DNA from: Sediminimonas sp.
GTDB lineage: Bacteria; Pseudomonadota; Alphaproteobacteria; Rhodobacterales; Rhodobacteraceae
DNA length: 64,000 nucleotides
Reading direction: 5' to 3'
NCBI RefSeq assembly: GCF_024637375.1
Contig: NZ_JAGXFK010000088.1
Coordinates: 1-64,000, forward strand
Positions 1 to 64,000 of this stretch are shown here, piece after piece. Every line of letters starts with the position of its first letter. Position 1 is the stretch's first letter. Below the pieces are notes generated by a model that searched no databases, was not told where the DNA came from, and saw only the letters and a program-made list of their open reading frames with translations. The position numbers and the translations under genes are program-made.

Positions 1-6
1 CGCGCA

Positions 7-38
7 GCGCCCGACCGCCCCCTCGGGCGGGCGCTTTT
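7..38 (+). terminator. Rho-independent terminator of a gene upstream of the window
   Basis: CCGCCC (15-20) pairs with GGGCGG (25-30) around a CCTC loop. GCGC on each side extends the stem across a small bulge, and TTTT follows at 35-38. It would end a plus-strand transcript that enters from the left. The gene it serves is not visible. Confidence 0.6.
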
Positions 39-308
39 GCGGGCGTATCAAGCTGATGACAACGCGGATGTATTTGGCCGGCATAAAGCGCGATCCACAT
101 TCGTTGCAGCGCCCACCCGGCGGTCGGGCACCGCGCGGCACATCAGCCGGTCGCCCAAAGCCCGCAACCGGCCACTCGATGCCAATACCGCGCCGGCCTG
201 ATCGGGTGTAAAGGGCTCGAACCCGCCATCTGACCGTCTCGCTCACGGATGTCGGACGAGTGTCCGATACCTGGTTCCACGGGGTATCTTGTGTCGGGTG
301 GCGGACAC

Positions 309-443
309 TGGTTGAAAGACCACCTCGACACCGGGGCCACGCTCGACGAGATCACCGACGCCCTGACTGACCTAGGGCTTGAGGTCAAAGGCGTCGAAAA
401 CCCCGCCGCGCGGTTGGCGGATTTCACCCTTGGCAACGCCACC
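309..443 (+). pseudogene. Relic of a second pheT 5' end (phenylalanyl-tRNA synthetase beta N-terminus)
   Basis: Forty-five codons read [15 protein letters not shown], then ALTDLGLEV, then [12 protein letters not shown]. They match the first 45 or so residues of the intact PheT that starts at 740 ([36 protein letters not shown]). The similarity begins abruptly at the Trp codon, without the MKFTL start, and stops after the equivalent of FTIG; what follows in frame is unrelated and soon ends. Several differences from the downstream gene are conservative replacements, so this looks like a remnant of a diverged or foreign pheT copy rather than a recent slip duplication. Two small inverted repeats precede it (252-267 and 266-288). 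The rest of 1-739 shows no other gene. Confidence 0.7.
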
Positions 444-515
444 CCTACACGTCTCTACCCGATCTCAACGCCTTCCTGCCGAACGCCCTGTTAACCACGC
501 CTCCGGGGCAAGCGG

Positions 516-559
516 CACCGACGCGATACCGCCAGGATACCGACGCTATACCGACATGG
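516..559 (+). repeat. Four-unit tandem array, 11-bp period, upstream of pheT
   Basis: Four contiguous 11-base units: CACCGACGCGA, TACCGCCAGGA, TACCGACGCTA, TACCGACATGG. The consensus is TACCGACGCGA. The same consensus, period and copy number occur upstream of lpdA on the other strand (51560-51603). In both places the units point towards the downstream gene. The array starts about 225 bp before the pheT start codon. The function is unknown; one unit per helical turn would suit cooperative protein binding on one DNA face. Confidence 0.65.
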
Positions 560-578
560 GTTTTTCAGCATTAACAAC

Positions 579-603
579 GGTTTGGGGTGATTCGCCCCAA
601 ACC
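579..603. repeat. 9-bp perfect inverted repeat in the pheT leader
   Basis: GGTTTGGGG (579-587) and CCCCAAACC (595-603) are perfect complements separated by TGATTCG. No T-run follows on either strand, so it is not a typical terminator. It lies between the 11-bp array and pheT, and could be an RNA hairpin in the leader or a protein site. Confidence 0.5.
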
Positions 604-739
604 CGCCGATGCCCCCTCTCATCCCCGTTCCGAAACCGCCCCGCACGGGCCGCTCCGCAACGGCCCCGCCGGGCCTTTTCCCCGCCCCCGCGATCGGCTA
701 TGCCCTGCCAAGACGCGTTATGCTGCAAGGTAGGCCGAC

Positions 740-3139
740 ATGAAATTCACCCTCGCCTGGCTCCGCGATCACCTCGACACAGAGGCGACGCTGAACGAGA
801 TTGCCGAGACCCTGACCGATCTGGGGCTGGAAGTGGAGGAGATTTCCAACCCGGCCGACAAGCTTCAGGGCTTTACCATCGGCAAGGTCTTGACCGCCGA
901 TAAACACCCGGATGCCGATAAACTCAAGGTTTGTCAGGTGCTTACGGATGAGGGTGAGAAACAGATCATCTGCGGCGCGCCCAACGCGCGCGAAGGCATC
1001 ACCGTGGTGATCGCCAGTCCGGGCACCTACGTGCCCGGCATCGACACCACCATCGGGGTGGGCAAGATACGCGGCGTCGAAAGCTTCGGGATGATGTGCT
1101 CCGAGCGCGAGATGGAGCTGAGCGACGAACACGAGGGCATCATCGAGCTGCCTTCGGGCGAGGTGGGCCAGGCGTTCACCGACTGGCTGGCCCAAAACGA
1201 CCCGGCCAAGGTCGACCCGGTGATCGAGATCGCCATCACCCCCAACCGCCCGGACGCGCTTGGCGTGCGCGGCATCGCGCGCGATCTCGCCGCGCGCGGG
1301 CTTGGCACCATGAAACCCACGCAAACGTTTGAAATAAAGGGTGATTCCCCCTGTCCCATCGGTGTGACCATCGACGATGACACGCGCGAAAACGGCTGCG
1401 AGCTGTTCGCCGGGCGGCTGATCCGGGGCGTGCAAAACGGCCCCAGCCCGCAATGGTTGCAGGACCGCCTGCGCGCCATCGGCCTGCGCCCGATCAGCGC
1501 GCTGGTGGACGTGACCAACTTCTTCACCTTCGACCGCAACCGCCCGCTGCACGTCTTCGATGCCGACAAGGTGCAGGGCAACCTGCGCGTACACCGCGCG
1601 CAGGGCGGCGAGGTGATGACGGGCCTCGACGAGAAGGAATATACCTTCGACGCAGGGCAGGTGGTGATCTCTGATGACAACGGCATCGAAAGCGTTGCCG
1701 GCATCATGGGCGGGCTCGCCACCGGTTGCACCGGGGAAACCGTGAACGTCTTTCTCGAAGCGGCGGTCTGGGACAGGGTGCAGATCGCCATGACGGGCCG
1801 CGCGCTCAAGATCAACTCGGACGCGCGCTATCGCAACGAGCGCGGCATCGACCCGGCCTTCAACATGGAAGCGATCGAGCTGGCCACGCAGATGATACTG
1901 GACTTGTGCGGCGGTTCTGCCACCGAGGTGACCACCGCCGGCGCGGTGCCTGACCTCGCGCGCGCCTATCGGCTTGACCCGGCCCGCGTGCAAAGCCTTG
2001 TCGGCATGGATATCCCCGCGGACACGCAGCGCGCGACGCTCGAGGCCCTGGGTTTCCGGCTGGAGGGCGACATGGCCTGGGTGCCCTCGTGGCGCCCCGA
2101 TGTGCAGGGCGAGGCCGACCTGGTGGAAGAGGTGGCGCGCATCGCCTCGCTGACCCGGCTGGAGGGCAAGCCGATGCCGCGGGCCCGGATGGGCGTGCCG
2201 CGGCCGATCCTGTCGGACATGCAAAAGCGCGAACAGGCGGCGCGCCGCACTACCGCCGCGTTGGGGTACAACGAATGCGTCAGCTACAGCTTTATCGATC
2301 GTGGCGCGGCGCGCCTGTTCGGCGGTGGCGATGAGGCGACCATGCTGGAAAACCCGATCTCGTCGGAAATGAGCCACATGCGGCCCGATCTGCTGCCGGG
2401 GCTGTTGCAGGCCGCAGCGCGCAACCAGGCGCGCGGCCACTCCGACATGGCGCTGTTCGAGGTCGGCCCCGCCTTTCACGGCGGCGAGCCGGGCGAGCAG
2501 CACCTGCAGGTGGCCGGGCTGCTGGTGGGGCGCACCGGGCCGCGCGACGTACACGGCGCCGACCGGGTGGTCGATCTGTTCGACGCCAAGGCCGATGCCG
2601 AGGCGGTGCTGTCCGCGCTTGGTGCACCCTCCAAGACGCAGATCATGCGCGACGGGCCCGACTGGTGGCATCCGGGGCGGCACGGGGTGGTGCGCCTTGG
2701 CCCCAAGAAGCAACTGGCGGTCTTCGGGGAACTACACCCGCGGGTTCTGGCGGCACTTGACGTGAAAGGGCCCGCCGTGGCCTTTACCGTGTGGCCGACC
2801 GAGATACCGCAGGCGCGGCGCAAGGCCACGACACGCCCGGCGCTCGAATTGCGCGATCTTCAGGCGGTGGAGCGCGACTTCGCCTTCGTGGTCGACCGCG
2901 ATGTCGAGGCGCTCGCCCTGGTCAACGCCGCGGCTGGCGCCGACAAGGGGTTGATCGACTCGGTGCATGTCTTCGACGAGTTCGTCGGCGACAGCCTTGG
3001 CGAGGGCAAGAAATCCATCGCGCTGACGGTGCGCTTGCAGCCCACCGAGAAGACGCTGAAGGAAGCCGATATCGAAGCGGTCGGCGCCAAGGTGATCGAG
3101 AAGGTGCAAAACGCCACCGGCGGCGTGCTGCGCGGCTGA
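740..3139 (+). CDS. pheT: Phenylalanine--tRNA ligase beta subunit
   Basis: Beta subunit of the cytoplasmic alpha2-beta2 phenylalanyl-tRNA synthetase, which charges tRNA-Phe and edits mischarged Tyr. The 799 residues match the bacterial family length (about 795-800). The order is typical: an N-terminal EMAP/OB-fold tRNA-binding domain (about 40-150, with the KHPDADKLKVCQV motif), B3/B4 editing domain (about 205-380, with the NEGC-like NENGCELFAGR stretch), B5 domain, catalytic-like core, and C-terminal FDX-ACB anticodon-binding domain (about 705-799, starting LQAVERDFAFVVD). The ATG is preceded by AAGG at a suitable distance, and MKFTLAWLRDHLDT is the standard start. pheS is not in the window. 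A broken extra copy of its 5' end lies just upstream. Confidence 0.98.
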   Translation: MKFTLAWLRDHLDTEATLNEIAETLTDLGLEVEEISNPADKLQGFTIGKVLTADKHPDADKLKVCQVLTDEGEKQIICGAPNAREGITVVIASPGTYVPGIDTTIGVGKIRGVESFGMMCSEREMELSDEHEGIIELPSGEVGQAFTDWLAQNDPAKVDPVIEIAITPNRPDALGVRGIARDLAARGLGTMKPTQTFEIKGDSPCPIGVTIDDDTRENGCELFAGRLIRGVQNGPSPQWLQDRLRAIGLRPISALVDVTNFFTFDRNRPLHVFDADKVQGNLRVHRAQGGEVMTGLDEKEYTFDAGQVVISDDNGIESVAGIMGGLATGCTGETVNVFLEAAVWDRVQIAMTGRALKINSDARYRNERGIDPAFNMEAIELATQMILDLCGGSATEVTTAGAVPDLARAYRLDPARVQSLVGMDIPADTQRATLEALGFRLEGDMAWVPSWRPDVQGEADLVEEVARIASLTRLEGKPMPRARMGVPRPILSDMQKREQAARRTTAALGYNECVSYSFIDRGAARLFGGGDEATMLENPISSEMSHMRPDLLPGLLQAAARNQARGHSDMALFEVGPAFHGGEPGEQHLQVAGLLVGRTGPRDVHGADRVVDLFDAKADAEAVLSALGAPSKTQIMRDGPDWWHPGRHGVVRLGPKKQLAVFGELHPRVLAALDVKGPAVAFTVWPTEIPQARRKATTRPALELRDLQAVERDFAFVVDRDVEALALVNAAAGADKGLIDSVHVFDEFVGDSLGEGKKSIALTVRLQPTEKTLKEADIEAVGAKVIEKVQNATGGVLRG

Positions 3140-3166
3140 GGTGGCATCGGCAACAAGGAGAACGGC

Positions 3167-3619
3167 ATGCTGAGGGTCTATCTGGCGGGCGAGATCCATA
3201 CCGACTGGCGCGCGCGTATCGTGGACGGCGCAAAGGGGCTGGACGTGACGTTCGACGCCCCGGTCACCGATCACGCGGCAAGCGACGATTGCGGTGTGGC
3301 AATCCTCGGGGCAGAGGACAGCAAGTACTGGCACGATCACAAGGGCGCGATGATCAACGCGATCCGCACCCGCAAGGGTATCTCCGAGGCCGATGTCGTG
3401 GTCGTGCGCTTCGGCGACAAGTACAAGCAGTGGAACGCGGCCTTCGACGCGGGGCAGGCGGCTGCGCTTGGCAAGTCGCTGATCGTGTTGCAACCTCCCG
3501 AGCACGACCATGCGCTCAAGGAGGTGGATGCCGCTGCGCTGGCCGTGGCGCGCGAGCCCGAACAGGTGGTCGAGATCCTGCGCTACGTGTCGACCGGGAT
3601 GTTGCCCGAGCGGGGGTAA
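3167..3619 (+). CDS. ytoQ: YtoQ family protein
   Basis: A 150-residue cytoplasmic protein that matches the small YtoQ family: start MLRVYLAGEIHTDWR, the block DAPVTDHAASDDCG, and the block EDSKYWHDHKGAMINAIRTR. The family is related in fold to nucleoside 2-deoxyribosyltransferase-like proteins, but its reaction is not established. AAGGAG lies six bases before the ATG. The gene follows pheT by 27 bases on the same strand, so the two may be cotranscribed; nothing else links it to tRNA charging. Length and ends are as expected for an intact member. Confidence 0.85.
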   Translation: MLRVYLAGEIHTDWRARIVDGAKGLDVTFDAPVTDHAASDDCGVAILGAEDSKYWHDHKGAMINAIRTRKGISEADVVVVRFGDKYKQWNAAFDAGQAAALGKSLIVLQPPEHDHALKEVDAAALAVAREPEQVVEILRYVSTGMLPERG

Positions 3620-3622
3620 CAA

Positions 3623-3689
3623 GGGGGCGCTGCCCCCGTCGCGCGTGCCGCGCGCGACCCCCGGAGATATTCGTGGAGAAAGAAAAAGG
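3623..3689 (+). repeat. Composite double-hairpin intergenic repeat, copy 1
   Basis: Structure: GGGGGCGCTGCCCCC (3623-3637), then a second palindrome GTCGCGCG/CGCGCGAC with loop TGCCG (3638-3658), then a conserved tail CCCCGGAGATATT followed by a purine-rich run. The copy at 51621-51680 has the same first hairpin and tail but a different second stem. It lies between ytoQ and the MscS gene. It resembles REP-type elements; the lack of a clean T-run argues against a simple terminator. Confidence 0.65.
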
Positions 3690-3779
3690 CGCTTTCCGGT
3701 CGGTGTGCTGGTGTAGGTTTGCCAGTTGGCAATGCCGCGCTACGCTTGTGCGTGGATTCGGAAATGAAGGAGCACCCGC

Positions 3780-4577
3780 ATGATGGAGCAACTGGGCGTT
3801 TTTGGCCCTTTCGCGGCAAATGTTATCAAGGCGATCGTCGTGTTGGTCGTCGGCTGGGGCGCTGCCGACGTGATCAGTGGCATCGTGCGCCGCCGGATCA
3901 ACGCGGCGCCGCGCATCGACAAGACGCTGGGGATTTTCGCTGCCTCCGTCGTCAAGTGGGCGATCCTTCTTATGGTTCTGATCGCGGTCCTGGGCCTGTT
4001 CGGGATTGCGGCAACCAGCCTCGTGGCGATTCTGGGGGCGTCGGCCCTGGCCATCGGCCTGGCGTTGCAGGGCACGCTGAGCGACCTGGCCGCCGGGGTG
4101 ATGCTGGTGGTGTTCCGGCCCTACAGGCTGGACCAATACGTCGATATCGGCGGCACGGCCGGGACGGTGGTGGACCTGAACCTGTTCTTCACCGAACTGG
4201 TCACGCCCGACAATGTGCAGATCATCGTTCCCAATGGTCAGGCATGGGGCTCTGTCATCATCAACTATTCGGCCCATGACACGCGGCGCTGCGATCTGAG
4301 CTTTGGTATCGACTACAGCGATGACGCGGACGAGGCGATAAGGATCATCGAGGCGCTCGCGGCCGATGATCCGCGCGTGCACGACGACCCGCCGCCCTGG
4401 GTTCGGGTGACCAGCCTGGGCGACAGCAGCGTCGATCTGACCGCGCGGCTGTGGTGTGACGCCGCTGACTACTGGGCGCTGAAATTCGACATGACCAAGG
4501 CGGTGAAGGAAGCCTTCGACAAGGGCGACATCACCATCCCTTACCCGCACAGCGTGGAAATCCAGCGGCAGGGCTGA
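3780..4577 (+). CDS. Small-conductance mechanosensitive ion channel (MscS family)
   Basis: Inner-membrane channel that opens under membrane tension and releases solutes on osmotic downshock. It has 265 residues, close to the minimal MscS architecture (E. coli MscS is 286). Three hydrophobic segments occur at about 10-32, 55-80 and 80-105. The third is the pore helix, rich in Ala and Gly (ASALAIGLALQGTLSDLAAG). The beta domain follows (VFRPYRLDQYVDIGG, IIVPNGQAWGSVIINYS), then the alpha/beta cage domain. Tandem ATGs occur at 3780 and 3783; AAGGAG upstream fits the first. The gene stands alone between a repeat element and a long non-coding stretch. Confidence 0.93.
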   Translation: MMEQLGVFGPFAANVIKAIVVLVVGWGAADVISGIVRRRINAAPRIDKTLGIFAASVVKWAILLMVLIAVLGLFGIAATSLVAILGASALAIGLALQGTLSDLAAGVMLVVFRPYRLDQYVDIGGTAGTVVDLNLFFTELVTPDNVQIIVPNGQAWGSVIINYSAHDTRRCDLSFGIDYSDDADEAIRIIEALAADDPRVHDDPPPWVRVTSLGDSSVDLTARLWCDAADYWALKFDMTKAVKEAFDKGDITIPYPHSVEIQRQG

Positions 4578-5056
4578 CCGTTGCGACGGGGCGCGGGCCA
4601 AGGGCCCGGCGCGCAAGCGCCGCGCCCGGCACGGTAGCAGCCGGCGTCGGCGGCATGCGCGTCGCCTTTCAGATACATCGTGAAAGTGAAGTGGGCTTTT
4701 GCGCACCTGTTGAGGCGACATTCGGTCGCCCATGGCGACGGGGCACCCCGAAGTGGTGGGCACGGATTGGCGCGATATCTGGCGCGCGCGGCAAGAGGCA
4801 TAACCGTTGCTGGTCGAGCCGTGGCTTGGTCAGCCGCAATGGCCGTCGCCTCGGATACCCCCTGGATCAGCCGCCGAGTTGTCCGGAAAACCGGGATCAC
4901 TTCAGCTGCGGGTGGCCGGGCGGCTCAAGCTCGACCGCACGCCGATGAAGCCGGCCCAGATCTGGTAGGGGCCAGGGGACGAGAACGGGTCACTGGACGC
5001 CGCCCGTGGTAAGGCGCTAAGGATGAGGTGGATCGCCAGAGCAAGGGATTGCACCA
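4578..5056. other. 479-bp intergenic stretch without a recognised gene
   Basis: Open frames here are short, rich in Arg and Ala, overlap each other on both strands and have no Shine-Dalgarno or family resemblance. The first 60 bases hold GC-rich hairpin potential (GGGCC/GGCCC near 4598-4610) that could end the MscS transcript, but there is no T-run. I saw no tRNA-like T-arm or insertion-sequence end. It may hold the promoter of the oxidoreductase at 5057. Confidence 0.5.
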
Positions 5057-6040
5057 ATGACCGACACGATGCGCGCAATCGAGATTTCCGAACCCGGCGG
5101 GCCGGACGTGTTGCGCCCGACCGAGCGCCCGGTGCCCGAGCCCGGACCCGGGCAGGTGCGGCTGCGGCTCGCCTATGCCGGGGTCAATCGCCCCGATGCC
5201 CTGCAACGCGCGGGCGCTTACGCGCCGCCGCCCTCGGCCAGCGACCTGCCCGGGCTGGAGGGCGCGGGAGAAGTGGTTGCCATCGGACCCGGTGTCGAGG
5301 GGCTCAGCCCGGGCGACAAGGTCTGTGCGTTGCTTCCGGGCGGAGGCTATGCCGAACAGGTCGTCACGCCGGCGGCGCATTGCCTGCCAGTGCCCGAGGG
5401 AATGGACCTCAAACAGGCCGCTTGCCTTCCGGAGACATACTTTACTGTATGGTCAAACGTGTTCATGCGCGGCGGGTTGATCGCGGGCGAGCGGTTTCTG
5501 GTGCATGGCGGTTCGTCCGGGATCGGCACCACGGCGATCCAGCTCGGCCGCGAGTTCGGCGCGCGGGTCTTCACAACCGCCGGAACCGACGAAAAATGCG
5601 CCACCTGCACCGACCTGGGGGCCGAGCGCGCGATAAACTACCGGCGCGAGGATTTCGTCGAGGTGCTCAAGGGCGAGGGCGGCGCGAACCTGATCCTCGA
5701 CATGGTGGGTGGCGACTACATCCCGCGCAACGTGCGGGCGCTGGCCGACGACGGGCGGCTGGTGCAGATCGCGTTCCTTTCGGGGCCCAAGGTCGAGCTG
5801 AACTTCGCGCAGGTGATGGCGCGGCGGCTGACGATCACCGGCTCGACCTTGCGGCCGCAATCGGACCTCGCCAAGGCGCGGATCGCGGAGGCATTGCGCC
5901 GCGACGTGTGGCCGCTTCTGTCGGCGGGGCGGATCGGCCCGGTCATGGATAGCGAGTTCCCGCTGGAGCAGGCCGCACGTGCCCACGCCCGCCTGGAAAG
6001 CAGCGACCATATCGGCAAGATCGTCCTTGCCATCGGCTGA
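5057..6040 (+). CDS. NAD(P)H quinone oxidoreductase (PIG3-like, zinc-independent MDR family)
   Basis: A 327-residue cytoplasmic enzyme of the medium-chain dehydrogenase/reductase superfamily, likely reducing quinones or enone substrates with NADPH. The N-terminal GroES-like domain (about 1-130) contains AYAGVNRPDALQRAG, typical of the quinone oxidoreductase/PIG3 branch, and lacks the catalytic zinc ligands of alcohol dehydrogenases. The Rossmann domain carries LVHGGSSGIGTTAIQL near residue 145-160. MRAIEISEPGGPDVL is a family-typical start. It is convergent with the Lrp gene downstream, 19 bases away. Substrate cannot be told from sequence. Confidence 0.9.
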   Translation: MTDTMRAIEISEPGGPDVLRPTERPVPEPGPGQVRLRLAYAGVNRPDALQRAGAYAPPPSASDLPGLEGAGEVVAIGPGVEGLSPGDKVCALLPGGGYAEQVVTPAAHCLPVPEGMDLKQAACLPETYFTVWSNVFMRGGLIAGERFLVHGGSSGIGTTAIQLGREFGARVFTTAGTDEKCATCTDLGAERAINYRREDFVEVLKGEGGANLILDMVGGDYIPRNVRALADDGRLVQIAFLSGPKVELNFAQVMARRLTITGSTLRPQSDLAKARIAEALRRDVWPLLSAGRIGPVMDSEFPLEQAARAHARLESSDHIGKIVLAIG

Positions 6041-6059
6041 GGAACCGCCGCCGCCGCCG

Positions 6060-6518
6060 TCATACCGGCAGCGCCGTTGTCTTGAACACGGTCCTCAGGG
6101 CAAAGCTCGATTGCATCTGGACGACGCCGGGCAGGCGCGACAGGTGTTGGCGGTGGATTCGCGCGAAATCCTCGGTGCTTTCGGCCACCACCTTGAGGAT
6201 GTAATCCGCCGTGCCAGCCATCAGGTGGCATTCCAGTACATCCGGTATCCGTGCGACCGCACGCTCGAACGCGTCAAGCACCTCGTCCGCCTGGCCCGAC
6301 AGGGTGATCTCGACGAAAACGGTCGTGGCCACGCCCAGCTTGCGCGCGTTGAGCAGAGCCACGTAGTCGTTGATATATCCATCGGCCTCCAGCCGCTGCA
6401 CGCGCCTGTGACAGGCACTCGGCGACAGGTTGATCGCTTCGGACAGGTTGGCGTTGGATATACGACCGCGGCGCTGCAATTCGCTTAGGATGCGCCGGTC
6501 TGTCGCGTCGATGGACAT
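6060..6518 (-). CDS. Lrp/AsnC family regulator, divergent from ald
   Basis: A 152-residue transcription factor with an N-terminal winged helix-turn-helix (ATDRRILSELQRRGRISNAN then LSPSACHRRVQRLE, about 4-60) and a C-terminal RAM/AsnC ligand-binding domain (about 65-145, LMAGTADYILKVV). Lrp-type proteins form dimers to octamers and sense amino acids. The start codons of this gene and ald are 148 bp apart on opposite strands. By analogy with AldR-type pairs it probably controls ald in response to alanine; this is inference from position. An inverted repeat at 6571-6593 is a candidate site. Confidence 0.93.
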   Translation of the reverse strand: MSIDATDRRILSELQRRGRISNANLSEAINLSPSACHRRVQRLEADGYINDYVALLNARKLGVATTVFVEITLSGQADEVLDAFERAVARIPDVLECHLMAGTADYILKVVAESTEDFARIHRQHLSRLPGVVQMQSSFALRTVFKTTALPV

Positions 6519-6570
6519 ATGTGCACGAACCTTCTGTGTTTCTGATCTTTTTGCGAAGATTATTCACGTA

Positions 6571-6593
6571 ATGTGCCGTTTGGCGAGGCACAT
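6571..6593. promoter_or_regulatory. Candidate Lrp operator in the lrp-ald divergent region
   Basis: ATGTGCC (6571-6577) and GGCACAT (6587-6593) are perfect complements around a 9-bp spacer. They sit in the AT-richer space between the divergent regulator and ald, about 75 bp before the ald start codon. Assignment to the Lrp protein is inferred from position only. Confidence 0.45.
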
Positions 6594-6666
6594 GGCAAAG
6601 CATTTTCATGCCAAATCCGGTAAGATGCACAAAAATAAGGCAATTTCTACGCAAGGAGGAAACGCG

Positions 6667-7785
6667 ATGAAGATCGGATGCCCGAAAGAGATCAAACCCC
6701 AGGAATTTCGCGTCGGCGTGACACCGAACGCCGCGCAGGAGGCCGCCGCTCACGGCCACGAGGTGCTGATCGAGACCGGCGCCGGAATCGGCTCGGGCTT
6801 CGACGACGATGCCTACCGCACCGCCGGCGCCCGCATCGTTGATACCGCCGAAGAGGTCTTTGCCACTGCCGACATGATCGTCAAGGTCAAGGAGCCGCAG
6901 GCCGTCGAACGCAAGATGCTGCGCGAGGGGCAGCTTCTTTTCACCTATCTGCATCTGGCCCCTGACGCCGCGCAAACCCGCGACTTGCTGGAGTCGGGCT
7001 GCACCGCGATCGCCTATGAAACCGTGACCGATGCGAATGGCGGTCTGCCGCTGTTGGCCCCTATGTCCGAGGTCGCGGGCCGTCTGGCGCCGCAGGTCGG
7101 TGCGTGGACCCTGCAAAAGGCCAATGGTGGGCGCGGCGTTCTCATGGGCGGCGTGCCCGGCGTCGGCCCTGCGCGGGCGATCGTCATCGGCGGCGGCGTC
7201 GTGGGCACCCACGCTGCGCGCATCGCCGCCGGGATGGGGGCGGATGTCACGGTTCTGGACCGGTCGCTGCCGCGGCTGCGCTATCTTGACGATGTGTTCG
7301 GCGGCGCCTTCAAGACCGGCTATTCCTCGAAGGGACTGTTGGCCGAGTTGCTGCCGGAAGCCGACTTGGTGATTGGCGCGGTCCTGATCCCCGGTGCCGC
7401 TGCGCCCAAGCTGGTTACCCGCGCGCAGCTCTCGCTGATGAAACCGGGCGCGGCGCTGGTGGATGTGGCCATCGACCAGGGCGGCTGTTTCGAGACATCG
7501 CACGCCACCACCCACCAGAACCCGATTTACGAAGTGGATGGCGTGATGCATTACTGCGTCGCCAACATGCCCGGCGCGGTGGCGCGCACCTCGACCATCG
7601 CCCTGGGCAACGCCACGATGCCCTTCATGCTGGCGCTGGCGGACAAGGGCTGGAAGCAGGCTTGTACAGACGACCCGTACCTTTTGGACGGGCTGAACGT
7701 ACATGCCGGGCAGTTGACCTATTACGCGGTCGGCAAGGCGCTCGGGATCGACGTCGTCTCGCCGCAGAAGATCATCAAGGGCTGA
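6667..7785 (+). CDS. ald: Alanine dehydrogenase
   Basis: Catalyses NAD-dependent oxidative deamination of L-alanine to pyruvate and ammonia, and the reverse. It is a hexameric cytoplasmic enzyme. The 372 residues match the family (about 371). MKIGCPKEIKPQEFRVG is the standard start, with AAGGAGGA five to six bases upstream, so longer in-frame starts are rejected. The catalytic Lys75 (IVKVKEP) and His96 (LFTYLHLAP) are in their usual positions. The NAD-binding Rossmann motif is VIGGGVVGTHAARIAAGMGA (about 175-195). It sits divergent from an Lrp/AsnC regulator and ends in a strong hairpin shared with the convergent oxidoreductase gene. Confidence 0.97.
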   Translation: MKIGCPKEIKPQEFRVGVTPNAAQEAAAHGHEVLIETGAGIGSGFDDDAYRTAGARIVDTAEEVFATADMIVKVKEPQAVERKMLREGQLLFTYLHLAPDAAQTRDLLESGCTAIAYETVTDANGGLPLLAPMSEVAGRLAPQVGAWTLQKANGGRGVLMGGVPGVGPARAIVIGGGVVGTHAARIAAGMGADVTVLDRSLPRLRYLDDVFGGAFKTGYSSKGLLAELLPEADLVIGAVLIPGAAAPKLVTRAQLSLMKPGAALVDVAIDQGGCFETSHATTHQNPIYEVDGVMHYCVANMPGAVARTSTIALGNATMPFMLALADKGWKQACTDDPYLLDGLNVHAGQLTYYAVGKALGIDVVSPQKIIKG

Positions 7786-7797
7786 GCCGGGCGCAGG

Positions 7798-7829
7798 GGA
7801 CAGGCCGGCGCGGTGCCGCCGGCCTGTCC
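7798..7829. terminator. Strong hairpin between convergent ald and the indolepyruvate oxidoreductase
   Basis: GGACAGGCCGGCG (7798-7810) and CGCCGGCCTGTCC (7817-7829) form a perfect 13-bp stem with loop CGGTGC. It lies between two converging genes and could stop transcripts from both sides. T-runs on either side are poor, so termination is inferred from stem strength and place. Confidence 0.6.
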
Positions 7830-7849
7830 GCGTTTGCGCGTCCAGTCCG

Positions 7850-10800
7850 TTACGCTGTCTCGGCCAGTACCTTTTCGGCCGCGTCATGGCGCACCGGGCC
7901 GTAGCCACGAATCTCCATCGGGGCTTCCAGAAGCGCCATCGAGGGCGCCGGGTCGTCGGCGTCGTAGGTGCGCTCGACATGGGCAAGCACGCCCTCGTAC
8001 CAATCCAGCAAACGCCGGTCCAGCTTGCGATCGGCGGTGCGGGCGAACGGGTCGAGCGCGCTACCGCGCAGCCACTTGAGCCGCGCCAACCCTGACAGAA
8101 CGGGGCGCATCCACGGTCCGAAGGCGTGCTTTTTCGGGCGCCCGCGGGCATCGCGCCCCAGTGGCAGGACGGGTGGCGCCATGTGGTACTTGACGCGGTA
8201 GTCGCCCTCGAACACCTGCGCCAACTCGTCCTCGAACCCGGCTTGGGTGAATAGGCGCGCAACCTCGTATTCGTCCTTGTAGGCCATCAGCTTGAACAAC
8301 GATTTCGCGGCTGCCGTGACCGGCGCTTCGCCGGCGCCCTCGGGCAGGGCGGCGCGGAAGGCGCTGATGCGGTCCTCGAACCGGCTTGCATAGGCGCGAT
8401 TCTGGTAGTTGGCCAAAAAATCGGCACGACGTGCGATCATCTGGTCGAGCGTCTCTTCTGCGTCATCGCTGGTGTCGAGGTAGTCGGCCAGTGCTTCGGG
8501 CCGCGCGGCCATCACGCGACCCAGATCGAAGGCCATCGCGTTCTTCTCGACCGCCACACCGTTGAGGGTGATCGCCTGCTTGAGCGCCGTTTCGCTGACT
8601 GGCACCAGCCCATGCTGGAACGCCGCACCCATCAGGATGATGTTGGCAAAAACCGCGTCGCCCATCAGTTGCTCGGACACCGCGCCGGCATCGAAGGCAT
8701 GAACGTTGTCGGCGCCCACGGTTTGGCGGATCAGGTCTTCGCGCGCGTCGATGCGCAGATCGGCATCGCGGTTCAGAACCACGTCGCCGGTGGGCATCTC
8801 GGCGCGGTTCAGCACCACGCGGCTGCCCTTGCGGAAATGCGTCGAGGCCTTGGGCGACGAACACACCACCGCGTCGCAGCCGATTACCGTGTCGGCCGAT
8901 CCACGCACGATCCGGACCTGATGGATGTCCTCGGGGCGCCGGCCGATGCGCACATGGCCCAGTACGGTGCCGAACTTCTGCGCGAAGCCGGTGAAATCCA
9001 GCACGCTCGATCCCTTGCCTTCCAAGTGTGCGGCCATGGTGATGAGCGCGCCCACCGTCACCACCCCGGTGCCGCCGACCCCGGCGACCAGCAGGTCGAA
9101 CGGGCGCGCGAGATCGGGCAGGTCGGGCACCGGCAGATCGGCGCGCAGCGCGTCGATGTCGAGCCCCACCGGCGCGGGCTTGCGCCGCGCGCCGCCCTCG
9201 ACGGTGACGAAGCTGGGGCAGAACCCGTCGAGACACGAGAAATCCTTGTTGCAACTCGACAGGTTGATCTTGCGCTTGCGGCCCAGGGGCGTGTCTTTCG
9301 GCTCGACGCTCAGGCAGTTGGACGCGACCGAGCAATCGCCGCAGCCCTCGCAGACCAGGTCGTTGATATAGGCAAAGCGCGGTGGGTCTTCCATCGTGCC
9401 GCGCTTGCGGCGGCGGCGCTTTTCGGTGGCGCAGGTCTGCTCATAGATCAGCACCGAGACGCCCTCGACGTCGCGCAGCTCGCGCTGCACCGCGTCCATT
9501 TCGTCGCGGTGGTGAATGGTGATGCCCTTTGGGAAGTCGGCTTTGTCGAAGTTTTCCGGCGTGTCCGAGACCAGCGCGATGCGCTCAACCCCTTCGGCGC
9601 GGGAAGATTGCGCGATGGCGGCGGGGCTGACGGGGCCATCGACGGGTTGGCCACCGGTCATCGCCACCGCGTCGTTGTAGAGGATCTTGTAGGTGATGTT
9701 GACGCCCGCCGCGATCGCTTGCCGGATCGCCAGCGAGCCCGAGTGATACCAGGTGCCCTCGCCCAGGTTCTGGAACATGTGCGGGTTGCCCCGGTAGCGC
9801 GCGCCGCCGGCCCATGGCACGCCTTCGCCGCCCATCTGGGCAAAGCCGTAGGTCTCGCGGTTCATCCAGCTTGCCATGACGTGGCAGCCGATGCCGCTGG
9901 CGGCAAAGCTGCCTTCGGGCAGCTTGGTCGAGGTGTTGTGCGGACACCCGGAGCAGAAATAGGGCGTGCGGGTGGCACCCGGCAGGCTGAGCGATGGCGC
10001 GGGCGTCCGGGTCAGCGCGCGGGCCTTTTCCGGCAGCCGTTCGTCGGGAAAGAAGGCATCCAGCCGCTCGGCGATCACCGGCACCAGCTCCAGCGGGCTC
10101 AGCTCGCCCGTCCAGGGGATCAGCGGGTCGCCCGCGGCGCGGTGCTTGCCGACCATCTTGCGTGGTTTGTCGCCGGGCCAGTCGTAGAAGTATTCCTTGA
10201 ACTGGCTTTCGATGATGCCGCGCTTTTCCTCGACGACAAGCACCTCTTCCTTGCCCTTGACGAAGGCCAGCGCGTCGCGCCGTGCCAGCGGCCAGACCAT
10301 GCCGACCTTGTAGATGTCGATGCCGAGGCGGCGGCAGGCGGCTTCGTCCAGCCCCAGAAGGCGCAGTGCCTCCATGGTGTCCTCGTGGCCCTTGCCGGTG
10401 GTGACGAGGCCGAAGCGCGCGTCGGGAATGTCGTAGATGCGCCGGTCGATGGGGTTGGCCTCGACGAACGCCTCGACCGCGGCCAGCTTGTGGGCGATGC
10501 GGGTTTCGATCTCGGTGCTGGGCGGGTCCGAGCGGCGCACATGCAGCCCGCCCTCGGGCGCAGTGAAATCGGGCTGCACGAAATCGCGTTCGGGCGGGAT
10601 GTCGATGGACTGGCCCGCCTCGACGGTTTCCGAGATCGCCTTGAACCCGACCCATGTTCCCGAAAACCGCGACAGCGCAAAGCCGTAGGCACCGAACTCA
10701 AGATATTCCGCGATGGTGGCGGGGTTCAGCGTCGGCATGAACCAGGCCATGAAGGCGACGTCCGACTGATGCGGCATCGACGACGACACGCAGCCGTGGT

Positions 10801-11254
10801 CATCCCCGGCCACCACCAGCACGCCGCCCTTGGGCGACGATCCGTAGGCGTTGCCGTGCTTGAGCGCATCGCCCGAGCGGTCCACCCCCGGCCCCTTACC
10901 ATACCACATGGAAAACACGCCATCGACCTCGCATTCGGGGTCCAGCGCTGCCTGTTGCGTGCCCAGGATCGCGGTGGCAGCAAGGTCTTCGTTCACCGCG
11001 GGCAGGAAATCGACCCGCGCCTCGCGCAGGCGTTCTTCGTTGCGCCACAGCTCCTGATCGAGCCCTCCCAGGGGCGAGCCGCGGTAGCCCGACACGAAAC
11101 CGGCGGTGTCGCGCCCCGCCGCGCGGTCGCGCCGCGCCTGGTCGAGCATCACGCGCACCAGCGCCTGGGTGCCGGTGAGAAACACGCGCCCGTCCTGACG
11201 GGCATAGCGATCAGAGAGTTGATAGGTGTCGAAACTGCGGTCGTGCCGTGCCAT
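7850..11254 (-). CDS. Indolepyruvate ferredoxin oxidoreductase, fused alpha-gamma subunits
   Basis: A single-chain thiamine-diphosphate enzyme that oxidatively decarboxylates aryl or branched 2-oxo acids to acyl-CoA, passing electrons to a ferredoxin-like acceptor. It has about 1134 residues, the usual size of the fused proteobacterial form. Order: N-terminal pyruvate-ferredoxin-oxidoreductase-like domain (GFVSGYRGSPLGGLDQELWR), TPP-binding domain (YFCSGCPHNTSTKLPEGS, then GGEGVPWAG), cysteine-rich [4Fe-4S] segments (CEGCGDCSVASNC, then a CxxDFxCxxGFCP-type block), and the C-terminal gamma domain (LVAGVGGTGVVTVGALI). I prefer the ATG at 11254 (MARHD) because GGAAGG lies seven bases before it; an ATG five codons earlier lacks a good site. 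It is divergent from a second Lrp/AsnC regulator. Confidence 0.93.
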   Translation of the reverse strand: MARHDRSFDTYQLSDRYARQDGRVFLTGTQALVRVMLDQARRDRAAGRDTAGFVSGYRGSPLGGLDQELWRNEERLREARVDFLPAVNEDLAATAILGTQQAALDPECEVDGVFSMWYGKGPGVDRSGDALKHGNAYGSSPKGGVLVVAGDDHGCVSSSMPHQSDVAFMAWFMPTLNPATIAEYLEFGAYGFALSRFSGTWVGFKAISETVEAGQSIDIPPERDFVQPDFTAPEGGLHVRRSDPPSTEIETRIAHKLAAVEAFVEANPIDRRIYDIPDARFGLVTTGKGHEDTMEALRLLGLDEAACRRLGIDIYKVGMVWPLARRDALAFVKGKEEVLVVEEKRGIIESQFKEYFYDWPGDKPRKMVGKHRAAGDPLIPWTGELSPLELVPVIAERLDAFFPDERLPEKARALTRTPAPSLSLPGATRTPYFCSGCPHNTSTKLPEGSFAASGIGCHVMASWMNRETYGFAQMGGEGVPWAGGARYRGNPHMFQNLGEGTWYHSGSLAIRQAIAAGVNITYKILYNDAVAMTGGQPVDGPVSPAAIAQSSRAEGVERIALVSDTPENFDKADFPKGITIHHRDEMDAVQRELRDVEGVSVLIYEQTCATEKRRRRKRGTMEDPPRFAYINDLVCEGCGDCSVASNCLSVEPKDTPLGRKRKINLSSCNKDFSCLDGFCPSFVTVEGGARRKPAPVGLDIDALRADLPVPDLPDLARPFDLLVAGVGGTGVVTVGALITMAAHLEGKGSSVLDFTGFAQKFGTVLGHVRIGRRPEDIHQVRIVRGSADTVIGCDAVVCSSPKASTHFRKGSRVVLNRAEMPTGDVVLNRDADLRIDAREDLIRQTVGADNVHAFDAGAVSEQLMGDAVFANIILMGAAFQHGLVPVSETALKQAITLNGVAVEKNAMAFDLGRVMAARPEALADYLDTSDDAEETLDQMIARRADFLANYQNRAYASRFEDRISAFRAALPEGAGEAPVTAAAKSLFKLMAYKDEYEVARLFTQAGFEDELAQVFEGDYRVKYHMAPPVLPLGRDARGRPKKHAFGPWMRPVLSGLARLKWLRGSALDPFARTADRKLDRRLLDWYEGVLAHVERTYDADDPAPSMALLEAPMEIRGYGPVRHDAAEKVLAETA

Positions 11255-11309
11255 TTCCGCGCCTTCCATTATTCCGGGTTTGGCAATAGATTACCATGTT
11301 AACGGTGAA

Positions 11310-11325
11310 AATTCCGGCCAGAATT
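11310..11325. promoter_or_regulatory. Short inverted repeat in the iorAB-lrp divergent region
   Basis: AATTC (11310-11314) and GAATT (11321-11325) flank CGGCCA, within the AT-richer 132-bp space between the two divergent start codons. It is a possible Lrp-family site. The short arms make this weak. Confidence 0.25.
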
Positions 11326-11386
11326 GTTGCTATTACCGCCACTATGTGAATTGATCATTCGTGAAACATGAGAAAAGTGCAAAATC

Positions 11387-11830
11387 ATGCCGGAATTGGA
11401 AGACACGGATCAACGGATTCTTGAGCTATTGCGCCGCGACAGCCGCATTTCCAACGCCGACCTCGCCGAGCAGGTGGGTCTGTCGCCCTCGTCCTGTTGG
11501 CGCCGGGTGCGGGCGCTGGAAGAGCGTGGCGTCATCCGCGGCTACACGGTGCGGCTGAACGACGAAGCGATGGGTCTGGGCTTCAAGGCGATCGTGCATG
11601 TGCAACTGACACGCCACGACCCGGACAAGGCGATGGAGTTCGTGACTGCGGTGCGTGACAAGGCCGAGGTGCGGGCCTGTTATGCCACCACGGGACAGTC
11701 GGACTACCACCTGCATGTGGTTTGCCCGGATCTTACCGCCTACAACCGATTCCTTGAGGAATTCCTGTTTCGCATCCCGGCGGTAGCCAGCGCGCAGACC
11801 AACCTGATCCTGCGCCCGATCAAGGAATAG
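11387..11830 (+). CDS. Lrp/AsnC family regulator, divergent from indolepyruvate oxidoreductase
   Basis: A 147-residue regulator with an N-terminal helix-turn-helix (TDQRILELLRRDSRISNADL, then LSPSSCWRRVRALEERG) and a C-terminal RAM domain (RACYATTGQSDYHLHVVCP). It is closely related in layout to the Lrp protein at 6060-6518 but differs enough to be a separate paralogue. Its start codon is 132 bp from that of the fused oxidoreductase on the other strand, so control of that enzyme by an aromatic or branched amino acid is the likely role. The Shine-Dalgarno is weak (GAG-type). A strong hairpin follows its stop codon. Confidence 0.92.
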   Translation: MPELEDTDQRILELLRRDSRISNADLAEQVGLSPSSCWRRVRALEERGVIRGYTVRLNDEAMGLGFKAIVHVQLTRHDPDKAMEFVTAVRDKAEVRACYATTGQSDYHLHVVCPDLTAYNRFLEEFLFRIPAVASAQTNLILRPIKE

Positions 11831-11859
11831 GCCGCCCCCGCGTTCGGACGGGGGCGGCC
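11830..11859. terminator. Bidirectional terminator between lrp and katG
   Basis: GGCCGCCCCCG (11830-11840) and CGGGGGCGGCC (11849-11859) form a perfect 11-bp stem with an 8-base loop. TTT follows shortly on the plus side. It begins at the last base of the lrp stop codon and ends 11 bases from the end of katG. Confidence 0.7.
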
Positions 11860-11869
11860 GGGTTTCGCA

Positions 11870-14146
<2,277 letters not shown>

Positions 14147-14162
14147 TCAGAGTCGCACCATA

Positions 14163-14195
14163 ATAGAAAATTGAATTTTCTAAACTATATGATAG
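14163..14195. promoter_or_regulatory. Candidate OxyR operator in the katG-oxyR region
   Basis: TAGAAAATTGAATTTTCTA (14164-14182) is a perfect 19-bp palindrome. It begins with ATAG (14163-14166), and CTAT (14185-14188) and ATAG (14192-14195) follow, which are the tetrads of the OxyR consensus, though not all at the canonical 7-base spacing. It ends 10 bp before the oxyR start codon, so OxyR could repress itself and activate katG from here. Confidence 0.65.
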
Positions 14196-14204
14196 GTAAA
14201 AGTT

Positions 14205-15125
14205 ATGACTGCGATCTCGATGAAACACCTCCGCTATTTCGATGCGTTGGCGCGCACGGGCCATTTCGGGCGCGCCGCCAATTCCTGTTCGATCTCGCAA
14301 CCGGCGCTTTCCGTGCAGGTCAAGGAACTGGAGGAAATCCTTGGCGCGCCGCTGGTCGAGCGCGGCGCTCGGCAAATCCGGCTGACCAGCCTGGGCGAGG
14401 CCTTTGCCCTGCGTGTGCGTGACATCCTGCTCTCCGTCGACGAGTTGGGCGATCTGGCGCGCGCCTCGCATAGCCCGCTGGCCGGGCGGTTGCGCATCGG
14501 CGTGATCCCGACCGTGGCGCCATATCTGCTGCCGGCGTTCGTCAAGACGCTGGCGCAGCGTTTCCCGGATATCGACCCGCGCCCGCGCGAGGCGGTGACG
14601 CAGCGCCTCATCGACGACCTGATGGAGGGCCGGCTGGATGCAGCGATCGTTGCGTTGCCGGTCTCGGAACCCGCGCTTGAAGAAGTGGCGCTTTTCGATG
14701 AGGAATTCATCCTGGTGCGTCCGCCCGAAGACGCCGACAAGCCGGTGCCAAGCGCCGAAAGCCTGCGCGAGATGCGGCTTCTGCTGCTGGAAGAGGGTCA
14801 CTGTTTCCGCGATCAGGCGCTGTCGTTTTGCAACATGTCCTCGACGCTGCCGCGCGACCTGATGGAGGGCAGTTCGCTTGCCACGTTGGTGCAGATGGTC
14901 AGCGCCGGCATCGGGGTGACCCTGATCCCGGAAATGGCTGCCCCGGTCGAGACGCGCTCGGCCAGCGTGTCGGTGGCGCGCCTGCCGGTGCCGCGCCCCG
15001 CCCGCACGATCGGCATGGTCTGGCGCAAGACCACGCCGCTGACCGAACAGCTGGAACATATCGCCGATGTCGTGCGCGATGCGGGGCAGCAGGGCGCGGC
15101 GCGTGCCGAGGGTGTTATCGTGTGA
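14205..15125 (+). CDS. oxyR: Hydrogen peroxide-responsive LysR-type activator OxyR
   Basis: A 306-residue LysR-type regulator. The N-terminal helix-turn-helix is at about 6-65 (LRYFDALARTGHFGRAANSC, ISQPALSVQVKELEE). The effector domain follows and contains the redox pair Cys200 and Cys209 in GHCFRDQALSFC, equivalent to Cys199 and Cys208 of E. coli OxyR, so disulfide sensing of peroxide is well supported. It is divergent from katG, its expected target. A second in-frame ATG lies at codon 6; the first is used here because of the AGG-rich sequence ahead of it, but the site is weak and either is possible. Confidence 0.95.
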   Translation: MTAISMKHLRYFDALARTGHFGRAANSCSISQPALSVQVKELEEILGAPLVERGARQIRLTSLGEAFALRVRDILLSVDELGDLARASHSPLAGRLRIGVIPTVAPYLLPAFVKTLAQRFPDIDPRPREAVTQRLIDDLMEGRLDAAIVALPVSEPALEEVALFDEEFILVRPPEDADKPVPSAESLREMRLLLLEEGHCFRDQALSFCNMSSTLPRDLMEGSSLATLVQMVSAGIGVTLIPEMAAPVETRSASVSVARLPVPRPARTIGMVWRKTTPLTEQLEHIADVVRDAGQQGAARAEGVIV

Positions 15126-15270
15126 GCGGGGTGGAGGCTCTTGTTGAGTGGTCGGCGCGCTGGAATTGCATTCGGGGTGGAAAGCAGGTCATAGTGCATT
15201 CTAAATAAGTCGACAAAAGTCGAAATAGCCGGCGAGCAGGCCGGATCGAGCGGACCGAGGCACCTGAGCG

Positions 15271-18200
15271 ATGGCATATTTCCCGGATTCCCTGACCCCC
15301 CACCGCGTGGGTGCTCTGCTGGGTGCATGCCCGGCCGAGGCGCGCGCGGCGTTGACCGATGCGCTTTCGGACCTGGGTGCGGCGCTTGGTGGCACGGCGC
15401 TTGTCGTCTTGGCTGATGGTTCGGCCATTGCCGCCGGCGAGGCGCCCGATGCCGGCGCGGCGCAGGCGCGTTTCATCACGCCATGGCGCGCGCGGCTCGC
15501 GCAGGGCGAAATGATCGACGCGGCGAACGGCGACGATGCGCAAGCCGCCGGCGGGCTATTAGTCATTCCGGCGCTCGAGGGCGGGCGGCTTGTTGGCGTT
15601 TTCGCCGCCGAACGCCAAGGGGCGCCAGGGGGCGATGCGGCCGAGGTTGCCCCGATGGCGCAGGGGCTGGTTCATGCATGGGCACGGATCGCTCGGCAGG
15701 ATATGGGTGCAGACACGCCGGCAATGGCGCCGGATGCAGACGCGGCACCGCAGGCCGACCTGATGCTGGCGATCGAGACGATCGACGACGCCTTTGCCCT
15801 TTTCGGTGCCGATGACCGCCTGGTGATCTGCAACGAGCGCTACCGCGAGATATATGCCCTCACGGCGCCGGTCCTGAAACCCGGCGTCAGCTTCGATGAA
15901 ATCGAGCGATTTGCCCTGAAACAGGGCCAGTTGGCCGATGGGATAGGGCGCGAAGAAGAATGGATGCGTGACCGTATGGCCGGTCGCAAGAGCCCCCAGC
16001 GTGACATGCTGCAAAGGCTGTCGAACGGGCGCGTCATCCGGGTGCGTGAACGGCGAACCGCCGATGGCGGGCTGATCGCGATTCACACCGACATCACTGA
16101 AATGGTCGAGACCGAGGAACGCCTTGCCAACGTGATCGAAGGCGCGCGCGTCGGGACATGGGAATTCGATTTGAAGACGGGCACCAACACCGTCAATGAC
16201 CGCTGGTGGGAAATGCTGGGTTACTCGCCGCAGGAGTCGGCGGCGCATTTGCTCGAAAGGTTCTGGGAGCTTTGTCACGAAGACGATCACGCCAAGATCG
16301 AGGCAGCGCTGGAGGACTGCGTCGACGGTGAAAAAGATGGGTACACTGTCGAGTTCCGCATGCGCCACAAGACCGACGGCTGGGTCTGGGTGCAATCTCG
16401 CGGTCAAGTGCTCAGGCGAGACGGGCAAGGCAAGGCTTCGCTGCTGGCCGGTATCCACCTGGATGTTTCCGACGATCGGGCGTCGCGTGACAGGATGGAG
16501 CGGCGCGAGGCCCTGTTTCGCCACATCTACGACATCGCGCCCAACGGAATCATGCAACTTGATTTCAAGACCGGGGAAGTCCTGCATTCGAACGCGACGA
16601 TGGGGCAAATTACCGGCCATACGCGCGAAGAACTGCGCAACATGAGCTTTCCCGATCTGATGGCCGAAAGCGACGACATGCCGCCGATCCACCATTTCAT
16701 CAAGGAGATGAACGAAACCGGGGGGTTCGCCCCGATCGAAGTACAGTACCGCCACAAGTCGGGCAGGACCATCCCGGTCGAGGTGCGCGGTGCTATCGCC
16801 GAAGACCCCAGGGGCCGCAAGACGGTCTGGTGTTTCGTGATCGACCTGACGGACCGTGTCGCGCGCGAGAACGAGCGCATCGCCGCGGCCGAGGCCGCGC
16901 GCACCGCCCACGAGACGCTGACCACCGCGATCGAGGCCTTGCCGGACGGGTTCGTCCTGCTCGATTCCGAGGACCGGCTGGTTCTGTTCAACAGCACCTA
17001 CCGTGATCTATACCCCGAGATACGCGATGAGGTCGCGATCGGGCGCAAGATATCGGACATTCAAAAGGCCGGGGCCAAGGCCGGCATTTACGCCGGTGCC
17101 CAAGGCGATGCGCGGAAGTGGCTGGACGAGCTGCGCGAGGAGGCGCTGCCAGCGGATCGCGACATTCTGCTGGACTTGGCGGATGGGCGTACCATCCGCC
17201 TGATCGAGCGGGTTACGCCCACGGGCGGGCGCGTTGGCCTGCGCATCGACGTCACCGACATCGTCGAGGCCGAACGCCGCCTCGCCGATATCATCAGCGG
17301 CGCGCAGGTCGGCACCTTTCATACCTACCTGCGCGAGGGGGCCGGCACGGTCAACGATCTGTGGGCCACGATGCTGGGTTACACGCCCGAGGAACTGTCA
17401 GGCTTGACCCTGTCGCAGTTGCGCGATCTGGCCCATCCCGACGACATCGCCACGCTGGAGGCCGAGACAGACTGCATCGCACAAGGGCAGGAGGAGTTCG
17501 CCGACGAGTTGCGCTTGCGCCACAAGGAAGGCCACTACGTCTGGGTGCTGCGTCGGGGCCGGGTGACCCACCGGGCATCGAACGGGCAGGCGCTGGCGAT
17601 TTCCGGTGTGCACATCAACATCAACGAGCAGAAAGCGCGTGAAGAGGCCCTTGCCGAGGCCAAGGCCGAACTGGAAGCGACGATCACCGAGCGCGACCTC
17701 GCCGAGCAGCGTTTCTACGACATTTCCAGCGTGTCGGACAACTGGTATTGGGAACAGGGGCCGGACCTGCGGTTCACGTTCATTTCGGAAAGCGTCACCC
17801 GCGCGACCGGGGCGGCGTCGGACGTATTCTACGGCAAGACCCGCGAGGAGATGATGGCCGGCAACCCGGTCGCACAGGCCGCGGCTGATTGGGGCAGCCT
17901 GGCGAAAAAGCTCGAGGCGCGCGAGTCGTTCCGCGATTTCACCTACCTGATGCCGCGGCAGGGGTCGGGCGGCGACCGCTGGTTCCGCATATCGGGGGCG
18001 CCGGTTTATGACGAGGCGGGCGAGTTTACAGGCTATCGCGGCGTCGGCGCGGACGTGACCGAACTGGTCGAGGCGACCGAGCATGCGGAGGCGGCCAACA
18101 AGGCCAAGTCGCAATTCCTGGCCAACATGAGCCACGAAATCCGCACGCCGCTCAACGGTGTGCTGGGGATGGCGGAGTTGCTGGAAACACAGCTCACCGA

Positions 18201-19215
18201 CCCCGAACAGCACCGCATGATCGCGCTGATCCGGCAGTCGGGCGAGGCGCTTCTCAACATTCTCAACGACCTGCTCGACATGTCCAAGATCGAGGCCGGG
18301 CGCCTTGACCTCGAAAAGGCGCCGTTCAGGAGCGACGCGCTGGCCAAGCGGCTGGAGGGCATTCATACCCTCAAGGCCGAGGAAAAGGGCCTGGCGCTGG
18401 ATGTGATGATCGGTTCGGGCGCCGACCTGCCGCGCATGGGCGATGCGCATCGGGTGCAGCAGATCCTGCACAACCTGCTGAGCAACGCCATAAAGTTCAC
18501 CGAATCCGGCGGCGTCACGTTGACGGTATCGGGCCGTGCCGGGTACCCGTTGAAAATTTCCGTCGAGGATAGCGGCATCGGCATGACAGAGGATCAGGCC
18601 GCACGCCTGTTCGAGGATTTCACCCAGGCCGACAGCTCGATCTCGCGACGGTTCGGCGGCACCGGGTTGGGCATGTCCATCGTGCGGCAACTGGTGGTGC
18701 TCATGGGTGGCGACATCGCGGTGCAGAGCATGCCGGACGAGGGCACCACTGTTACCGTGACCCTGCCTCTGGAGATGGCCGCGCCGCAAGCCGATGTGCC
18801 GGCAGCCGCCGCGCCGGAACAGGAGGTGTCGTTCGAGGGGCGGCGTGTTCTGGCGGCCGACGACAACGCCGCCAATCGCGAGATACTTGCGGCGATGCTG
18901 AAACGCCTCGGGGTGAGCGCGACACTCGTGAATGACGGGCAACAAGCGGTGGATGCCGTGCGCGAGGGAGACTTCGACCTGATCCTTCTGGACATATCCA
19001 TGCCGGTCAAGGACGGGATGACGGCGCTCGGAGAAATTCGCGCGCTGGAAAGCGAAGCAGGCAGGGCACCGACCCCGATTGTCGCCGTGACCGCGAATGC
19101 GATGGCCCACCAGGTGGCCGAATACGTGATCGCAGGGTTTGATTCGCACGTGCCCAAACCCTTTGGCCTTCGGGATTTGCAGCAGGCCCTGTCCGCCCTT
19201 CTGGCGCCGCGGTAG
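15271..19215 (+). CDS. Cytoplasmic hybrid sensor histidine kinase with six PAS domains
   Basis: A 1314-residue kinase with no clear membrane segment. An N-terminal region of about 150 residues may be GAF-like. Six PAS domains begin near residues 160, 282, 413, 551, 668 and 814. PAS1-2 and PAS4-5 resemble each other ([20 protein letters not shown] against [32 protein letters not shown] against [12 protein letters not shown]), pointing to duplication of a PAS block. The HisKA domain has phospho-His955 ([12 protein letters not shown]), followed by N, G1 and G2 boxes ([28 protein letters not shown]) and a C-terminal receiver with phospho-Asp1241 ([10 protein letters not shown]). There is no fused HPt; a separate HPt gene converges on it 21 bp away. 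The signal is unknown. Confidence 0.93.
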
Positions 19216-19236
19216 AGGCGGCGCCGCGCGCCGGCA

Positions 19237-19584
19237 TCAATCGTCGAGGCGACTTTCCAGAAGGTCGAGAAGCGGTTCCAGCTCTGCCGTGACAGACGCC
19301 AGTTTTCGGGCACTTGGCGCGGTTTCGGTGCGGCTGGTGATCACGCTGCGTTCGACCCTGCCGGCTAGTTCCCCGATCTCGTCAAAGCCCACCGACCCGG
19401 CGAGACCGGAAATCCTGTGGGCCAGCTTGCCGATTTCGTCGAGGGCCGGCTGCGCGTTCTCGTCTCGCGCGGCCTGCTTTTTCAGCGCTTCGAAAGACAG
19501 AATGTGCCCTTCCAGCGCGTCGATGAACCGGGCCCTGACCGGGGCCAGCGCCCGTTCGAGCATCGCGTCGTCCTGAACCGTCAT
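19237..19584 (-). CDS. Histidine phosphotransfer (HPt) protein
   Basis: A 115-residue helical protein that probably relays phosphate between receivers. The phosphorylatable His56 lies in KLAHRISGLAGSVGFDEI, the standard HPt signature. The ATG at 19584 follows ACAGG by a suitable distance and lies 22 bases after the stop of the response-regulator gene at 19607-20560, with which it is probably cotranscribed. Earlier in-frame starts overlap that gene and are rejected. It is the missing HPt step for the convergent hybrid kinase, whose own chain ends in a receiver. Confidence 0.85.
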   Translation of the reverse strand: MTVQDDAMLERALAPVRARFIDALEGHILSFEALKKQAARDENAQPALDEIGKLAHRISGLAGSVGFDEIGELAGRVERSVITSRTETAPSARKLASVTAELEPLLDLLESRLDD

Positions 19585-19606
19585 ATCCTGTGCCCTGTCT
19601 TCGATG

Positions 19607-20560
19607 TTATGGCAGCGCGCGTTTCCACGCTGGTTCGGGCAGCGTGTCACCGGCCTTTTGGGCAAGGGCGATGGCGCGTGTCAGCAACTGGTCGGCGCGG
19701 GTCAGCGAAAAGATGTTGCTGCGAACGGGCGTGCCCACGCGCAGTCGCGGCATGGGCAGGCCGTCGGCCTCGTACAGCCCGGTGAAGTCGGCCAGCGCGA
19801 GGCGCGCCTCGTCTTCGATCTCCTCGTGGTCGACTTCGCTCACCCGGGGCAGAAGGCAGATGAAATCCCCACCGCCAGCATGCGCGAACATCAGGTTGTG
19901 CGCCTTCATGACTTCGAAGATCACGGTCGCCACGTCGCCCAGCATGTATTCGAATTGCGGCCCTTGGGCGCGCCGGTAGATCGCCGCTGCATTCTCGATA
20001 TGAAACCCCAGTGCCGCGGTCGAGAAGATTTGCTTGCGCCCCAGGGTCAGCACGTAGTTTTCCAGCGCCAGATATTCGACCAGTCCGCCGATGCCTTCCA
20101 GGAACAAGGGGGTCTCGAAGGCGGGCGCCTGGTGCTGTTCGGCGCCTTGTGCCACGGCATTGGCCGCTTTGACGCGCTGTCGTTCGGCAACGAGCCGTTC
20201 GACCATCCCCATGCGCGCCTTCATGTCGATCCTGTCGAGCGGCTTGTTGATGTAGTCGGTCGCCCCGGCGGCAAAGGCGGCGTCGATGGATTCACGCTCG
20301 GATACGCGAGTCAGCATCAGGATCGGCGTGCGGCGGTAGGCCGCCTTTTCGCGCGTTGCCGCGACAAGCGCGATACCGTCCATTTCGGGCATCTGGATGT
20401 CGAACACGAAGCAATCGAAAGGCGGATCGGCGCTGTCCATCGCGGCGAGTGCCTCGGCACCGGAGTGGGCGAGGGTAACGTCGACATAACCGAGCTGCCG
20501 CAAAGATGTCTGAACGACTTCCAGCAGGAGCGGTTCGTCATCTACGGCGAGAATTCTCAT
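19607..20560 (-). CDS. Response regulator with receiver and degenerate GGDEF-like output
   Basis: A 317-residue two-domain regulator. The receiver (about 1-120) has the acidic pocket AVDDE and phospho-Asp54 (CFVFDIQMPEMDG), with the conserved Lys in YINKPL. The C-terminal half resembles a GGDEF domain (LMFAHAGGGDFICLLPR), but the signature reads GGGDF, losing the metal-binding acidic residue at position three and changing the catalytic Glu to Asp. Diguanylate cyclase activity is therefore doubtful; it may bind a nucleotide or act as a protein scaffold. The ATG at 20560 (MRILAVDDE) has GAGG seven bases upstream. It sits with an HPt gene, a lone receiver and a hybrid kinase. Confidence 0.85.
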   Translation of the reverse strand: MRILAVDDEPLLLEVVQTSLRQLGYVDVTLAHSGAEALAAMDSADPPFDCFVFDIQMPEMDGIALVAATREKAAYRRTPILMLTRVSERESIDAAFAAGATDYINKPLDRIDMKARMGMVERLVAERQRVKAANAVAQGAEQHQAPAFETPLFLEGIGGLVEYLALENYVLTLGRKQIFSTAALGFHIENAAAIYRRAQGPQFEYMLGDVATVIFEVMKAHNLMFAHAGGGDFICLLPRVSEVDHEEIEDEARLALADFTGLYEADGLPMPRLRVGTPVRSNIFSLTRADQLLTRAIALAQKAGDTLPEPAWKRALP

Positions 20561-20668
20561 TTTGACCTCATTTTCGACTGCACGTCGGCGGCGCACTGCT
20601 CTACCAAAGGTTGATATTAAATGCCGAATAAGTCAATTTTTTGGCAATTTCATCAAACCCGGTAGGGC

Positions 20669-21073
20669 TTATTCAAGAAACGGCGTCACCGCTTCGAGAA
20701 ATGTCCTCGGCTGAACGGGCTTGGACATATAGCATTCCCGCGGAATATGCACGCCTTGGCTTTCGAGTTCATCCAGGCTCGAGGCCGAGAGCAGCATCAC
20801 CCGTGTATCGGAATTGATGTTGCGGGACGCGCGCAGATGCCGGAACAGTTTGTCGCCCGCCAGTTCCGGCAGGTTCTGATCGGTGAGGATCAGGTCGAAA
20901 TGCTCGGTGAGCGCCTGCATCAAGGCTTCGCGGCCATCCGCGACCGAAACGATTTCAACGCCGTCGAAGCCACCGAGAAGGTTCGAAAACAACTCGCATG
21001 TGATCGGGTCATCCTCCGCGATCAGTACGCGTCGGCGCGCTTGACGATTTTCAGCCGCTGCACTCATATCCAT
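20669..21073 (-). CDS. Single-domain response regulator (CheY-like)
   Basis: A receiver-only protein of about 134 residues. The acidic pair is in VLIAEDDPITCELF and the phospho-acceptor is Asp65 (FDLILTDQNLPELAGD), which lacks the usual Met-Pro after the Asp. The Lys is in CYMSKPVQPRTF. With no output domain it must act on a partner, most likely through the neighbouring HPt and kinase. The start is uncertain: ATG at 21073 is used, with another ATG two codons later and weak ribosome sites for both. Confidence 0.85.
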   Translation of the reverse strand: MDMSAAAENRQARRRVLIAEDDPITCELFSNLLGGFDGVEIVSVADGREALMQALTEHFDLILTDQNLPELAGDKLFRHLRASRNINSDTRVMLLSASSLDELESQGVHIPRECYMSKPVQPRTFLEAVTPFLE

Positions 21074-21255
21074 TAACAAGTCTCATGCTCGGGTGGAGGC
21101 AAAGCGCTCCGCTATCGCACGCGAACAATACAAAGGGGCGTCTCGCAAATGCACAATTTCTGGTATGCTAGGCAAAAGTTAACGAAACTAATGTCAGGCA
21201 AATGTGACTCAGTCAATGTTTTTAACGTTTCGCAACACCTGGGCGGGGCGAGACC

Positions 21256-22161
21256 CTACCAGCTGTTCGGCCCCTTGCCGGCGAAGGCATGCGCCAGAAA
21301 ATCGATGAACGCGCGCACTTTCGGTTGCGTGAACCGTCCCGGCGGGTAGACCGCGTAGATGCCTTGCGTCTCGACCGGGAGATCGGGGATTGCATCCTCG
21401 ACCAACCCGTCGCGCATCGCGTCCGAGTAGAGAAAGCACGGCAGGTAGGCGATACCCAGCCCCGAGATGCAGGCATTCAGCAAGGACTGCCCGTCATTGA
21501 CGCTGAGCCAACCCGCGGTGCGAACCTGCCGTTTCTCGCCGGAGGGGGCTGTCAGCTTCCACAAGTTGCCGTTCGACTGGTTGGAATAGTGCAGCAGCTT
21601 GTGCTCGTTCAAGTCGTCGATCTTTTTCGGGCGGCCGTATTTCTCGAAATAGTCGGGGCTGGCGATCATCCGCCTGGTCGTTTCGGTCAGCTTGCGCGCG
21701 CGCAGGCTGCTGTCCTCCAACTCCCCGATGCGTACAGCCATGTCGAACCCTTCGCTGATCAGTTCGACATAGCGGTTGTTGAGCACCATGTTGACGGTGA
21801 TGTCGGGGAACTCGGCCAGGAATTCGCCCAGCACCGGCGACAGGTGGTTGACGCCGAAATCCGTCGCGACGCTGATACGCAACTGGCCGCACGGGTCGGA
21901 TTGCATCGAACTGACAAGCGCGTCGGCCTCGCCGGCATCGGTGAGCACGCGCCGCGCCCGGTCGTAATAGGCCAGCCCGATCTCGGTGGGGCTGACGCGC
22001 CGCGTGGTCCGGTTGAGCAGCCGCGCGCCGAGGCGCGCCTCAAGGCTGGAGACATGCTTCGAGACGGCGGACTTGGAAATACCCATTTTTCTTGCCGCAT
22101 CGGTAAAACCGCCTTGATCAACGACCGTGGCGAATGCCTCCATTTCCGTCAGTCGATCCAT
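21256..22161 (-). CDS. LysR family transcriptional regulator
   Basis: A 301-residue LysR-type regulator. The N-terminal winged helix-turn-helix (MEAFATVVDQGGFTDAARKM, then ISKSAVSKHVSSLEARLGAR) and the substrate-binding domain (ISVATDFGVNHLSPVLGEFL, LISEGFDMAVRIGELEDSSL) match the CrgA/AaeR-like subgroup. The inducer cannot be told. The ATG at 22161 is used rather than the GTG just before it. It lies downstream of fadH on the same strand, 145 bp away, and is the last gene of the minus-strand run that starts with ilvD. Confidence 0.9.
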   Translation of the reverse strand: MDRLTEMEAFATVVDQGGFTDAARKMGISKSAVSKHVSSLEARLGARLLNRTTRRVSPTEIGLAYYDRARRVLTDAGEADALVSSMQSDPCGQLRISVATDFGVNHLSPVLGEFLAEFPDITVNMVLNNRYVELISEGFDMAVRIGELEDSSLRARKLTETTRRMIASPDYFEKYGRPKKIDDLNEHKLLHYSNQSNGNLWKLTAPSGEKRQVRTAGWLSVNDGQSLLNACISGLGIAYLPCFLYSDAMRDGLVEDAIPDLPVETQGIYAVYPPGRFTQPKVRAFIDFLAHAFAGKGPNSW

Positions 22162-22306
22162 CACTCGCTACCCTCTGCTTTTGCGCTTCAGGGCAGTTAT
22201 CGCCGGAAAATCGGGCAGCACTGCGGCATCAGGTAGACAATATCACGGTACTGACTGGATCGTTGTTGCGCGGGAAACAGGCCGATTGTGCACCCCGACC
22301 GGGGCG

Positions 22307-24400
<2,094 letters not shown>

Positions 24401-24417
24401 TCAAGTGGTAGTCCGGG

Positions 24418-24795
24418 CTACATCGTCTCAAGGCAGTGGCGGCGGAAGGCGGCCTTCAGCATGTCGAGTTCCTCGCGCAGCAGGTTGACCTGGGCGCGGA
24501 TGTCGTCGCCCATGACCTCGCCGGCGATGAAGGCAAAACTGCCCAGCACCGTATCGTCGTCAAGATCGCGGATCACGAAAGTCTGGACGCCGTCGCTGAG
24601 CGCCTCGCGCGGGACGGGCACGCGCAGCGCCCAGTAGTCAGCCTGCGGCGGGCGCACGAGTTCAACCCCGTCAACGCGCCGATCCAGGTGCGTGACCGCG
24701 ATATTGGGCTTGTCGGGATTGGGCCTGGAGGTGGTGATCGCCCCTTCCCATGCCCCTTCGAAAAGGCGCGTCGGCGTCAGTTTCAGATCGCTCAT
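24418..24795 (-). CDS. Hypothetical protein
   Basis: A 125-residue soluble protein that I do not recognise. It starts MSDLKLTPTRLFEGAWEG and has a beta-rich first half with hydrophobic and charged residues alternating, then a C-terminal helix (RAQVNLLREELDMLKAAFRR). No signal peptide, membrane segment or catalytic motif is visible. GGGAGA lies about ten bases before the ATG. Spacing of 52 bp to the upstream unknown gene and 83 bp to fadH, all on one strand, suggests cotranscription. Codon use is like the neighbours, so it is probably a lineage-specific core gene. Confidence 0.75.
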   Translation of the reverse strand: MSDLKLTPTRLFEGAWEGAITTSRPNPDKPNIAVTHLDRRVDGVELVRPPQADYWALRVPVPREALSDGVQTFVIRDLDDDTVLGSFAFIAGEVMGDDIRAQVNLLREELDMLKAAFRRHCLETM

Positions 24796-24847
24796 TTCGC
24801 TCGTCTCCCTTTCGCGGTCGTCTTGGAACCCGATGCTTTCTGCCGCG

Positions 24848-25621
24848 CTACATCTCGGCGCGCGGATAGCGGCAGAACGTGAGGTCGCGCAGCACCACCT
24901 GGTTCATCTGCGGCCCCTCGAAGATCAGGTCGACCCATGCCTTTTCGACCCGTTTCTCGTTGAGGTCGGTATAGGCAAGGTCGAACTCGACCATGACTTC
25001 CTCTTCGTTGAGCGGCAGTTCGCGGACGATCTGTTCGGTGTTGGGCCCATGCTTGACGTTGAGTCGCGCGAAAATCTCCAGCGGGCTTTCCATCTCGACG
25101 ATGCTGTCGAGCCGCAGCAAGTGCTTTCGCTTCAGCCCGTCCGCCGCCGATTGCGGCAGGTCCACTACCACCGACAGGAACGAGCCATCAAAGCGGAACA
25201 CGTCCATGTGCAGGCCATATGGGGCGAGATCGGCCTCGCGCCGGTTGCGAATTTGCCGCAGCGTCAATTCCGAGCGTTCGCAATCGTGAAAAACAGTCAC
25301 CTCGTCGCCCAGCATCGATTTGCTTTGCACGGACGACAGGCCCGGCACGGCAAGCGGGCCGCGCCACAATTCGGGCCGCCACGACCAATCCGTGCCCGGC
25401 GGTCGGCGAAAGGCGTTGGAGCCGACCACCGGCAGCGCCAGGCGGCTGTCCGCGACGTGGATCAATTCGTTGAGGTGAAACCGCAGTTGCCGCGCGCGGC
25501 CTCGTTGCGCGCGTAGCTGCGGCAGATCGGCTTTCGGGGCGGCGCGGGCGGCGCGCGCCCAGCGTTGCAAGGCCGCGCCATGGACCAGTTTCCTGACGAT
25601 ACCACCGCCCTGCTTTACCAT
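24848..25621 (-). CDS. Conserved hypothetical protein (probably DUF6478)
   Basis: A 257-residue protein with no signal peptide or membrane span. The N-terminal third is basic and helical; the rest has a conserved-looking block from PPGTDWSWRPELWRGPL through VFHDCERSELTLRQIRNRR and FDGSFLSVVVDLP. It resembles a Rhodobacterales family of unknown function that I recall as DUF6478, but the assignment is from memory. WKW-type Trp repeats and a beta-rich core suggest a binding rather than an enzymatic role; that is weak inference. It lies in the run between ilvD and fadH. Confidence 0.7.
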   Translation of the reverse strand: MVKQGGGIVRKLVHGAALQRWARAARAAPKADLPQLRAQRGRARQLRFHLNELIHVADSRLALPVVGSNAFRRPPGTDWSWRPELWRGPLAVPGLSSVQSKSMLGDEVTVFHDCERSELTLRQIRNRREADLAPYGLHMDVFRFDGSFLSVVVDLPQSAADGLKRKHLLRLDSIVEMESPLEIFARLNVKHGPNTEQIVRELPLNEEEVMVEFDLAYTDLNEKRVEKAWVDLIFEGPQMNQVVLRDLTFCRYPRAEM

Positions 25622-25699
25622 CGACCGATATCCCGCTTGCCTGCCTTGCCCCAGTCATAACCCAACAGTGCCCGCTTGAACAAATGCCCAGTCGGCTTT

Positions 25700-26377
25700 T
25701 TATTCCGCCTTGTCATTTTCTGTATGGTCTGCCTGCGCGGGCGGGGGTTCGGGGCTTGCCTTGCGGATGCGGCGCGCCAAGGCGCGCAGCAGGTACTGGC
25801 CGCTTTCGCCGCTGATATTGCTGCCTTCCGCGCCATAGGCGGCCAGGCCGACGGTGTGGCCGTTCACCGCCATCATGGCGCGCCAATGGCGGCTGTCGCC
25901 GCTTCGCGTCACCGGTTCGGCGCTGTCGACGCGGAACAGAACCAGCCCGTTGTCCTCGATGCGTTCGAGAATCCGCTCTTCCCCGAGGGCGCGGGCGAGG
26001 CTGTCGCCGTCCGCCGGCACGCCGGTTTCCTCTCCAGCGGTCACCGAAATCGTCAGGATAGCGGGAGCGACCGGCACTGGCGCCGTATCCGAGTCGGTCA
26101 GCAGATCGCAGCGCCCAAGCAGCGCAAAGCCGCTTTCGGCGGAGGATTTGACGCTGCCGGGCTCCAGGCAGTAGCCGGTCGGCGCGGTCACGATCACCGC
26201 CCCGCCCACCAGGGCCGCCTCGCGCACCGCGGGCGCCGGGCGCCGCGATTCCAACCCGAGGCCAAGGCACCCCGCCGCCGTCACGGCGATCAGGACCATG
26301 GCCGCAAGGCGGGTCGCGATGCAGCGGATTGGCCACAGACGCCCGGTCCTCGATGGCTCAGAGGTCCATGTAGACAT
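25700..26377 (-). CDS. Putative lipoprotein, overlaps the end of ilvD
   Basis: About 225 residues. The N-terminus has a basic stretch (RCIATR) and a hydrophobic segment ending in a lipobox ([10 protein letters not shown]), so the protein is probably a lipid-anchored envelope protein. The mature part contains [20 protein letters not shown] and ends in a charged, Pro-rich tail. No family is recognised. The ATG used, at 26377, overlaps the last 20 bases of ilvD in another frame, implying translational coupling; an alternative ATG at 26299 would still leave a short signal peptide. The start is therefore uncertain but the gene is well supported by coding character. Confidence 0.7.
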
Positions 26378-28115
26378 GCTTTTCGGCCTTGCCACCCGGA
26401 TGGGTGACCGCGCCCTTGTAGGTTTCGCCGACAAGCTGCGCGTATTTCCACAGCGCGCCCGATGCATAGATTGTCTCGCGCGGGCCGGCCCAGTCTTGTT
26501 TGCGCGCCGCCAGTTCCTGGTCATCGAGGTCCACGCTGAGTTCGCCGGTCGTGGCGTCGATGGTGATGACATCGCCGGTTTCGATCAGGGCGATGGGGCC
26601 GCCGTGGGCTGCCTCCGGGCCGACGTGCCCGACGCAGAAGCCGCGGGTCGCGCCGGAAAACCGGCCATCTGTGATCAGCGCCACCTTCTTGCCCATGCCC
26701 TGGCCGCTTAGTGCGGCGGTGGTGGCCAGCATCTCGCGCATGCCGGGGCCGCCGGCGGGGCCTTCGTTGCGGATAACGATCACCTCGCCTTCCTCGTACT
26801 GGCGGGCCTTGACGGCCTCAAAGGCGTCTTCCTCGGATTCGAAGACGCGCGCGGGACCGACGAAACGCTGGTGCTGCGCGGGGATGCCGGCCACCTTCAC
26901 GATGGCCCCGGTGGGGGCGAGGTTGCCCTTGAGGCCGACGACGCCGCCGGTCTTGGTGATCGGGTCGGAAATCGCATGGATCACGCGGCCATCCGCCTCG
27001 CGCGCGATCAGTTCAAGCTCCTCGCCGATGCTGCGGCCGCTGGCGGTGACGCAATCCTCGTGGATGAGGCCGGCCTTGCGCAGCTCCTTCATGACCACCG
27101 GAATGCCGCCCGCGTCGAAAAGATCCTTGGCCACGAATTGCCCGCCGGGCTTGAGGTCGACGAAATAGGGCGTATCGCGGAAAATCTCGCACACGTCCTC
27201 GAGGAAGAAATCGATTCCCGCCTCGTGGGCGATTGCGGGCAGGTGCAGCCCGGCATTGGTGCTGCCCCCGGTACAGGCCACCACGCGCGCGGCGTTCTCA
27301 AGGCTTTGCCGGGTGACCACGTCACGGGCGCGGATGTTGCGCTCGATCAGGTTCATCACCGCCTGACCCGACGCCTCGCCATACTGATCGCGGGATTCGT
27401 AGGGCGCCGGCATGCCCGAGCTGTTCATCAACGCCAGCCCGATCGCTTCGGACACACAGGCCATAGTGTTGGCGGTGAACTGCCCTCCGCAGGCCCCCGA
27501 AGAGGGGCAGGCCACGCGTTCGAGCATGTCGAGTGCCTTGTCGCTGAGTTCGTTGTTCTGGTGGCGGCCAACGGCCTCGAACATGTCCTGCACGGTCAGG
27601 TCGCGGGTGCGGAAATCCTCGGGGATTTCGTCGACCTGCGGCGCCTTGCCCGGCAGGATCGAGCCGCCGTAGATGAACACCGACGGCACGTTGAGCCGCA
27701 CCATCGCCATCATCATTCCCGGCAGGCTCTTGTCGCAGCCCGCAAGCCCCACCAGCGCGTCATAGCCGTGGCCGCGCATGGTCAGTTCCACGGTGTCGGC
27801 GATCGCCTCGCGCGAGGCCAGCGAAGAGCGCATCCCTTCGTGCCCCATGGCGATGCCGTCGGTCACGGTGATGGTGGTGAACTCGCGCGGGGTGCCGTGG
27901 GCCTCCTTGACGCCCCCCTTGACCGCCTGCGCCTGGCGGCTGAGCGCGATGTTGCACGGCGCCGCCTCGTTCCAGCATGTCGCCACGCCGACAAACGGCT
28001 GATGGATCTCGCGCTCGCTGATTCCCATGGCGTAGTAGTAGGACCGATGCGGCGCCCGCTCCGGGCCCTCGGTGACATGCCGGCTGGGCAGTCTGGATTT
28101 GTCGAATTTCGTCAT
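26358..28115 (-). CDS. ilvD: Dihydroxy-acid dehydratase
   Basis: Third enzyme of valine, leucine and isoleucine synthesis: dehydrates 2,3-dihydroxy-3-methyl acids to 2-oxo acids using an Fe-S cluster and Mg. At 585 residues it is in the IlvD/Edd family range. Cluster ligands lie in [23 protein letters not shown] and [14 protein letters not shown]. The start [20 protein letters not shown] is typical, and GGGAGG precedes the ATG at 28115, so the longer reading is rejected. It is divergent from the CPBP protease gene, and its last 20 bases overlap a lipoprotein gene. Confidence 0.97.
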
Positions 28116-28281
28116 CGCGGCCTCCCGGGTAAGATTGTTGCAATCAGGGATAATGAACGCACCTGACAGGCACAAGGGACATTGCAGCGCCGGCGGCGAC
28201 GCTGTTCAAGGCGGCGCGGCGCCCCTACATGGACAGCGGCGCAATGGTGCGCCGGATCACGACCGGACAAGGAACGGTGCG

Positions 28282-29169
28282 ATGTCCTATCAGGCTCATG
28301 ATGCGTTCGTCGCACCCGCCCGCCACCGGGCCGAGCTTTGGAGGCTTGGCGCGGGACTGGTAACAGGGGCGGTGATCGTCGTCGGCCTGGGCTGGGCGGT
28401 GCAGGCCATTGCGATGGCCGTGCTCAGCGCGCCGGGCTATGCGGATTTCCGCACCGCGGTCGCGTCGCCGCACACGCCGGCCGGGGCGCTTTACCTGCTG
28501 CTGTCGCTGGGGCTGCTGATCGTCGCGGCGGCGATGGTCGCCAATCAGATTCACGGTCGCGGGCTGCGCAGCCTGGTAGGGGCGCCGCGCATGGCCGGTC
28601 GGCAGTTCGTGCGCGTGCTGGCCTACCTTGTCGTGCTCTATACGGTGGTCTCGGCCTTGCCGCCTTGGGAGCTGCCCGCCCCGCTTGAGCCCGGCTTGCC
28701 GTCCGGTCTGTGGCTCGCGCTGTTGCCGCTGTCGCTGCTGGCCGTATTTGTGCAGACCTCGGCCGAGGAAATCGTGTTTCGCGGTTACATCCAGCAACAA
28801 CTCGCCGCGCGATTTGGGTCTACGGCGATCTGGATGGCCGGCCCCGCGATCCTGTTCGCCGCGCTGCATTATCGGCCCGGGATGGGAAATGCGGGCTGGC
28901 TGTTCATGCTCTGGGCCGGTGTGTTCTCGGTCGCGGCGTCGGATATCACCGCGCGGGCGGGCACGCTCGGCCCGGCGATCGCGTTGCATTTCGCCTCGAA
29001 CGTGGTGGCGATCGTGCTGGTCTCGGGCGACCCGGATCTGACCGGCCTGGCGTTGTGGCGCATGCAGATCGACATGACCGACCCGGCGGTGCTCTGGCCG
29101 GTGATGAGCATCGACCTGGCGATGCTGCTGGTCAGTTGGCTGGCCATTCGGCTGGCGTTGCGGCGCTGA
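28282..29169 (+). CDS. CPBP family intramembrane glutamic endopeptidase
   Basis: A 295-residue polytopic membrane protein with about eight hydrophobic segments. It carries the three CPBP/Abi motifs: EEIVFRG (EExxxR), FAALH (FxxxH) and HFASN (HxxxN), the active-site residues of the Rce1-like intramembrane proteases. The substrate is unknown. AAGGA precedes the ATG at 28282 (MSYQAHDAF); longer frames run into the divergent ilvD leader. The gene precedes accD by 68 bp on the same strand. Confidence 0.9.
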
Positions 29170-29237
29170 TTGCAATTCGCGGCCGCCCCGCTTATCTGTC
29201 GGGCCAGGTTGCGACTACCGATAAGGGCCCGGCGCCA

Positions 29238-30218
29238 ATGAACTGGATCACCAACTACGTCCGCCCCCGGATCAACTCGATCTTCTCGCGCCGCGAGGTG
29301 CCGGAGAACCTTTGGTCGAAATGCGACGACTGCGGCTCCATGTTGTTTCACCGTGAACTCAAGGACAATCTGAACGTCTGCACCAATTGCGGCCATCACA
29401 TGTCGATTTCGCCGCGTGCACGCTTTGCCGCGCTGTTCGACGGCGGCGCCTTCGCCGAGATCAAGGTGCCCGAGCCGCTGGCCGACCCGCTGCATTTCCG
29501 CGATCAGAAGAAATACCCCGACCGCCTGCGCGCGGCGCAAAAGTCCACCGGCGAGAAAGAGGCGATGCTGGTCGCCACCGGCGAAATGGGGCGCACCCCC
29601 ATCGTGGCCGCCGCGCAGGACTTCAGCTTCATGGGCGGGTCCATGGGCATGTATGTGGGCAACGCCATCATTGCCGCCGCCGAAGAAGCGGTGAAGCTGA
29701 AGCGCCCGCTGGTTCTGTTCTCGGCGGCTGGCGGCGCGCGCATGCAGGAGGGTATCCTGAGCCTGATGCAGATGCCGCGCACCACGGTTGCGGTCGAGAT
29801 GCTCAAGGAGGCCGGACTTCCCTACATCGTGGTGCTGACCCATCCCACCACGGGCGGGGTGACGGCGTCATATGCGATGCTGGGCGACGTACACATTGCC
29901 GAGCCGAACGCGCTGATCTGCTTTGCCGGGCCGCGGGTGATCGAGCAGACCATCGGCGAGAAGCTGCCCGAAGGGTTTCAGCGCGCCGAATACCTGCTGG
30001 ATCACGGCATGCTCGACCGGGTCACCCCGCGTACCAAGATGCGCGACGAACTGATCACCATCATCCGCATGCTGCTGAACGAGCCGCCCGCCGTGCGCGG
30101 CGATCTGCCGGCGCCCGAGACGTCCGCCGTCGCCGCCGGCACGGCCCCGGCGCTCACTGGCGGGGCGGCGCAGCCCGACACGGCCAAGGCACCTGCCGAC
30201 AAGACACCCAGGAAATGA
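29238..30218 (+). CDS. accD: Acetyl-CoA carboxylase carboxyltransferase beta subunit
   Basis: Beta subunit of the carboxyltransferase that makes malonyl-CoA for fatty acid synthesis. It has 326 residues, with a Pro/Ala-rich C-terminal tail of about 35 residues. A Cys4 zinc finger at the N-terminus uses Cys29, Cys32, Cys48 and Cys51 (KCDDCG, CTNCG). The crotonase-fold core includes [14 protein letters not shown] and [27 protein letters not shown] is the usual start. Its stop overlaps the folC start as ATGA, so the two are translationally coupled. Confidence 0.97.
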
Positions 30219-31489
30219 GCGCGGCGACATCGGACGTCATCCTGGAGCGGATGATGGCGTTGCATCCCAAGGTCATTGACCTGACGCTCGACCGCGTCTG
30301 GCATCTGCTTGCCGCGCTTGACCACCCCGAGCGACGCTTGCCGCCGGTGATCCATATCGCCGGGACAAACGGCAAGGGCAGCACGCTGGCAATGCTGCGC
30401 GCGGGGCTTGAAGGGGCCGGCCTGCGCGCCCATGCCTATACCTCGCCCCACCTTGCGCGGTTTCACGAACGTATCAGGTTGGCCGACGAACTGATCTCGG
30501 AAGCCGACCTGGCGGCGGCGCTGGATGAATGCTACGCCGCCAATGGCGATGCGCCGATCACCTATTTCGAGATCACCACCTGTGCCGCGCTTCTGGCCTT
30601 CTCGCGCATGCCGGCGGACTATACGCTGCTGGAGGTCGGGCTGGGCGGGCGGCTGGATGCCACCAATGTCGTGGCGCGGCCGGCCCTGACTATCGTCACG
30701 CCGGTGTCAATGGATCACGAGGGCTTCCTTGGCGATACGCTGGAGAAAATAGCGGCCGAGAAAGCCGGGATCATCAAGCGCGGCGTGCCTTGCGTGGTCG
30801 GCCCGCAGGCGCCCGAGGCGCTGGCGGTGATCGAAAAGACTGCCGCCCGGCTTGGCGCGCCCCTGCTGGCCCATGGCCAGCATTGGTGCGTCTTCGAGGA
30901 ACGCGGGCGGATGATTTACCATGACGAGTCGGGCCTCATGGACCTGCCGTTGCCCAACCTGCCCGGCGTGCATCAGGTCGAGAATGCCGGCGCGGCGCTG
31001 GCTGCCTTGCGCCACCTGGGCTTTGCCGAACCCGCTTGCGAGGCGGCGGTGACGCGCGCCGAGTGGCCCGCGCGGATGCAGCGGTTGCGCCGCGGCCCGC
31101 TGGTGCAGGCCGCGCCCCGGGCCGAGTTGTGGCTCGACGGCGGTCACAACCCGGCGGCGGGCCGGGCGCTTGCGTCGCACCTGGCCAGCCTGCCGGCGCG
31201 GCCCACGCACCTGGTCTGCGGCATGCTCAACACCAAGGATGTCGGCGGCTACCTGCGCCCGCTGGCGGACGTGGCCGACAGCCTGACTGCGGTGCCGATC
31301 CCCGGCGAGGCGAACACCCTGCCGGTTGCGGATACCGCCGCGGTCGCCCGTACCGTCGGGTTTGACGCGGGCACCGCCGACAGCGTCGGCGCGGCGCTGG
31401 CGTCGATCGCCGCCCACAGCCCGGATGCGCGGATTCTGATCTGCGGGTCGCTCTACCTTGCCGGGCGCGTGCTGCAGCAAAACGGCTGA
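30215..31489 (+). CDS. folC: Bifunctional folylpolyglutamate synthase/dihydrofolate synthase
   Basis: Adds glutamate to dihydropteroate and then to folates, a step needed for one-carbon metabolism. The 424 residues match the Mur-ligase-like FolC family. The ATP-binding loop is [15 protein letters not shown] (about 47-61), followed by [15 protein letters not shown], the omega loop region, and the C-terminal domain with LDGGHNP. It starts within the accD stop (ATGA). This accD-folC arrangement is common in alphaproteobacteria. An unusual inverted-repeat element follows the stop codon. Confidence 0.96.
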
Positions 31490-31493
31490 CTGA

Positions 31494-31533
31494 AACGAAT
31501 CGAATCACTTTCTGTTGACTGATTCGATTCGTT
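31494..31533. repeat. 14-bp perfect inverted repeat after folC
   Basis: AACGAATCGAATCA (31494-31507) and TGATTCGATTCGTT (31520-31533) are perfect complements around a 12-base spacer. It starts five bases after the folC stop codon and is AT-richer than the surroundings. The core GATTCGA recurs once more at 31542. No T-run follows, so a protein-binding site is at least as likely as a terminator. Confidence 0.65.
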
Positions 31534-31544
31534 GCGGCTATGAT
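31515..31544 (+). promoter_or_regulatory. Candidate sigma-70 promoter overlapping the inverted repeat
   Basis: TTGACT (31515-31520) and TATGAT (31539-31544) are separated by 18 bases; each differs from consensus by one base. The -35 overlaps the start of the right repeat arm. A transcript would begin near 31551 and meet the terminator at 31581-31609 with no reading frame between. Confidence 0.4.
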
Positions 31545-31580
31545 TCGAATTGACACTCAAGGCAGGCAGGAAACGATTGA

Positions 31581-31609
31581 GGGGCCGGTTCAACGGCCCC
31601 CTTTCTTTT
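31581..31609 (+). terminator. Rho-independent terminator
   Basis: GGGGCCG (31581-31587) pairs with CGGCCCC (31594-31600) around GTTCAA, followed by CTTTCTTTT. It faces plus-strand transcripts (folC, or a short RNA from the promoter at 31515) and lies 10 bases before the end of the convergent lytic transglycosylase gene. Confidence 0.75.
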
Positions 31610-31618
31610 GGCGACAGT

Positions 31619-32101
31619 TCAGCCGCGCAGCCCGGTTTCTTGCAGCATGCCCAGCCTTTTCGCCTCGTAGTAGTAGCCGCGCGCATACCACATGATTGCC
31701 GCGTCCGGGTCACCACCAGATACCAGCCACGCGCCGCGCAAGTATTTCACGCCATATTTCAAGTTGGTTTCGGCGTCGAGCAAGCCTTCGGGCGGCCCGC
31801 GATAGCCCATCGTCCGCGCCGTTTGCGGCAGGATCTGCATAAGCCCGTAGTAGGGGCCGTTGCGCGCACCGGGGCGGTGGGTACTTTCACGTACTACGAC
31901 ACGCTGTACCAGTGAAACCGGCACATCATGAATGCGCGCGTGTTTCTTGATCAGCGCGCGAAGCCGGGGCGTTTCATTGGGAAACAGCGGCTTGGGCGAG
32001 ATGTTGTTGACCGCTTTTTGCGAGGGCTGGCCGGCACAGGCGGCCGGCACCATCAAGACCGCGATCAGAACTGCACGACGGGAAACGATATTTGCGGGCA
32101 T
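31619..32101 (-). CDS. Small lytic transglycosylase (SLT domain)
   Basis: A 160-residue exported protein that should cleave peptidoglycan glycan strands. An N-terminal hydrophobic segment ends in a lipobox-like LMVPAAC with Cys22, so it may be a lipoprotein, though Pro at -3 is unusual. The SLT domain has the catalytic Glu72 (VVRESTHRPGARN), GLMQILPQTARTMGY and the later NLKYGVKYL and AAIMWYARGYY blocks. It converges with folC across an unusual intergenic element and is downstream of zapE on the same strand. Confidence 0.9.
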   Translation of the reverse strand: MPANIVSRRAVLIAVLMVPAACAGQPSQKAVNNISPKPLFPNETPRLRALIKKHARIHDVPVSLVQRVVVRESTHRPGARNGPYYGLMQILPQTARTMGYRGPPEGLLDAETNLKYGVKYLRGAWLVSGGDPDAAIMWYARGYYYEAKRLGMLQETGLRG

Positions 32102-32188
32102 CGGGTGACTCCCAAACTCGCACCATTGATACCTGTCGTAGGCAACGACGCAAATGACTTGCTCGAACTGGCGCGAATTGCCGCCTAT

Positions 32189-33262
32189 TCACGAGTCCGC
32201 CACAAGGGTCCAGTCCTCTGCCTGCATCTCGCACAGGCGACTGGCGGTGCGTTCGAATTCGAAGCTCCCCTCACCCTCGACATAGAGCATCCCGGGCGCC
32301 GCCGCGGCCGAACAGACCAACCGCACACGCGCCTCGTAGAGCGCGTCGATCAGCGTGACGAAACGCTTGGCCTCGTTGAAATTTGACCGGCCCAGGCAGG
32401 GGATGTCCTCCAGGATCAGCACCCGCGCCGCCTCGGCCAGCGCGAGGTAATCCGCGGCCCCCAGCATGGCACCGCACAGATCGTGAAACGAGGCCCGTGC
32501 GACCCCGTTGCGAAAGGCCGGAATCACGACCTTCCGCCCCTTGACATGCAGGATCAATGGCGCGGCCTCACCGCCGGTCATGTCCTGCCATATACGCTCG
32601 ATCGCGGTGCGCGCCTCGGAATTCGCCGGGGTGAAATAGACCGGGCTGCCCTGCAACATGCCCTGTCGGTAGTCGCGCGGGCTGGTCAGTTCGTGGATCA
32701 CCATCCGCTGTTTCAGCAACGCGATGAACGGCAGGAAAATCTGCCGGTTGAGCCCCTCCTTGTACAGATCATCGGGCGGGCGGTTTCCGGTCGTCACCAC
32801 CGCGACACCGGCACCGAACAGCGCCTCGAACAGCCGCCCGACGATCATCGCGTCGGTGATGTCGGTTATCTGCATCTCGTCGAGGGCGAGCAGGCGCAAG
32901 CCCTTCGCCATACGCCGCGCGACAGGCGTGATCGCGTCCGCCTCGCCACGGGCGCGGGCGTCGTGCAGGGCGGTGTGGACCTCCTGCATGAAGGCATGGA
33001 AATGCACCCGGCGCACCGGCAGATCGCCGAGGCTTTCCACGAACATGTCCATGAGCATCGACTTGCCGCGTCCGACCCCGCCCCACAGGTACAGCCCCCT
33101 GGGAGGCTTTACCTTGCGACGGAGCAACCCCCTGCGCACCGGCTGTTCCAGTTCTTGCCGAAGGCGTTCGAATTCCGGCAGCGCGTCTTCCTGTGCGGGG
33201 TCCGCGTGCAGATCGCCACGGTCGACATGGGCCGCGTATATCTCGGGCATGGTGCGCGTCAT
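32189..33262 (-). CDS. zapE: Cell division protein ZapE (AFG1-like ATPase)
   Basis: A 357-residue AAA-like ATPase of the ZapE/AFG1 family, linked to Z-ring constriction and to turnover of respiratory proteins in mitochondria. Walker A is GGVGRGKS (61-68) and Walker B is LLALDEMQI. Typical blocks are VRRVHFHAFMQEVH and VVTTGNRPPDDLYKEGLNRQ. The ATG at 33262 is used: MTRTMPEIYAAH, with GGAG just upstream; a second ATG four codons later is also possible. In many alphaproteobacteria zapE neighbours mdh-suc genes; here it is 28 kb away, next to a hydrolase. Confidence 0.94.
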   Translation of the reverse strand: MTRTMPEIYAAHVDRGDLHADPAQEDALPEFERLRQELEQPVRRGLLRRKVKPPRGLYLWGGVGRGKSMLMDMFVESLGDLPVRRVHFHAFMQEVHTALHDARARGEADAITPVARRMAKGLRLLALDEMQITDITDAMIVGRLFEALFGAGVAVVTTGNRPPDDLYKEGLNRQIFLPFIALLKQRMVIHELTSPRDYRQGMLQGSPVYFTPANSEARTAIERIWQDMTGGEAAPLILHVKGRKVVIPAFRNGVARASFHDLCGAMLGAADYLALAEAARVLILEDIPCLGRSNFNEAKRFVTLIDALYEARVRLVCSAAAAPGMLYVEGEGSFEFERTASRLCEMQAEDWTLVADS

Positions 33263-33333
33263 CCGCTCCGCAATAGCGCGCGCGCGCGAACTTGAAAAGC
33301 GGTAGCCATGCCATTGGAATGCCGGGCGGGTGG

Positions 33334-34278
33334 CTAAGCCTGCCGGGTGACGACGTCCGTTGCCTTGCGGATCGCCGCGCCAACGGCAGTGCTGTGCGTG
33401 AACGGCAAGCCGTGGCCGGCGCCCTCGACAACCACATGACGTGCCTGCGGGTTCCACCGGGCCAGCACGTCGCGCGCCGAAAGCGGAATTACCACATCCT
33501 CGCGCCCCCAGATCGCCAGCACCGGCAGACCGGCGTCGGCGACGCGCCGGTGTTCGGCCTCGGCATCGCCCTTGAGCATGCCGCGCAGCGACGCGAGGAT
33601 CGCGGGCACGAACCCGCGGCGATCAAGTTCGGCCTGTTGGATATCGACGATATCGGGGGGCGTGGTGGCGGTGGCGCGTTCGGCCTCGGTGGCCTTGCGG
33701 TGCCCACGCGCAAAGGCCATGCGCATCAGCCAGTCGCCAAGGCCCGGCACGTCGCGGGTGATCCGGGCCATTGTGCCCAGGTCGTGGCCCATGCCCGCCG
33801 GCGCGACCAGGATCAGCCGGCGCACCCTGTGCGGCGCGGAGGCGGCGAAGGCGGTGGCAATCGCCCCGCCCATCGAATAGCCCAGCAAGGTGATATCGTC
33901 CCCGACACCCTGATCGGCAAGCAGGTCGTCGAGCTGGCGCAGGAAAAAGGCGTGGTCCTGCCTGCCGCCGGGGCGGTCGGAATAGCCGCGGCCGTAAAGG
34001 TCATAGCTCAGCACGCGAAAACCCGCGTCGGCCAGATGCGCCGCGACACCGCCCCACGCCTGCGCGGGTGTGGTCAGCCCGTGCACGCAGACCGCTACGG
34101 GGCCATCGGCCGGGCCGGTCAAGAGGTAATGCGTGGCGCCTTGCGAAAGCCGGGCGATTTCCCCCGGTGCGGCCGCGCGGGCGGCATCGTCCATCGGTGC
34201 CTTGCGCCATTCGCGCAGGAAAGGCCACGCCGCCACCGCAAGCGCCAGCAGGCCGGCCGCGGCAATGGCCCAGGTCAT
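33334..34278 (-). CDS. Alpha/beta hydrolase
   Basis: A 314-residue hydrolase. The N-terminus is a hydrophobic segment (AIAAAGLLALAVAAWPFL) that may anchor it to the membrane. The fold is clear: oxyanion loop VHGLTT, nucleophile Ser135 in GYSMGG, acid in GREDVVIP (about 261) and His in EGAGHGLPF (about 290). The substrate is unknown. Its ATG overlaps the stop of the ornithine cyclodeaminase-like gene by four bases (ATGA), the last link in a chain of five such overlaps starting at fghA. Confidence 0.88.
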   Translation of the reverse strand: MTWAIAAAGLLALAVAAWPFLREWRKAPMDDAARAAAPGEIARLSQGATHYLLTGPADGPVAVCVHGLTTPAQAWGGVAAHLADAGFRVLSYDLYGRGYSDRPGGRQDHAFFLRQLDDLLADQGVGDDITLLGYSMGGAIATAFAASAPHRVRRLILVAPAGMGHDLGTMARITRDVPGLGDWLMRMAFARGHRKATEAERATATTPPDIVDIQQAELDRRGFVPAILASLRGMLKGDAEAEHRRVADAGLPVLAIWGREDVVIPLSARDVLARWNPQARHVVVEGAGHGLPFTHSTAVGAAIRKATDVVTRQA

Positions 34279-35192
34279 TGCGCGGCGCGCCAGGCGTCGA
34301 GGATATAGCGGCTTGTCATCAGGTCGAGGTGCGCACCGCCGCCGTTCTTGAACAGCGTGATTTCTTCATCCGAGCGGCGCGCGAACGCATCGGGGGTGTA
34401 GTAGTCAGCCACCAGGTCGTCACGGGTAATGGTGCCGGCCTCGATCGGGATCTTGATCTCGCCGATATGGCCGGCGGTGGTGTCGAAGTTGTCCACGAAC
34501 AGCCGCGCGCGTTTCAGCCCGGTATCGTCGATCTCGCGCATGTCCTTGCGGAAGGCACCGATCAGATCGACATGCTGGCCCGGTTGCAGCCAGTCGCCCT
34601 TGATCAGCGGCTCGGTGGACATTGTGGCCGAGGTGACGATATCGGCATCGCGCACGGCGTGTTCCAGGTTGTCGGCCACCGCCACCCCGGGGCAGTCTGC
34701 TGCCATCTTCTCGGCGTTCTCGCGGGTGCGGTTCCAGATCCGGAAACGCGCCTTGGGAAAGGCGGCGCTGTAGGCCTCGAACAGCGACCGGCCCACGGTG
34801 CCGGCGCCGACGATCAGGATGTTGCGGCTGTCGGGGCGTGCCAGTCGGCGCGCCGCCAGAAGGCTGTCGCCGGCGGTTTTCCACTTGGTCACCAGGTGGA
34901 AATCGACGATCGCGTCGAGCGTGCCGTCGCTGTCGGAATAGAGGTTCACGCCGCCGTTGACGGTGGGTTTACCCTTGGCTGGGTTCCCCGGAAAGATGGT
35001 CGCCGATTTGACCGCCAGGCCCAGCCCGTCGATCCAGGCCGCGCGCGACAGCAACGTGTCGGGATCGCGGTAAAGGAAGCTGTCGGCGATCTCGGCCCTT
35101 GGCAGGGTGTGGCCATGGGCCAGCGCGTCGGTCAGCGCGATCCAGTCCAGCAGCGCCTCGCCCTCGGCAAACGGAATCATCGTGATCGTCAT
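34275..35192 (-). CDS. Ornithine cyclodeaminase/mu-crystallin family protein
   Basis: A 305-residue NAD(P)-binding protein of the OCD/mu-crystallin family. Members include ornithine cyclodeaminase, alanine dehydrogenase and ketimine reductases; the reaction here cannot be fixed. The dimerisation half includes AVKSATIFPGNP, and the Rossmann half has ILIVGAGTVGRSLFEAYSAA, SATMSTEPLIKG and HVDLIGAF. It overlaps both neighbours by four bases (HAD stop with its ATG; its stop with the hydrolase ATG). The context gives no clear pathway. Confidence 0.88.
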   Translation of the reverse strand: MTITMIPFAEGEALLDWIALTDALAHGHTLPRAEIADSFLYRDPDTLLSRAAWIDGLGLAVKSATIFPGNPAKGKPTVNGGVNLYSDSDGTLDAIVDFHLVTKWKTAGDSLLAARRLARPDSRNILIVGAGTVGRSLFEAYSAAFPKARFRIWNRTRENAEKMAADCPGVAVADNLEHAVRDADIVTSATMSTEPLIKGDWLQPGQHVDLIGAFRKDMREIDDTGLKRARLFVDNFDTTAGHIGEIKIPIEAGTITRDDLVADYYTPDAFARRSDEEITLFKNGGGAHLDLMTSRYILDAWRAAQ

Positions 35193-35809
35193 TGTGCTTC
35201 CTCCCCCGTCAGCAGTCCGTGGTCGACCAAAGCTTGCGACAGACCGGCGGCGCCGTCAAACAGGTGTACCTGCCAGCCGCGCGCCGCCGCCGCGGCGATG
35301 TTGTCGGGGCGGTCGTCGGTGAACAGCAGATCGCCGGGCGCGTGACCGCAATCGCGCTCGACGATGCGGTATATGTCCTCGGCCGGTTTGATCACCCCCA
35401 GGTGCCCCGAGATGAACCGCCGGTCGAATTCATCCAGGAACGGATAGCGCGCCTGCGCCATGCGAAAGGTCTCGATCCCGAAATTCGACAGTGCCATCAC
35501 CGGGATACCGCGCCGACGCAGGGCCCGCAGCAGCCGCACCGAGTGCGTGATCTCTGGGCCGGCGATGTCGATCCAGTGGTCGTGCCACATGCGGATTTCG
35601 TCGGCCAGGTGCGGCGTGCGCGCAGCCAGATCGGCGATGGTGTCCGCCAGCGGAGCGCCGGCATCGACCTTGTCGTTGGCGCCGTGCAGGTCGGCCTCGG
35701 CGAACAGCTTTCGGCGGCGCTCAAGGCCGATATGGCGGTCGAAGAACCGCTCTGGCCGCCATTCGATCAGCACGTTGCCGATGTCGAAGATCACCGCCCG
35801 GACCATCAT
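35189..35809 (-). CDS. HAD family phosphatase (YihX-like)
   Basis: A 206-residue haloacid dehalogenase-type hydrolase. Motif I reads [10 protein letters not shown], the DxGNV variant of the YihX/alpha-D-glucose-1-phosphatase branch, in which the second Asp is replaced. Motif II is in VMALSNFG, motif III Lys is in [10 protein letters not shown] and motif IV is [12 protein letters not shown] helical cap lies between. The substrate is probably a small phosphorylated metabolite. Its ATG overlaps the stop of the UPF0178 gene (ATGA) and its stop overlaps the OCD start. Confidence 0.88.
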
Positions 35810-36270
35810 TTCCGGCCCTCACCGCTGTCGCGGCCCGCGGCGCGCAACGCGCGCTCCAGCGCATCAAGAAAGCGCGAACGATCCGCCTTGGTAAAGCCCT
35901 TTCCGCCGCCCTGGCGGAATGGATCGGCGGCGCGCATGTCGGCCATCAGATCGCGCGTGGCCAGCACGTTGCCGATATTGGCCTGCGTCAGCGCCTCGCC
36001 GTCGTGGCGCAGAACGCGCGCCCCCGCGGCGACGCATTTCGCCGCCAGCGGTATGTCGCCTGTGACCACCACGTCGCCCGGGCCGGCGCGTTCCGCGATC
36101 CACATATCGGCCACGTCCGGGCCATCGGGCACGATGACCGTTTCCACCAGCGGGTTCTGCGACGGGCGCAGCCCCCCGTTCGAGACCACGAACATCGGCA
36201 CCTTGTGTCGCGTGGCGACGCGCTCGGCCTCGGCCTTGACCGGGCAGGCATCGGCGTCGAGGTAGATCAC
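35806..36270 (-). CDS. YaiI/UPF0178 family protein (DUF188)
   Basis: A 154-residue member of UPF0178: start [19 protein letters not shown], then [18 protein letters not shown] and the C-terminal [20 protein letters not shown]. The family has a PIN-like nuclease look with conserved Asp residues, but its function is not established. Translation most likely starts at GTG 36270, which overlaps the fghA stop (GTGA); there is no upstream ATG that leaves family-like sequence. Confidence 0.9.
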
Positions 36271-37097
36271 GCGTAAAGCGCCTCGGCGTGGAAGGTGATG
36301 TGGTCTTCCATGAAGGTGGAGACGAAGAAATAGCTGTGGTCGTATCCCGGTTGCAGGCGCAGCGTGGCTGGCACTCGGCGGGTCATCGCGGCCTCGGCCA
36401 GCACTTCGGGGCGGAGCATGTCGATGAACGGATCGGCGGTGCCGGTGTCCGTAAGCAGCGGGATGTCGAGCCCCGCCTGGCGCATCATCAGCGTGGCGTC
36501 GTGCGGCGCCCAGGCGGCTTCGTCCGCGCCCAGGTAGGCCGCGAGCTGCTTGCGGCCCCATTCGGCCGCCGTTGGGTGGCAGATGGGGGAAAACGCACTG
36601 ACCGAGCGGAACCGCCCCGGCAGCCCCATGGCCAGGGTCAACGCCCCGTGCCCGCCCATGGAATGGCCGGTGATCGACTGGCGGTCAGCATCCAGGGGAA
36701 ACTCGCGCGCCAGCAGTGCCGGAAGGTCTTCGGCGACGTAGTCCCACATGCGAAAATGCGGTGCCCATGGTTCTTGCGTGGCGTTGACGTAGAACCCCGC
36801 GCCCTGGCCCAGGTCGTAGGCCTCGTCATCGGCCACGCCGTCGCCGCGCGGGCTGGTGTCGGGGAAGACCAGCGCGATGCCCTGTTCGGCAGCCCAGCCC
36901 TGTGCCCCGGCCTTGACCATGGCGTTTTCGTGGGTGCAGGTCAGGCCCGACAGATACCACAGAACCGGCACAGGGCCATCCTGCGCTTCGGCCGGCAGGA
37001 ACAAGCCAAAGGTCATGTCGCATCCGGTGGCGCCTGAGGCATGCTTGTACACGCCCTGAACGCCGCCAAAGCATCGGTTCTCGGACAGGGTTTCCAT
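36267..37097 (-). CDS. fghA: S-formylglutathione hydrolase
   Basis: Hydrolyses S-formylglutathione to formate and glutathione, the second step of glutathione-dependent formaldehyde oxidation. The 276 residues match the family. The triad is Ser146 (GHSMGGHGA), Asp222 (TGTADPFID) and His254 (GYDHSYFF), as in FrmB and human esterase D. AAGGAGA lies before the ATG. It is the first gene of a five-gene chain with 4-nt overlaps. The glutathione-dependent formaldehyde dehydrogenase that should supply its substrate is not in the window. Confidence 0.95.
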
Positions 37098-37204
37098 CGG
37101 TGCTCTCCTTGCGGGCGGTGGTGGTGACGTGACCTGTTGCCGGGTCTTTCCGGTGGTGCGCCCATCTGCCCAACCGCTAGCGCAGGTCGCGCCGCCCGGC
37201 AAGC

Positions 37205-38134
37205 TCAGAGCGCCGTGACGAGGCCGATCACGATGGGGACGGTGAGTGTGCTGCAAACGGTGGAAAACAGGATCGACGCCGAGGCGCGGTGCGGCGCGAT
37301 GCCGTAATGCTGCGCAAGGATATAGACATTGCCAGCCACCGGCAGGCTGGCCGCCGCGATCACCACCCCGGCCGCGAAAGGTTCGACCGGGAACAGCACC
37401 AGCGCGGCAAAGGCCACGAACGCCGGGTGCAACACCAGCTTGGCGAATGACAGCCAGCCCGCTATGGCGACCCGTTCGGCCGACTTCGTGGCCAGCGACG
37501 CCCCGATGGCAAACAGCGCGCCGGGTGTCGCCGCGCCCCCCAGAAGAACCAGAAAGTCGTTGAGCACGCCCGGAACCGGCACCCCCAGCCCCGCCCAGAG
37601 CAGGCCCGCCGCGATGGACATGATCATCGGGTTCCTGACCAGCCCGTGCCCGATGGTGCGCAGGGCGCGCGGCGACACCTGTCCTTCGCGCGAGCCGGTT
37701 ATCAGGATCACGATCAGGGTGCCGAACACGATCAGGTCGATTGAAAGCACCAGCATCACCGGCCCGATCGCCGCCTCGCCCAGAAGCATCACCAGCATCG
37801 GCACACCGAGAAAGCCCACGTTGCCGATCACGCCGCATTGCGCCTCGACAGCGGCCTCGGCCACGCCGAGACCGCGCAGGAAGGCGACGATGGTGACGAT
37901 CCCGTAGACGAAGGCCGTCGCCCACAGGTAGCCCGCAAAAATGCGGAGGTTGAACACCTCGGCCAGCGAAAGGTTGGCCGCGAAGCGAAACAGCATGGCC
38001 GACAAGGCGAAGTAGAATACAAAGCGGGTCAGCCACGCGGTGGCGTCCTGCGTGAACGCCCCGCTGCGCGCGGCCCCGTACCCGAGGCCGATCACCGCGA
38101 AGAACGGCACTGTCTTGAGCAGGATTTCGATCAT
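37205..38134 (-). CDS. AEC family auxin efflux carrier-like transporter
   Basis: A 309-residue inner-membrane protein with about ten hydrophobic segments in a 5+5 arrangement. It fits the AEC family, members of which move malate, malonate or other small acids; the substrate is not readable. A helpful family sign is the NPMIMSIAAGLLWAGLGVPV block mid-protein. The ATG at 38134 has only a weak ribosome site. It lies between fghA and the aminotransferase gene, with gaps of about 105 bp on each side. Confidence 0.9.
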   Translation of the reverse strand: MIEILLKTVPFFAVIGLGYGAARSGAFTQDATAWLTRFVFYFALSAMLFRFAANLSLAEVFNLRIFAGYLWATAFVYGIVTIVAFLRGLGVAEAAVEAQCGVIGNVGFLGVPMLVMLLGEAAIGPVMLVLSIDLIVFGTLIVILITGSREGQVSPRALRTIGHGLVRNPMIMSIAAGLLWAGLGVPVPGVLNDFLVLLGGAATPGALFAIGASLATKSAERVAIAGWLSFAKLVLHPAFVAFAALVLFPVEPFAAGVVIAAASLPVAGNVYILAQHYGIAPHRASASILFSTVCSTLTVPIVIGLVTAL

Positions 38135-38238
38135 CGCACGGAATTATCGAGGCGCGCGGGCGAGGTCAATCGCGCGGCCTGCCGGGGTCGCGCTGGCTTG
38201 CCCGGCCGTGCCTGCGCCGGGGCGCGGGCGGGGTGGCC

Positions 38239-39096
38239 TCAGGTGCTGTGGGCGTAGTCCCAGTACAGTTCCCGCGCGCGGTTCGCAATCGGGCCGGGGG
38301 GAAGCGTGCGATCGTCCAGCCGCGCAACGGGCATGACCTTGGCGATGTTGCCGGTCGCGAATATCTCGTCGGCGCTGCGGAAGTCGTCGACGGTCAGGCT
38401 GGCCTCGTGCACTGTCAGGCCATCGGCGCGCAGCAGCTTGATCACGCGCTGGCGCGTCAGGCCGTTGAGGAACGTGCCGTTGGGCACCGGCGTCCAGACT
38501 TCGCCATCGCGCACCAGGAACACGTTGGTCGATGCGGTCTCTGCCACGTTGCCGTCGATATCCAGCGACAGCGCATTGTGGAAGCCGCGCGCGCGCGCCT
38601 CGGCCATGATGCGCCCGTTGTTGGCATACAGCGATCCGGCCTTCGCCTCGGTCAACGCCATGTCGGGGCGGGGGCGGCAATAGGGCGACACGGTCAGCGA
38701 GTAGTCGCCCGGTTCGGGCATCGGCAGGGTCTCGATGCACACGGCAAAGCCGGTGCTGTTGGGGTCGATGTCGATAATGCCGGGGGTGCCTTCGCGCGCC
38801 CACATCATCGGGCGCAGGTAAAGCGTCTTGTCGGACGCGAAGTGCTTGCACCCCTCTTCCATCAGGCCATGTACCGTTTCCGCATCTACCGGCGGCACCA
38901 TCCCCATGGCGCGGGCCGAATTGATGATGCGTTCGCTGTGCAGGTCAAGATCGGGACGGACGCCTTCGAACTGGCGCGCCCCGTCGAAAACCTGGCTGCC
39001 CAGCCACGCCGCGTGGTCGGCCGCGCCGATAATGGGGGCGTTGCCTTCGTGCCAGCGGCCTTCATACCAGGTCCAGATTTCCTTTCCGACGGCCAT
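38239..39096 (-). CDS. Branched-chain amino acid aminotransferase family protein
   Basis: A 285-residue fold-type IV PLP enzyme. The PLP Lys is Lys152 (LTEAKAGSLYANN). The phosphate-binding and active-site blocks are GFHNALSLDIDGNVAETAST and ADEIFATGNIAKVMPV. It is of IlvE type by overall sequence and would give Val, Leu and Ile from the 2-oxo acids made through ilvD; aminodeoxychorismate lyase or D-amino acid transaminase are less likely alternatives. AGGAGAAG precedes the ATG. The COQ9-like gene lies 18 bp upstream and may share its transcript. Confidence 0.9.
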   Translation of the reverse strand: MAVGKEIWTWYEGRWHEGNAPIIGAADHAAWLGSQVFDGARQFEGVRPDLDLHSERIINSARAMGMVPPVDAETVHGLMEEGCKHFASDKTLYLRPMMWAREGTPGIIDIDPNSTGFAVCIETLPMPEPGDYSLTVSPYCRPRPDMALTEAKAGSLYANNGRIMAEARARGFHNALSLDIDGNVAETASTNVFLVRDGEVWTPVPNGTFLNGLTRQRVIKLLRADGLTVHEASLTVDDFRSADEIFATGNIAKVMPVARLDDRTLPPGPIANRARELYWDYAHST

Positions 39097-39114
39097 GTCG
39101 CTTCTCCTGCCTGA

Positions 39115-39795
39115 TCAGCGCCGGGTCGAGCCCGGCATCGTCCTGCGAAAGGATTGATCCGGTGCGCGCACGCGGTCAAGCAGCGCAAGAGGCCCTTTTC
39201 CGATCGTGCGCCCGAAAGCCGAGTCGCGAAACTTTCCTTTGAATTTTTCGATCGACATGACGTTTTCTATCCGCCTGTCGAGGAACGCCCACGTTGCCTC
39301 ATTCCCGGGCGAATCATCCCCCAACCAGAACAGCAGCGTTGCGGAATACACCCCGCTGAGCGTGGCGCGTTTGGAATACCAGTTGAAATCCTCCGACCCG
39401 TCGCCGAGCGTCGTCCAGATCAGGTCGCAGGTGTTCCAGATCGCCCGCGCGCCATCGGGGGCGTATTGCGGCAGCGCGAACAGGGCGCTGGCGCGGCGCA
39501 CGGCTTCCTTGTCGTCGGTGGCTTCGATCCGGGCGCGCACCGCAAACGCGATCCGGTCGCGGAACCGCATCGCCGACAGGTCTGTCGCAGTCAGCCGCTC
39601 GACCATCAACTCGTCGCCGCGCCGGTGGTAGGCCAGCGCCAGGTCGACGCCGCCACGCGGGAAAAGGGCGCGTGCAACGCCCATGTCCAGGCCGGTATCC
39701 GCCACCGCGGCGCGAAAGGTGGCCTCGCTCCAGCCATCGAAGGGCACATGCATCAGCGCGGCGTCCAGCAGTTTCTCGACCGTTTGCGTCGTCAT
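39115..39795 (-). CDS. COQ9 family protein (ubiquinone biosynthesis accessory factor)
   Basis: A 226-residue helical protein of the COQ9 family, which binds isoprenoid lipids and helps the ubiquinone hydroxylase step. The N-terminal part resembles a TetR-type helix bundle (KLLDAALMHVPFDGWSEATF, RAAVADTGLDMGVARALFPR), and the C-terminal part has the family signature SGVYSATLLFWLGDDSPG and TWAFLDRRIENVM. The ATG at 39795 (MTTQTVEK) is preceded by AAGGAG; an ATG six codons earlier lies inside that site's context. It is divergent from rpsU across 114 bp. Confidence 0.92.
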   Translation of the reverse strand: MTTQTVEKLLDAALMHVPFDGWSEATFRAAVADTGLDMGVARALFPRGGVDLALAYHRRGDELMVERLTATDLSAMRFRDRIAFAVRARIEATDDKEAVRRASALFALPQYAPDGARAIWNTCDLIWTTLGDGSEDFNWYSKRATLSGVYSATLLFWLGDDSPGNEATWAFLDRRIENVMSIEKFKGKFRDSAFGRTIGKGPLALLDRVRAPDQSFRRTMPGSTRR

Positions 39796-39826
39796 GGCGC
39801 GCTCCTTCTTCATTCTCGCCCGATCA

Positions 39827-39858
39827 CCCTAGACATCTAGGGCGCGCGTTGCTATATC
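39827..39858 (+). promoter_or_regulatory. rpsU promoter with a palindrome over the -35
   Basis: TAGACA (39830-39835) and TATATC (39853-39858) are 17 bases apart, about 50 bp before the rpsU start codon. The -35 sits inside CCCTAGACATCTAGGG (39827-39842), a perfect 7-2-7 palindrome that would make a good operator. The divergent COQ9-like gene starts 32 bp to the left, so the site could affect both. Confidence 0.5.
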
Positions 39859-39895
39859 GCCAACTCCTGCAAATCTTGCAATCCAACTTAGAAAG

Positions 39896-39909
39896 GTGGT
39901 GAAAACCAC
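39896..39909 (+). promoter_or_regulatory. Hairpin abutting the rpsU start codon
   Basis: GTGG (39896-39899) and CCAC (39906-39909) flank TGAAAA, directly before the ATG at 39910. The left arm overlaps the Shine-Dalgarno (AAAGGTGG), so the fold could hide it. It may be a translational control element; the stem is only 4 bp. Confidence 0.4.
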
Positions 39910-40116
39910 ATGCAGGTTAGTGTTCGTGACAACAACGTCGATCAGGCGTTGCGTGCCCTGAAGAAAAAGCTTCAGCGCGAGGGCGTTTTTCGGGAAATGA
40001 AGCTCAAGCAGCATTTCGAGAAACCGTCCGTGAAGAGAGCGCGCGAAAAGGCCGAGGCGATTCGCCGGGCTCGCAAGCTGGCACGCAAGAAGGCACAGCG
40101 CGAAGGGCTGCTGTAA
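39910..40116 (+). CDS. rpsU: 30S ribosomal protein S21
   Basis: A 68-residue basic ribosomal protein of the small subunit that helps base pairing between mRNA leaders and 16S rRNA. It starts [20 protein letters not shown] and has the usual Lys/Arg-rich C-terminal helix ([15 protein letters not shown]). Length is typical for alphaproteobacterial S21. Its leader has a hairpin over the Shine-Dalgarno and a palindromic promoter, both listed separately. A terminator at 40224 ends the transcript, so it is probably monocistronic. Confidence 0.97.
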
Positions 40117-40223
40117 CGCGCTTTTCGGCCCGTGTTCGCCGGTCTGACGGATCGGATCGAACGCACGCTCCGCAATGAGACGCCGCAGTGCGGCATTCAA
40201 AGCGGGGCACGGCAAGCATTTCA

Positions 40224-40255
40224 GGCGGGCGCCCCGTGCGGGCGGCCGCCTTTTT
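40224..40255 (+). terminator. Terminator between convergent rpsU and tlpA
   Basis: GGCGGGCGCCC (40224-40234) pairs with GGGCGGCCGCC (40240-40250) with one mismatch, around CGTGC, followed by TTTTT. It lies 108 bases after the rpsU stop and 12 bases before the end of the convergent thioredoxin-like gene. Confidence 0.75.
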
Positions 40256-40266
40256 CTTGCCCGCCG

Positions 40267-40875
40267 TCAGCCCCCGGTCGGTTCGCCGATCATCGCCGAG
40301 AGGATTGCGCGCGCGCTGTCCGAGTTCCAATCCGCCTCGCCCTTGAGCCGCGCCACTTCCCGCCCCGAAGGCGACAGGATGACCGTGATCGGAAGGCCCA
40401 GGACATCCATGTCGCGGGCGATCTTCTGTTGCGGATCCCGGTGGAGCGGCAGGTTGTCGACGCCGATCTCGTCGAAGAATGCCCTCATCGCGGGGGGCGG
40501 ATTGCGACCTGTTGCGATGGTCACGACTTCCAGGGTGTCGCCGCCCATCGCGGCCTGCAACGCGCTGAGTGTGGGCATTTCCTCGCGGCAAGGGCCGCAC
40601 CATGTCGCCCAGAAATTCAGCACGACGTGTCGCCCCGCGTGATCCGCCAGGTGGCCTTCGCCGCCGTCGTCGGTGGTGTAGGCGGCCTTCGACACGTCGC
40701 GCGGCGTGTCGTGGATGACGAGCTTCTTCATGTCGCCGGCCTTGAGTGTTTCCAGCGTGGCGCGGTCGGCGCCGCCCGGTTGCGCGCCCGGATCGCGCAG
40801 CAGCACAAATGCGACCGCCGCAATTGCGCCGAGGCCGATCGCCGTATAAACCAGCGTGGACAAAGAAAGTTTCAT
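40267..40875 (-). CDS. TlpA family thiol:disulfide oxidoreductase
   Basis: A 202-residue membrane-anchored periplasmic thioredoxin-like protein. One N-terminal hydrophobic segment (about 5-26, [16 protein letters not shown]) works as an uncleaved anchor. The thioredoxin fold has the active site WCGPC with Cys93 and Cys96, preceded by VVLNFWATW, and a cis-Pro region GLPITVIL. It would keep thiols reduced, for example in cytochrome c or oxidase assembly. GGAGGAAAC precedes the ATG. Its start codon lies just 21 bp from that of the divergent argH. Confidence 0.92.
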
Positions 40876-40877
40876 GT

Positions 40878-40889
40878 TTCCTCCAGGAA
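40878..40889. promoter_or_regulatory. Shared palindromic Shine-Dalgarno of tlpA and argH
   Basis: TTCCTCCAGGAA is a perfect 5-2-5 palindrome that supplies GGAGG to tlpA on the minus strand and AGGA to argH on the plus strand. It lies within the 21 bp separating the two start codons, so each leader must run through the other's coding region. Confidence 0.55.
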
Positions 40890-40896
40890 TATCTCG

Positions 40897-42288
40897 ATGA
40901 CCGACACAAGTTCGAACCAGATGTGGGGCGGCCGTTTTGCCTCCGGGCCTGACGCGATCATGGAGGCGATCAACGCCTCGATCGGGTTCGACCGGCGCAT
41001 GGCGGCGCAGGATATAGCCGGCTCACGGGCCCATGCCGCGATGCTTGCGGCACAGGGTATCCTGACTGATAGCGATGCGCAGGCCATTCGGAAAGGGCTG
41101 CTCACGGTGTTGTCAGAAATCGAGGCTGGCCGGTTCGAGTTCTCGGCGGCGCTCGAGGATATCCACATGAACGTCGAGGCCCGCCTGAAAGAACTGGTTG
41201 GCGAGGCCGCGGGCCGGCTGCACACCGCGCGCTCGCGCAACGACCAGGTGGCGACCGATTTCCGGCTGTGGGTGCGCGACCGGGTCGACGCGACCGACGA
41301 GGCACTGACCGCGCTGATGCATGCGCTGCTGGCCCAGGCCGAGGCCGGTGCCGACTGGGTGATGCCGGGGTTTACCCATTTGCAGACCGCGCAGCCGGTG
41401 ACATGGGGCCACCACATGTTGGCCTATGTCGAAATGCTGGGCCGCGACAGGGCACGTTTTCGGGACGCACGGGCACGGATGAACGAATGCCCCCTGGGCG
41501 CGGCGGCGCTGGCGGGCACGTCGTTTCCCATCGATCGCGACGCCACGGCACGGGATCTCGGGTTCGACCGGCCCTGCGCCAACAGCCTCGACGCGGTGAG
41601 CGACCGCGACTTCGCGTTGGAATTTCTTGCCTCGGCCAGCATTTGCGCGATGCACCTCAGCCGCCTGGCCGAGGAACTGGTGATCTGGTCAAGCGCGCAG
41701 TTCCGCTTTGTCACCATGTCCGACAGATGGTCGACGGGGTCGTCGATCATGCCACAGAAACGCAACCCGGACGCGGCCGAGTTGCTGCGCGCCAAGATCG
41801 GGCGCATTTTCGGGGCCAATGTGGCGTTGATGACAGTCATGAAAGGGCTGCCGCTGGCCTATTCCAAGGACATGCAGGAGGACAAGGAACAGGTTTTCGA
41901 CGCCGCCGACAACCTGTTGCTGGCGCTGGCGGCGATGGCCGGGATGGTGGCCGACATGCAGGCCAACCGTGACGTCATGGCGGCGGCGGCGGGCGCGGGG
42001 TTTTCCACCGTGACCGACCTGGCCGATTGGCTGGTGCGCACGCTCGACCTGCCGTTCCGCGACGCCCATCACGTCACCGGAACGCTGGTGGCCCGGGCCG
42101 AGGCGCGCGGATGCGACCTGCCCGACCTGTCGCTGTCGGAGATGCAGGAGGTGCATCCCGGCATCACCGAGGCGGTTTTCGATGTGCTGGGGGTGGATAA
42201 TTCAGTCGCCTCGCGCACATCCTACGGGGGCACCGCGCCGGCACAGGTGCGGGCCCAGATCGCACGTTGGAAGGAGGCGCTGGCATGA
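40897..42288 (+). CDS. argH: Argininosuccinate lyase
   Basis: Last step of arginine synthesis: splits argininosuccinate into arginine and fumarate. The 463 residues match the family. The superfamily signature [13 protein letters not shown] carries the catalytic Ser. The other conserved blocks are [20 protein letters not shown] and [23 protein letters not shown] near the start is typical. Its stop overlaps the start of the small lipoprotein gene (ATGA), beginning an operon that runs through lysA. Confidence 0.97.
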
Positions 42289-42461
42289 AACCGGCAACCG
42301 CATTGCTGATGGCGCTCGTGCTGCTGGCCGGGTGCGGCGTGGATGGCGAGCCGCTGCGCCCGGCGTTCAACGCAGGCTTGTCAGTATCCGGCAGCGGCGT
42401 GACACCCGCGGCGTCGGTCGGGGTGCGAAAGGGGCCGTTTTCCCTGGGGGTGGCGCTTTGA
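42285..42461 (+). CDS. LptM-like small lipoprotein
   Basis: A 58-residue lipoprotein. The signal peptide [17 protein letters not shown] ends in a clear lipobox with Cys17, and the mature end begins [10 protein letters not shown], which matches the CGxxGxPxxP pattern of LptM and related proteins that help mature the LPS translocon LptD. The rest is short and Gly/Val/Ser-rich. The ATG overlaps the argH stop and its own stop overlaps a TTG start of the next gene. A small lipoprotein near lysA or dapF is a known arrangement. The LptM role is inferred from the motif. Confidence 0.75.
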
Positions 42462-42775
42462 TCTCTCCGCTGCGCATGGCGTACCTGGCGCTGGCGGCAT
42501 GGGGTGCGGTTCACCCGATGTGGTGGTTCGTCACCCACATGCGCGAGACCGGGAGCGGTCTGGGCGGGCTGGTCGACGCCTGGTACGTGAACGCGTCGAC
42601 CACCGGCCTGACATGGGATCTGACCATCGCCGCGCTGGCGCTCACGCTTTGGATCGTGGCCGAGGTCTCGGTGCGGCGCAACTGGCTGGCGCTGGTGGCG
42701 GTCCCGGCGACCTTCGGCATCGGGCTGAGCTGCGGATTGCCGCTCTATCTTTTCATGCGCACGCGACCGCTTTGA
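42458..42775 (+). CDS. DUF2834 family membrane protein
   Basis: A 105-residue inner-membrane protein with three hydrophobic segments and the DUF2834 look (LALAAWGAVHPMWWFV, then NASTTGLTWDLTIAALALTL, then FGIGLSCGLPLYLFM). Its function is unknown. I favour a TTG start at 42458 that overlaps the lipoprotein stop (TTGA), since it gives [12 protein letters not shown], like relatives; ATG at 42476 is the alternative. It sits between the lipoprotein and lysA. Confidence 0.82.
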   Translation: MISPLRMAYLALAAWGAVHPMWWFVTHMRETGSGLGGLVDAWYVNASTTGLTWDLTIAALALTLWIVAEVSVRRNWLALVAVPATFGIGLSCGLPLYLFMRTRPL

Positions 42776-42846
42776 GCGGCCCGGCGGCCGATTGATCCTT
42801 GCGGCGGCTCTGGTAAGAGGCGCGTGCGGGCAGAAGGGACGGGCGA

Positions 42847-44112
42847 ATGGATCACTTCAACTACAAGGACGGCGAGTTGCACGCCGAGGACGTGCCGCTG
42901 GCAGAGATCGCGGCGCAGGTGGGCACCCCGTTCTACTGCTATTCCACGGCCACGCTGGAGAGGCATTTCCGTCTGTTCGACGAGGCGCTCGAGGGGTTGG
43001 ATCACATGGTATGCTTCGCGGTGAAGGCCGCCAGCAACCAGGCGATACTGACGTTTCTGGCCGGCCTGGGTGCGGGGATGGACGTTGTTTCGGGGGGCGA
43101 GTATGCCCGTGCCCGCGCGGCCGGTGTGCCCGGCGCGCGGATCGTGTTTTCGGGTGTCGGCAAGACCCGTGCCGAGATGCGCATGGCGCTGGAGGGCGGT
43201 GTCCGGCAGGTCAACCTGGAAAGCGAACCCGAGATGGAGGTGCTGAGCGCCGTCGCCACCGAAATGGGTGTCGAGGTGCCCGTCACCGTGCGGGTGAACC
43301 CGGACGTTGACGCGCGCACCCACGCCAAGATCGCCACCGGCAAGGCCGAGAACAAGTTCGGCATCCCGATCTCCCGCGCCCGCGAGGTCTATGCCCATGC
43401 CGCGCGTCTGCCCGGGTTGCGGGTTATCGGTATCGATGTGCATATCGGCAGCCAGCTAACCGATCTGGAGCCGTTCCGCATGGCCTATCGCAAGGTCGCC
43501 GACCTGACGCGCACGCTGCGCGCGGATGGCCACGATATAACGCGCCTGGATCTGGGCGGCGGTCTGGGCATTCCATACGAGCGCGGCAACAACGCCCCGC
43601 CCCTTCCGGTGGAATACGGGCGCATGATTCATCAGGAACTGGCCGGCCTTGGCTGCGAGATCGAGATCGAGCCGGGCCGCCTGGTTGCCGGCAATGCCGG
43701 GGTCATGGTGGCCAGCGTCATCTACGTGAAATCCGGCGAGGGCCGCGATTTCCTGATCCTGGATGCGGCGATGAATGACCTGGTGCGCCCGGCGATGTAC
43801 GATGCGCACCATGATATCGTACCACTGCGCGAGCCCGCGCCGGGGGGCGACATGCACGCCTACGATGTGGTCGGCCCGGTTTGCGAAACCGGTGACACCT
43901 TTGCCCGCGCCCGGCCGCTGCCGCCGCTCGCGGCGGGCGACATGGTCGCGTTTCGTGGCGCGGGGGCTTACGGCGCGGTCATGGCGAGCGAATACAACTC
44001 CCGCCCGCTGGTGCCCGAGGTGCTGGTGAAAGGAGATCAATTCGCCGTCATCCGTGCGCGGCCGTCCTTTGACGAGATGATAAATCGCGATACCATCCCC
44101 CCATGGCTGTGA
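42847..44112 (+). CDS. lysA: Diaminopimelate decarboxylase
   Basis: Makes L-lysine from meso-diaminopimelate; a PLP enzyme of the alanine racemase-fold group III. The 421 residues match the family. PLP is bound at Lys60 (MVCFAVKAASNQ). Other marks are GIDVHIGSQL, GGGLGIPYE, and the substrate-binding GPVCETGDTFA with its conserved Cys. AAGGGA precedes the ATG. It is in a plus-strand run with argH, a lipoprotein and DUF2834 upstream and the DUF4175 gene 30 bp downstream. Confidence 0.97.
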   Translation: MDHFNYKDGELHAEDVPLAEIAAQVGTPFYCYSTATLERHFRLFDEALEGLDHMVCFAVKAASNQAILTFLAGLGAGMDVVSGGEYARARAAGVPGARIVFSGVGKTRAEMRMALEGGVRQVNLESEPEMEVLSAVATEMGVEVPVTVRVNPDVDARTHAKIATGKAENKFGIPISRAREVYAHAARLPGLRVIGIDVHIGSQLTDLEPFRMAYRKVADLTRTLRADGHDITRLDLGGGLGIPYERGNNAPPLPVEYGRMIHQELAGLGCEIEIEPGRLVAGNAGVMVASVIYVKSGEGRDFLILDAAMNDLVRPAMYDAHHDIVPLREPAPGGDMHAYDVVGPVCETGDTFARARPLPPLAAGDMVAFRGAGAYGAVMASEYNSRPLVPEVLVKGDQFAVIRARPSFDEMINRDTIPPWL

Positions 44113-44142
44113 TGCCGATCGGGCATCGGCAAGCGGGACGGT

Positions 44143-46734
44143 ATGATGCGTCATTCAACTGACAACCCCCGGCGGCGCGTGCGCCGTGCGCTGGCCCTGA
44201 CATGGGCCGGGTTGGTCTGCGAACGCCTGGTGCGCGTCTTCTGGCCGCTCGGCGCGCTTGCCGGGGCGGTTTTTGCCCTCTTGGCGCTCGGCGTGCAGGA
44301 CCGGATTCCGGTGGTTGCGCTTTGGTGGGGCGGCGCGGCGGCAGGCGTGCTTGGCGGTGTGCTGGCGCTTTTCGGTGTTTTGCGTTTCAACTGGCCAAAC
44401 CGTGATTCGGCGCGCGCGCGGCTTGACGCGACCATGCCCGGCCAGCCATTGCAGGCGCTTGGCGATGCGCAGACGGTGGGTGCGCAGGATGCCGCATCGG
44501 CGGCGCTCTGGCGCGCGCACCTGGCCCGGATGGAGCGACTGTCGGCGCGGGCACGACCCGTCGGCCCCGATCTGCGACTCAATGCGCGCGACCCCTTTGC
44601 GCTCAGGTATGCGGCGGTACTGTTGGTGATGATAGCGTTGCTTTTCGGCTCGGTCTGGCGGGTCGGCTCGGTGCGGGATCTGACGCCGGGCAGCGGTGCC
44701 GCGATGGCCGCCGGCCCGGCCTGGGAAGGGTGGATCGAGCCCCCCGCCTACACCGGCCTGCCGGCGCTCTACCTGCCCGATCTGCCCGCGGGCCCCGTGA
44801 GCGTGGCGCAAGGTGCTGTCGTCACGATCCGCGTCTATGGCGATGCCTATCGCTACACCGTGACCGAAGAGGTGTCCGGGCAGGCCCCTGCGGCTGAGGC
44901 TGATGGGGCAACCGGGACAGACGGCGATCACAGCCTCACCGTGGCGCAGTCGGGGCGCCTTGCCGTCGAGGGCCCGGGCGGGCGCGCCTGGGACATGCGC
45001 ATGCGCGGTGACGGCCCGCCGCGCGTCGCGGTCTCCGGCGCGCCGACGACATCCGCGGAAGGCCGGATGAGCCTGCCCTTCGAGGCCGGTGACGATTACG
45101 GTGTGGTCGCAGGCCAGGCACGCATCACGCTTGACATGGATGCGGTCGAACGCCGCCACGGCCTGGCCGTCGCGCCCGAGCCGCGCGCGCCGGTCACGCT
45201 TGATCTGCCGATGCCGATCACGGGCGACAGGGCAGAGTTCACAGAAACCCTTGTCGAGGATTTCTCGCGCCATCCCTGGGCACATCTTCCGGTGACGGTC
45301 GAGCTTTCCGCGCGCGATGCTCTCGATCAGAAGGGAACCGCAGAGCCGGTAAACATGCCCCTGCCGGCGCGGCGGTTTTTCGACCCGCTTGCCGCCGCAG
45401 TGATCGAGCAGCGCCGCGATTTGCTGTGGTCGCGCGAAAATGCGCCGCGGGTGGCGCAGGTGCTCAGGGCGCTGTCGCACCGCCCCGAAGAGGAACTGTT
45501 CCGGTCTGAAACCGACTATCTGCGCTTGAGGGTGATGTTGCGCCGCCTCGAGACGATGACGACGCACGGCCTGACGGGAGAGCAGCGCGACGACGTCGCC
45601 GCCGCTCTGTGGGAACTGGCGGTGTCGCTTGAGGAAGGCGACATCGACGACGCCCGCGACCGGCTGCGCCGCGCACAGGAACGGCTGAGCGAGGCGATGC
45701 GCAACGGTGCCTCGGACGAGGAAATCGCCCGCCTGATGCAGGAGTTGCGCGATGCGACCCGAGATTACATGCGCCAACTGGCGCAACAGGCGCAGCGCGA
45801 CGGCGACGAGACCGCGCAGCAGGCCGACCCCCAGGACACCCTGCAAATGACCCAGGACGATCTTCAGGAGATGATGGATCGCATCCAGGAACTGATGGAG
45901 CAGGGCCGCATGGCCGAGGCGCAGCAAGCCCTTCGCGAGTTGCAGCAACTGATGGACAACATGCGGGTTACCCAGGGCCAGGGCGGGCAGAGCCCCGGCG
46001 ACCAGGCGATGGAAGGGCTGGCCGACACGCTGCGCGAGCAGCAGGGCCTTTCGGATCAGGCGTTTCGCGATTTGCAGGAGCAGTTCAATCCCGGCGCCAA
46101 CGCGGGGCGCTCGCAGGGTAACGAGGGGCGCAATGGTGGCGATGGCCGAGGCCAGAGCCACGAGGGCGATAACGGTGCCGGCGCGGGGCAGGGCACGCAA
46201 CCCGGCGAGGGGCAACAAGACGAAGGGCAACAAGGCGAAGGGGCGCTCGCAGACCGCCAGCGTGCGCTGCGCGAGGAACTCGATCGCCAGCGTGGGCGCC
46301 TGCCGGGTGCCGGAACGCCCGAGGGCGAGGCCGCCCGCGATGCTCTCGACCGCGCGGGGCGCGCCATGGACGGCGCCGAAGAGGCACTGCGCGGTGACGA
46401 TCTGGCAGAGGCGATCGACCGGCAATCACAGGCGATGGAGGCCATGCGCGAAGGCATGCGCAACCTCGGCGACGCCATGGCACAGCGTCGTGGCGAGCAA
46501 CAACCCGGCAGCGAGGGCCAGCGGCGCGGCGATGCGTCAGGTCAACGAAGCGATCCGCTTGGCCGCAACCCGGGCGGGCGCGGCCCCGCGGGCACCCGCG
46601 ACAGCATGCTGCGGGGCGAGGATGTCTACCGCCGGGCGCAGGAGTTGCTGGATGAACTCCGCCGCCGTTCGGGTGAAGGGCGGCGCGACGAGAAGGAACT
46701 GGACTATCTCCGGCGGCTGCTTGAACGGTTCTGA
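44143..46734 (+). CDS. DUF4175/TIGR02302 family membrane protein
   Basis: An 863-residue protein found next to lysA in many alphaproteobacteria. Two or three hydrophobic segments lie near the N-terminus (about 37-80 and 155-175). A beta-rich region of roughly residues 190-400 is probably periplasmic. The last third is helical and rich in Gln, Glu and Arg (DDLQEMMDRIQELMEQGRM), with a low-complexity Gly/Gln/Asn stretch near 650-690, then more charged helices. No catalytic motif is visible; an envelope role is plausible by context. Tandem ATGs occur at 44143 and 44146. It converges with the zinc-ribbon gene, 27 bp away. Confidence 0.88.
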   Translation: MMRHSTDNPRRRVRRALALTWAGLVCERLVRVFWPLGALAGAVFALLALGVQDRIPVVALWWGGAAAGVLGGVLALFGVLRFNWPNRDSARARLDATMPGQPLQALGDAQTVGAQDAASAALWRAHLARMERLSARARPVGPDLRLNARDPFALRYAAVLLVMIALLFGSVWRVGSVRDLTPGSGAAMAAGPAWEGWIEPPAYTGLPALYLPDLPAGPVSVAQGAVVTIRVYGDAYRYTVTEEVSGQAPAAEADGATGTDGDHSLTVAQSGRLAVEGPGGRAWDMRMRGDGPPRVAVSGAPTTSAEGRMSLPFEAGDDYGVVAGQARITLDMDAVERRHGLAVAPEPRAPVTLDLPMPITGDRAEFTETLVEDFSRHPWAHLPVTVELSARDALDQKGTAEPVNMPLPARRFFDPLAAAVIEQRRDLLWSRENAPRVAQVLRALSHRPEEELFRSETDYLRLRVMLRRLETMTTHGLTGEQRDDVAAALWELAVSLEEGDIDDARDRLRRAQERLSEAMRNGASDEEIARLMQELRDATRDYMRQLAQQAQRDGDETAQQADPQDTLQMTQDDLQEMMDRIQELMEQGRMAEAQQALRELQQLMDNMRVTQGQGGQSPGDQAMEGLADTLREQQGLSDQAFRDLQEQFNPGANAGRSQGNEGRNGGDGRGQSHEGDNGAGAGQGTQPGEGQQDEGQQGEGALADRQRALREELDRQRGRLPGAGTPEGEAARDALDRAGRAMDGAEEALRGDDLAEAIDRQSQAMEAMREGMRNLGDAMAQRRGEQQPGSEGQRRGDASGQRSDPLGRNPGGRGPAGTRDSMLRGEDVYRRAQELLDELRRRSGEGRRDEKELDYLRRLLERF

Positions 46735-46761
46735 CCCCGCGGCGGCGCGCTGGAGCGTGCC

Positions 46762-47610
46762 TCAGAGAACCTCGTCGGCGGTTTTCTGCAGCCAGTCGAG
46801 AAACGTCTGCGCCTGCGTGTCCAGCCACAGCCGGGCCTCGCCCACGGCGGCGACGTATTGTGTCAACGGGCCGCTCACCTGCGGGAGCTGCGCGGCGACC
46901 TCATCGGCGAAGACGTATAGCGCGAACAATCCGAGTGCGATCAGCACGCTCAGCGAAAACCCGATGCGAAAGCCACTTCCGCCGCGTTCGGATTCGGGGC
47001 GGGGCGAAGATGTGTTGCCGGGGTGGTCGTAATCGTCGGCCTCGGCCGGTCGCCGATCGGTGGTGGCGCGCAGGGACGAGTTGATTTCGTCGATATCCGG
47101 CAGCAGCCCCTTGCGCGACGCGGCGGTGGCCGCCTCGTCCCTATCGCCGCCATCGGTTGCCCCCGAAAGCCGCGAGACCCGCTCGCGCGCTTCGCGGGCG
47201 CGGCGCGCGGCATCGTTGTCGCCGGACTCCGACAGGCCCAGATCAGGCTGGCTTTCCAATCCGCCCGGCGCCTTTTCGGCGGCGCGCACGCGTGCTTCGT
47301 GTTCGGCTTCCTCGCGCAGGAGGTCGGCAACCGCGGGGTCAAGCCGCCGGCGCGGTGCCTCGTCGGTGTCCTCGGGAACCGCGTCATCGCCGTGGTCTCG
47401 GCCCGTTTCGGGCGGCGACGACTGCGGCGTGGTGCTTTCGGTCTCCGGAAGCGGCTGCTCAAGCTCGTCGGCGAGATCAACGTCGTGATCGGGATGAACC
47501 TGAAACCACGTGTGGCCGCAGTTCGAGCACTGAACATCGCGCCCGGCGCGCGGGACCGCATCATCGGCGACTTCGTACTGGGCGCCGCAATTCGGGCAGA
47601 TCAATCGCAT
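46762..47610 (-). CDS. MJ0042 zinc-ribbon membrane protein
   Basis: A 282-residue protein. The N-terminal zinc ribbon (ICPNCGAQYEV, then VQCSNCGHTWF, about 4-38) is the MJ0042 type. A long acidic, low-complexity linker follows (about 40-205), then one membrane segment (about 220-240, GFSLSVLIALGLFALYVF) and a short helical tail. GAGGGGG precedes the ATG at 47610; a longer reading lacks this. It is divergent from ftsE across 168 bp and convergent with DUF4175, so it is likely transcribed alone. The function is unknown. Confidence 0.88.
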   Translation of the reverse strand: MRLICPNCGAQYEVADDAVPRAGRDVQCSNCGHTWFQVHPDHDVDLADELEQPLPETESTTPQSSPPETGRDHGDDAVPEDTDEAPRRRLDPAVADLLREEAEHEARVRAAEKAPGGLESQPDLGLSESGDNDAARRAREARERVSRLSGATDGGDRDEAATAASRKGLLPDIDEINSSLRATTDRRPAEADDYDHPGNTSSPRPESERGGSGFRIGFSLSVLIALGLFALYVFADEVAAQLPQVSGPLTQYVAAVGEARLWLDTQAQTFLDWLQKTADEVL

Positions 47611-47778
47611 GTCGCCCCCTCGGGCCTTCTTGTCGATTTCGTTTTTCCCTTGGCAGTCCCTACATCTTGTAAACAATCGGCGCAATTGTGCAAAGCTTTC
47701 CGCGCCCCGTGTCACCGGCGATTGCAACGCCGCCATGCCTCGGGCAAAACGGACGCAAAGCATGCGAAGGGGCCTGCG

Positions 47779-48456
47779 GTGATCGAGCTGGAGAATGTGG
47801 CGTACAGCTATGGCGGCGGCGAGTTGCTCAGCGATATCTCGCTCGAGTTGTCACCAGGGTCGTTTCACTTCCTCACCGGGCCGTCGGGGGCAGGCAAGAC
47901 GACGTTTCTCAAGCTGTGCTACGGTGCGCTGGTTCCGACGGCGGGCGAAGTGCGCCTGTTCGGCGACGAGGTGCGCACCCTTCATCGCGATGATATCGCG
48001 CTGGTGCGACGCCGCGTCGGCGTGGTCCACCAGGATTGCCAGTTTCTCGATCACCTGCCGGTCGCCGACAACGTGGCGCTGCCGCTGGCAGTGTCCGGGC
48101 AGGACGGCGCAGACCACTTGGAGGACCTGCGCGAGCTTATGGGCTGGGTCGGGCTCAACGCGCGCGCCGATGCTTTCCCGCCCCAGTTGTCGGGGGGCGA
48201 ACGGCAACGCGCCGCCTTGGCGCGCGCGGTCATCATGTCGCCCGACGTGGTGCTGGCCGACGAACCCACGGGCAATATCGACTGGGAGATGTCGCAACGT
48301 CTGTTGACCCTGCTCATCGAACTGAACCGCATGGGCAAGACAATCATGATCGCGACCCATGACCTGAACCTCATTCGCGCTGCCAAAGCCCATGTTCAGG
48401 CGCGCGTGTTGCGCATATCGCAACGCCGGGTCCAATTGGCGGGGGCGGACCTGTGA
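47779..48456 (+). CDS. ftsE: Cell division ATP-binding protein FtsE
   Basis: ATPase of the FtsEX complex that couples Z-ring constriction to peptidoglycan hydrolase activation. The 225 residues match FtsE. It has Walker A (GPSGAGKTT), the ABC signature LSGGERQR, Walker B (VVLADEPTGNID) and a His switch (ATHDL). Translation starts at GTG 47779, with AAGGGG nine bases before; no ATG fits the family start VIELENVAYSY. Its stop overlaps the ftsX start (TGATG). Confidence 0.95.
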   Translation: MIELENVAYSYGGGELLSDISLELSPGSFHFLTGPSGAGKTTFLKLCYGALVPTAGEVRLFGDEVRTLHRDDIALVRRRVGVVHQDCQFLDHLPVADNVALPLAVSGQDGADHLEDLRELMGWVGLNARADAFPPQLSGGERQRAALARAVIMSPDVVLADEPTGNIDWEMSQRLLTLLIELNRMGKTIMIATHDLNLIRAAKAHVQARVLRISQRRVQLAGADL

Positions 48457-49364
48457 TGTTGTCCGGCGGTTTTGGGCGGCTTCTGGTGTTGCTGGTCGGT
48501 GATGCGCAGGCCGACCGCATCGTGCCACCGACGGGATATACCGCGCGGCTGACGGTGTTCAGCGCCGCTGCGATGGCATTCCTGGCCGTGTTCACGCTGG
48601 CACTGTCGCTGGCGACCGGCCGGCTGGCTGATCGCTGGGGCGCCGAGCTTGCGCGCACCTCGACCCTGCGCATTTCCGCGCCTGCCGAGCAGATGGCGGC
48701 ACAGACCGAAGCCGCGTTGCGGGTGCTTGAGACGACACCCGGGGTGGAACGTGCCCGCGCGCTCACCGACGAAGAGCAGCGCGCCCTGCTCGAGCCGTGG
48801 TTCGGCCCCGATTTGCCGGTCGACACCCTGCCGGTGCCGCGCCTGATCGAGATTGTCGAGGGCGGCGATGGTTTCGACGCCGCGGGCCTGCGCCTGCGAC
48901 TGTCCGCCGAGGTGCCCGGCGCCGTCCTGGACGACCACACGCGGTGGCGGCGGCCACTGGTATCCGCCGCCCGGGCACTCAGGTCGCTGGGATGGCTGGC
49001 GATCCTGCTGATTGCCGGAACCGTCGCCGCCATGATCACGCTGGCCGCGAACGCCGCGCTGGCCGCCAATGCGCAGGTGATTGCCGTGTTGCGGCTGGTG
49101 GGCGCGCGCGATTCCTACATCGCCGGCGCCTTCGTGCGCAGGTTTACGCAACGTGCGCTGGCGGGAGCGGCCATAGGCACCGTTCTGGGCGTGGGCGCAA
49201 TCGCATTCTTGCCATCCGCCGATGCGGCCGGTGGTTTCCTGACCGGGCTGGGTTTCCGCGGCTGGCACTGGGGACTGCCGGTGCTGATCCCGCCGTTGGC
49301 TGCGGCAGTTGCCTATGTCGCGACCCGTGCTGCGGCGCGGCGAACCCTGAGGGAGTTGCCGTGA
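48456..49364 (+). CDS. ftsX: Cell division protein FtsX
   Basis: Membrane partner of FtsE. It has 302 residues with four predicted membrane segments (about 35-55, 175-200, 235-255 and 270-290), and a periplasmic part between the first two. The conserved ANAQVIAVLRLVGARDSYIA block marks the ABC3-type permease interface. The ATG at 48456 shares one base with the ftsE stop; a GTG just before it is the alternative. Its own stop overlaps the plsC ATG by one base, so ftsE-ftsX-plsC are translationally linked. Confidence 0.94.
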   Translation: MLSGGFGRLLVLLVGDAQADRIVPPTGYTARLTVFSAAAMAFLAVFTLALSLATGRLADRWGAELARTSTLRISAPAEQMAAQTEAALRVLETTPGVERARALTDEEQRALLEPWFGPDLPVDTLPVPRLIEIVEGGDGFDAAGLRLRLSAEVPGAVLDDHTRWRRPLVSAARALRSLGWLAILLIAGTVAAMITLAANAALAANAQVIAVLRLVGARDSYIAGAFVRRFTQRALAGAAIGTVLGVGAIAFLPSADAAGGFLTGLGFRGWHWGLPVLIPPLAAAVAYVATRAAARRTLRELP

Positions 49365-50104
49365 TGCGTGATGCCTGGCGTTGGCTGCGGTCATTGGTCT
49401 TCGAGGTGCAGATGTACCTTGCCATGGCGGTGATCGGGCTGGTGTTCGCGCCGTGGGCGGCCGTCAGTGCACGCGGCGCGCGCACGGCTTGCAAGCTCTA
49501 TTGTCGCTGGGTGCTGTGGACCGCGCGCTGGATGATCGGGGTGCGCAGCGAAGTGCGTGGCACGCCGCCGTCGGGTGAGGTGATGATCGCCGCGAAGCAT
49601 CAGTCTTTCCTGGATGTCCTGATCATCTTCAACGCGGTGCCTGCGGCCAAGTTCATCATGAAGCGCGAGCTTCTGTGGACACCGGTGATTGGCATCTACG
49701 CCTATCGGATCGGTTGCGTTCCCGTGGACCGCGGACAGCGCGGGCAGGCCATCCGCAAGATGCTGGCCGATGTCGAGGCCGGGCGCAGCGAGCCGGGGCA
49801 ACTGGTGATCTACAGCCAGGGCACGCGCGTGGCGCCCGGGGTGCGGGCGCCCTACAAGGGGGGAACCGGTGTCTTGTACGAACAGATGGGTCAGCCTTGC
49901 GTGCCGGCGGCGACCAATGTGGGCGTGTTCTGGCCCCGCAAGGGCATCATGCGCAGGCCGGGATTGGCGGTGGTCGAGTTTCTGGACCCGATCCCGCCCG
50001 GGAAACCGCGGGGCGAGGTCATGGACATCCTGCAACGCGAGGTCGAGGCGGCTTCGGACCGGCTGATGCGCGAGGCGGGGTTCGAGCCAGACCGGATCGC
50101 GTGA
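49364..50104 (+). CDS. plsC: 1-acyl-sn-glycerol-3-phosphate acyltransferase
   Basis: Second acylation of glycerol-3-phosphate to give phosphatidic acid; a membrane-bound PlsC-type enzyme of 246 residues. An N-terminal hydrophobic segment (about 15-33) anchors it. Motif I is KHQSFLD (the HX4D motif). Motif III reads YSQGTRVAPG, with Gln in place of the usual Glu of EGTR. Other marks are FIMKRELLWTPVIG and IGCVPVDRG. GAGGGAG precedes the ATG, which overlaps the ftsX stop. It is convergent with lpdA. Confidence 0.92.
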   Translation: MRDAWRWLRSLVFEVQMYLAMAVIGLVFAPWAAVSARGARTACKLYCRWVLWTARWMIGVRSEVRGTPPSGEVMIAAKHQSFLDVLIIFNAVPAAKFIMKRELLWTPVIGIYAYRIGCVPVDRGQRGQAIRKMLADVEAGRSEPGQLVIYSQGTRVAPGVRAPYKGGTGVLYEQMGQPCVPAATNVGVFWPRKGIMRRPGLAVVEFLDPIPPGKPRGEVMDILQREVEAASDRLMREAGFEPDRIA

Positions 50105-50150
50105 GGCGCGCGCGCCGTTTTGAGTGCATCGCCCCTGCCCGCCTCGCCGT

Positions 50151-51539
<1,389 letters not shown>

Positions 51540-51559
51540 GGGGTGTTCCTTTCATTTTT

Positions 51560-51603
51560 TCGCGTCGGTATCGCGTCGGTATTTCGTCGGTGTCGCGCCG
51601 GTG
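51560..51603 (-). repeat. Four-unit tandem array, 11-bp period, upstream of lpdA
   Basis: Read on the minus strand towards lpdA the units are CACCGGCGCGA, CACCGACGAAA, TACCGACGCGA, TACCGACGCGA, directly followed by an A-run and the lpdA ribosome site. The consensus, period, number of units and orientation match the array before pheT (516-559). It lies between lpdA and the composite repeat at 51621. Confidence 0.7.
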
Positions 51604-51620
51604 GCGGGGCGGCGGATACG

Positions 51621-51680
51621 GGGGGCGCTGCCCCCTTGGCCTGCGGCCAATTCCCCCGGAGTATTTCCGGAAAGATGAAG
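51621..51680 (+). repeat. Composite double-hairpin intergenic repeat, copy 2
   Basis: GGGGGCGCTGCCCCC (51621-51635) is identical to copy 1. The second palindrome is TTGGCC TGC GGCCAA (51636-51650), a different sequence from copy 1 but still self-paired. The tail CCCCCGGAGTATT plus a purine-rich run (to 51680) matches copy 1. It overlaps the space just after the MAPEG gene, which ends at 51683. Confidence 0.7.
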
Positions 51681-51682
51681 CC

Positions 51683-52078
51683 TTACAAGAGTGCAGCCAG
51701 AAGCATGAGAACGGTGGCGAAAAAGCCCACGGCCCAGATGAGCGAACGCCCCGGGCGCAGGCCGAAATAATAGGCCGGGATGTAGAGGACGCGGGCCCCG
51801 AGGTATGTCCAGGCGCAGGCGGCGGTGAAGGCGGTGGATTGGTCGGAGAGCGTGACGGTGACGCAGGCGATGGTGAACAGGATCAGCCCCTCGAAATGGT
51901 TATCGAGCGCGCGCCCGAGGCGGGCGGTTTTGGTCGAGAGCTGTTTCGACGGCTCGCGGTCGCGCGGGGACATGGTGTAGCCCGGCCCGAGTTCGAGGTT
52001 GGCAGGCACCGCGTAGAGGACGAATTGCACGGCTTGCAGCAGCGCGGCGAGGGTTAGGGTGAGGAGTTCTGGGGTCAT
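51683..52078 (-). CDS. MAPEG family membrane protein
   Basis: A 131-residue protein with four hydrophobic segments, of the MAPEG superfamily that includes microsomal glutathione transferases. Family-like blocks are RALDNHFEGLILFTIAC and WTYLGARVLYIPAYYFGL. The substrate is not known. The ATG at 52078 overlaps the stop of the upstream coiled-coil gene (ATGA), so translation is coupled. It is part of the accessory group between sucB and lpdA but has normal high-GC codon use. Confidence 0.9.
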   Translation of the reverse strand: MTPELLTLTLAALLQAVQFVLYAVPANLELGPGYTMSPRDREPSKQLSTKTARLGRALDNHFEGLILFTIACVTVTLSDQSTAFTAACAWTYLGARVLYIPAYYFGLRPGRSLIWAVGFFATVLMLLAALL

Positions 52079-52473
52079 TTGTCGAGAAGCCCGGCGGGAT
52101 CGTGCATTCTCTTTTCCGAGTGCGCGCATTCAGGATTTTGGCACGAGAGGTGCTTTTCTTGGATACCTTGTTTGCCAAATCTAGGGTGAGGCACAACTCG
52201 CTCTGTTTTCAAATGACCTTCGCCACAGACGGGACAATTCTCTCCAGAAGTTAGAGCGCGCAGAGCAGCCTCAAGTTCGTTAATTTCCACTTGCTTTTCG
52301 GAAAGTTCAGTCCTCGCTTCTGACAATGCGATCTCCGTATCCGCTAAGGCTTTTGTTAATTCAGCAATTTTAAGTTTGAAAGTTGCCTCATCAACGCTTC
52401 GGTCAATGTCTCGGAGGTCTTTCGCGATGTTAATCGCAGTAGACGCGGCAGATAATCCCGATGCGATGTCCAT
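52075..52473 (-). CDS. Hypothetical coiled-coil protein with C-terminal zinc-ribbon-like cysteines
   Basis: A 132-residue protein that I do not recognise. After a short start (MDIASGLSAASTAINIAKDL), residues about 28-72 form a strong coiled coil (KLKIAELTKALADTEIALSE). The C-terminal part has paired cysteines, CPVCGEG and CQNPEC, spaced as in a zinc ribbon. DNA is visibly AT-richer than its neighbours: two 60-base stretches counted by hand gave 47% and 50% GC. That suggests recent gain. It overlaps the MAPEG start by four bases. Phage or defence association is possible but not shown. Confidence 0.75.
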   Translation of the reverse strand: MDIASGLSAASTAINIAKDLRDIDRSVDEATFKLKIAELTKALADTEIALSEARTELSEKQVEINELEAALRALTSGENCPVCGEGHLKTERVVPHPRFGKQGIQEKHLSCQNPECAHSEKRMHDPAGLLDK

Positions 52474-52553
52474 TATCTTACTCCTACACGCGCGGCGAGC
52501 TTAAGTGCTTTCGTGGGTTTCACGCACCCTATGCGACTGGTTTTCCAACAGAT

Positions 52554-52760
52554 TTAATCCGCACTCGCCAGCGCCTTGCGCGCCTGCGCAATCACGTCGT
52601 CCACGGAGCGGCCCTCTTCATGCGCCTTTACGATCCGTTCCAGAACGGCGCGCAGGCGGGCGGCTTCGCCGGGGGCGGCGGGGCGGGCGCGGGCGAAGAA
52701 CGCCTCGTCGAGGGGCGGGTTTTCGTCGTAGTCCTCGGGTGGCTTGGGGCGGGGTGTCAT
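52554..52760 (-). CDS. Putative antitoxin partner of BrnT (BrnA-like N-terminus)
   Basis: A 68-residue protein starting [20 protein letters not shown]. The DENPPLDEAFFARARPA part resembles the N-terminal segment seen in BrnA antitoxins, but the usual ribbon-helix-helix DNA-binding part is missing. The rest is a helix (RAVLERIVKAHEEGRSVDDV). Its ATG overlaps the brnT stop (ATGA), in the usual toxin-first order. It may neutralise the toxin without autorepressing the operon, or rely on another regulator. The assignment is by position and short similarity. Confidence 0.65.
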   Translation of the reverse strand: MTPRPKPPEDYDENPPLDEAFFARARPAAPGEAARLRAVLERIVKAHEEGRSVDDVIAQARKALASAD

Positions 52761-53017
52761 GGGATTTCCCTCCGGTTGGCCTTGCGCAGCGAGATTACGC
52801 GGATGCGCGCGCCGCGCCAAGCGTAGACAAGAACGTGGTATCTCCCGTCGATCTTGCCAAGAGCCTGCATCCTCGTCTCGCCATAGTCATAGCGCGTGTC
52901 CTCGGCCTCGATCGCCGTGCGCCAGTCGAATCCCGTGACCACGTCGAACGGGACGCCATGTTTGGCCATGTTCTGCGTGGCCTTGGCGGCGTCCCATTCG
53001 TAGTCCGGATCGCTCAC
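52757..53017 (-). CDS. brnT: BrnT family ribonuclease toxin
   Basis: An 86-residue toxin of the BrnT family, small RNases related in fold to RelE. Family blocks are [20 protein letters not shown] near the start, the central [18 protein letters not shown] and the C-terminal [21 protein letters not shown] with its Arg/Ser/Lys cluster. Translation starts at GTG 53017, which overlaps the sucB stop by four bases (GTGA). The toxin is thus read off the 2-oxoglutarate dehydrogenase transcript, an unusual place for a toxin-antitoxin pair. Confidence 0.85.
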
Positions 53018-54579
53018 AGGTCCATCAGCAGGCGGCGCGGGTCTTCGAGCGCCTCTTTCACGCGCACGAGGAACGTCACCGCGCCCTTGCCGTCGACGAT
53101 GCGGTGGTCGTAGCTGAGCGCGAGGTACATCATCGGGCGTATCCTGATCTCGCCGTTCACGGCCATCGGGCGGTCCTGGATCTTGTGCATGCCGAGGATG
53201 CCCGATTGCGGCGGGTTGAGGATGGGCGAGGACAGCAGGGAGCCGTAGACGCCGCCGTTGGAGATGGTGAAGCTGCCGCCCTGCATCTCGGCCATGGAAA
53301 GCTTGCCGTCGCGGGCGCGGGCGCCCAGTTCGTTGATCTTCTTCTCGATCGCGGCGAAGGAGAGCTGATCGGCGTCGCGCACCACCGGCACCACCAGCCC
53401 GTTGGGGGTGCCGACGGCCACGCCCATGTGGACGAAGTTCTTGTAGACGACGTCGGTGCCGTCGATCTCGGCGTTGACCTCGGGCACCTCCCTGAGCGCG
53501 TGGCAGCACGCCTTGGTGAAGAACGACATGAAGCCCAGCTTGACGCCGTGTTTCTTCTCGAACAGTTCCTTGTATTCGCGGCGCAGGTCCATCGTCGCGG
53601 TCATGTCCACCTCGTTATAGGTGGTCAGCATGGCGGCGGTGTTCTGCGCGTCCTTGAGGCGCCGCGCGATGGTCTGGCGCAGGCGGGTCATCTTGACCCG
53701 TTCCTCGCGCGCCGCGTCATCGGCGGGAACCGGGGCACGTGATGCCGGCGCGGCGGCGGGCGCCTCCTTGCCGGCAGCGGCGGCGGCGGGCGTGCCGCCG
53801 GACTTGGCGGCCTTTTGCACGTCTTCCTTCATCACCCGGCCGTCGCGGCCGGTGCCGGTGACCTGGTCGCGGCTCAGGCCGGCCTCGGCCATCGCCTTCT
53901 TGGCGGCCGGGGAGTCCTCGACATCCTTACCGTCGGGTGCGGCGGCGGGGGCTGCGTCGTCGTCGGCGCCTGATGCCTCGACTTCTGCGGGTTTGGCCGC
54001 ACCGGCCGCGCCCGTGGTGACCACGGCGAGGCGGCCGCCGGCCTCGACGGTGGTGCCCTCGTCGGCCAGGATTTCGGCCAGGGTGCCGGCGGCGGGGCTG
54101 GGCACCTCGACCGAGACCTTGTCGGTTTCAAGCTCGCACAGCATCTCGTCCTGCTCGACGCTGTCGCCGACTTTCTTGAACCAGGTTGCGACCGTGGCCT
54201 CGGACACCGATTCGCCAAGCGCGGGCACCGGCACGTCGATGCGTTCGCTTTCGCCTTCGCCTTCGTCCTTGTCGGTTTCGGCGGGTTTGGCCTTGGCGGC
54301 GCTTTCCTTGCTGGCGGGCCTGGTGTCGCTTGCGGCGCTTTCGCCTTCGCTCAAGGTTGCCAGAAGTGCATCGACGCCGACGGTTTCGCCTTCTTGCGCG
54401 ACGATCTCGGCTAGGGTTCCGGCGGCGGGGCTGGGCACTTCGACGGTCACCTTGTCGGTTTCCAGTTCACACAGCATTTCATCGACGGCGACCTCGTCAC
54501 CGGGTTTCTTGAACCATGTGGCGATGGTGGCCTCGGTTACGGACTCGCCAAGCGTGGGAACGCGAACTTCGGTGGTCAT
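53014..54579 (-). CDS. sucB: 2-oxoglutarate dehydrogenase E2, dihydrolipoyl succinyltransferase, with two lipoyl domains
   Basis: E2 core of the 2-oxoglutarate dehydrogenase complex; moves succinyl groups from E1 to CoA. It has 521 residues against about 405 in E. coli because there are two lipoyl domains: residues 1-78 with Lys43, and about 113-190 with Lys154 (both in ELETDK, followed by [14 protein letters not shown]). The domains are nearly the same at DNA level too. Then come a subunit-binding domain (about 222-258), an Ala/Pro linker and the acyltransferase domain with His492 and Asp496 (SYDHRIVDG). It starts three bases after the sucA stop and ends overlapping brnT. Confidence 0.97.
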
Positions 54580-54582
54580 GGA

Positions 54583-57543
54583 TTATTTCCCCTCGGTGGT
54601 CAGCGCTTCGTCGACGAGCGCCTCTTGTTGTACCTTGTGCTGGCTTGCGAGCCCCGTCGCGGGCGAGGCGCTTGCGGGGCGGCCAATATAACTGGGGCGG
54701 CTGTGTTTGGCCTTGATGCGGGAGAGCACCCATTCAAGGTTGGGTTCCATGAAGGACCATGCGCCCTGGTTCTTGGGTTCTTCCTGGCACCAGACCATTT
54801 CGGCCTTCTTGAAGCGTTCGAGCTCCTTGACCGACGATTGCGCCGGGAACGGGTAGAACTGCTCGAACCGCATCAGGTAGACGTCGTCGATGCCGCGCGC
54901 GTCGCGTTCTTCGAGAAGGTCGTAATACACCTTGCCCGAACACATGACCACGCGCCGAATCTTGTCGTCGGCGACCAGTTTCGTGTCGGAGTGCCCCTTT
55001 TGTGCATCGTCCCAAAGCACGCGGTGGAAGCTCGACCCGGTGGTGAAATCGTCGGTATTCGATACGGCCAGCTTGTGCCGCAGAAGCGACTTCGGTGTCA
55101 TCAGGATGAGCGGCTTGCGGAAGGTGCGGTGCAGTTGCCGCCGCAGGATGTGGAAGTAGTTCGCCGGGGTCGTGCAGTTCGCCACGATCCAGTTGTCGCC
55201 GCCGCACATGGTCAGGAACCGTTCCAGCCGTGCCGAGGAGTGCTCGGGGCCCTGGCCCTCGAAGCCGTGGGGCAACAGGCAGACAAGCCCCGACATGCGC
55301 AGCCATTTCGATTCGCCCGAGCTTATGAACTGGTCGAACATGATCTGGGCGCCGTTGGCGAAGTCGCCGAACTGGGCCTCCCACAGGGTGAGCGCGTTGG
55401 GCTCTGCAAGGCTGTAGCCGTATTCGAACCCCAGGACCGCGTATTCCGACAGCATCGAGTCGATCGCCTCGAATTGCGCCTGGCCGTCGCGGATGTGGTT
55501 GAGGGGGAAATACCGCTCTTCGGTGTTCTGGTCGATCAGCCCGGAATGGCGCTGGCTGAAGGTGCCGCGGGTGCTGTCCTGCCCGGCAAGCCGTACCGGG
55601 TAGCCCTCGGTCAGCAGCGACCCGAAGGCCAGCGCCTCGCCCGTGGCCCAGTCGAACCCCGTGCCGCTTTCGAACATCTTGCGCTTGGTTTCCAGCAGCC
55701 TCTCGACCGTGCGGTGCAGTTTCACGCCATCCGGTGCCGCCGAGAGCGCGCGGCCGATCTGCTCCATCGTTTCGGGCGAGATCGCGGTCTCGCCGCGCTG
55801 GTACTGCCCCTTTTCCAGCCGGTCCATGTGCGACCAGCGCCCGTCCAGCCAGTCGGCCTTGTTGGGCTTGTAGTTCTTGCCCGCCTCGAACTCGTCGTTC
55901 AGGAACGACTGGAAAGAGGCCTTCAGGTCCTCGACCTCGCCTTCGGGGATCAGGCCGTCGCGGACGAGGCGTTCGGTATAGAGGCTCAGCGTCGTTTTCT
56001 GGGTCTTGATCTTCTTGTACATCAGCGGGTTCGTGAACATGGGCTCGTCGCCCTCGTTGTGCCCGAACCGGCGGTAGCAGAAGATGTCGATGACCACGTC
56101 CTTGTGGAATTTCTGGCGGAATTCCGTGGCCACCTTGGCGGCGTGGACCACGGCCTCGGGGTCGTCGCCGTTGACGTGGAAAATGGGCGCCTCGACCATC
56201 AGGGCGATATCGGTGGGATAGGGCGAGGACCGGCTGGAATGCGGCGCGGTGGTGAACCCGATCTGGTTGTTCACCACCAGGTGCATCGTGCCCCCGGTGC
56301 GATGGCCCTTGAGCCCCGACAGGCCGAACCCCTCGGCCACCACGCCCTGACCGGCGAAGGCGGCGTCGCCATGCAGGAGAATCGGCAGAACCGCGGTGCG
56401 TTCGCTGTCGTTGTACTGGTCCTGCTTGGCGCGCACCTTGCCCAGGACCACGGGGTTCACGGCCTCCAGGTGCGACGGGTTCGCCGTCAGCGACAGGTGT
56501 ACCTTGTTGCCATCGAACTCGCGGTCGCTTGATGCCCCGAGGTGGTATTTCACGTCGCCCGAGCCGTCGACGTCCTCGGGCTTGAAGCTGCCGCCCTGGA
56601 ACTCGTGAAAGATCGCGCGATAGGGCTTGGCCATCACGTTGGCCAGAACGTTGAGCCGCCCGCGGTGGGGCATGCCGATCACGACTTCCTTCAGGCCCAG
56701 AGACCCGCCGCGCTTGATGATCTGCTCCATCGCCGGGACAAGGCTTTCGGCGCCGTCGAGGCCGAACCGCTTGGTGCCCATGTACTTGACGTGCAGGAAT
56801 TTCTCGAAGCCTTCCGACTCGACCAGCTTGTTGAGAATCGCGCGGCGGCCGCGGCGGGTGAACTTGATTTCCTTGCCCAGGCCCTCGATGCGTTCCTTCA
56901 GCCACGATGATTGCTCGGGGTCCGAGATGTGCATGTATTGCAGCGCGAAGGTGCCGCAATAGGTGCGGCGCACGATCTCGACGATCTGGCGCATGGTCGC
57001 GACCTGCAGGCCCAGAACGTTGTCGATGAAAATCGGGCGATCCATGTCGGCCTCGGTGAAGCCGTAGGATTTCGGGTCGAGTTCCGGGTGCGGGGTCTGG
57101 TCGCGCATGCCCAGCGGGTCGAGCTCGGCCACCAGGTGGCCGCGGATCCGGTAGGCGCGGATGATCATCAGGGCGCGCACGCTGTCGAGCACGGCCCGTT
57201 TCACCGCATCGTCGCTGAGGCTGATCCCCTTGTCGGCGGCTTTCGCGGCGATCTTGTCGCCCACGCCCTTTGCTTCGACCGCCGGCCATTGACCGTCCAG
57301 CGCCGCGGTCAACTCGTCGGTGGGTGCCGGCGGCCAGTCGTCGCGGGCCCAGCTGGGGCCTTGCGCCTCCTGTTTGACGGCCGCTTCGTCGTCGCCCATC
57401 GAGCGAAAGAACTCGGCCCAGGCTTCGTCCACTGCGGCCGGGTCTTCGGCATAGCGGGCGTGGAGCTGTTCGAGGTATTCCGCGTTGTGCCCCTGCATGA
57501 AGCTGGAGGCGGCAAACTGGTCTTTCGGGGATTGGTCGGTCAT
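54583..57543 (-). CDS. sucA: 2-oxoglutarate dehydrogenase E1
   Basis: Thiamine-diphosphate enzyme that decarboxylates 2-oxoglutarate in the TCA cycle. The 986 residues match alphaproteobacterial SucA. The start MTDQSPKDQFAASSFMQGHN contains the E2-binding N-terminal helix. Marks are VIGMPHRGRLNVLANVM, the TPP motif starting LHGDAAFAGQG, and FCYRRFGHNEGDEP. AGGTGA precedes the ATG at 57543; a GTG three codons earlier is less likely. The DUF805 gene ends five bases upstream, so it is cotranscribed with sucCD. Confidence 0.97.
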   Translation of the reverse strand: MTDQSPKDQFAASSFMQGHNAEYLEQLHARYAEDPAAVDEAWAEFFRSMGDDEAAVKQEAQGPSWARDDWPPAPTDELTAALDGQWPAVEAKGVGDKIAAKAADKGISLSDDAVKRAVLDSVRALMIIRAYRIRGHLVAELDPLGMRDQTPHPELDPKSYGFTEADMDRPIFIDNVLGLQVATMRQIVEIVRRTYCGTFALQYMHISDPEQSSWLKERIEGLGKEIKFTRRGRRAILNKLVESEGFEKFLHVKYMGTKRFGLDGAESLVPAMEQIIKRGGSLGLKEVVIGMPHRGRLNVLANVMAKPYRAIFHEFQGGSFKPEDVDGSGDVKYHLGASSDREFDGNKVHLSLTANPSHLEAVNPVVLGKVRAKQDQYNDSERTAVLPILLHGDAAFAGQGVVAEGFGLSGLKGHRTGGTMHLVVNNQIGFTTAPHSSRSSPYPTDIALMVEAPIFHVNGDDPEAVVHAAKVATEFRQKFHKDVVIDIFCYRRFGHNEGDEPMFTNPLMYKKIKTQKTTLSLYTERLVRDGLIPEGEVEDLKASFQSFLNDEFEAGKNYKPNKADWLDGRWSHMDRLEKGQYQRGETAISPETMEQIGRALSAAPDGVKLHRTVERLLETKRKMFESGTGFDWATGEALAFGSLLTEGYPVRLAGQDSTRGTFSQRHSGLIDQNTEERYFPLNHIRDGQAQFEAIDSMLSEYAVLGFEYGYSLAEPNALTLWEAQFGDFANGAQIMFDQFISSGESKWLRMSGLVCLLPHGFEGQGPEHSSARLERFLTMCGGDNWIVANCTTPANYFHILRRQLHRTFRKPLILMTPKSLLRHKLAVSNTDDFTTGSSFHRVLWDDAQKGHSDTKLVADDKIRRVVMCSGKVYYDLLEERDARGIDDVYLMRFEQFYPFPAQSSVKELERFKKAEMVWCQEEPKNQGAWSFMEPNLEWVLSRIKAKHSRPSYIGRPASASPATGLASQHKVQQEALVDEALTTEGK

Positions 57544-57548
57544 GGCGA

Positions 57549-58049
57549 TCACCTGGAGGGTTGTGGGCCGTAATCATTGGGGCCCGGCTGGGTGGGGCGG
57601 GTCAGCCACCAGACAACCAGAACGAAGAGCGCGATCTGGATCACCCAGATCACCGCGAAGCCGCCCAGGCCGAACCCGGGCACTGGCGCCGCCCCGTCAG
57701 ACATCATGCCCAGCATCCCGAAGGCGACGATCAGGCTCAGCGCGAACGTGACGATCAGCGGCAACAGCAGCAGCCAGCCGGGCTTGCCGGTGTCGTGCAT
57801 CCGTCGCCATCCCACCGCCAGAAACGGCAGCAGCGTGGCAAGCTGGAACAGGGGCGCGAAGACGCGGGTGGCCTGGTGGTCGCCGGGGCCGAAGGAAGAG
57901 CCGAATATCACCGCGTCCAGAAGGCCGAAAAGAACTACGCCCAGGAAGACGAAAAGCGCGAACCACCAGTATTCCGGTCGCCGCGCGCGCCCTGAGAAGG
58001 TGACGTATTTCTTCGTCAAGCATGTCTTTACTGCGTCGGCGAATCCCAT
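57549..58049 (-). CDS. DUF805 family membrane protein
   Basis: A 166-residue inner-membrane protein with four hydrophobic segments. The start MGFADAVKTCLTKKYVTFSG and the block RARRPEYWWFALFVFLG, then VGWRRMHDTGKPGW, are the DUF805 signature. No function is established for the family. AGGAGGG precedes the ATG. It lies between sucD and sucA on the same strand, with 58 and 5 bp gaps; small unrelated genes at this spot are known in other Rhodobacterales. Confidence 0.9.
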   Translation of the reverse strand: MGFADAVKTCLTKKYVTFSGRARRPEYWWFALFVFLGVVLFGLLDAVIFGSSFGPGDHQATRVFAPLFQLATLLPFLAVGWRRMHDTGKPGWLLLLPLIVTFALSLIVAFGMLGMMSDGAAPVPGFGLGGFAVIWVIQIALFVLVVWWLTRPTQPGPNDYGPQPSR

Positions 58050-58107
58050 TTTGTGCCCTCCTGTGGCGTGGGTGCGGCAGGGCCGGTGCGTGGGCCCTGC
58101 CGATGGT

Positions 58108-58989
58108 TCATCCGATGGCCTTGAGCACCGCCTCGCCCAAGCCTGCGGGGCTGTCGGCAACGACGATACCGGCTGATTTCATCGCTTCGATCTTGTCGTC
58201 GGCGCCGCCCTTGCCGCCGGCCACGATGGCGCCGGCATGGCCCATGCGGCGCCCCGGGGGTGCGGTGCGCCCGGCGATGAAGCCGGCCACGGGTTTCTTG
58301 CGGCCGCGCCGCGCCTCGTCTTTCAGGAACTGTGCGGCGTCCTCTTCGGCCTGGCCGCCGATTTCGCCGATCATGATGATGCTTTGCGTCTCGTCATCGG
58401 CAAGGAAGCGTTCCAGCACATCGACGTGTTCCAGCCCCTTGATCGGGTCGCCGCCGATACCCACGGCGGTGGACTGGCCCAGGCCGCTGTCCGAGGTCTG
58501 CTTGACCGCCTCGTAGGTCAGCGTGCCCGAGCGCGACACCACGCCGACGCTGCCGCGCTTGTGGATGTGGCCGGGCATGATGCCGATCTGGCACGCGTCA
58601 GGGGTGATGACGCCGGGGCAGTTGGGGCCGATCAGCGTGGTTTTCGAGCCGTCCAGCGCGCGCTTGACGCGGGTCATGTCCAGCACCGGGATGCCCTCGG
58701 TGATGCACACGATCAGTTCGATTTCGGCGTCGATCGCCTCGAGGATCGAATCGGCGGCGAACGGCGGCGGCACGTAGATCACGCTGGCATCGGCCTGCGT
58801 TTTCGCCTTGGCCTCGTGCACCGAGTTGAAGACCGGCAGTTCAAGATGGGTGGTACCGCCCTTGCCCGGCGTGACGCCTCCGACCATTTTCGTGCCATAG
58901 GCGATGGCCTGTTCGGAATGGAACGTTCCCTGCGAGCCGGTGAAGCCCTGGCAGATAACCTTGGTGTTCTCGTCTACGAGAATGGCCAT
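58108..58989 (-). CDS. sucD: Succinate--CoA ligase, alpha subunit
   Basis: Alpha subunit of succinyl-CoA synthetase, which makes ATP or GTP from succinyl-CoA. The 293 residues match the family. The CoA-binding Rossmann domain starts [20 protein letters not shown]. The phosphorylated His is in [11 protein letters not shown] near residue 248. AAGGAG precedes the ATG at 58989. An AT-rich secreted-protein gene lies between it and sucC, with 17 bp to its start, instead of the usual direct sucC-sucD junction. Confidence 0.97.
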
Positions 58990-59006
58990 GTTGGCGTTCT
59001 CCTTAG

Positions 59007-59549
59007 TTAAAATACGAACAGCGCTAGTGCGTATCCGTCTACTTCTGATTGATTGGAGGTGTTGAAGCGAACAACTCTTTTGGTGGCATTGCCATCGAGT
59101 TCCCAAAGCATGGTTGTCTGGTCTGGTGTCGTGGAAGCCCTGTCCGGCGAGCTTAAGAACATCTGCGTTACAAGGTCACCTTGAGCAATCTTCGCGTTGC
59201 CGCCGAGGACAACGAACGCACATACACGCTTTGTGTCTGGGAATACTTTGGAAGCGGAGCCTATAGAAAAAAAGGCGATTCTTTCAGGGCTTTCAGTAAC
59301 GTTCCAAAACACAACAGAGTCGCCGGTCAAAGCTTCCAGTTCTTGCTTAACACCCATTGTTACAGATGGATCCACGAAATCGTTTTCCGAGTAACCAAGT
59401 GATCTTGCTTCTTGCTTTGCTGCTTCATTCGATTGGAAATGATGCGCGCACACATCTACAAAGTCCGAGATAAGCGTGTCGGCATTAGTCTCCGATGGAA
59501 GACCTATGATTTGTACGCTTGAGACTATTGCAAGTAGCGTAGTGCGCAC
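59007..59549 (-). CDS. Hypothetical secreted protein inserted between sucC and sucD
   Basis: A 180-residue protein that I do not recognise. The N-terminus [18 protein letters not shown], then SETNADT, looks like a signal peptide with cleavage near Ala23. The mature part has a Cys ([19 protein letters not shown]) with another in [11 protein letters not shown], a possible disulfide, and a beta-rich C-terminal half. It vaguely resembles small periplasmic NMCC-type proteins of Rhodobacterales; that is a guess. Translation starts at GTG, four bases after the sucC stop, using AAGGGG at the end of sucC. The DNA is AT-rich (45% and 43% GC in two 60-base stretches counted by hand), suggesting gain by transfer. 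Confidence 0.75.
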
Positions 59550-59553
59550 CGGC

Positions 59554-60747
59554 TTACCCCTTCACCGCTTTCACGATCTTTTCGGCGGCATCGCTGAGGT
59601 TGTCAGCCGCGATGACGTTCAGGCCGGAGGAGTTGATGATCTCCTTGCCCTGTTCGACGTTGGTGCCTTCAAGGCGCACCACCAGCGGCACGTCGAGGCC
59701 CACATCCTTGACCGCGGCGACAACGCCCTCGGCGATGACGTCGCAGCGCATGATGCCGCCGAAGATGTTGACCAGGATGCCTTTGACGTTGCCGTCGCTG
59801 GTGATGATCTTGAACGCCTCGGTCACCTTGTCCTTGGTGGCGCCGCCGCCCACGTCGAGGAAGTTCGCCGGCTCCGCGCCATAGAGCTTGATGATGTCCA
59901 TCGTCGCCATGGCGAGGCCGGCGCCGTTGACCATGCAGCCGATTTCACCATCCAGCGCGATGTAGTTGAGGTCGTACTTGCTGGCTTCCAGTTCCTTGGG
60001 GTCTTCCTCGGACTCGTCGCGCAGGCTGGCGATGTCGTCGTGCCGGTAGAGCGCGTTGGAATCGAAGCCAAGCTTGGCGTCGAGCACCTTCAGCGCGCCC
60101 GTGTCGGTCACGATCAGCGGGTTGATTTCCAGCATCTCCATGTCCTTCTCGACGAAGGCGCGGTAGAGGGTGCCCATCAGCCCGACGCATTGCTTGATCT
60201 GCTTGCCTTCCAGGCCGAGCGCGAAGGCGATGCGACGCCCGTGGAAGGGCTGGTACCCGGTGGCCGGGTCAACGCTGAACGACAGGATCTTTTCGGGGGT
60301 GTTGGCGGCGACGTCCTCGATATCCACGCCGCCCTCGGTCGAGCAGACAAAGGAAACGCGGCTGCTCTGGCGATCGACCAGCAGCGCGAGGTAGAATTCA
60401 CTTTCGATGCCGCTGCCGTCCTCGATATAGACGCGGCCAACCTGCTTGCCCGTGGGGCCGGTCTGGTGAGTCACGAGCGTGCGGCCGAGCATCTTCTTGG
60501 CTTCCTCGGCGGCTTCCTCGACCGATTTGGCCAGTCGCACACCGCCCTTGTCGCCGGCGCCTGCTTCCTTGAAGTGGCCCTTGCCGCGGCCGCCGGCGTG
60601 AATCTGCGCCTTCACCACCCACAGCGGACCGTCCAGTTCGCCGGCGGCGGTTTTCGCTTCCTCGGCCCTGAACACAACGCGCCCGTCCGAGACCGGGGCC
60701 CCGTAGGAACGCAGCAGCGCCTTCGCCTGATATTCATGGATATTCAT
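59554..60747 (-). CDS. sucC: Succinate--CoA ligase, beta subunit (ADP-forming)
   Basis: Beta subunit of succinyl-CoA synthetase, with an ATP-grasp domain. The 397 residues match the family. The standard start is [19 protein letters not shown]. Marks are [23 protein letters not shown] and [18 protein letters not shown]. The ATG at 60747 is used; the longer frame lacks family sequence. The gene is 309 bp from mdh, with an mdh terminator and a double operator in the gap, so the suc genes probably have their own promoter. Confidence 0.97.
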
Positions 60748-60853
60748 GAAACTGTCCCGTATTGCTGACTTTGCCCGATATAGGCACAAGCCGGGCCGGA
60801 ACATAAACGCTTTTCTGTCCTGAGCGGGGGGAATGGACGCGAAATTCGTGATT

Positions 60854-60884
60854 TGTGATCACAGCCTTCAAGCGTGTGATCACA
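60854..60884. promoter_or_regulatory. Double palindromic operator upstream of sucC
   Basis: TGTGATCACA occurs twice, at 60854-60863 and 60875-60884. The centres are exactly 21 bp apart, two helical turns. They lie about 107-137 bp before the sucC start. A GntR- or CRP-like dimer could bind each; a GntR-type TCA regulator in Rhodobacterales is plausible, but its identity is not shown here. A partial copy (TGATCACA) is upstream of mcl2 at 62982. Confidence 0.65.
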
Positions 60885-60996
60885 TGATCCCCGGATGTGG
60901 CGTCTTGTCGCGCCGTTTGCCGGGCCTGCGCGGTTTCGCGAATCGTAACAGCGACAATCACTTGCCATTGTGCGCCCGGCATTGTCGCCGCGCGAT

Positions 60997-61028
60997 CGAA
61001 AAAGGGCGCCCGTGGCGGGGCGCCCTTT
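60997..61028 (-). terminator. mdh terminator
   Basis: AAAGGGCGCC (61001-61010) and GGCGCCCTTT (61019-61028) form a perfect 10-bp stem. On the minus strand the stem is followed by a run of T. It lies 29 bases after the mdh stop codon and separates mdh from the suc genes. Confidence 0.8.
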
Positions 61029-61056
61029 GCCGAGGTCGTGGCCGTTCGCGCCCGGC

Positions 61057-62136
<1,080 letters not shown>

Positions 62137-62173
62137 CTAAGGCGGGGGTCGGACAGGACTCTTCAGGAACCCG

Positions 62174-62929
62174 ATGTTGCAGCCGGATATCGCATTTTTC
62201 GCCGTCGCGGCGCCGGCCGTGGTGTTCGCGGGCGTATCGAAAGGCGGTTTCGGGTCGGGGGCGGCCTTTGCCGCGGCGTCGATTCTCGCGCTCGTGGTGC
62301 CACCGGGGCAGGCGCTGGGGGTGATGTTGCCATTGCTGATGCTTATCGATCTGGCGACCTTGCGCCCGTACTGGCGACGGTGGAGCTGGCCCGACGCGCG
62401 GTTGCTGATCCTCGGCGCGCTGCCGGGCGTGATACTGGGGGCGGCGCTTTACCGGGTGGCGAACGACGATCTGCTTCGGCTGTTGATCGGGGCGATCTCG
62501 ATCGGGTTCGTGGCCTGGCAACTGGCGCGCCGCGGGGGCTGGCGCGTTGCGCGAACGCGGCCGATACCTGCGTGGGGCGGGGCACTGGCGGGCGCTGTCG
62601 CGGGGTTCACCAGTTTCGTCAGTCACGCCGGCGGGCCGCCCGCGGCGGTCTGGCTGCTGTCACGCGGGCTGGACAAGACGCGGTTCCAGGCGACCACCGT
62701 GATCGTTTTCTGGGCCGTCAACATCATGAAATTCGTGCCCTACGCGTTCCTGGGGATATTCACCTGGCGCAGCCTCGCGGTTGACCTGGTGTTGGCGCCT
62801 TTCGCGCTTCTGGGCGCGTGGCTTGGGGTTCTGGCGCACCGGCGCGTGCCGGAATCGGTATTTTTCACCATCACATATGTTTTGCTGTTGCTGACCGGGG
62901 CCAAGCTGATCGTTGACGCGCTGACGTGA
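62174..62929 (+). CDS. TauE/SafE family sulfite/anion exporter
   Basis: A 251-residue inner-membrane protein with about eight hydrophobic segments, of the TauE/SafE/DUF81 family. The N-terminal half has KGGFGSGAAFAAASILALVV and the second half has GFTSFVSHAGGPPAAVWLLS, the family's two repeated Gly-rich blocks. Members export sulfite, sulfoacetate or other organic anions; the substrate here is unknown. AGGA precedes the ATG. It is divergent from mdh and followed by mcl2 on the same strand after 167 bp. Confidence 0.9.
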   Translation: MLQPDIAFFAVAAPAVVFAGVSKGGFGSGAAFAAASILALVVPPGQALGVMLPLLMLIDLATLRPYWRRWSWPDARLLILGALPGVILGAALYRVANDDLLRLLIGAISIGFVAWQLARRGGWRVARTRPIPAWGGALAGAVAGFTSFVSHAGGPPAAVWLLSRGLDKTRFQATTVIVFWAVNIMKFVPYAFLGIFTWRSLAVDLVLAPFALLGAWLGVLAHRRVPESVFFTITYVLLLLTGAKLIVDALT

Positions 62930-62981
62930 TCGCCGTGGCAGGGCGCGCGTGCCCGTCGCGGGTGCGACGGGCGGGTGATGC

Positions 62982-62989
62982 TGATCACA
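62982..62989. promoter_or_regulatory. Partial copy of the sucC operator upstream of mcl2
   Basis: TGATCACA followed by TG matches eight of the ten bases of the sucC-upstream palindrome and two bases beyond. It lies 107 bp before the mcl2 start codon, about the distance seen at sucC. A short match like this could occur by chance. Confidence 0.35.
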
Positions 62990-63096
62990 TGCGGCACGCC
63001 CTCGTCGGGGACGGTTGCTGCGCCGCGGCAGATCGGCCCTTGAATTTTTCTGAGAAAACGTGACAGTCCGGCGCAAGATAATTTCGGGAGAGACTC

Positions 63097-63948
63097 ATGG
63101 AAATCGACGCCCGCCCCTATCGTTCGGTGCTCTACATTCCCGCCTCCAAGGAGCGCGCGCTCGACAAGGCGCGCAGCCTGCCAGTCGATGCGATCATTTT
63201 CGACCTGGAGGACGCGGTCAGCATTGATGCCAAGGATGACGCGCGCCAGACGCTGGCCGCCGCCCTGGCCGAGGGCGGGTATGGCAACCGCGCGCGGATC
63301 GTGCGGATCAACGGGTTAGAGACGCCGTGGGGTGCGGACGACGTGGCCGCGCTGGGCGGCGCGGATGTCGATGCCGTGCTGCTGCCCAAGGCGGGCGCCG
63401 CGGCGGACGTGCAGGCGCTGGCCGAAATGCTGCCCCGCAATGTGCCGATCTGGGCGATGATCGAGACGCCGCAGGGCGTGTTGAACGCCGCCGAGATCGC
63501 GGCGCATCCGCGCCTTGCGGGGTTCGTCGCGGGCACCAACGACCTGGCGAAGGAGCTGAACTGCCGCCACCGGCCCGACCGCCTGCCGTTGCAGGCGGCG
63601 TTGCAGACCATGCTGCTGGCCGCGCGCGCCCATGACGTGGTCGCGGTGGACGGGGTCTACAACCAGTTCAAGGACGAGGAAGGCCTGCGCGCCGAGTGCG
63701 CGCAGGGCCGCGACCTGGGCTTTGACGGCAAGACGCTGATTCACCCGGCGCAGGTCGAGATCGCCAACGCCGCCTTTTCGCCGTCGCAAGACGAGGTTGA
63801 CCTTGCACACCGGCAGATCGCTGCATTCGAAGACGCGCAGAAGACCGGGCAGGGTGTTGCCGTGGTGGACGGGCAGATCGTGGAAAACCTGCATGTCGAC
63901 ACGGCGCGGCGAATCCTTGCCATGGCGTCCAGCGTCGCGTCCTTGTAA
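63097..63948 (+). CDS. mcl2: (3S)-malyl-CoA thioesterase, Mcl2-type (CitE-like)
   Basis: A 283-residue CitE-superfamily TIM-barrel protein. In Rhodobacter sphaeroides the shorter Mcl2 hydrolyses (3S)-malyl-CoA to malate and CoA at the end of the ethylmalonyl-CoA/glyoxylate route, whereas the longer Mcl1 (about 318) is the malyl-CoA/methylmalyl-CoA lyase. Length and its place beside mdh and the suc genes favour Mcl2. Marks are RSVLYIPASKERALDKARS, AIIFDLEDAV, MIETPQGVLNA and GKTLIHPAQVE. GGGAGAGA precedes the ATG. A lyase role cannot be excluded from sequence alone. Confidence 0.85.
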   Translation: MEIDARPYRSVLYIPASKERALDKARSLPVDAIIFDLEDAVSIDAKDDARQTLAAALAEGGYGNRARIVRINGLETPWGADDVAALGGADVDAVLLPKAGAAADVQALAEMLPRNVPIWAMIETPQGVLNAAEIAAHPRLAGFVAGTNDLAKELNCRHRPDRLPLQAALQTMLLAARAHDVVAVDGVYNQFKDEEGLRAECAQGRDLGFDGKTLIHPAQVEIANAAFSPSQDEVDLAHRQIAAFEDAQKTGQGVAVVDGQIVENLHVDTARRILAMASSVASL

Positions 63949-63981
63949 CCTGTCCTCAGCCAGCCAGAACGGAGCGTCGCC

Positions 63982-64000
63982 ATGACCAATCTCATCCTCG
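63982..64000 (+). CDS. Start of a gene cut by the window edge
   Basis: ATG at 63982 begins MTNLIL, with GGAG nine bases upstream, 33 bases after the mcl2 stop. Only six codons are visible; they look hydrophobic, as in a membrane protein. The product cannot be told. Confidence 0.55.

Follow-up and report, generated by a model that had tools for sequence, protein, structure and literature searches.

The window analysed here, a whole stretch of 64,000 nucleotides of Sediminimonas sp. DNA, carries an array of four 11-bp units immediately in front of the lpdA gene and another of the same design upstream of pheT. The question raised by this locus is which protein reads such arrays, and whether the reading concerns the adjacent gene or the chromosome as a whole. 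The features under consideration are as follows.

51560 to 51603, minus strand: array upstream of lpdA, four 11-bp units (sequence and TRF)
50151 to 51539, minus strand: lpdA, dihydrolipoyl dehydrogenase, 462 aa (gene call; name recognised by sequence)
516 to 559, plus strand: array upstream of pheT, four 11-bp units (sequence and TRF)
740 to 3139, plus strand: pheT, phenylalanyl-tRNA synthetase beta chain (gene call; name recognised by sequence)
490 to 496, plus strand: GTTAACC, a recurrent flank of the pheT array (sequence reading)
570 to 596, plus strand: ATTAAC ... GATTCGCC, the opposite recurrent flank of the pheT array (sequence reading)
309 to 461, plus strand: orphan N-terminal fragment of a second pheT, immediately preceding the pheT array (alignment)

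On the minus strand the units at 51560-51603 read CACCGGCGCGA CACCGACGAAA TACCGACGCGA TACCGACGCGA, and the edge of the array lies 20 bp from the lpdA ATG at 51539, while the plus-strand units at 516-559 read CACCGACGCGA TACCGCCAGGA TACCGACGCTA TACCGACATGG. TRF returned a period of 11 for both arrays, with scores of 58 (lpdA) and 50 (pheT), and the window units, of the form (T)ACCGAC-N4/5, agree with the proposed consensus at 8 to 11 of the 11 positions. The initial annotation, which had described four contiguous 11-base units ending 20 bp before the lpdA start and a second array of equal period and unit number at 516-559, was correct on both counts. Single units are near chance in the window, with 35 matches at two or fewer mismatches against 27.8 expected.

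Using three spaced cores with no more than one mismatch as the probe, 17 + 11 = 28 matches were obtained in the own 2.97-Mb genome, representing about 20 separate arrays, against 0 + 0 for the reversed control. Of 394 genomes of the family, 38 carried a match (seven or more in 21, one to three in 17, with a maximum of 270); the reversed control matched in 15 of the 394, in 13 of these once, and the other two, G237 and G171, were matched because of an array motif of their own. Enrichment of the spaced motif in related genomes, which had been named as the check on the array, is thus strong against the reversed control. The lpdA array is genuine and belongs to a system that extends over the genome. 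In a species-level collection the exact pattern was present in at least 110 stretches, and the organism names given for 80 of these are of Rhodobacteraceae type, which we take to indicate membership of that family. Salinihabitans flavidus and Pseudooceanicola spongiae are among the organisms with such arrays. Among 112 arrays in the stretches listed, four units were found in 69, three in 30 and five in 13. The array core is near-invariant, in part as built into the search, and the spacer is variable; downstream of the array, A/T-rich triplets are found repeatedly near +7, +17 and +28. On contigs C12, C27, C39, C47 and C82 of the own draft genome (G000), several arrays were located about 300-750 bp from the contig end.

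In the window and in loci L073-L182, GTTAACC was noticed about 25 bp off many arrays, on one or both sides, together with GATTCG. Within 10-70 bp upstream, GTTAA was present at 33 of 91 arrays and in 1 of 91 control stretches; downstream, the corresponding values were 25/91 and 2/91 for GTTAA, and 18/91 and 0/91 for GATTCG. These flanks resemble CtrA half-sites and the CcrM site. In another genome (L182) an array likewise stands 189 bp upstream of pheT, and the fragment at 309-461, perhaps a recombination remnant, is closer to the PheT of that genome (alignment score 178) than to the PheT of the window (150).

With genes called by a simple script, 106 of 112 arrays lay outside called genes. 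The 84 arrays that could be classified, those with a known gene on either side, comprised 26 in convergent, 26 in '--', 22 in '++' and 10 in divergent contexts (raw counts), indicating no consistent orientation to genes. The earlier proposal that arrays point towards the downstream gene therefore holds for both arrays of the window and fails as a general rule, the rule being orientation by GC skew. Arrays were closer to the stop codon in 23 of the 26 '--' contexts and in 11 of the 22 '++' contexts, and from this proximity and the context classes we conclude that many arrays are not placed like promoter operators. Those before lpdA, chorismate mutase and a soeB-like gene are situated 8-50 bp from start codons, and arrays so placed could act on expression. 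Some arrays were also observed in coding sequence, within valS (G002, G171) and within a tldD-like gene (G002), at loci L057, L065 and L319, where they are translated in the protein (the names valS, tldD-like, chorismate mutase and soeB-like were recognised by sequence).

In two chromosomes that each form a single contig, gaps of less than 10 kb between arrays are rare. For G295, a contig of 3.6 Mb with 70 arrays, we found 2 gaps below 10 kb against 12.75 expected (0/10000 nulls) and a spacing CV of 0.72 (p 0.002), 100 of 102 positions being used. For G419 (Pseudooceanicola spongiae) the gaps numbered 1 against 7.4 expected (p 0.003), with a CV that was not significant (p 0.10), and for contig C1 of G359 there were 0 against 2.4 expected (p 0.07; CV p 0.08). 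The spacing CV of 0.59 in G308, calculated among the matches listed, was not taken as evidence.

The strand of the arrays was compared with local third-position GC skew as a proxy for replication direction. The ACCGAC strand was the C-rich, G-poor strand on both flanks in a ratio of 94:17 overall, and in 24:0, 21:3 and 27:3 for G295, G308 and G419, respectively; within the own genus the bias was weak (12:7 in the own genome, 11:4 in a small set that also included its two relatives, G001 and G002). In G419 the strand agreed with the local skew in 19 of 20 sampled stretches, including places that differ from the remainder of the arm, a pattern expected from inversions. A bias of the same sign was found in genomes with other motifs, 20:2 for the G237/G171 set and 10:1 for ATGCAC-type arrays, the strand of the latter being that expected from the promoter of the ribbon-helix-helix (RHH) gene described below. 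The strand order in G295 gave no signal by itself (arc contrast p 0.12, switches p 0.67), the signal emerging with local GC skew; in G308 the strand switches gave p 0.01.

G237 and G171, the two genomes recovered by the reversed control, contain arrays of identical architecture with the cores GCAGCC and CCAGCCATACG. Three positions, inside valS, before chorismate mutase and before the soeB-like gene, are common to ACCGAC arrays and arrays of the G237/G171 type, and in L144 and L321 arrays with differing cores stand beside one gene pair. At the lpdA site, arrays were found in G001 and G002, and the 11-bp architecture with other cores was found in other genera, the core being GTGCAC in G303. The lpdA gene was matched in 383 of the 394 family genomes. 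In a less selected set of lpdA regions (30 taken, 28 readable) the array score reached 10 or more in 7, and in a chosen set of 40 (30 from RHH-locus genomes, 8 with ACCGAC matches and 2 others) arrays were present in 20, leaving three quarters of the former set and half of the latter with no array at lpdA. A total of 261 sites yielded 27 clusters with similar same-side neighbours (raw count), of which 2 fall within one genome and 4 within the genus of the window. The core motifs seen in Rhodobacteraceae arrays are GTCGGTAT, GTCGGCAT, TCGGAC, GTATGG, GGCTGC, GTCTT, GTGCAC, ATGCACA and CATATGA.

A candidate reader emerged from one recurrent context: in four genomes, the gene for a BrnA-type RHH protein is preceded by an array that lies 71-88 bp from the gene start. 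The own-genome candidate (G000:C24:24822-25163) is 114 aa long and matches PF14384 (BrnA antitoxin) with 42.9 bits against a cut-off of 26.1; the same family was matched by all 27 aligned RHH proteins at E <=0.001. RHH matches at E <=2.1e-18, a threshold set afterwards, were found in 16 of the 21 genomes rich in arrays and in 12 of the remaining 373; of the former group, G081, G106, G202 and G313 were without an RHH match at E 1e-6, and G292 had a weak one. In a set of 90 RHH loci, 30 given by the RHH search and 60 chosen down its list, an 11-bp array upstream of the RHH gene, defined by a score of at least 10 that exceeds those of ten other periods, was detected in 59, against 0 of 180 control stretches. 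The remaining 31 loci were without an upstream array by this score and period criterion, and some of them may be paralogs. TTAA was located 15-33 bp from the array towards the RHH gene in 48 of the 59 loci and in 3 of 59 controls.

No BrnT was found among 10 close or short same-strand neighbours scanned, which included a Phd/YefM antitoxin in G311 and a HicB-like protein in G013, and none was evident among the recurrent neighbour clusters (neighbours called in 75 of the 90 loci). Since the neighbours differ by subclade, the RHH gene seems to be an orphan in changing contexts; lepA-, cold-shock-, FabH-like- and carB-looking clusters were among those observed in loci L373-L462. The N-terminal part of the protein carries the invariant residues P37 and W40. 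AlphaFold, applied to the RHH protein of L086 as a single chain without relatives, gave a pLDDT of 67.7 with helices and no strand, the ribbon needing a dimer. A PDB sequence search with the RHH protein returned no match at E <=0.01, and in NCBIfam a single weak match, to PrgO, was obtained for 1 of the 27 proteins. In a class-level profile search, 39 of 385 genomes matched at E <=1e-10, including 3 of the 5 family genomes visible there (none in G081 and G101), and matches outside the family mostly covered the RHH core alone. More than one RHH match per genome was seen in G223, G243, G287, G367, G210, G390 and others.

The motif upstream of the RHH gene differs between lineages and is associated with three residues of the predicted beta-strand (K/R V T L X L D), namely 1, 3 and 5; in RHH folds the beta-strand residues are expected to face the DNA. 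For 16 genomes with arrays at both the RHH gene and lpdA, the similarity of the two motifs was 0.752 against 0.510 after permutation (0 of 20000 permutations), the own lpdA array being the best match in 11 genomes and the third in 4. G223 is a clear exception, and the lpdA arrays of both G223 and G131 are at odds with the RHH gene examined; second RHH copies may have a motif of their own, which may explain G223. When the 108 alignment columns were ranked after removal of overall identity, a partial correction for shared ancestry, K55 came first (partial r 0.469) and Y59 second (0.212), followed by P52 and E54 at ranks 3 and 4, with T57 as the 30th. Y59 was present in 14 of 15 loci from ACCGAC-rich genomes and in 3 of 75 other loci; G352, having Y59 and a degenerate upstream array, yet gave 1 genomic match.

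The correspondence was further examined by a search for TGCAC at 11-bp spacing in 32 genomes, of which 20 carry R55/T57 and 12 served for comparison (K55, or N57 as in G103 and G390). The 20 were picked from 32 R55/T57 loci, 14 of them already having TGCAC upstream of the RHH gene; the 12 loci left out were mostly those with another visible motif (GTACAC, GTACAT, GTACAG, CATATGA, GTATGAC or GGCTGC). TGCAC arrays were detected in 19 of the 20 genomes, with 4 to 97 matches (palindromic cores such as GTGCAC count on both strands), the exception being G122, which is 77% complete and gave none, and the 12 comparison genomes gave 0 to 2 matches. In the blind part of the test, 5 of 6 genomes without a visible upstream array were positive. 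G168 gave 12 reversed-control matches, derived from its own array, and G103 in the comparison set, with R55 but N57 and a GTCTT array, gave 1 TGCAC match. Residue 55 alone does not set the motif, because GTACAC, CATATGA, GGCTGC and others also occur with R55, and K-T-R strands likewise go with several motifs. The promoter arrays, the motif agreement, the covariation and this partly blind prediction together support the suggestion of the initial annotation that the units, one per helical turn, mark phased protein binding.

The arrays, their spacing, strand bias and positions, the switching of their motif and its covariation with the protein are direct observations on the sequences. From the covariation, the RHH protein very probably binds the arrays. 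Given such binding, a role in the chromosome is suggested by the placement of the arrays and is more likely than control of a regulon, although less certain than the binding itself. Taken as a whole, we consider it likely that the array is an operator array for an orphan BrnA-type RHH protein with a role in chromosome organisation or segregation. RHH dimers insert a two-stranded ribbon into the major groove, and four major-groove subsites at 11 bp would accommodate four RHH dimers on one face of the DNA. The protein would control its own gene through one array, as its promoter position suggests, and would occupy the other arrays, about 20 in this genome and, in relatives, as many as well over a hundred, which are widely spaced along the chromosome, frequently at the ends of genes, and follow the direction of replication. 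The stacked dimers would most likely bend and bridge DNA, by analogy with CdbA, and the function would most likely be chromosome organisation or segregation, not the regulation of the genes lpdA and pheT. In other genera the beta-strand residues would have changed and the sites followed, a number of them at an unchanged genomic position.

An alternative is an RHH protein that works as an ordinary global repressor of transcription, with the arrays as the operators of a large regulon. The array in the promoter region of the RHH gene itself and those 8-50 bp before the start codons of lpdA, chorismate mutase and the soeB-like gene are what such a repressor would be expected to have; against this, divergent promoters are the rarest context (10/84), 23 of the 26 '--' arrays lie closer to a stop codon, some arrays are inside the valS and tldD-like coding sequences, and the array strand follows GC skew, so that we regard this explanation as rather unlikely. 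It is distinctly improbable that another protein reads the arrays and that the RHH promoter is one more conserved site. The lpdA region is likewise a recurrent site (7/28 in the less selected set, 20/40 in the chosen set) and four array-rich genomes gave no RHH match, but the two RHH columns best linked to the motif are the beta-strand residues expected to face DNA, and TGCAC arrays were found as predicted in 5 of the 6 genomes without a visible upstream array.

Two further explanations appear very improbable, each to about the same degree. A small mobile repeat of the IS200/IS605 or REP-RAYT type, elements said to insert with replication orientation, would produce dispersed, short and strand-biased arrays with a patchy occupancy of the lpdA site, as observed here, but would not be expected at positions common to different genera despite different motifs, nor with wide spacing and a core conserved while the spacers vary. 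Polar sites that guide a DNA translocase or an enzyme of recombination, in the manner of KOPS or Chi, would agree with the strong strand bias relative to GC skew and with lineage-specific motifs; the phased units over about 44 bp, the tens to hundreds of sites, the covariation of the array motif with the RHH protein and the positions in G295 and G419, which by eye form no obvious pile-up, all argue against them. LexA and CtrA direct repeats, PhoB/OmpR boxes, Rho rut sites and REP/BIME elements were considered and set aside.

The proposed operator array of an orphan RHH protein shares features with several known systems. The likeness to BrnA antitoxins consists in the PF14384 domain and in the array before the own gene, which recalls antitoxin autoregulation; the protein differs in having no BrnT among the 10 scanned neighbours, in its N-terminal part with P37 and W40, and in its many genome-wide sites. 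MatP is an RHH-type protein that shapes the chromosome through dispersed matS sites, which are confined to the terminus region, whereas the arrays described here are chromosome-wide and strand-oriented. MetJ on the met boxes and omega on its heptad repeats are RHH proteins acting on 8-bp and 7-bp tandem repeats at a few promoters or on plasmids, in contrast to genome-wide arrays with a period of 11 bp. KOPS and AIMS are, like the arrays, strand-biased (94:17 here, with GC skew as proxy) and lineage-dependent chromosomal sequences; AIMS, described in PMC5993296 as 8-bp sequences with abundance and bias rising towards the terminus, differ from three to five 11-bp units of about 44 bp with a candidate RHH reader. 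A close parallel is CdbA of Myxococcus xanthus, an RHH protein with 569 genome-wide peaks on a direct repeat one helical turn apart, which bends DNA, has a modest effect on transcription and is important for chromosome organisation, according to PMC7156744. RHH type, many genomic sites and one-turn direct repeats are common to both, the binding here being deduced from sequence; CdbA differs in its moderate specificity and its two-repeat motif, compared with four-unit arrays, and the passages of PMC7156744 considered here make no mention of an orientation with replication, an even spacing or a switch between lineages. The literature covered on the unit sequence, Roseobacter 11-bp repeats, RHH proteins in Roseobacter, RHH nucleoid proteins in Rhodobacter, MatP and CdbA, BrnA operators, orphan BrnA and strand-oriented motifs, which leaves most subscription papers outside, contained no description of such a system.

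For the family as a whole, the balance tips slightly in favour of a widespread replication-oriented chromosome organiser in Rhodobacteraceae, made up of a single orphan RHH protein of antitoxin-like type and of four-unit arrays set far apart, tens to hundreds in number, a system of which the recognition code has been switched repeatedly and the sites rewritten in step, a number of them keeping their position. The present findings point to a protein as the reader of a chromosome-wide element in a bacterial family of high abundance, and make it testable whether a protein of the toxin-antitoxin type has been domesticated for chromosome architecture. They also supply a naturally occurring set of switches in protein-DNA specificity, with many sites following a single protein, and this set would allow a direct study of how a global DNA-binding protein can change its specificity without losing its sites.
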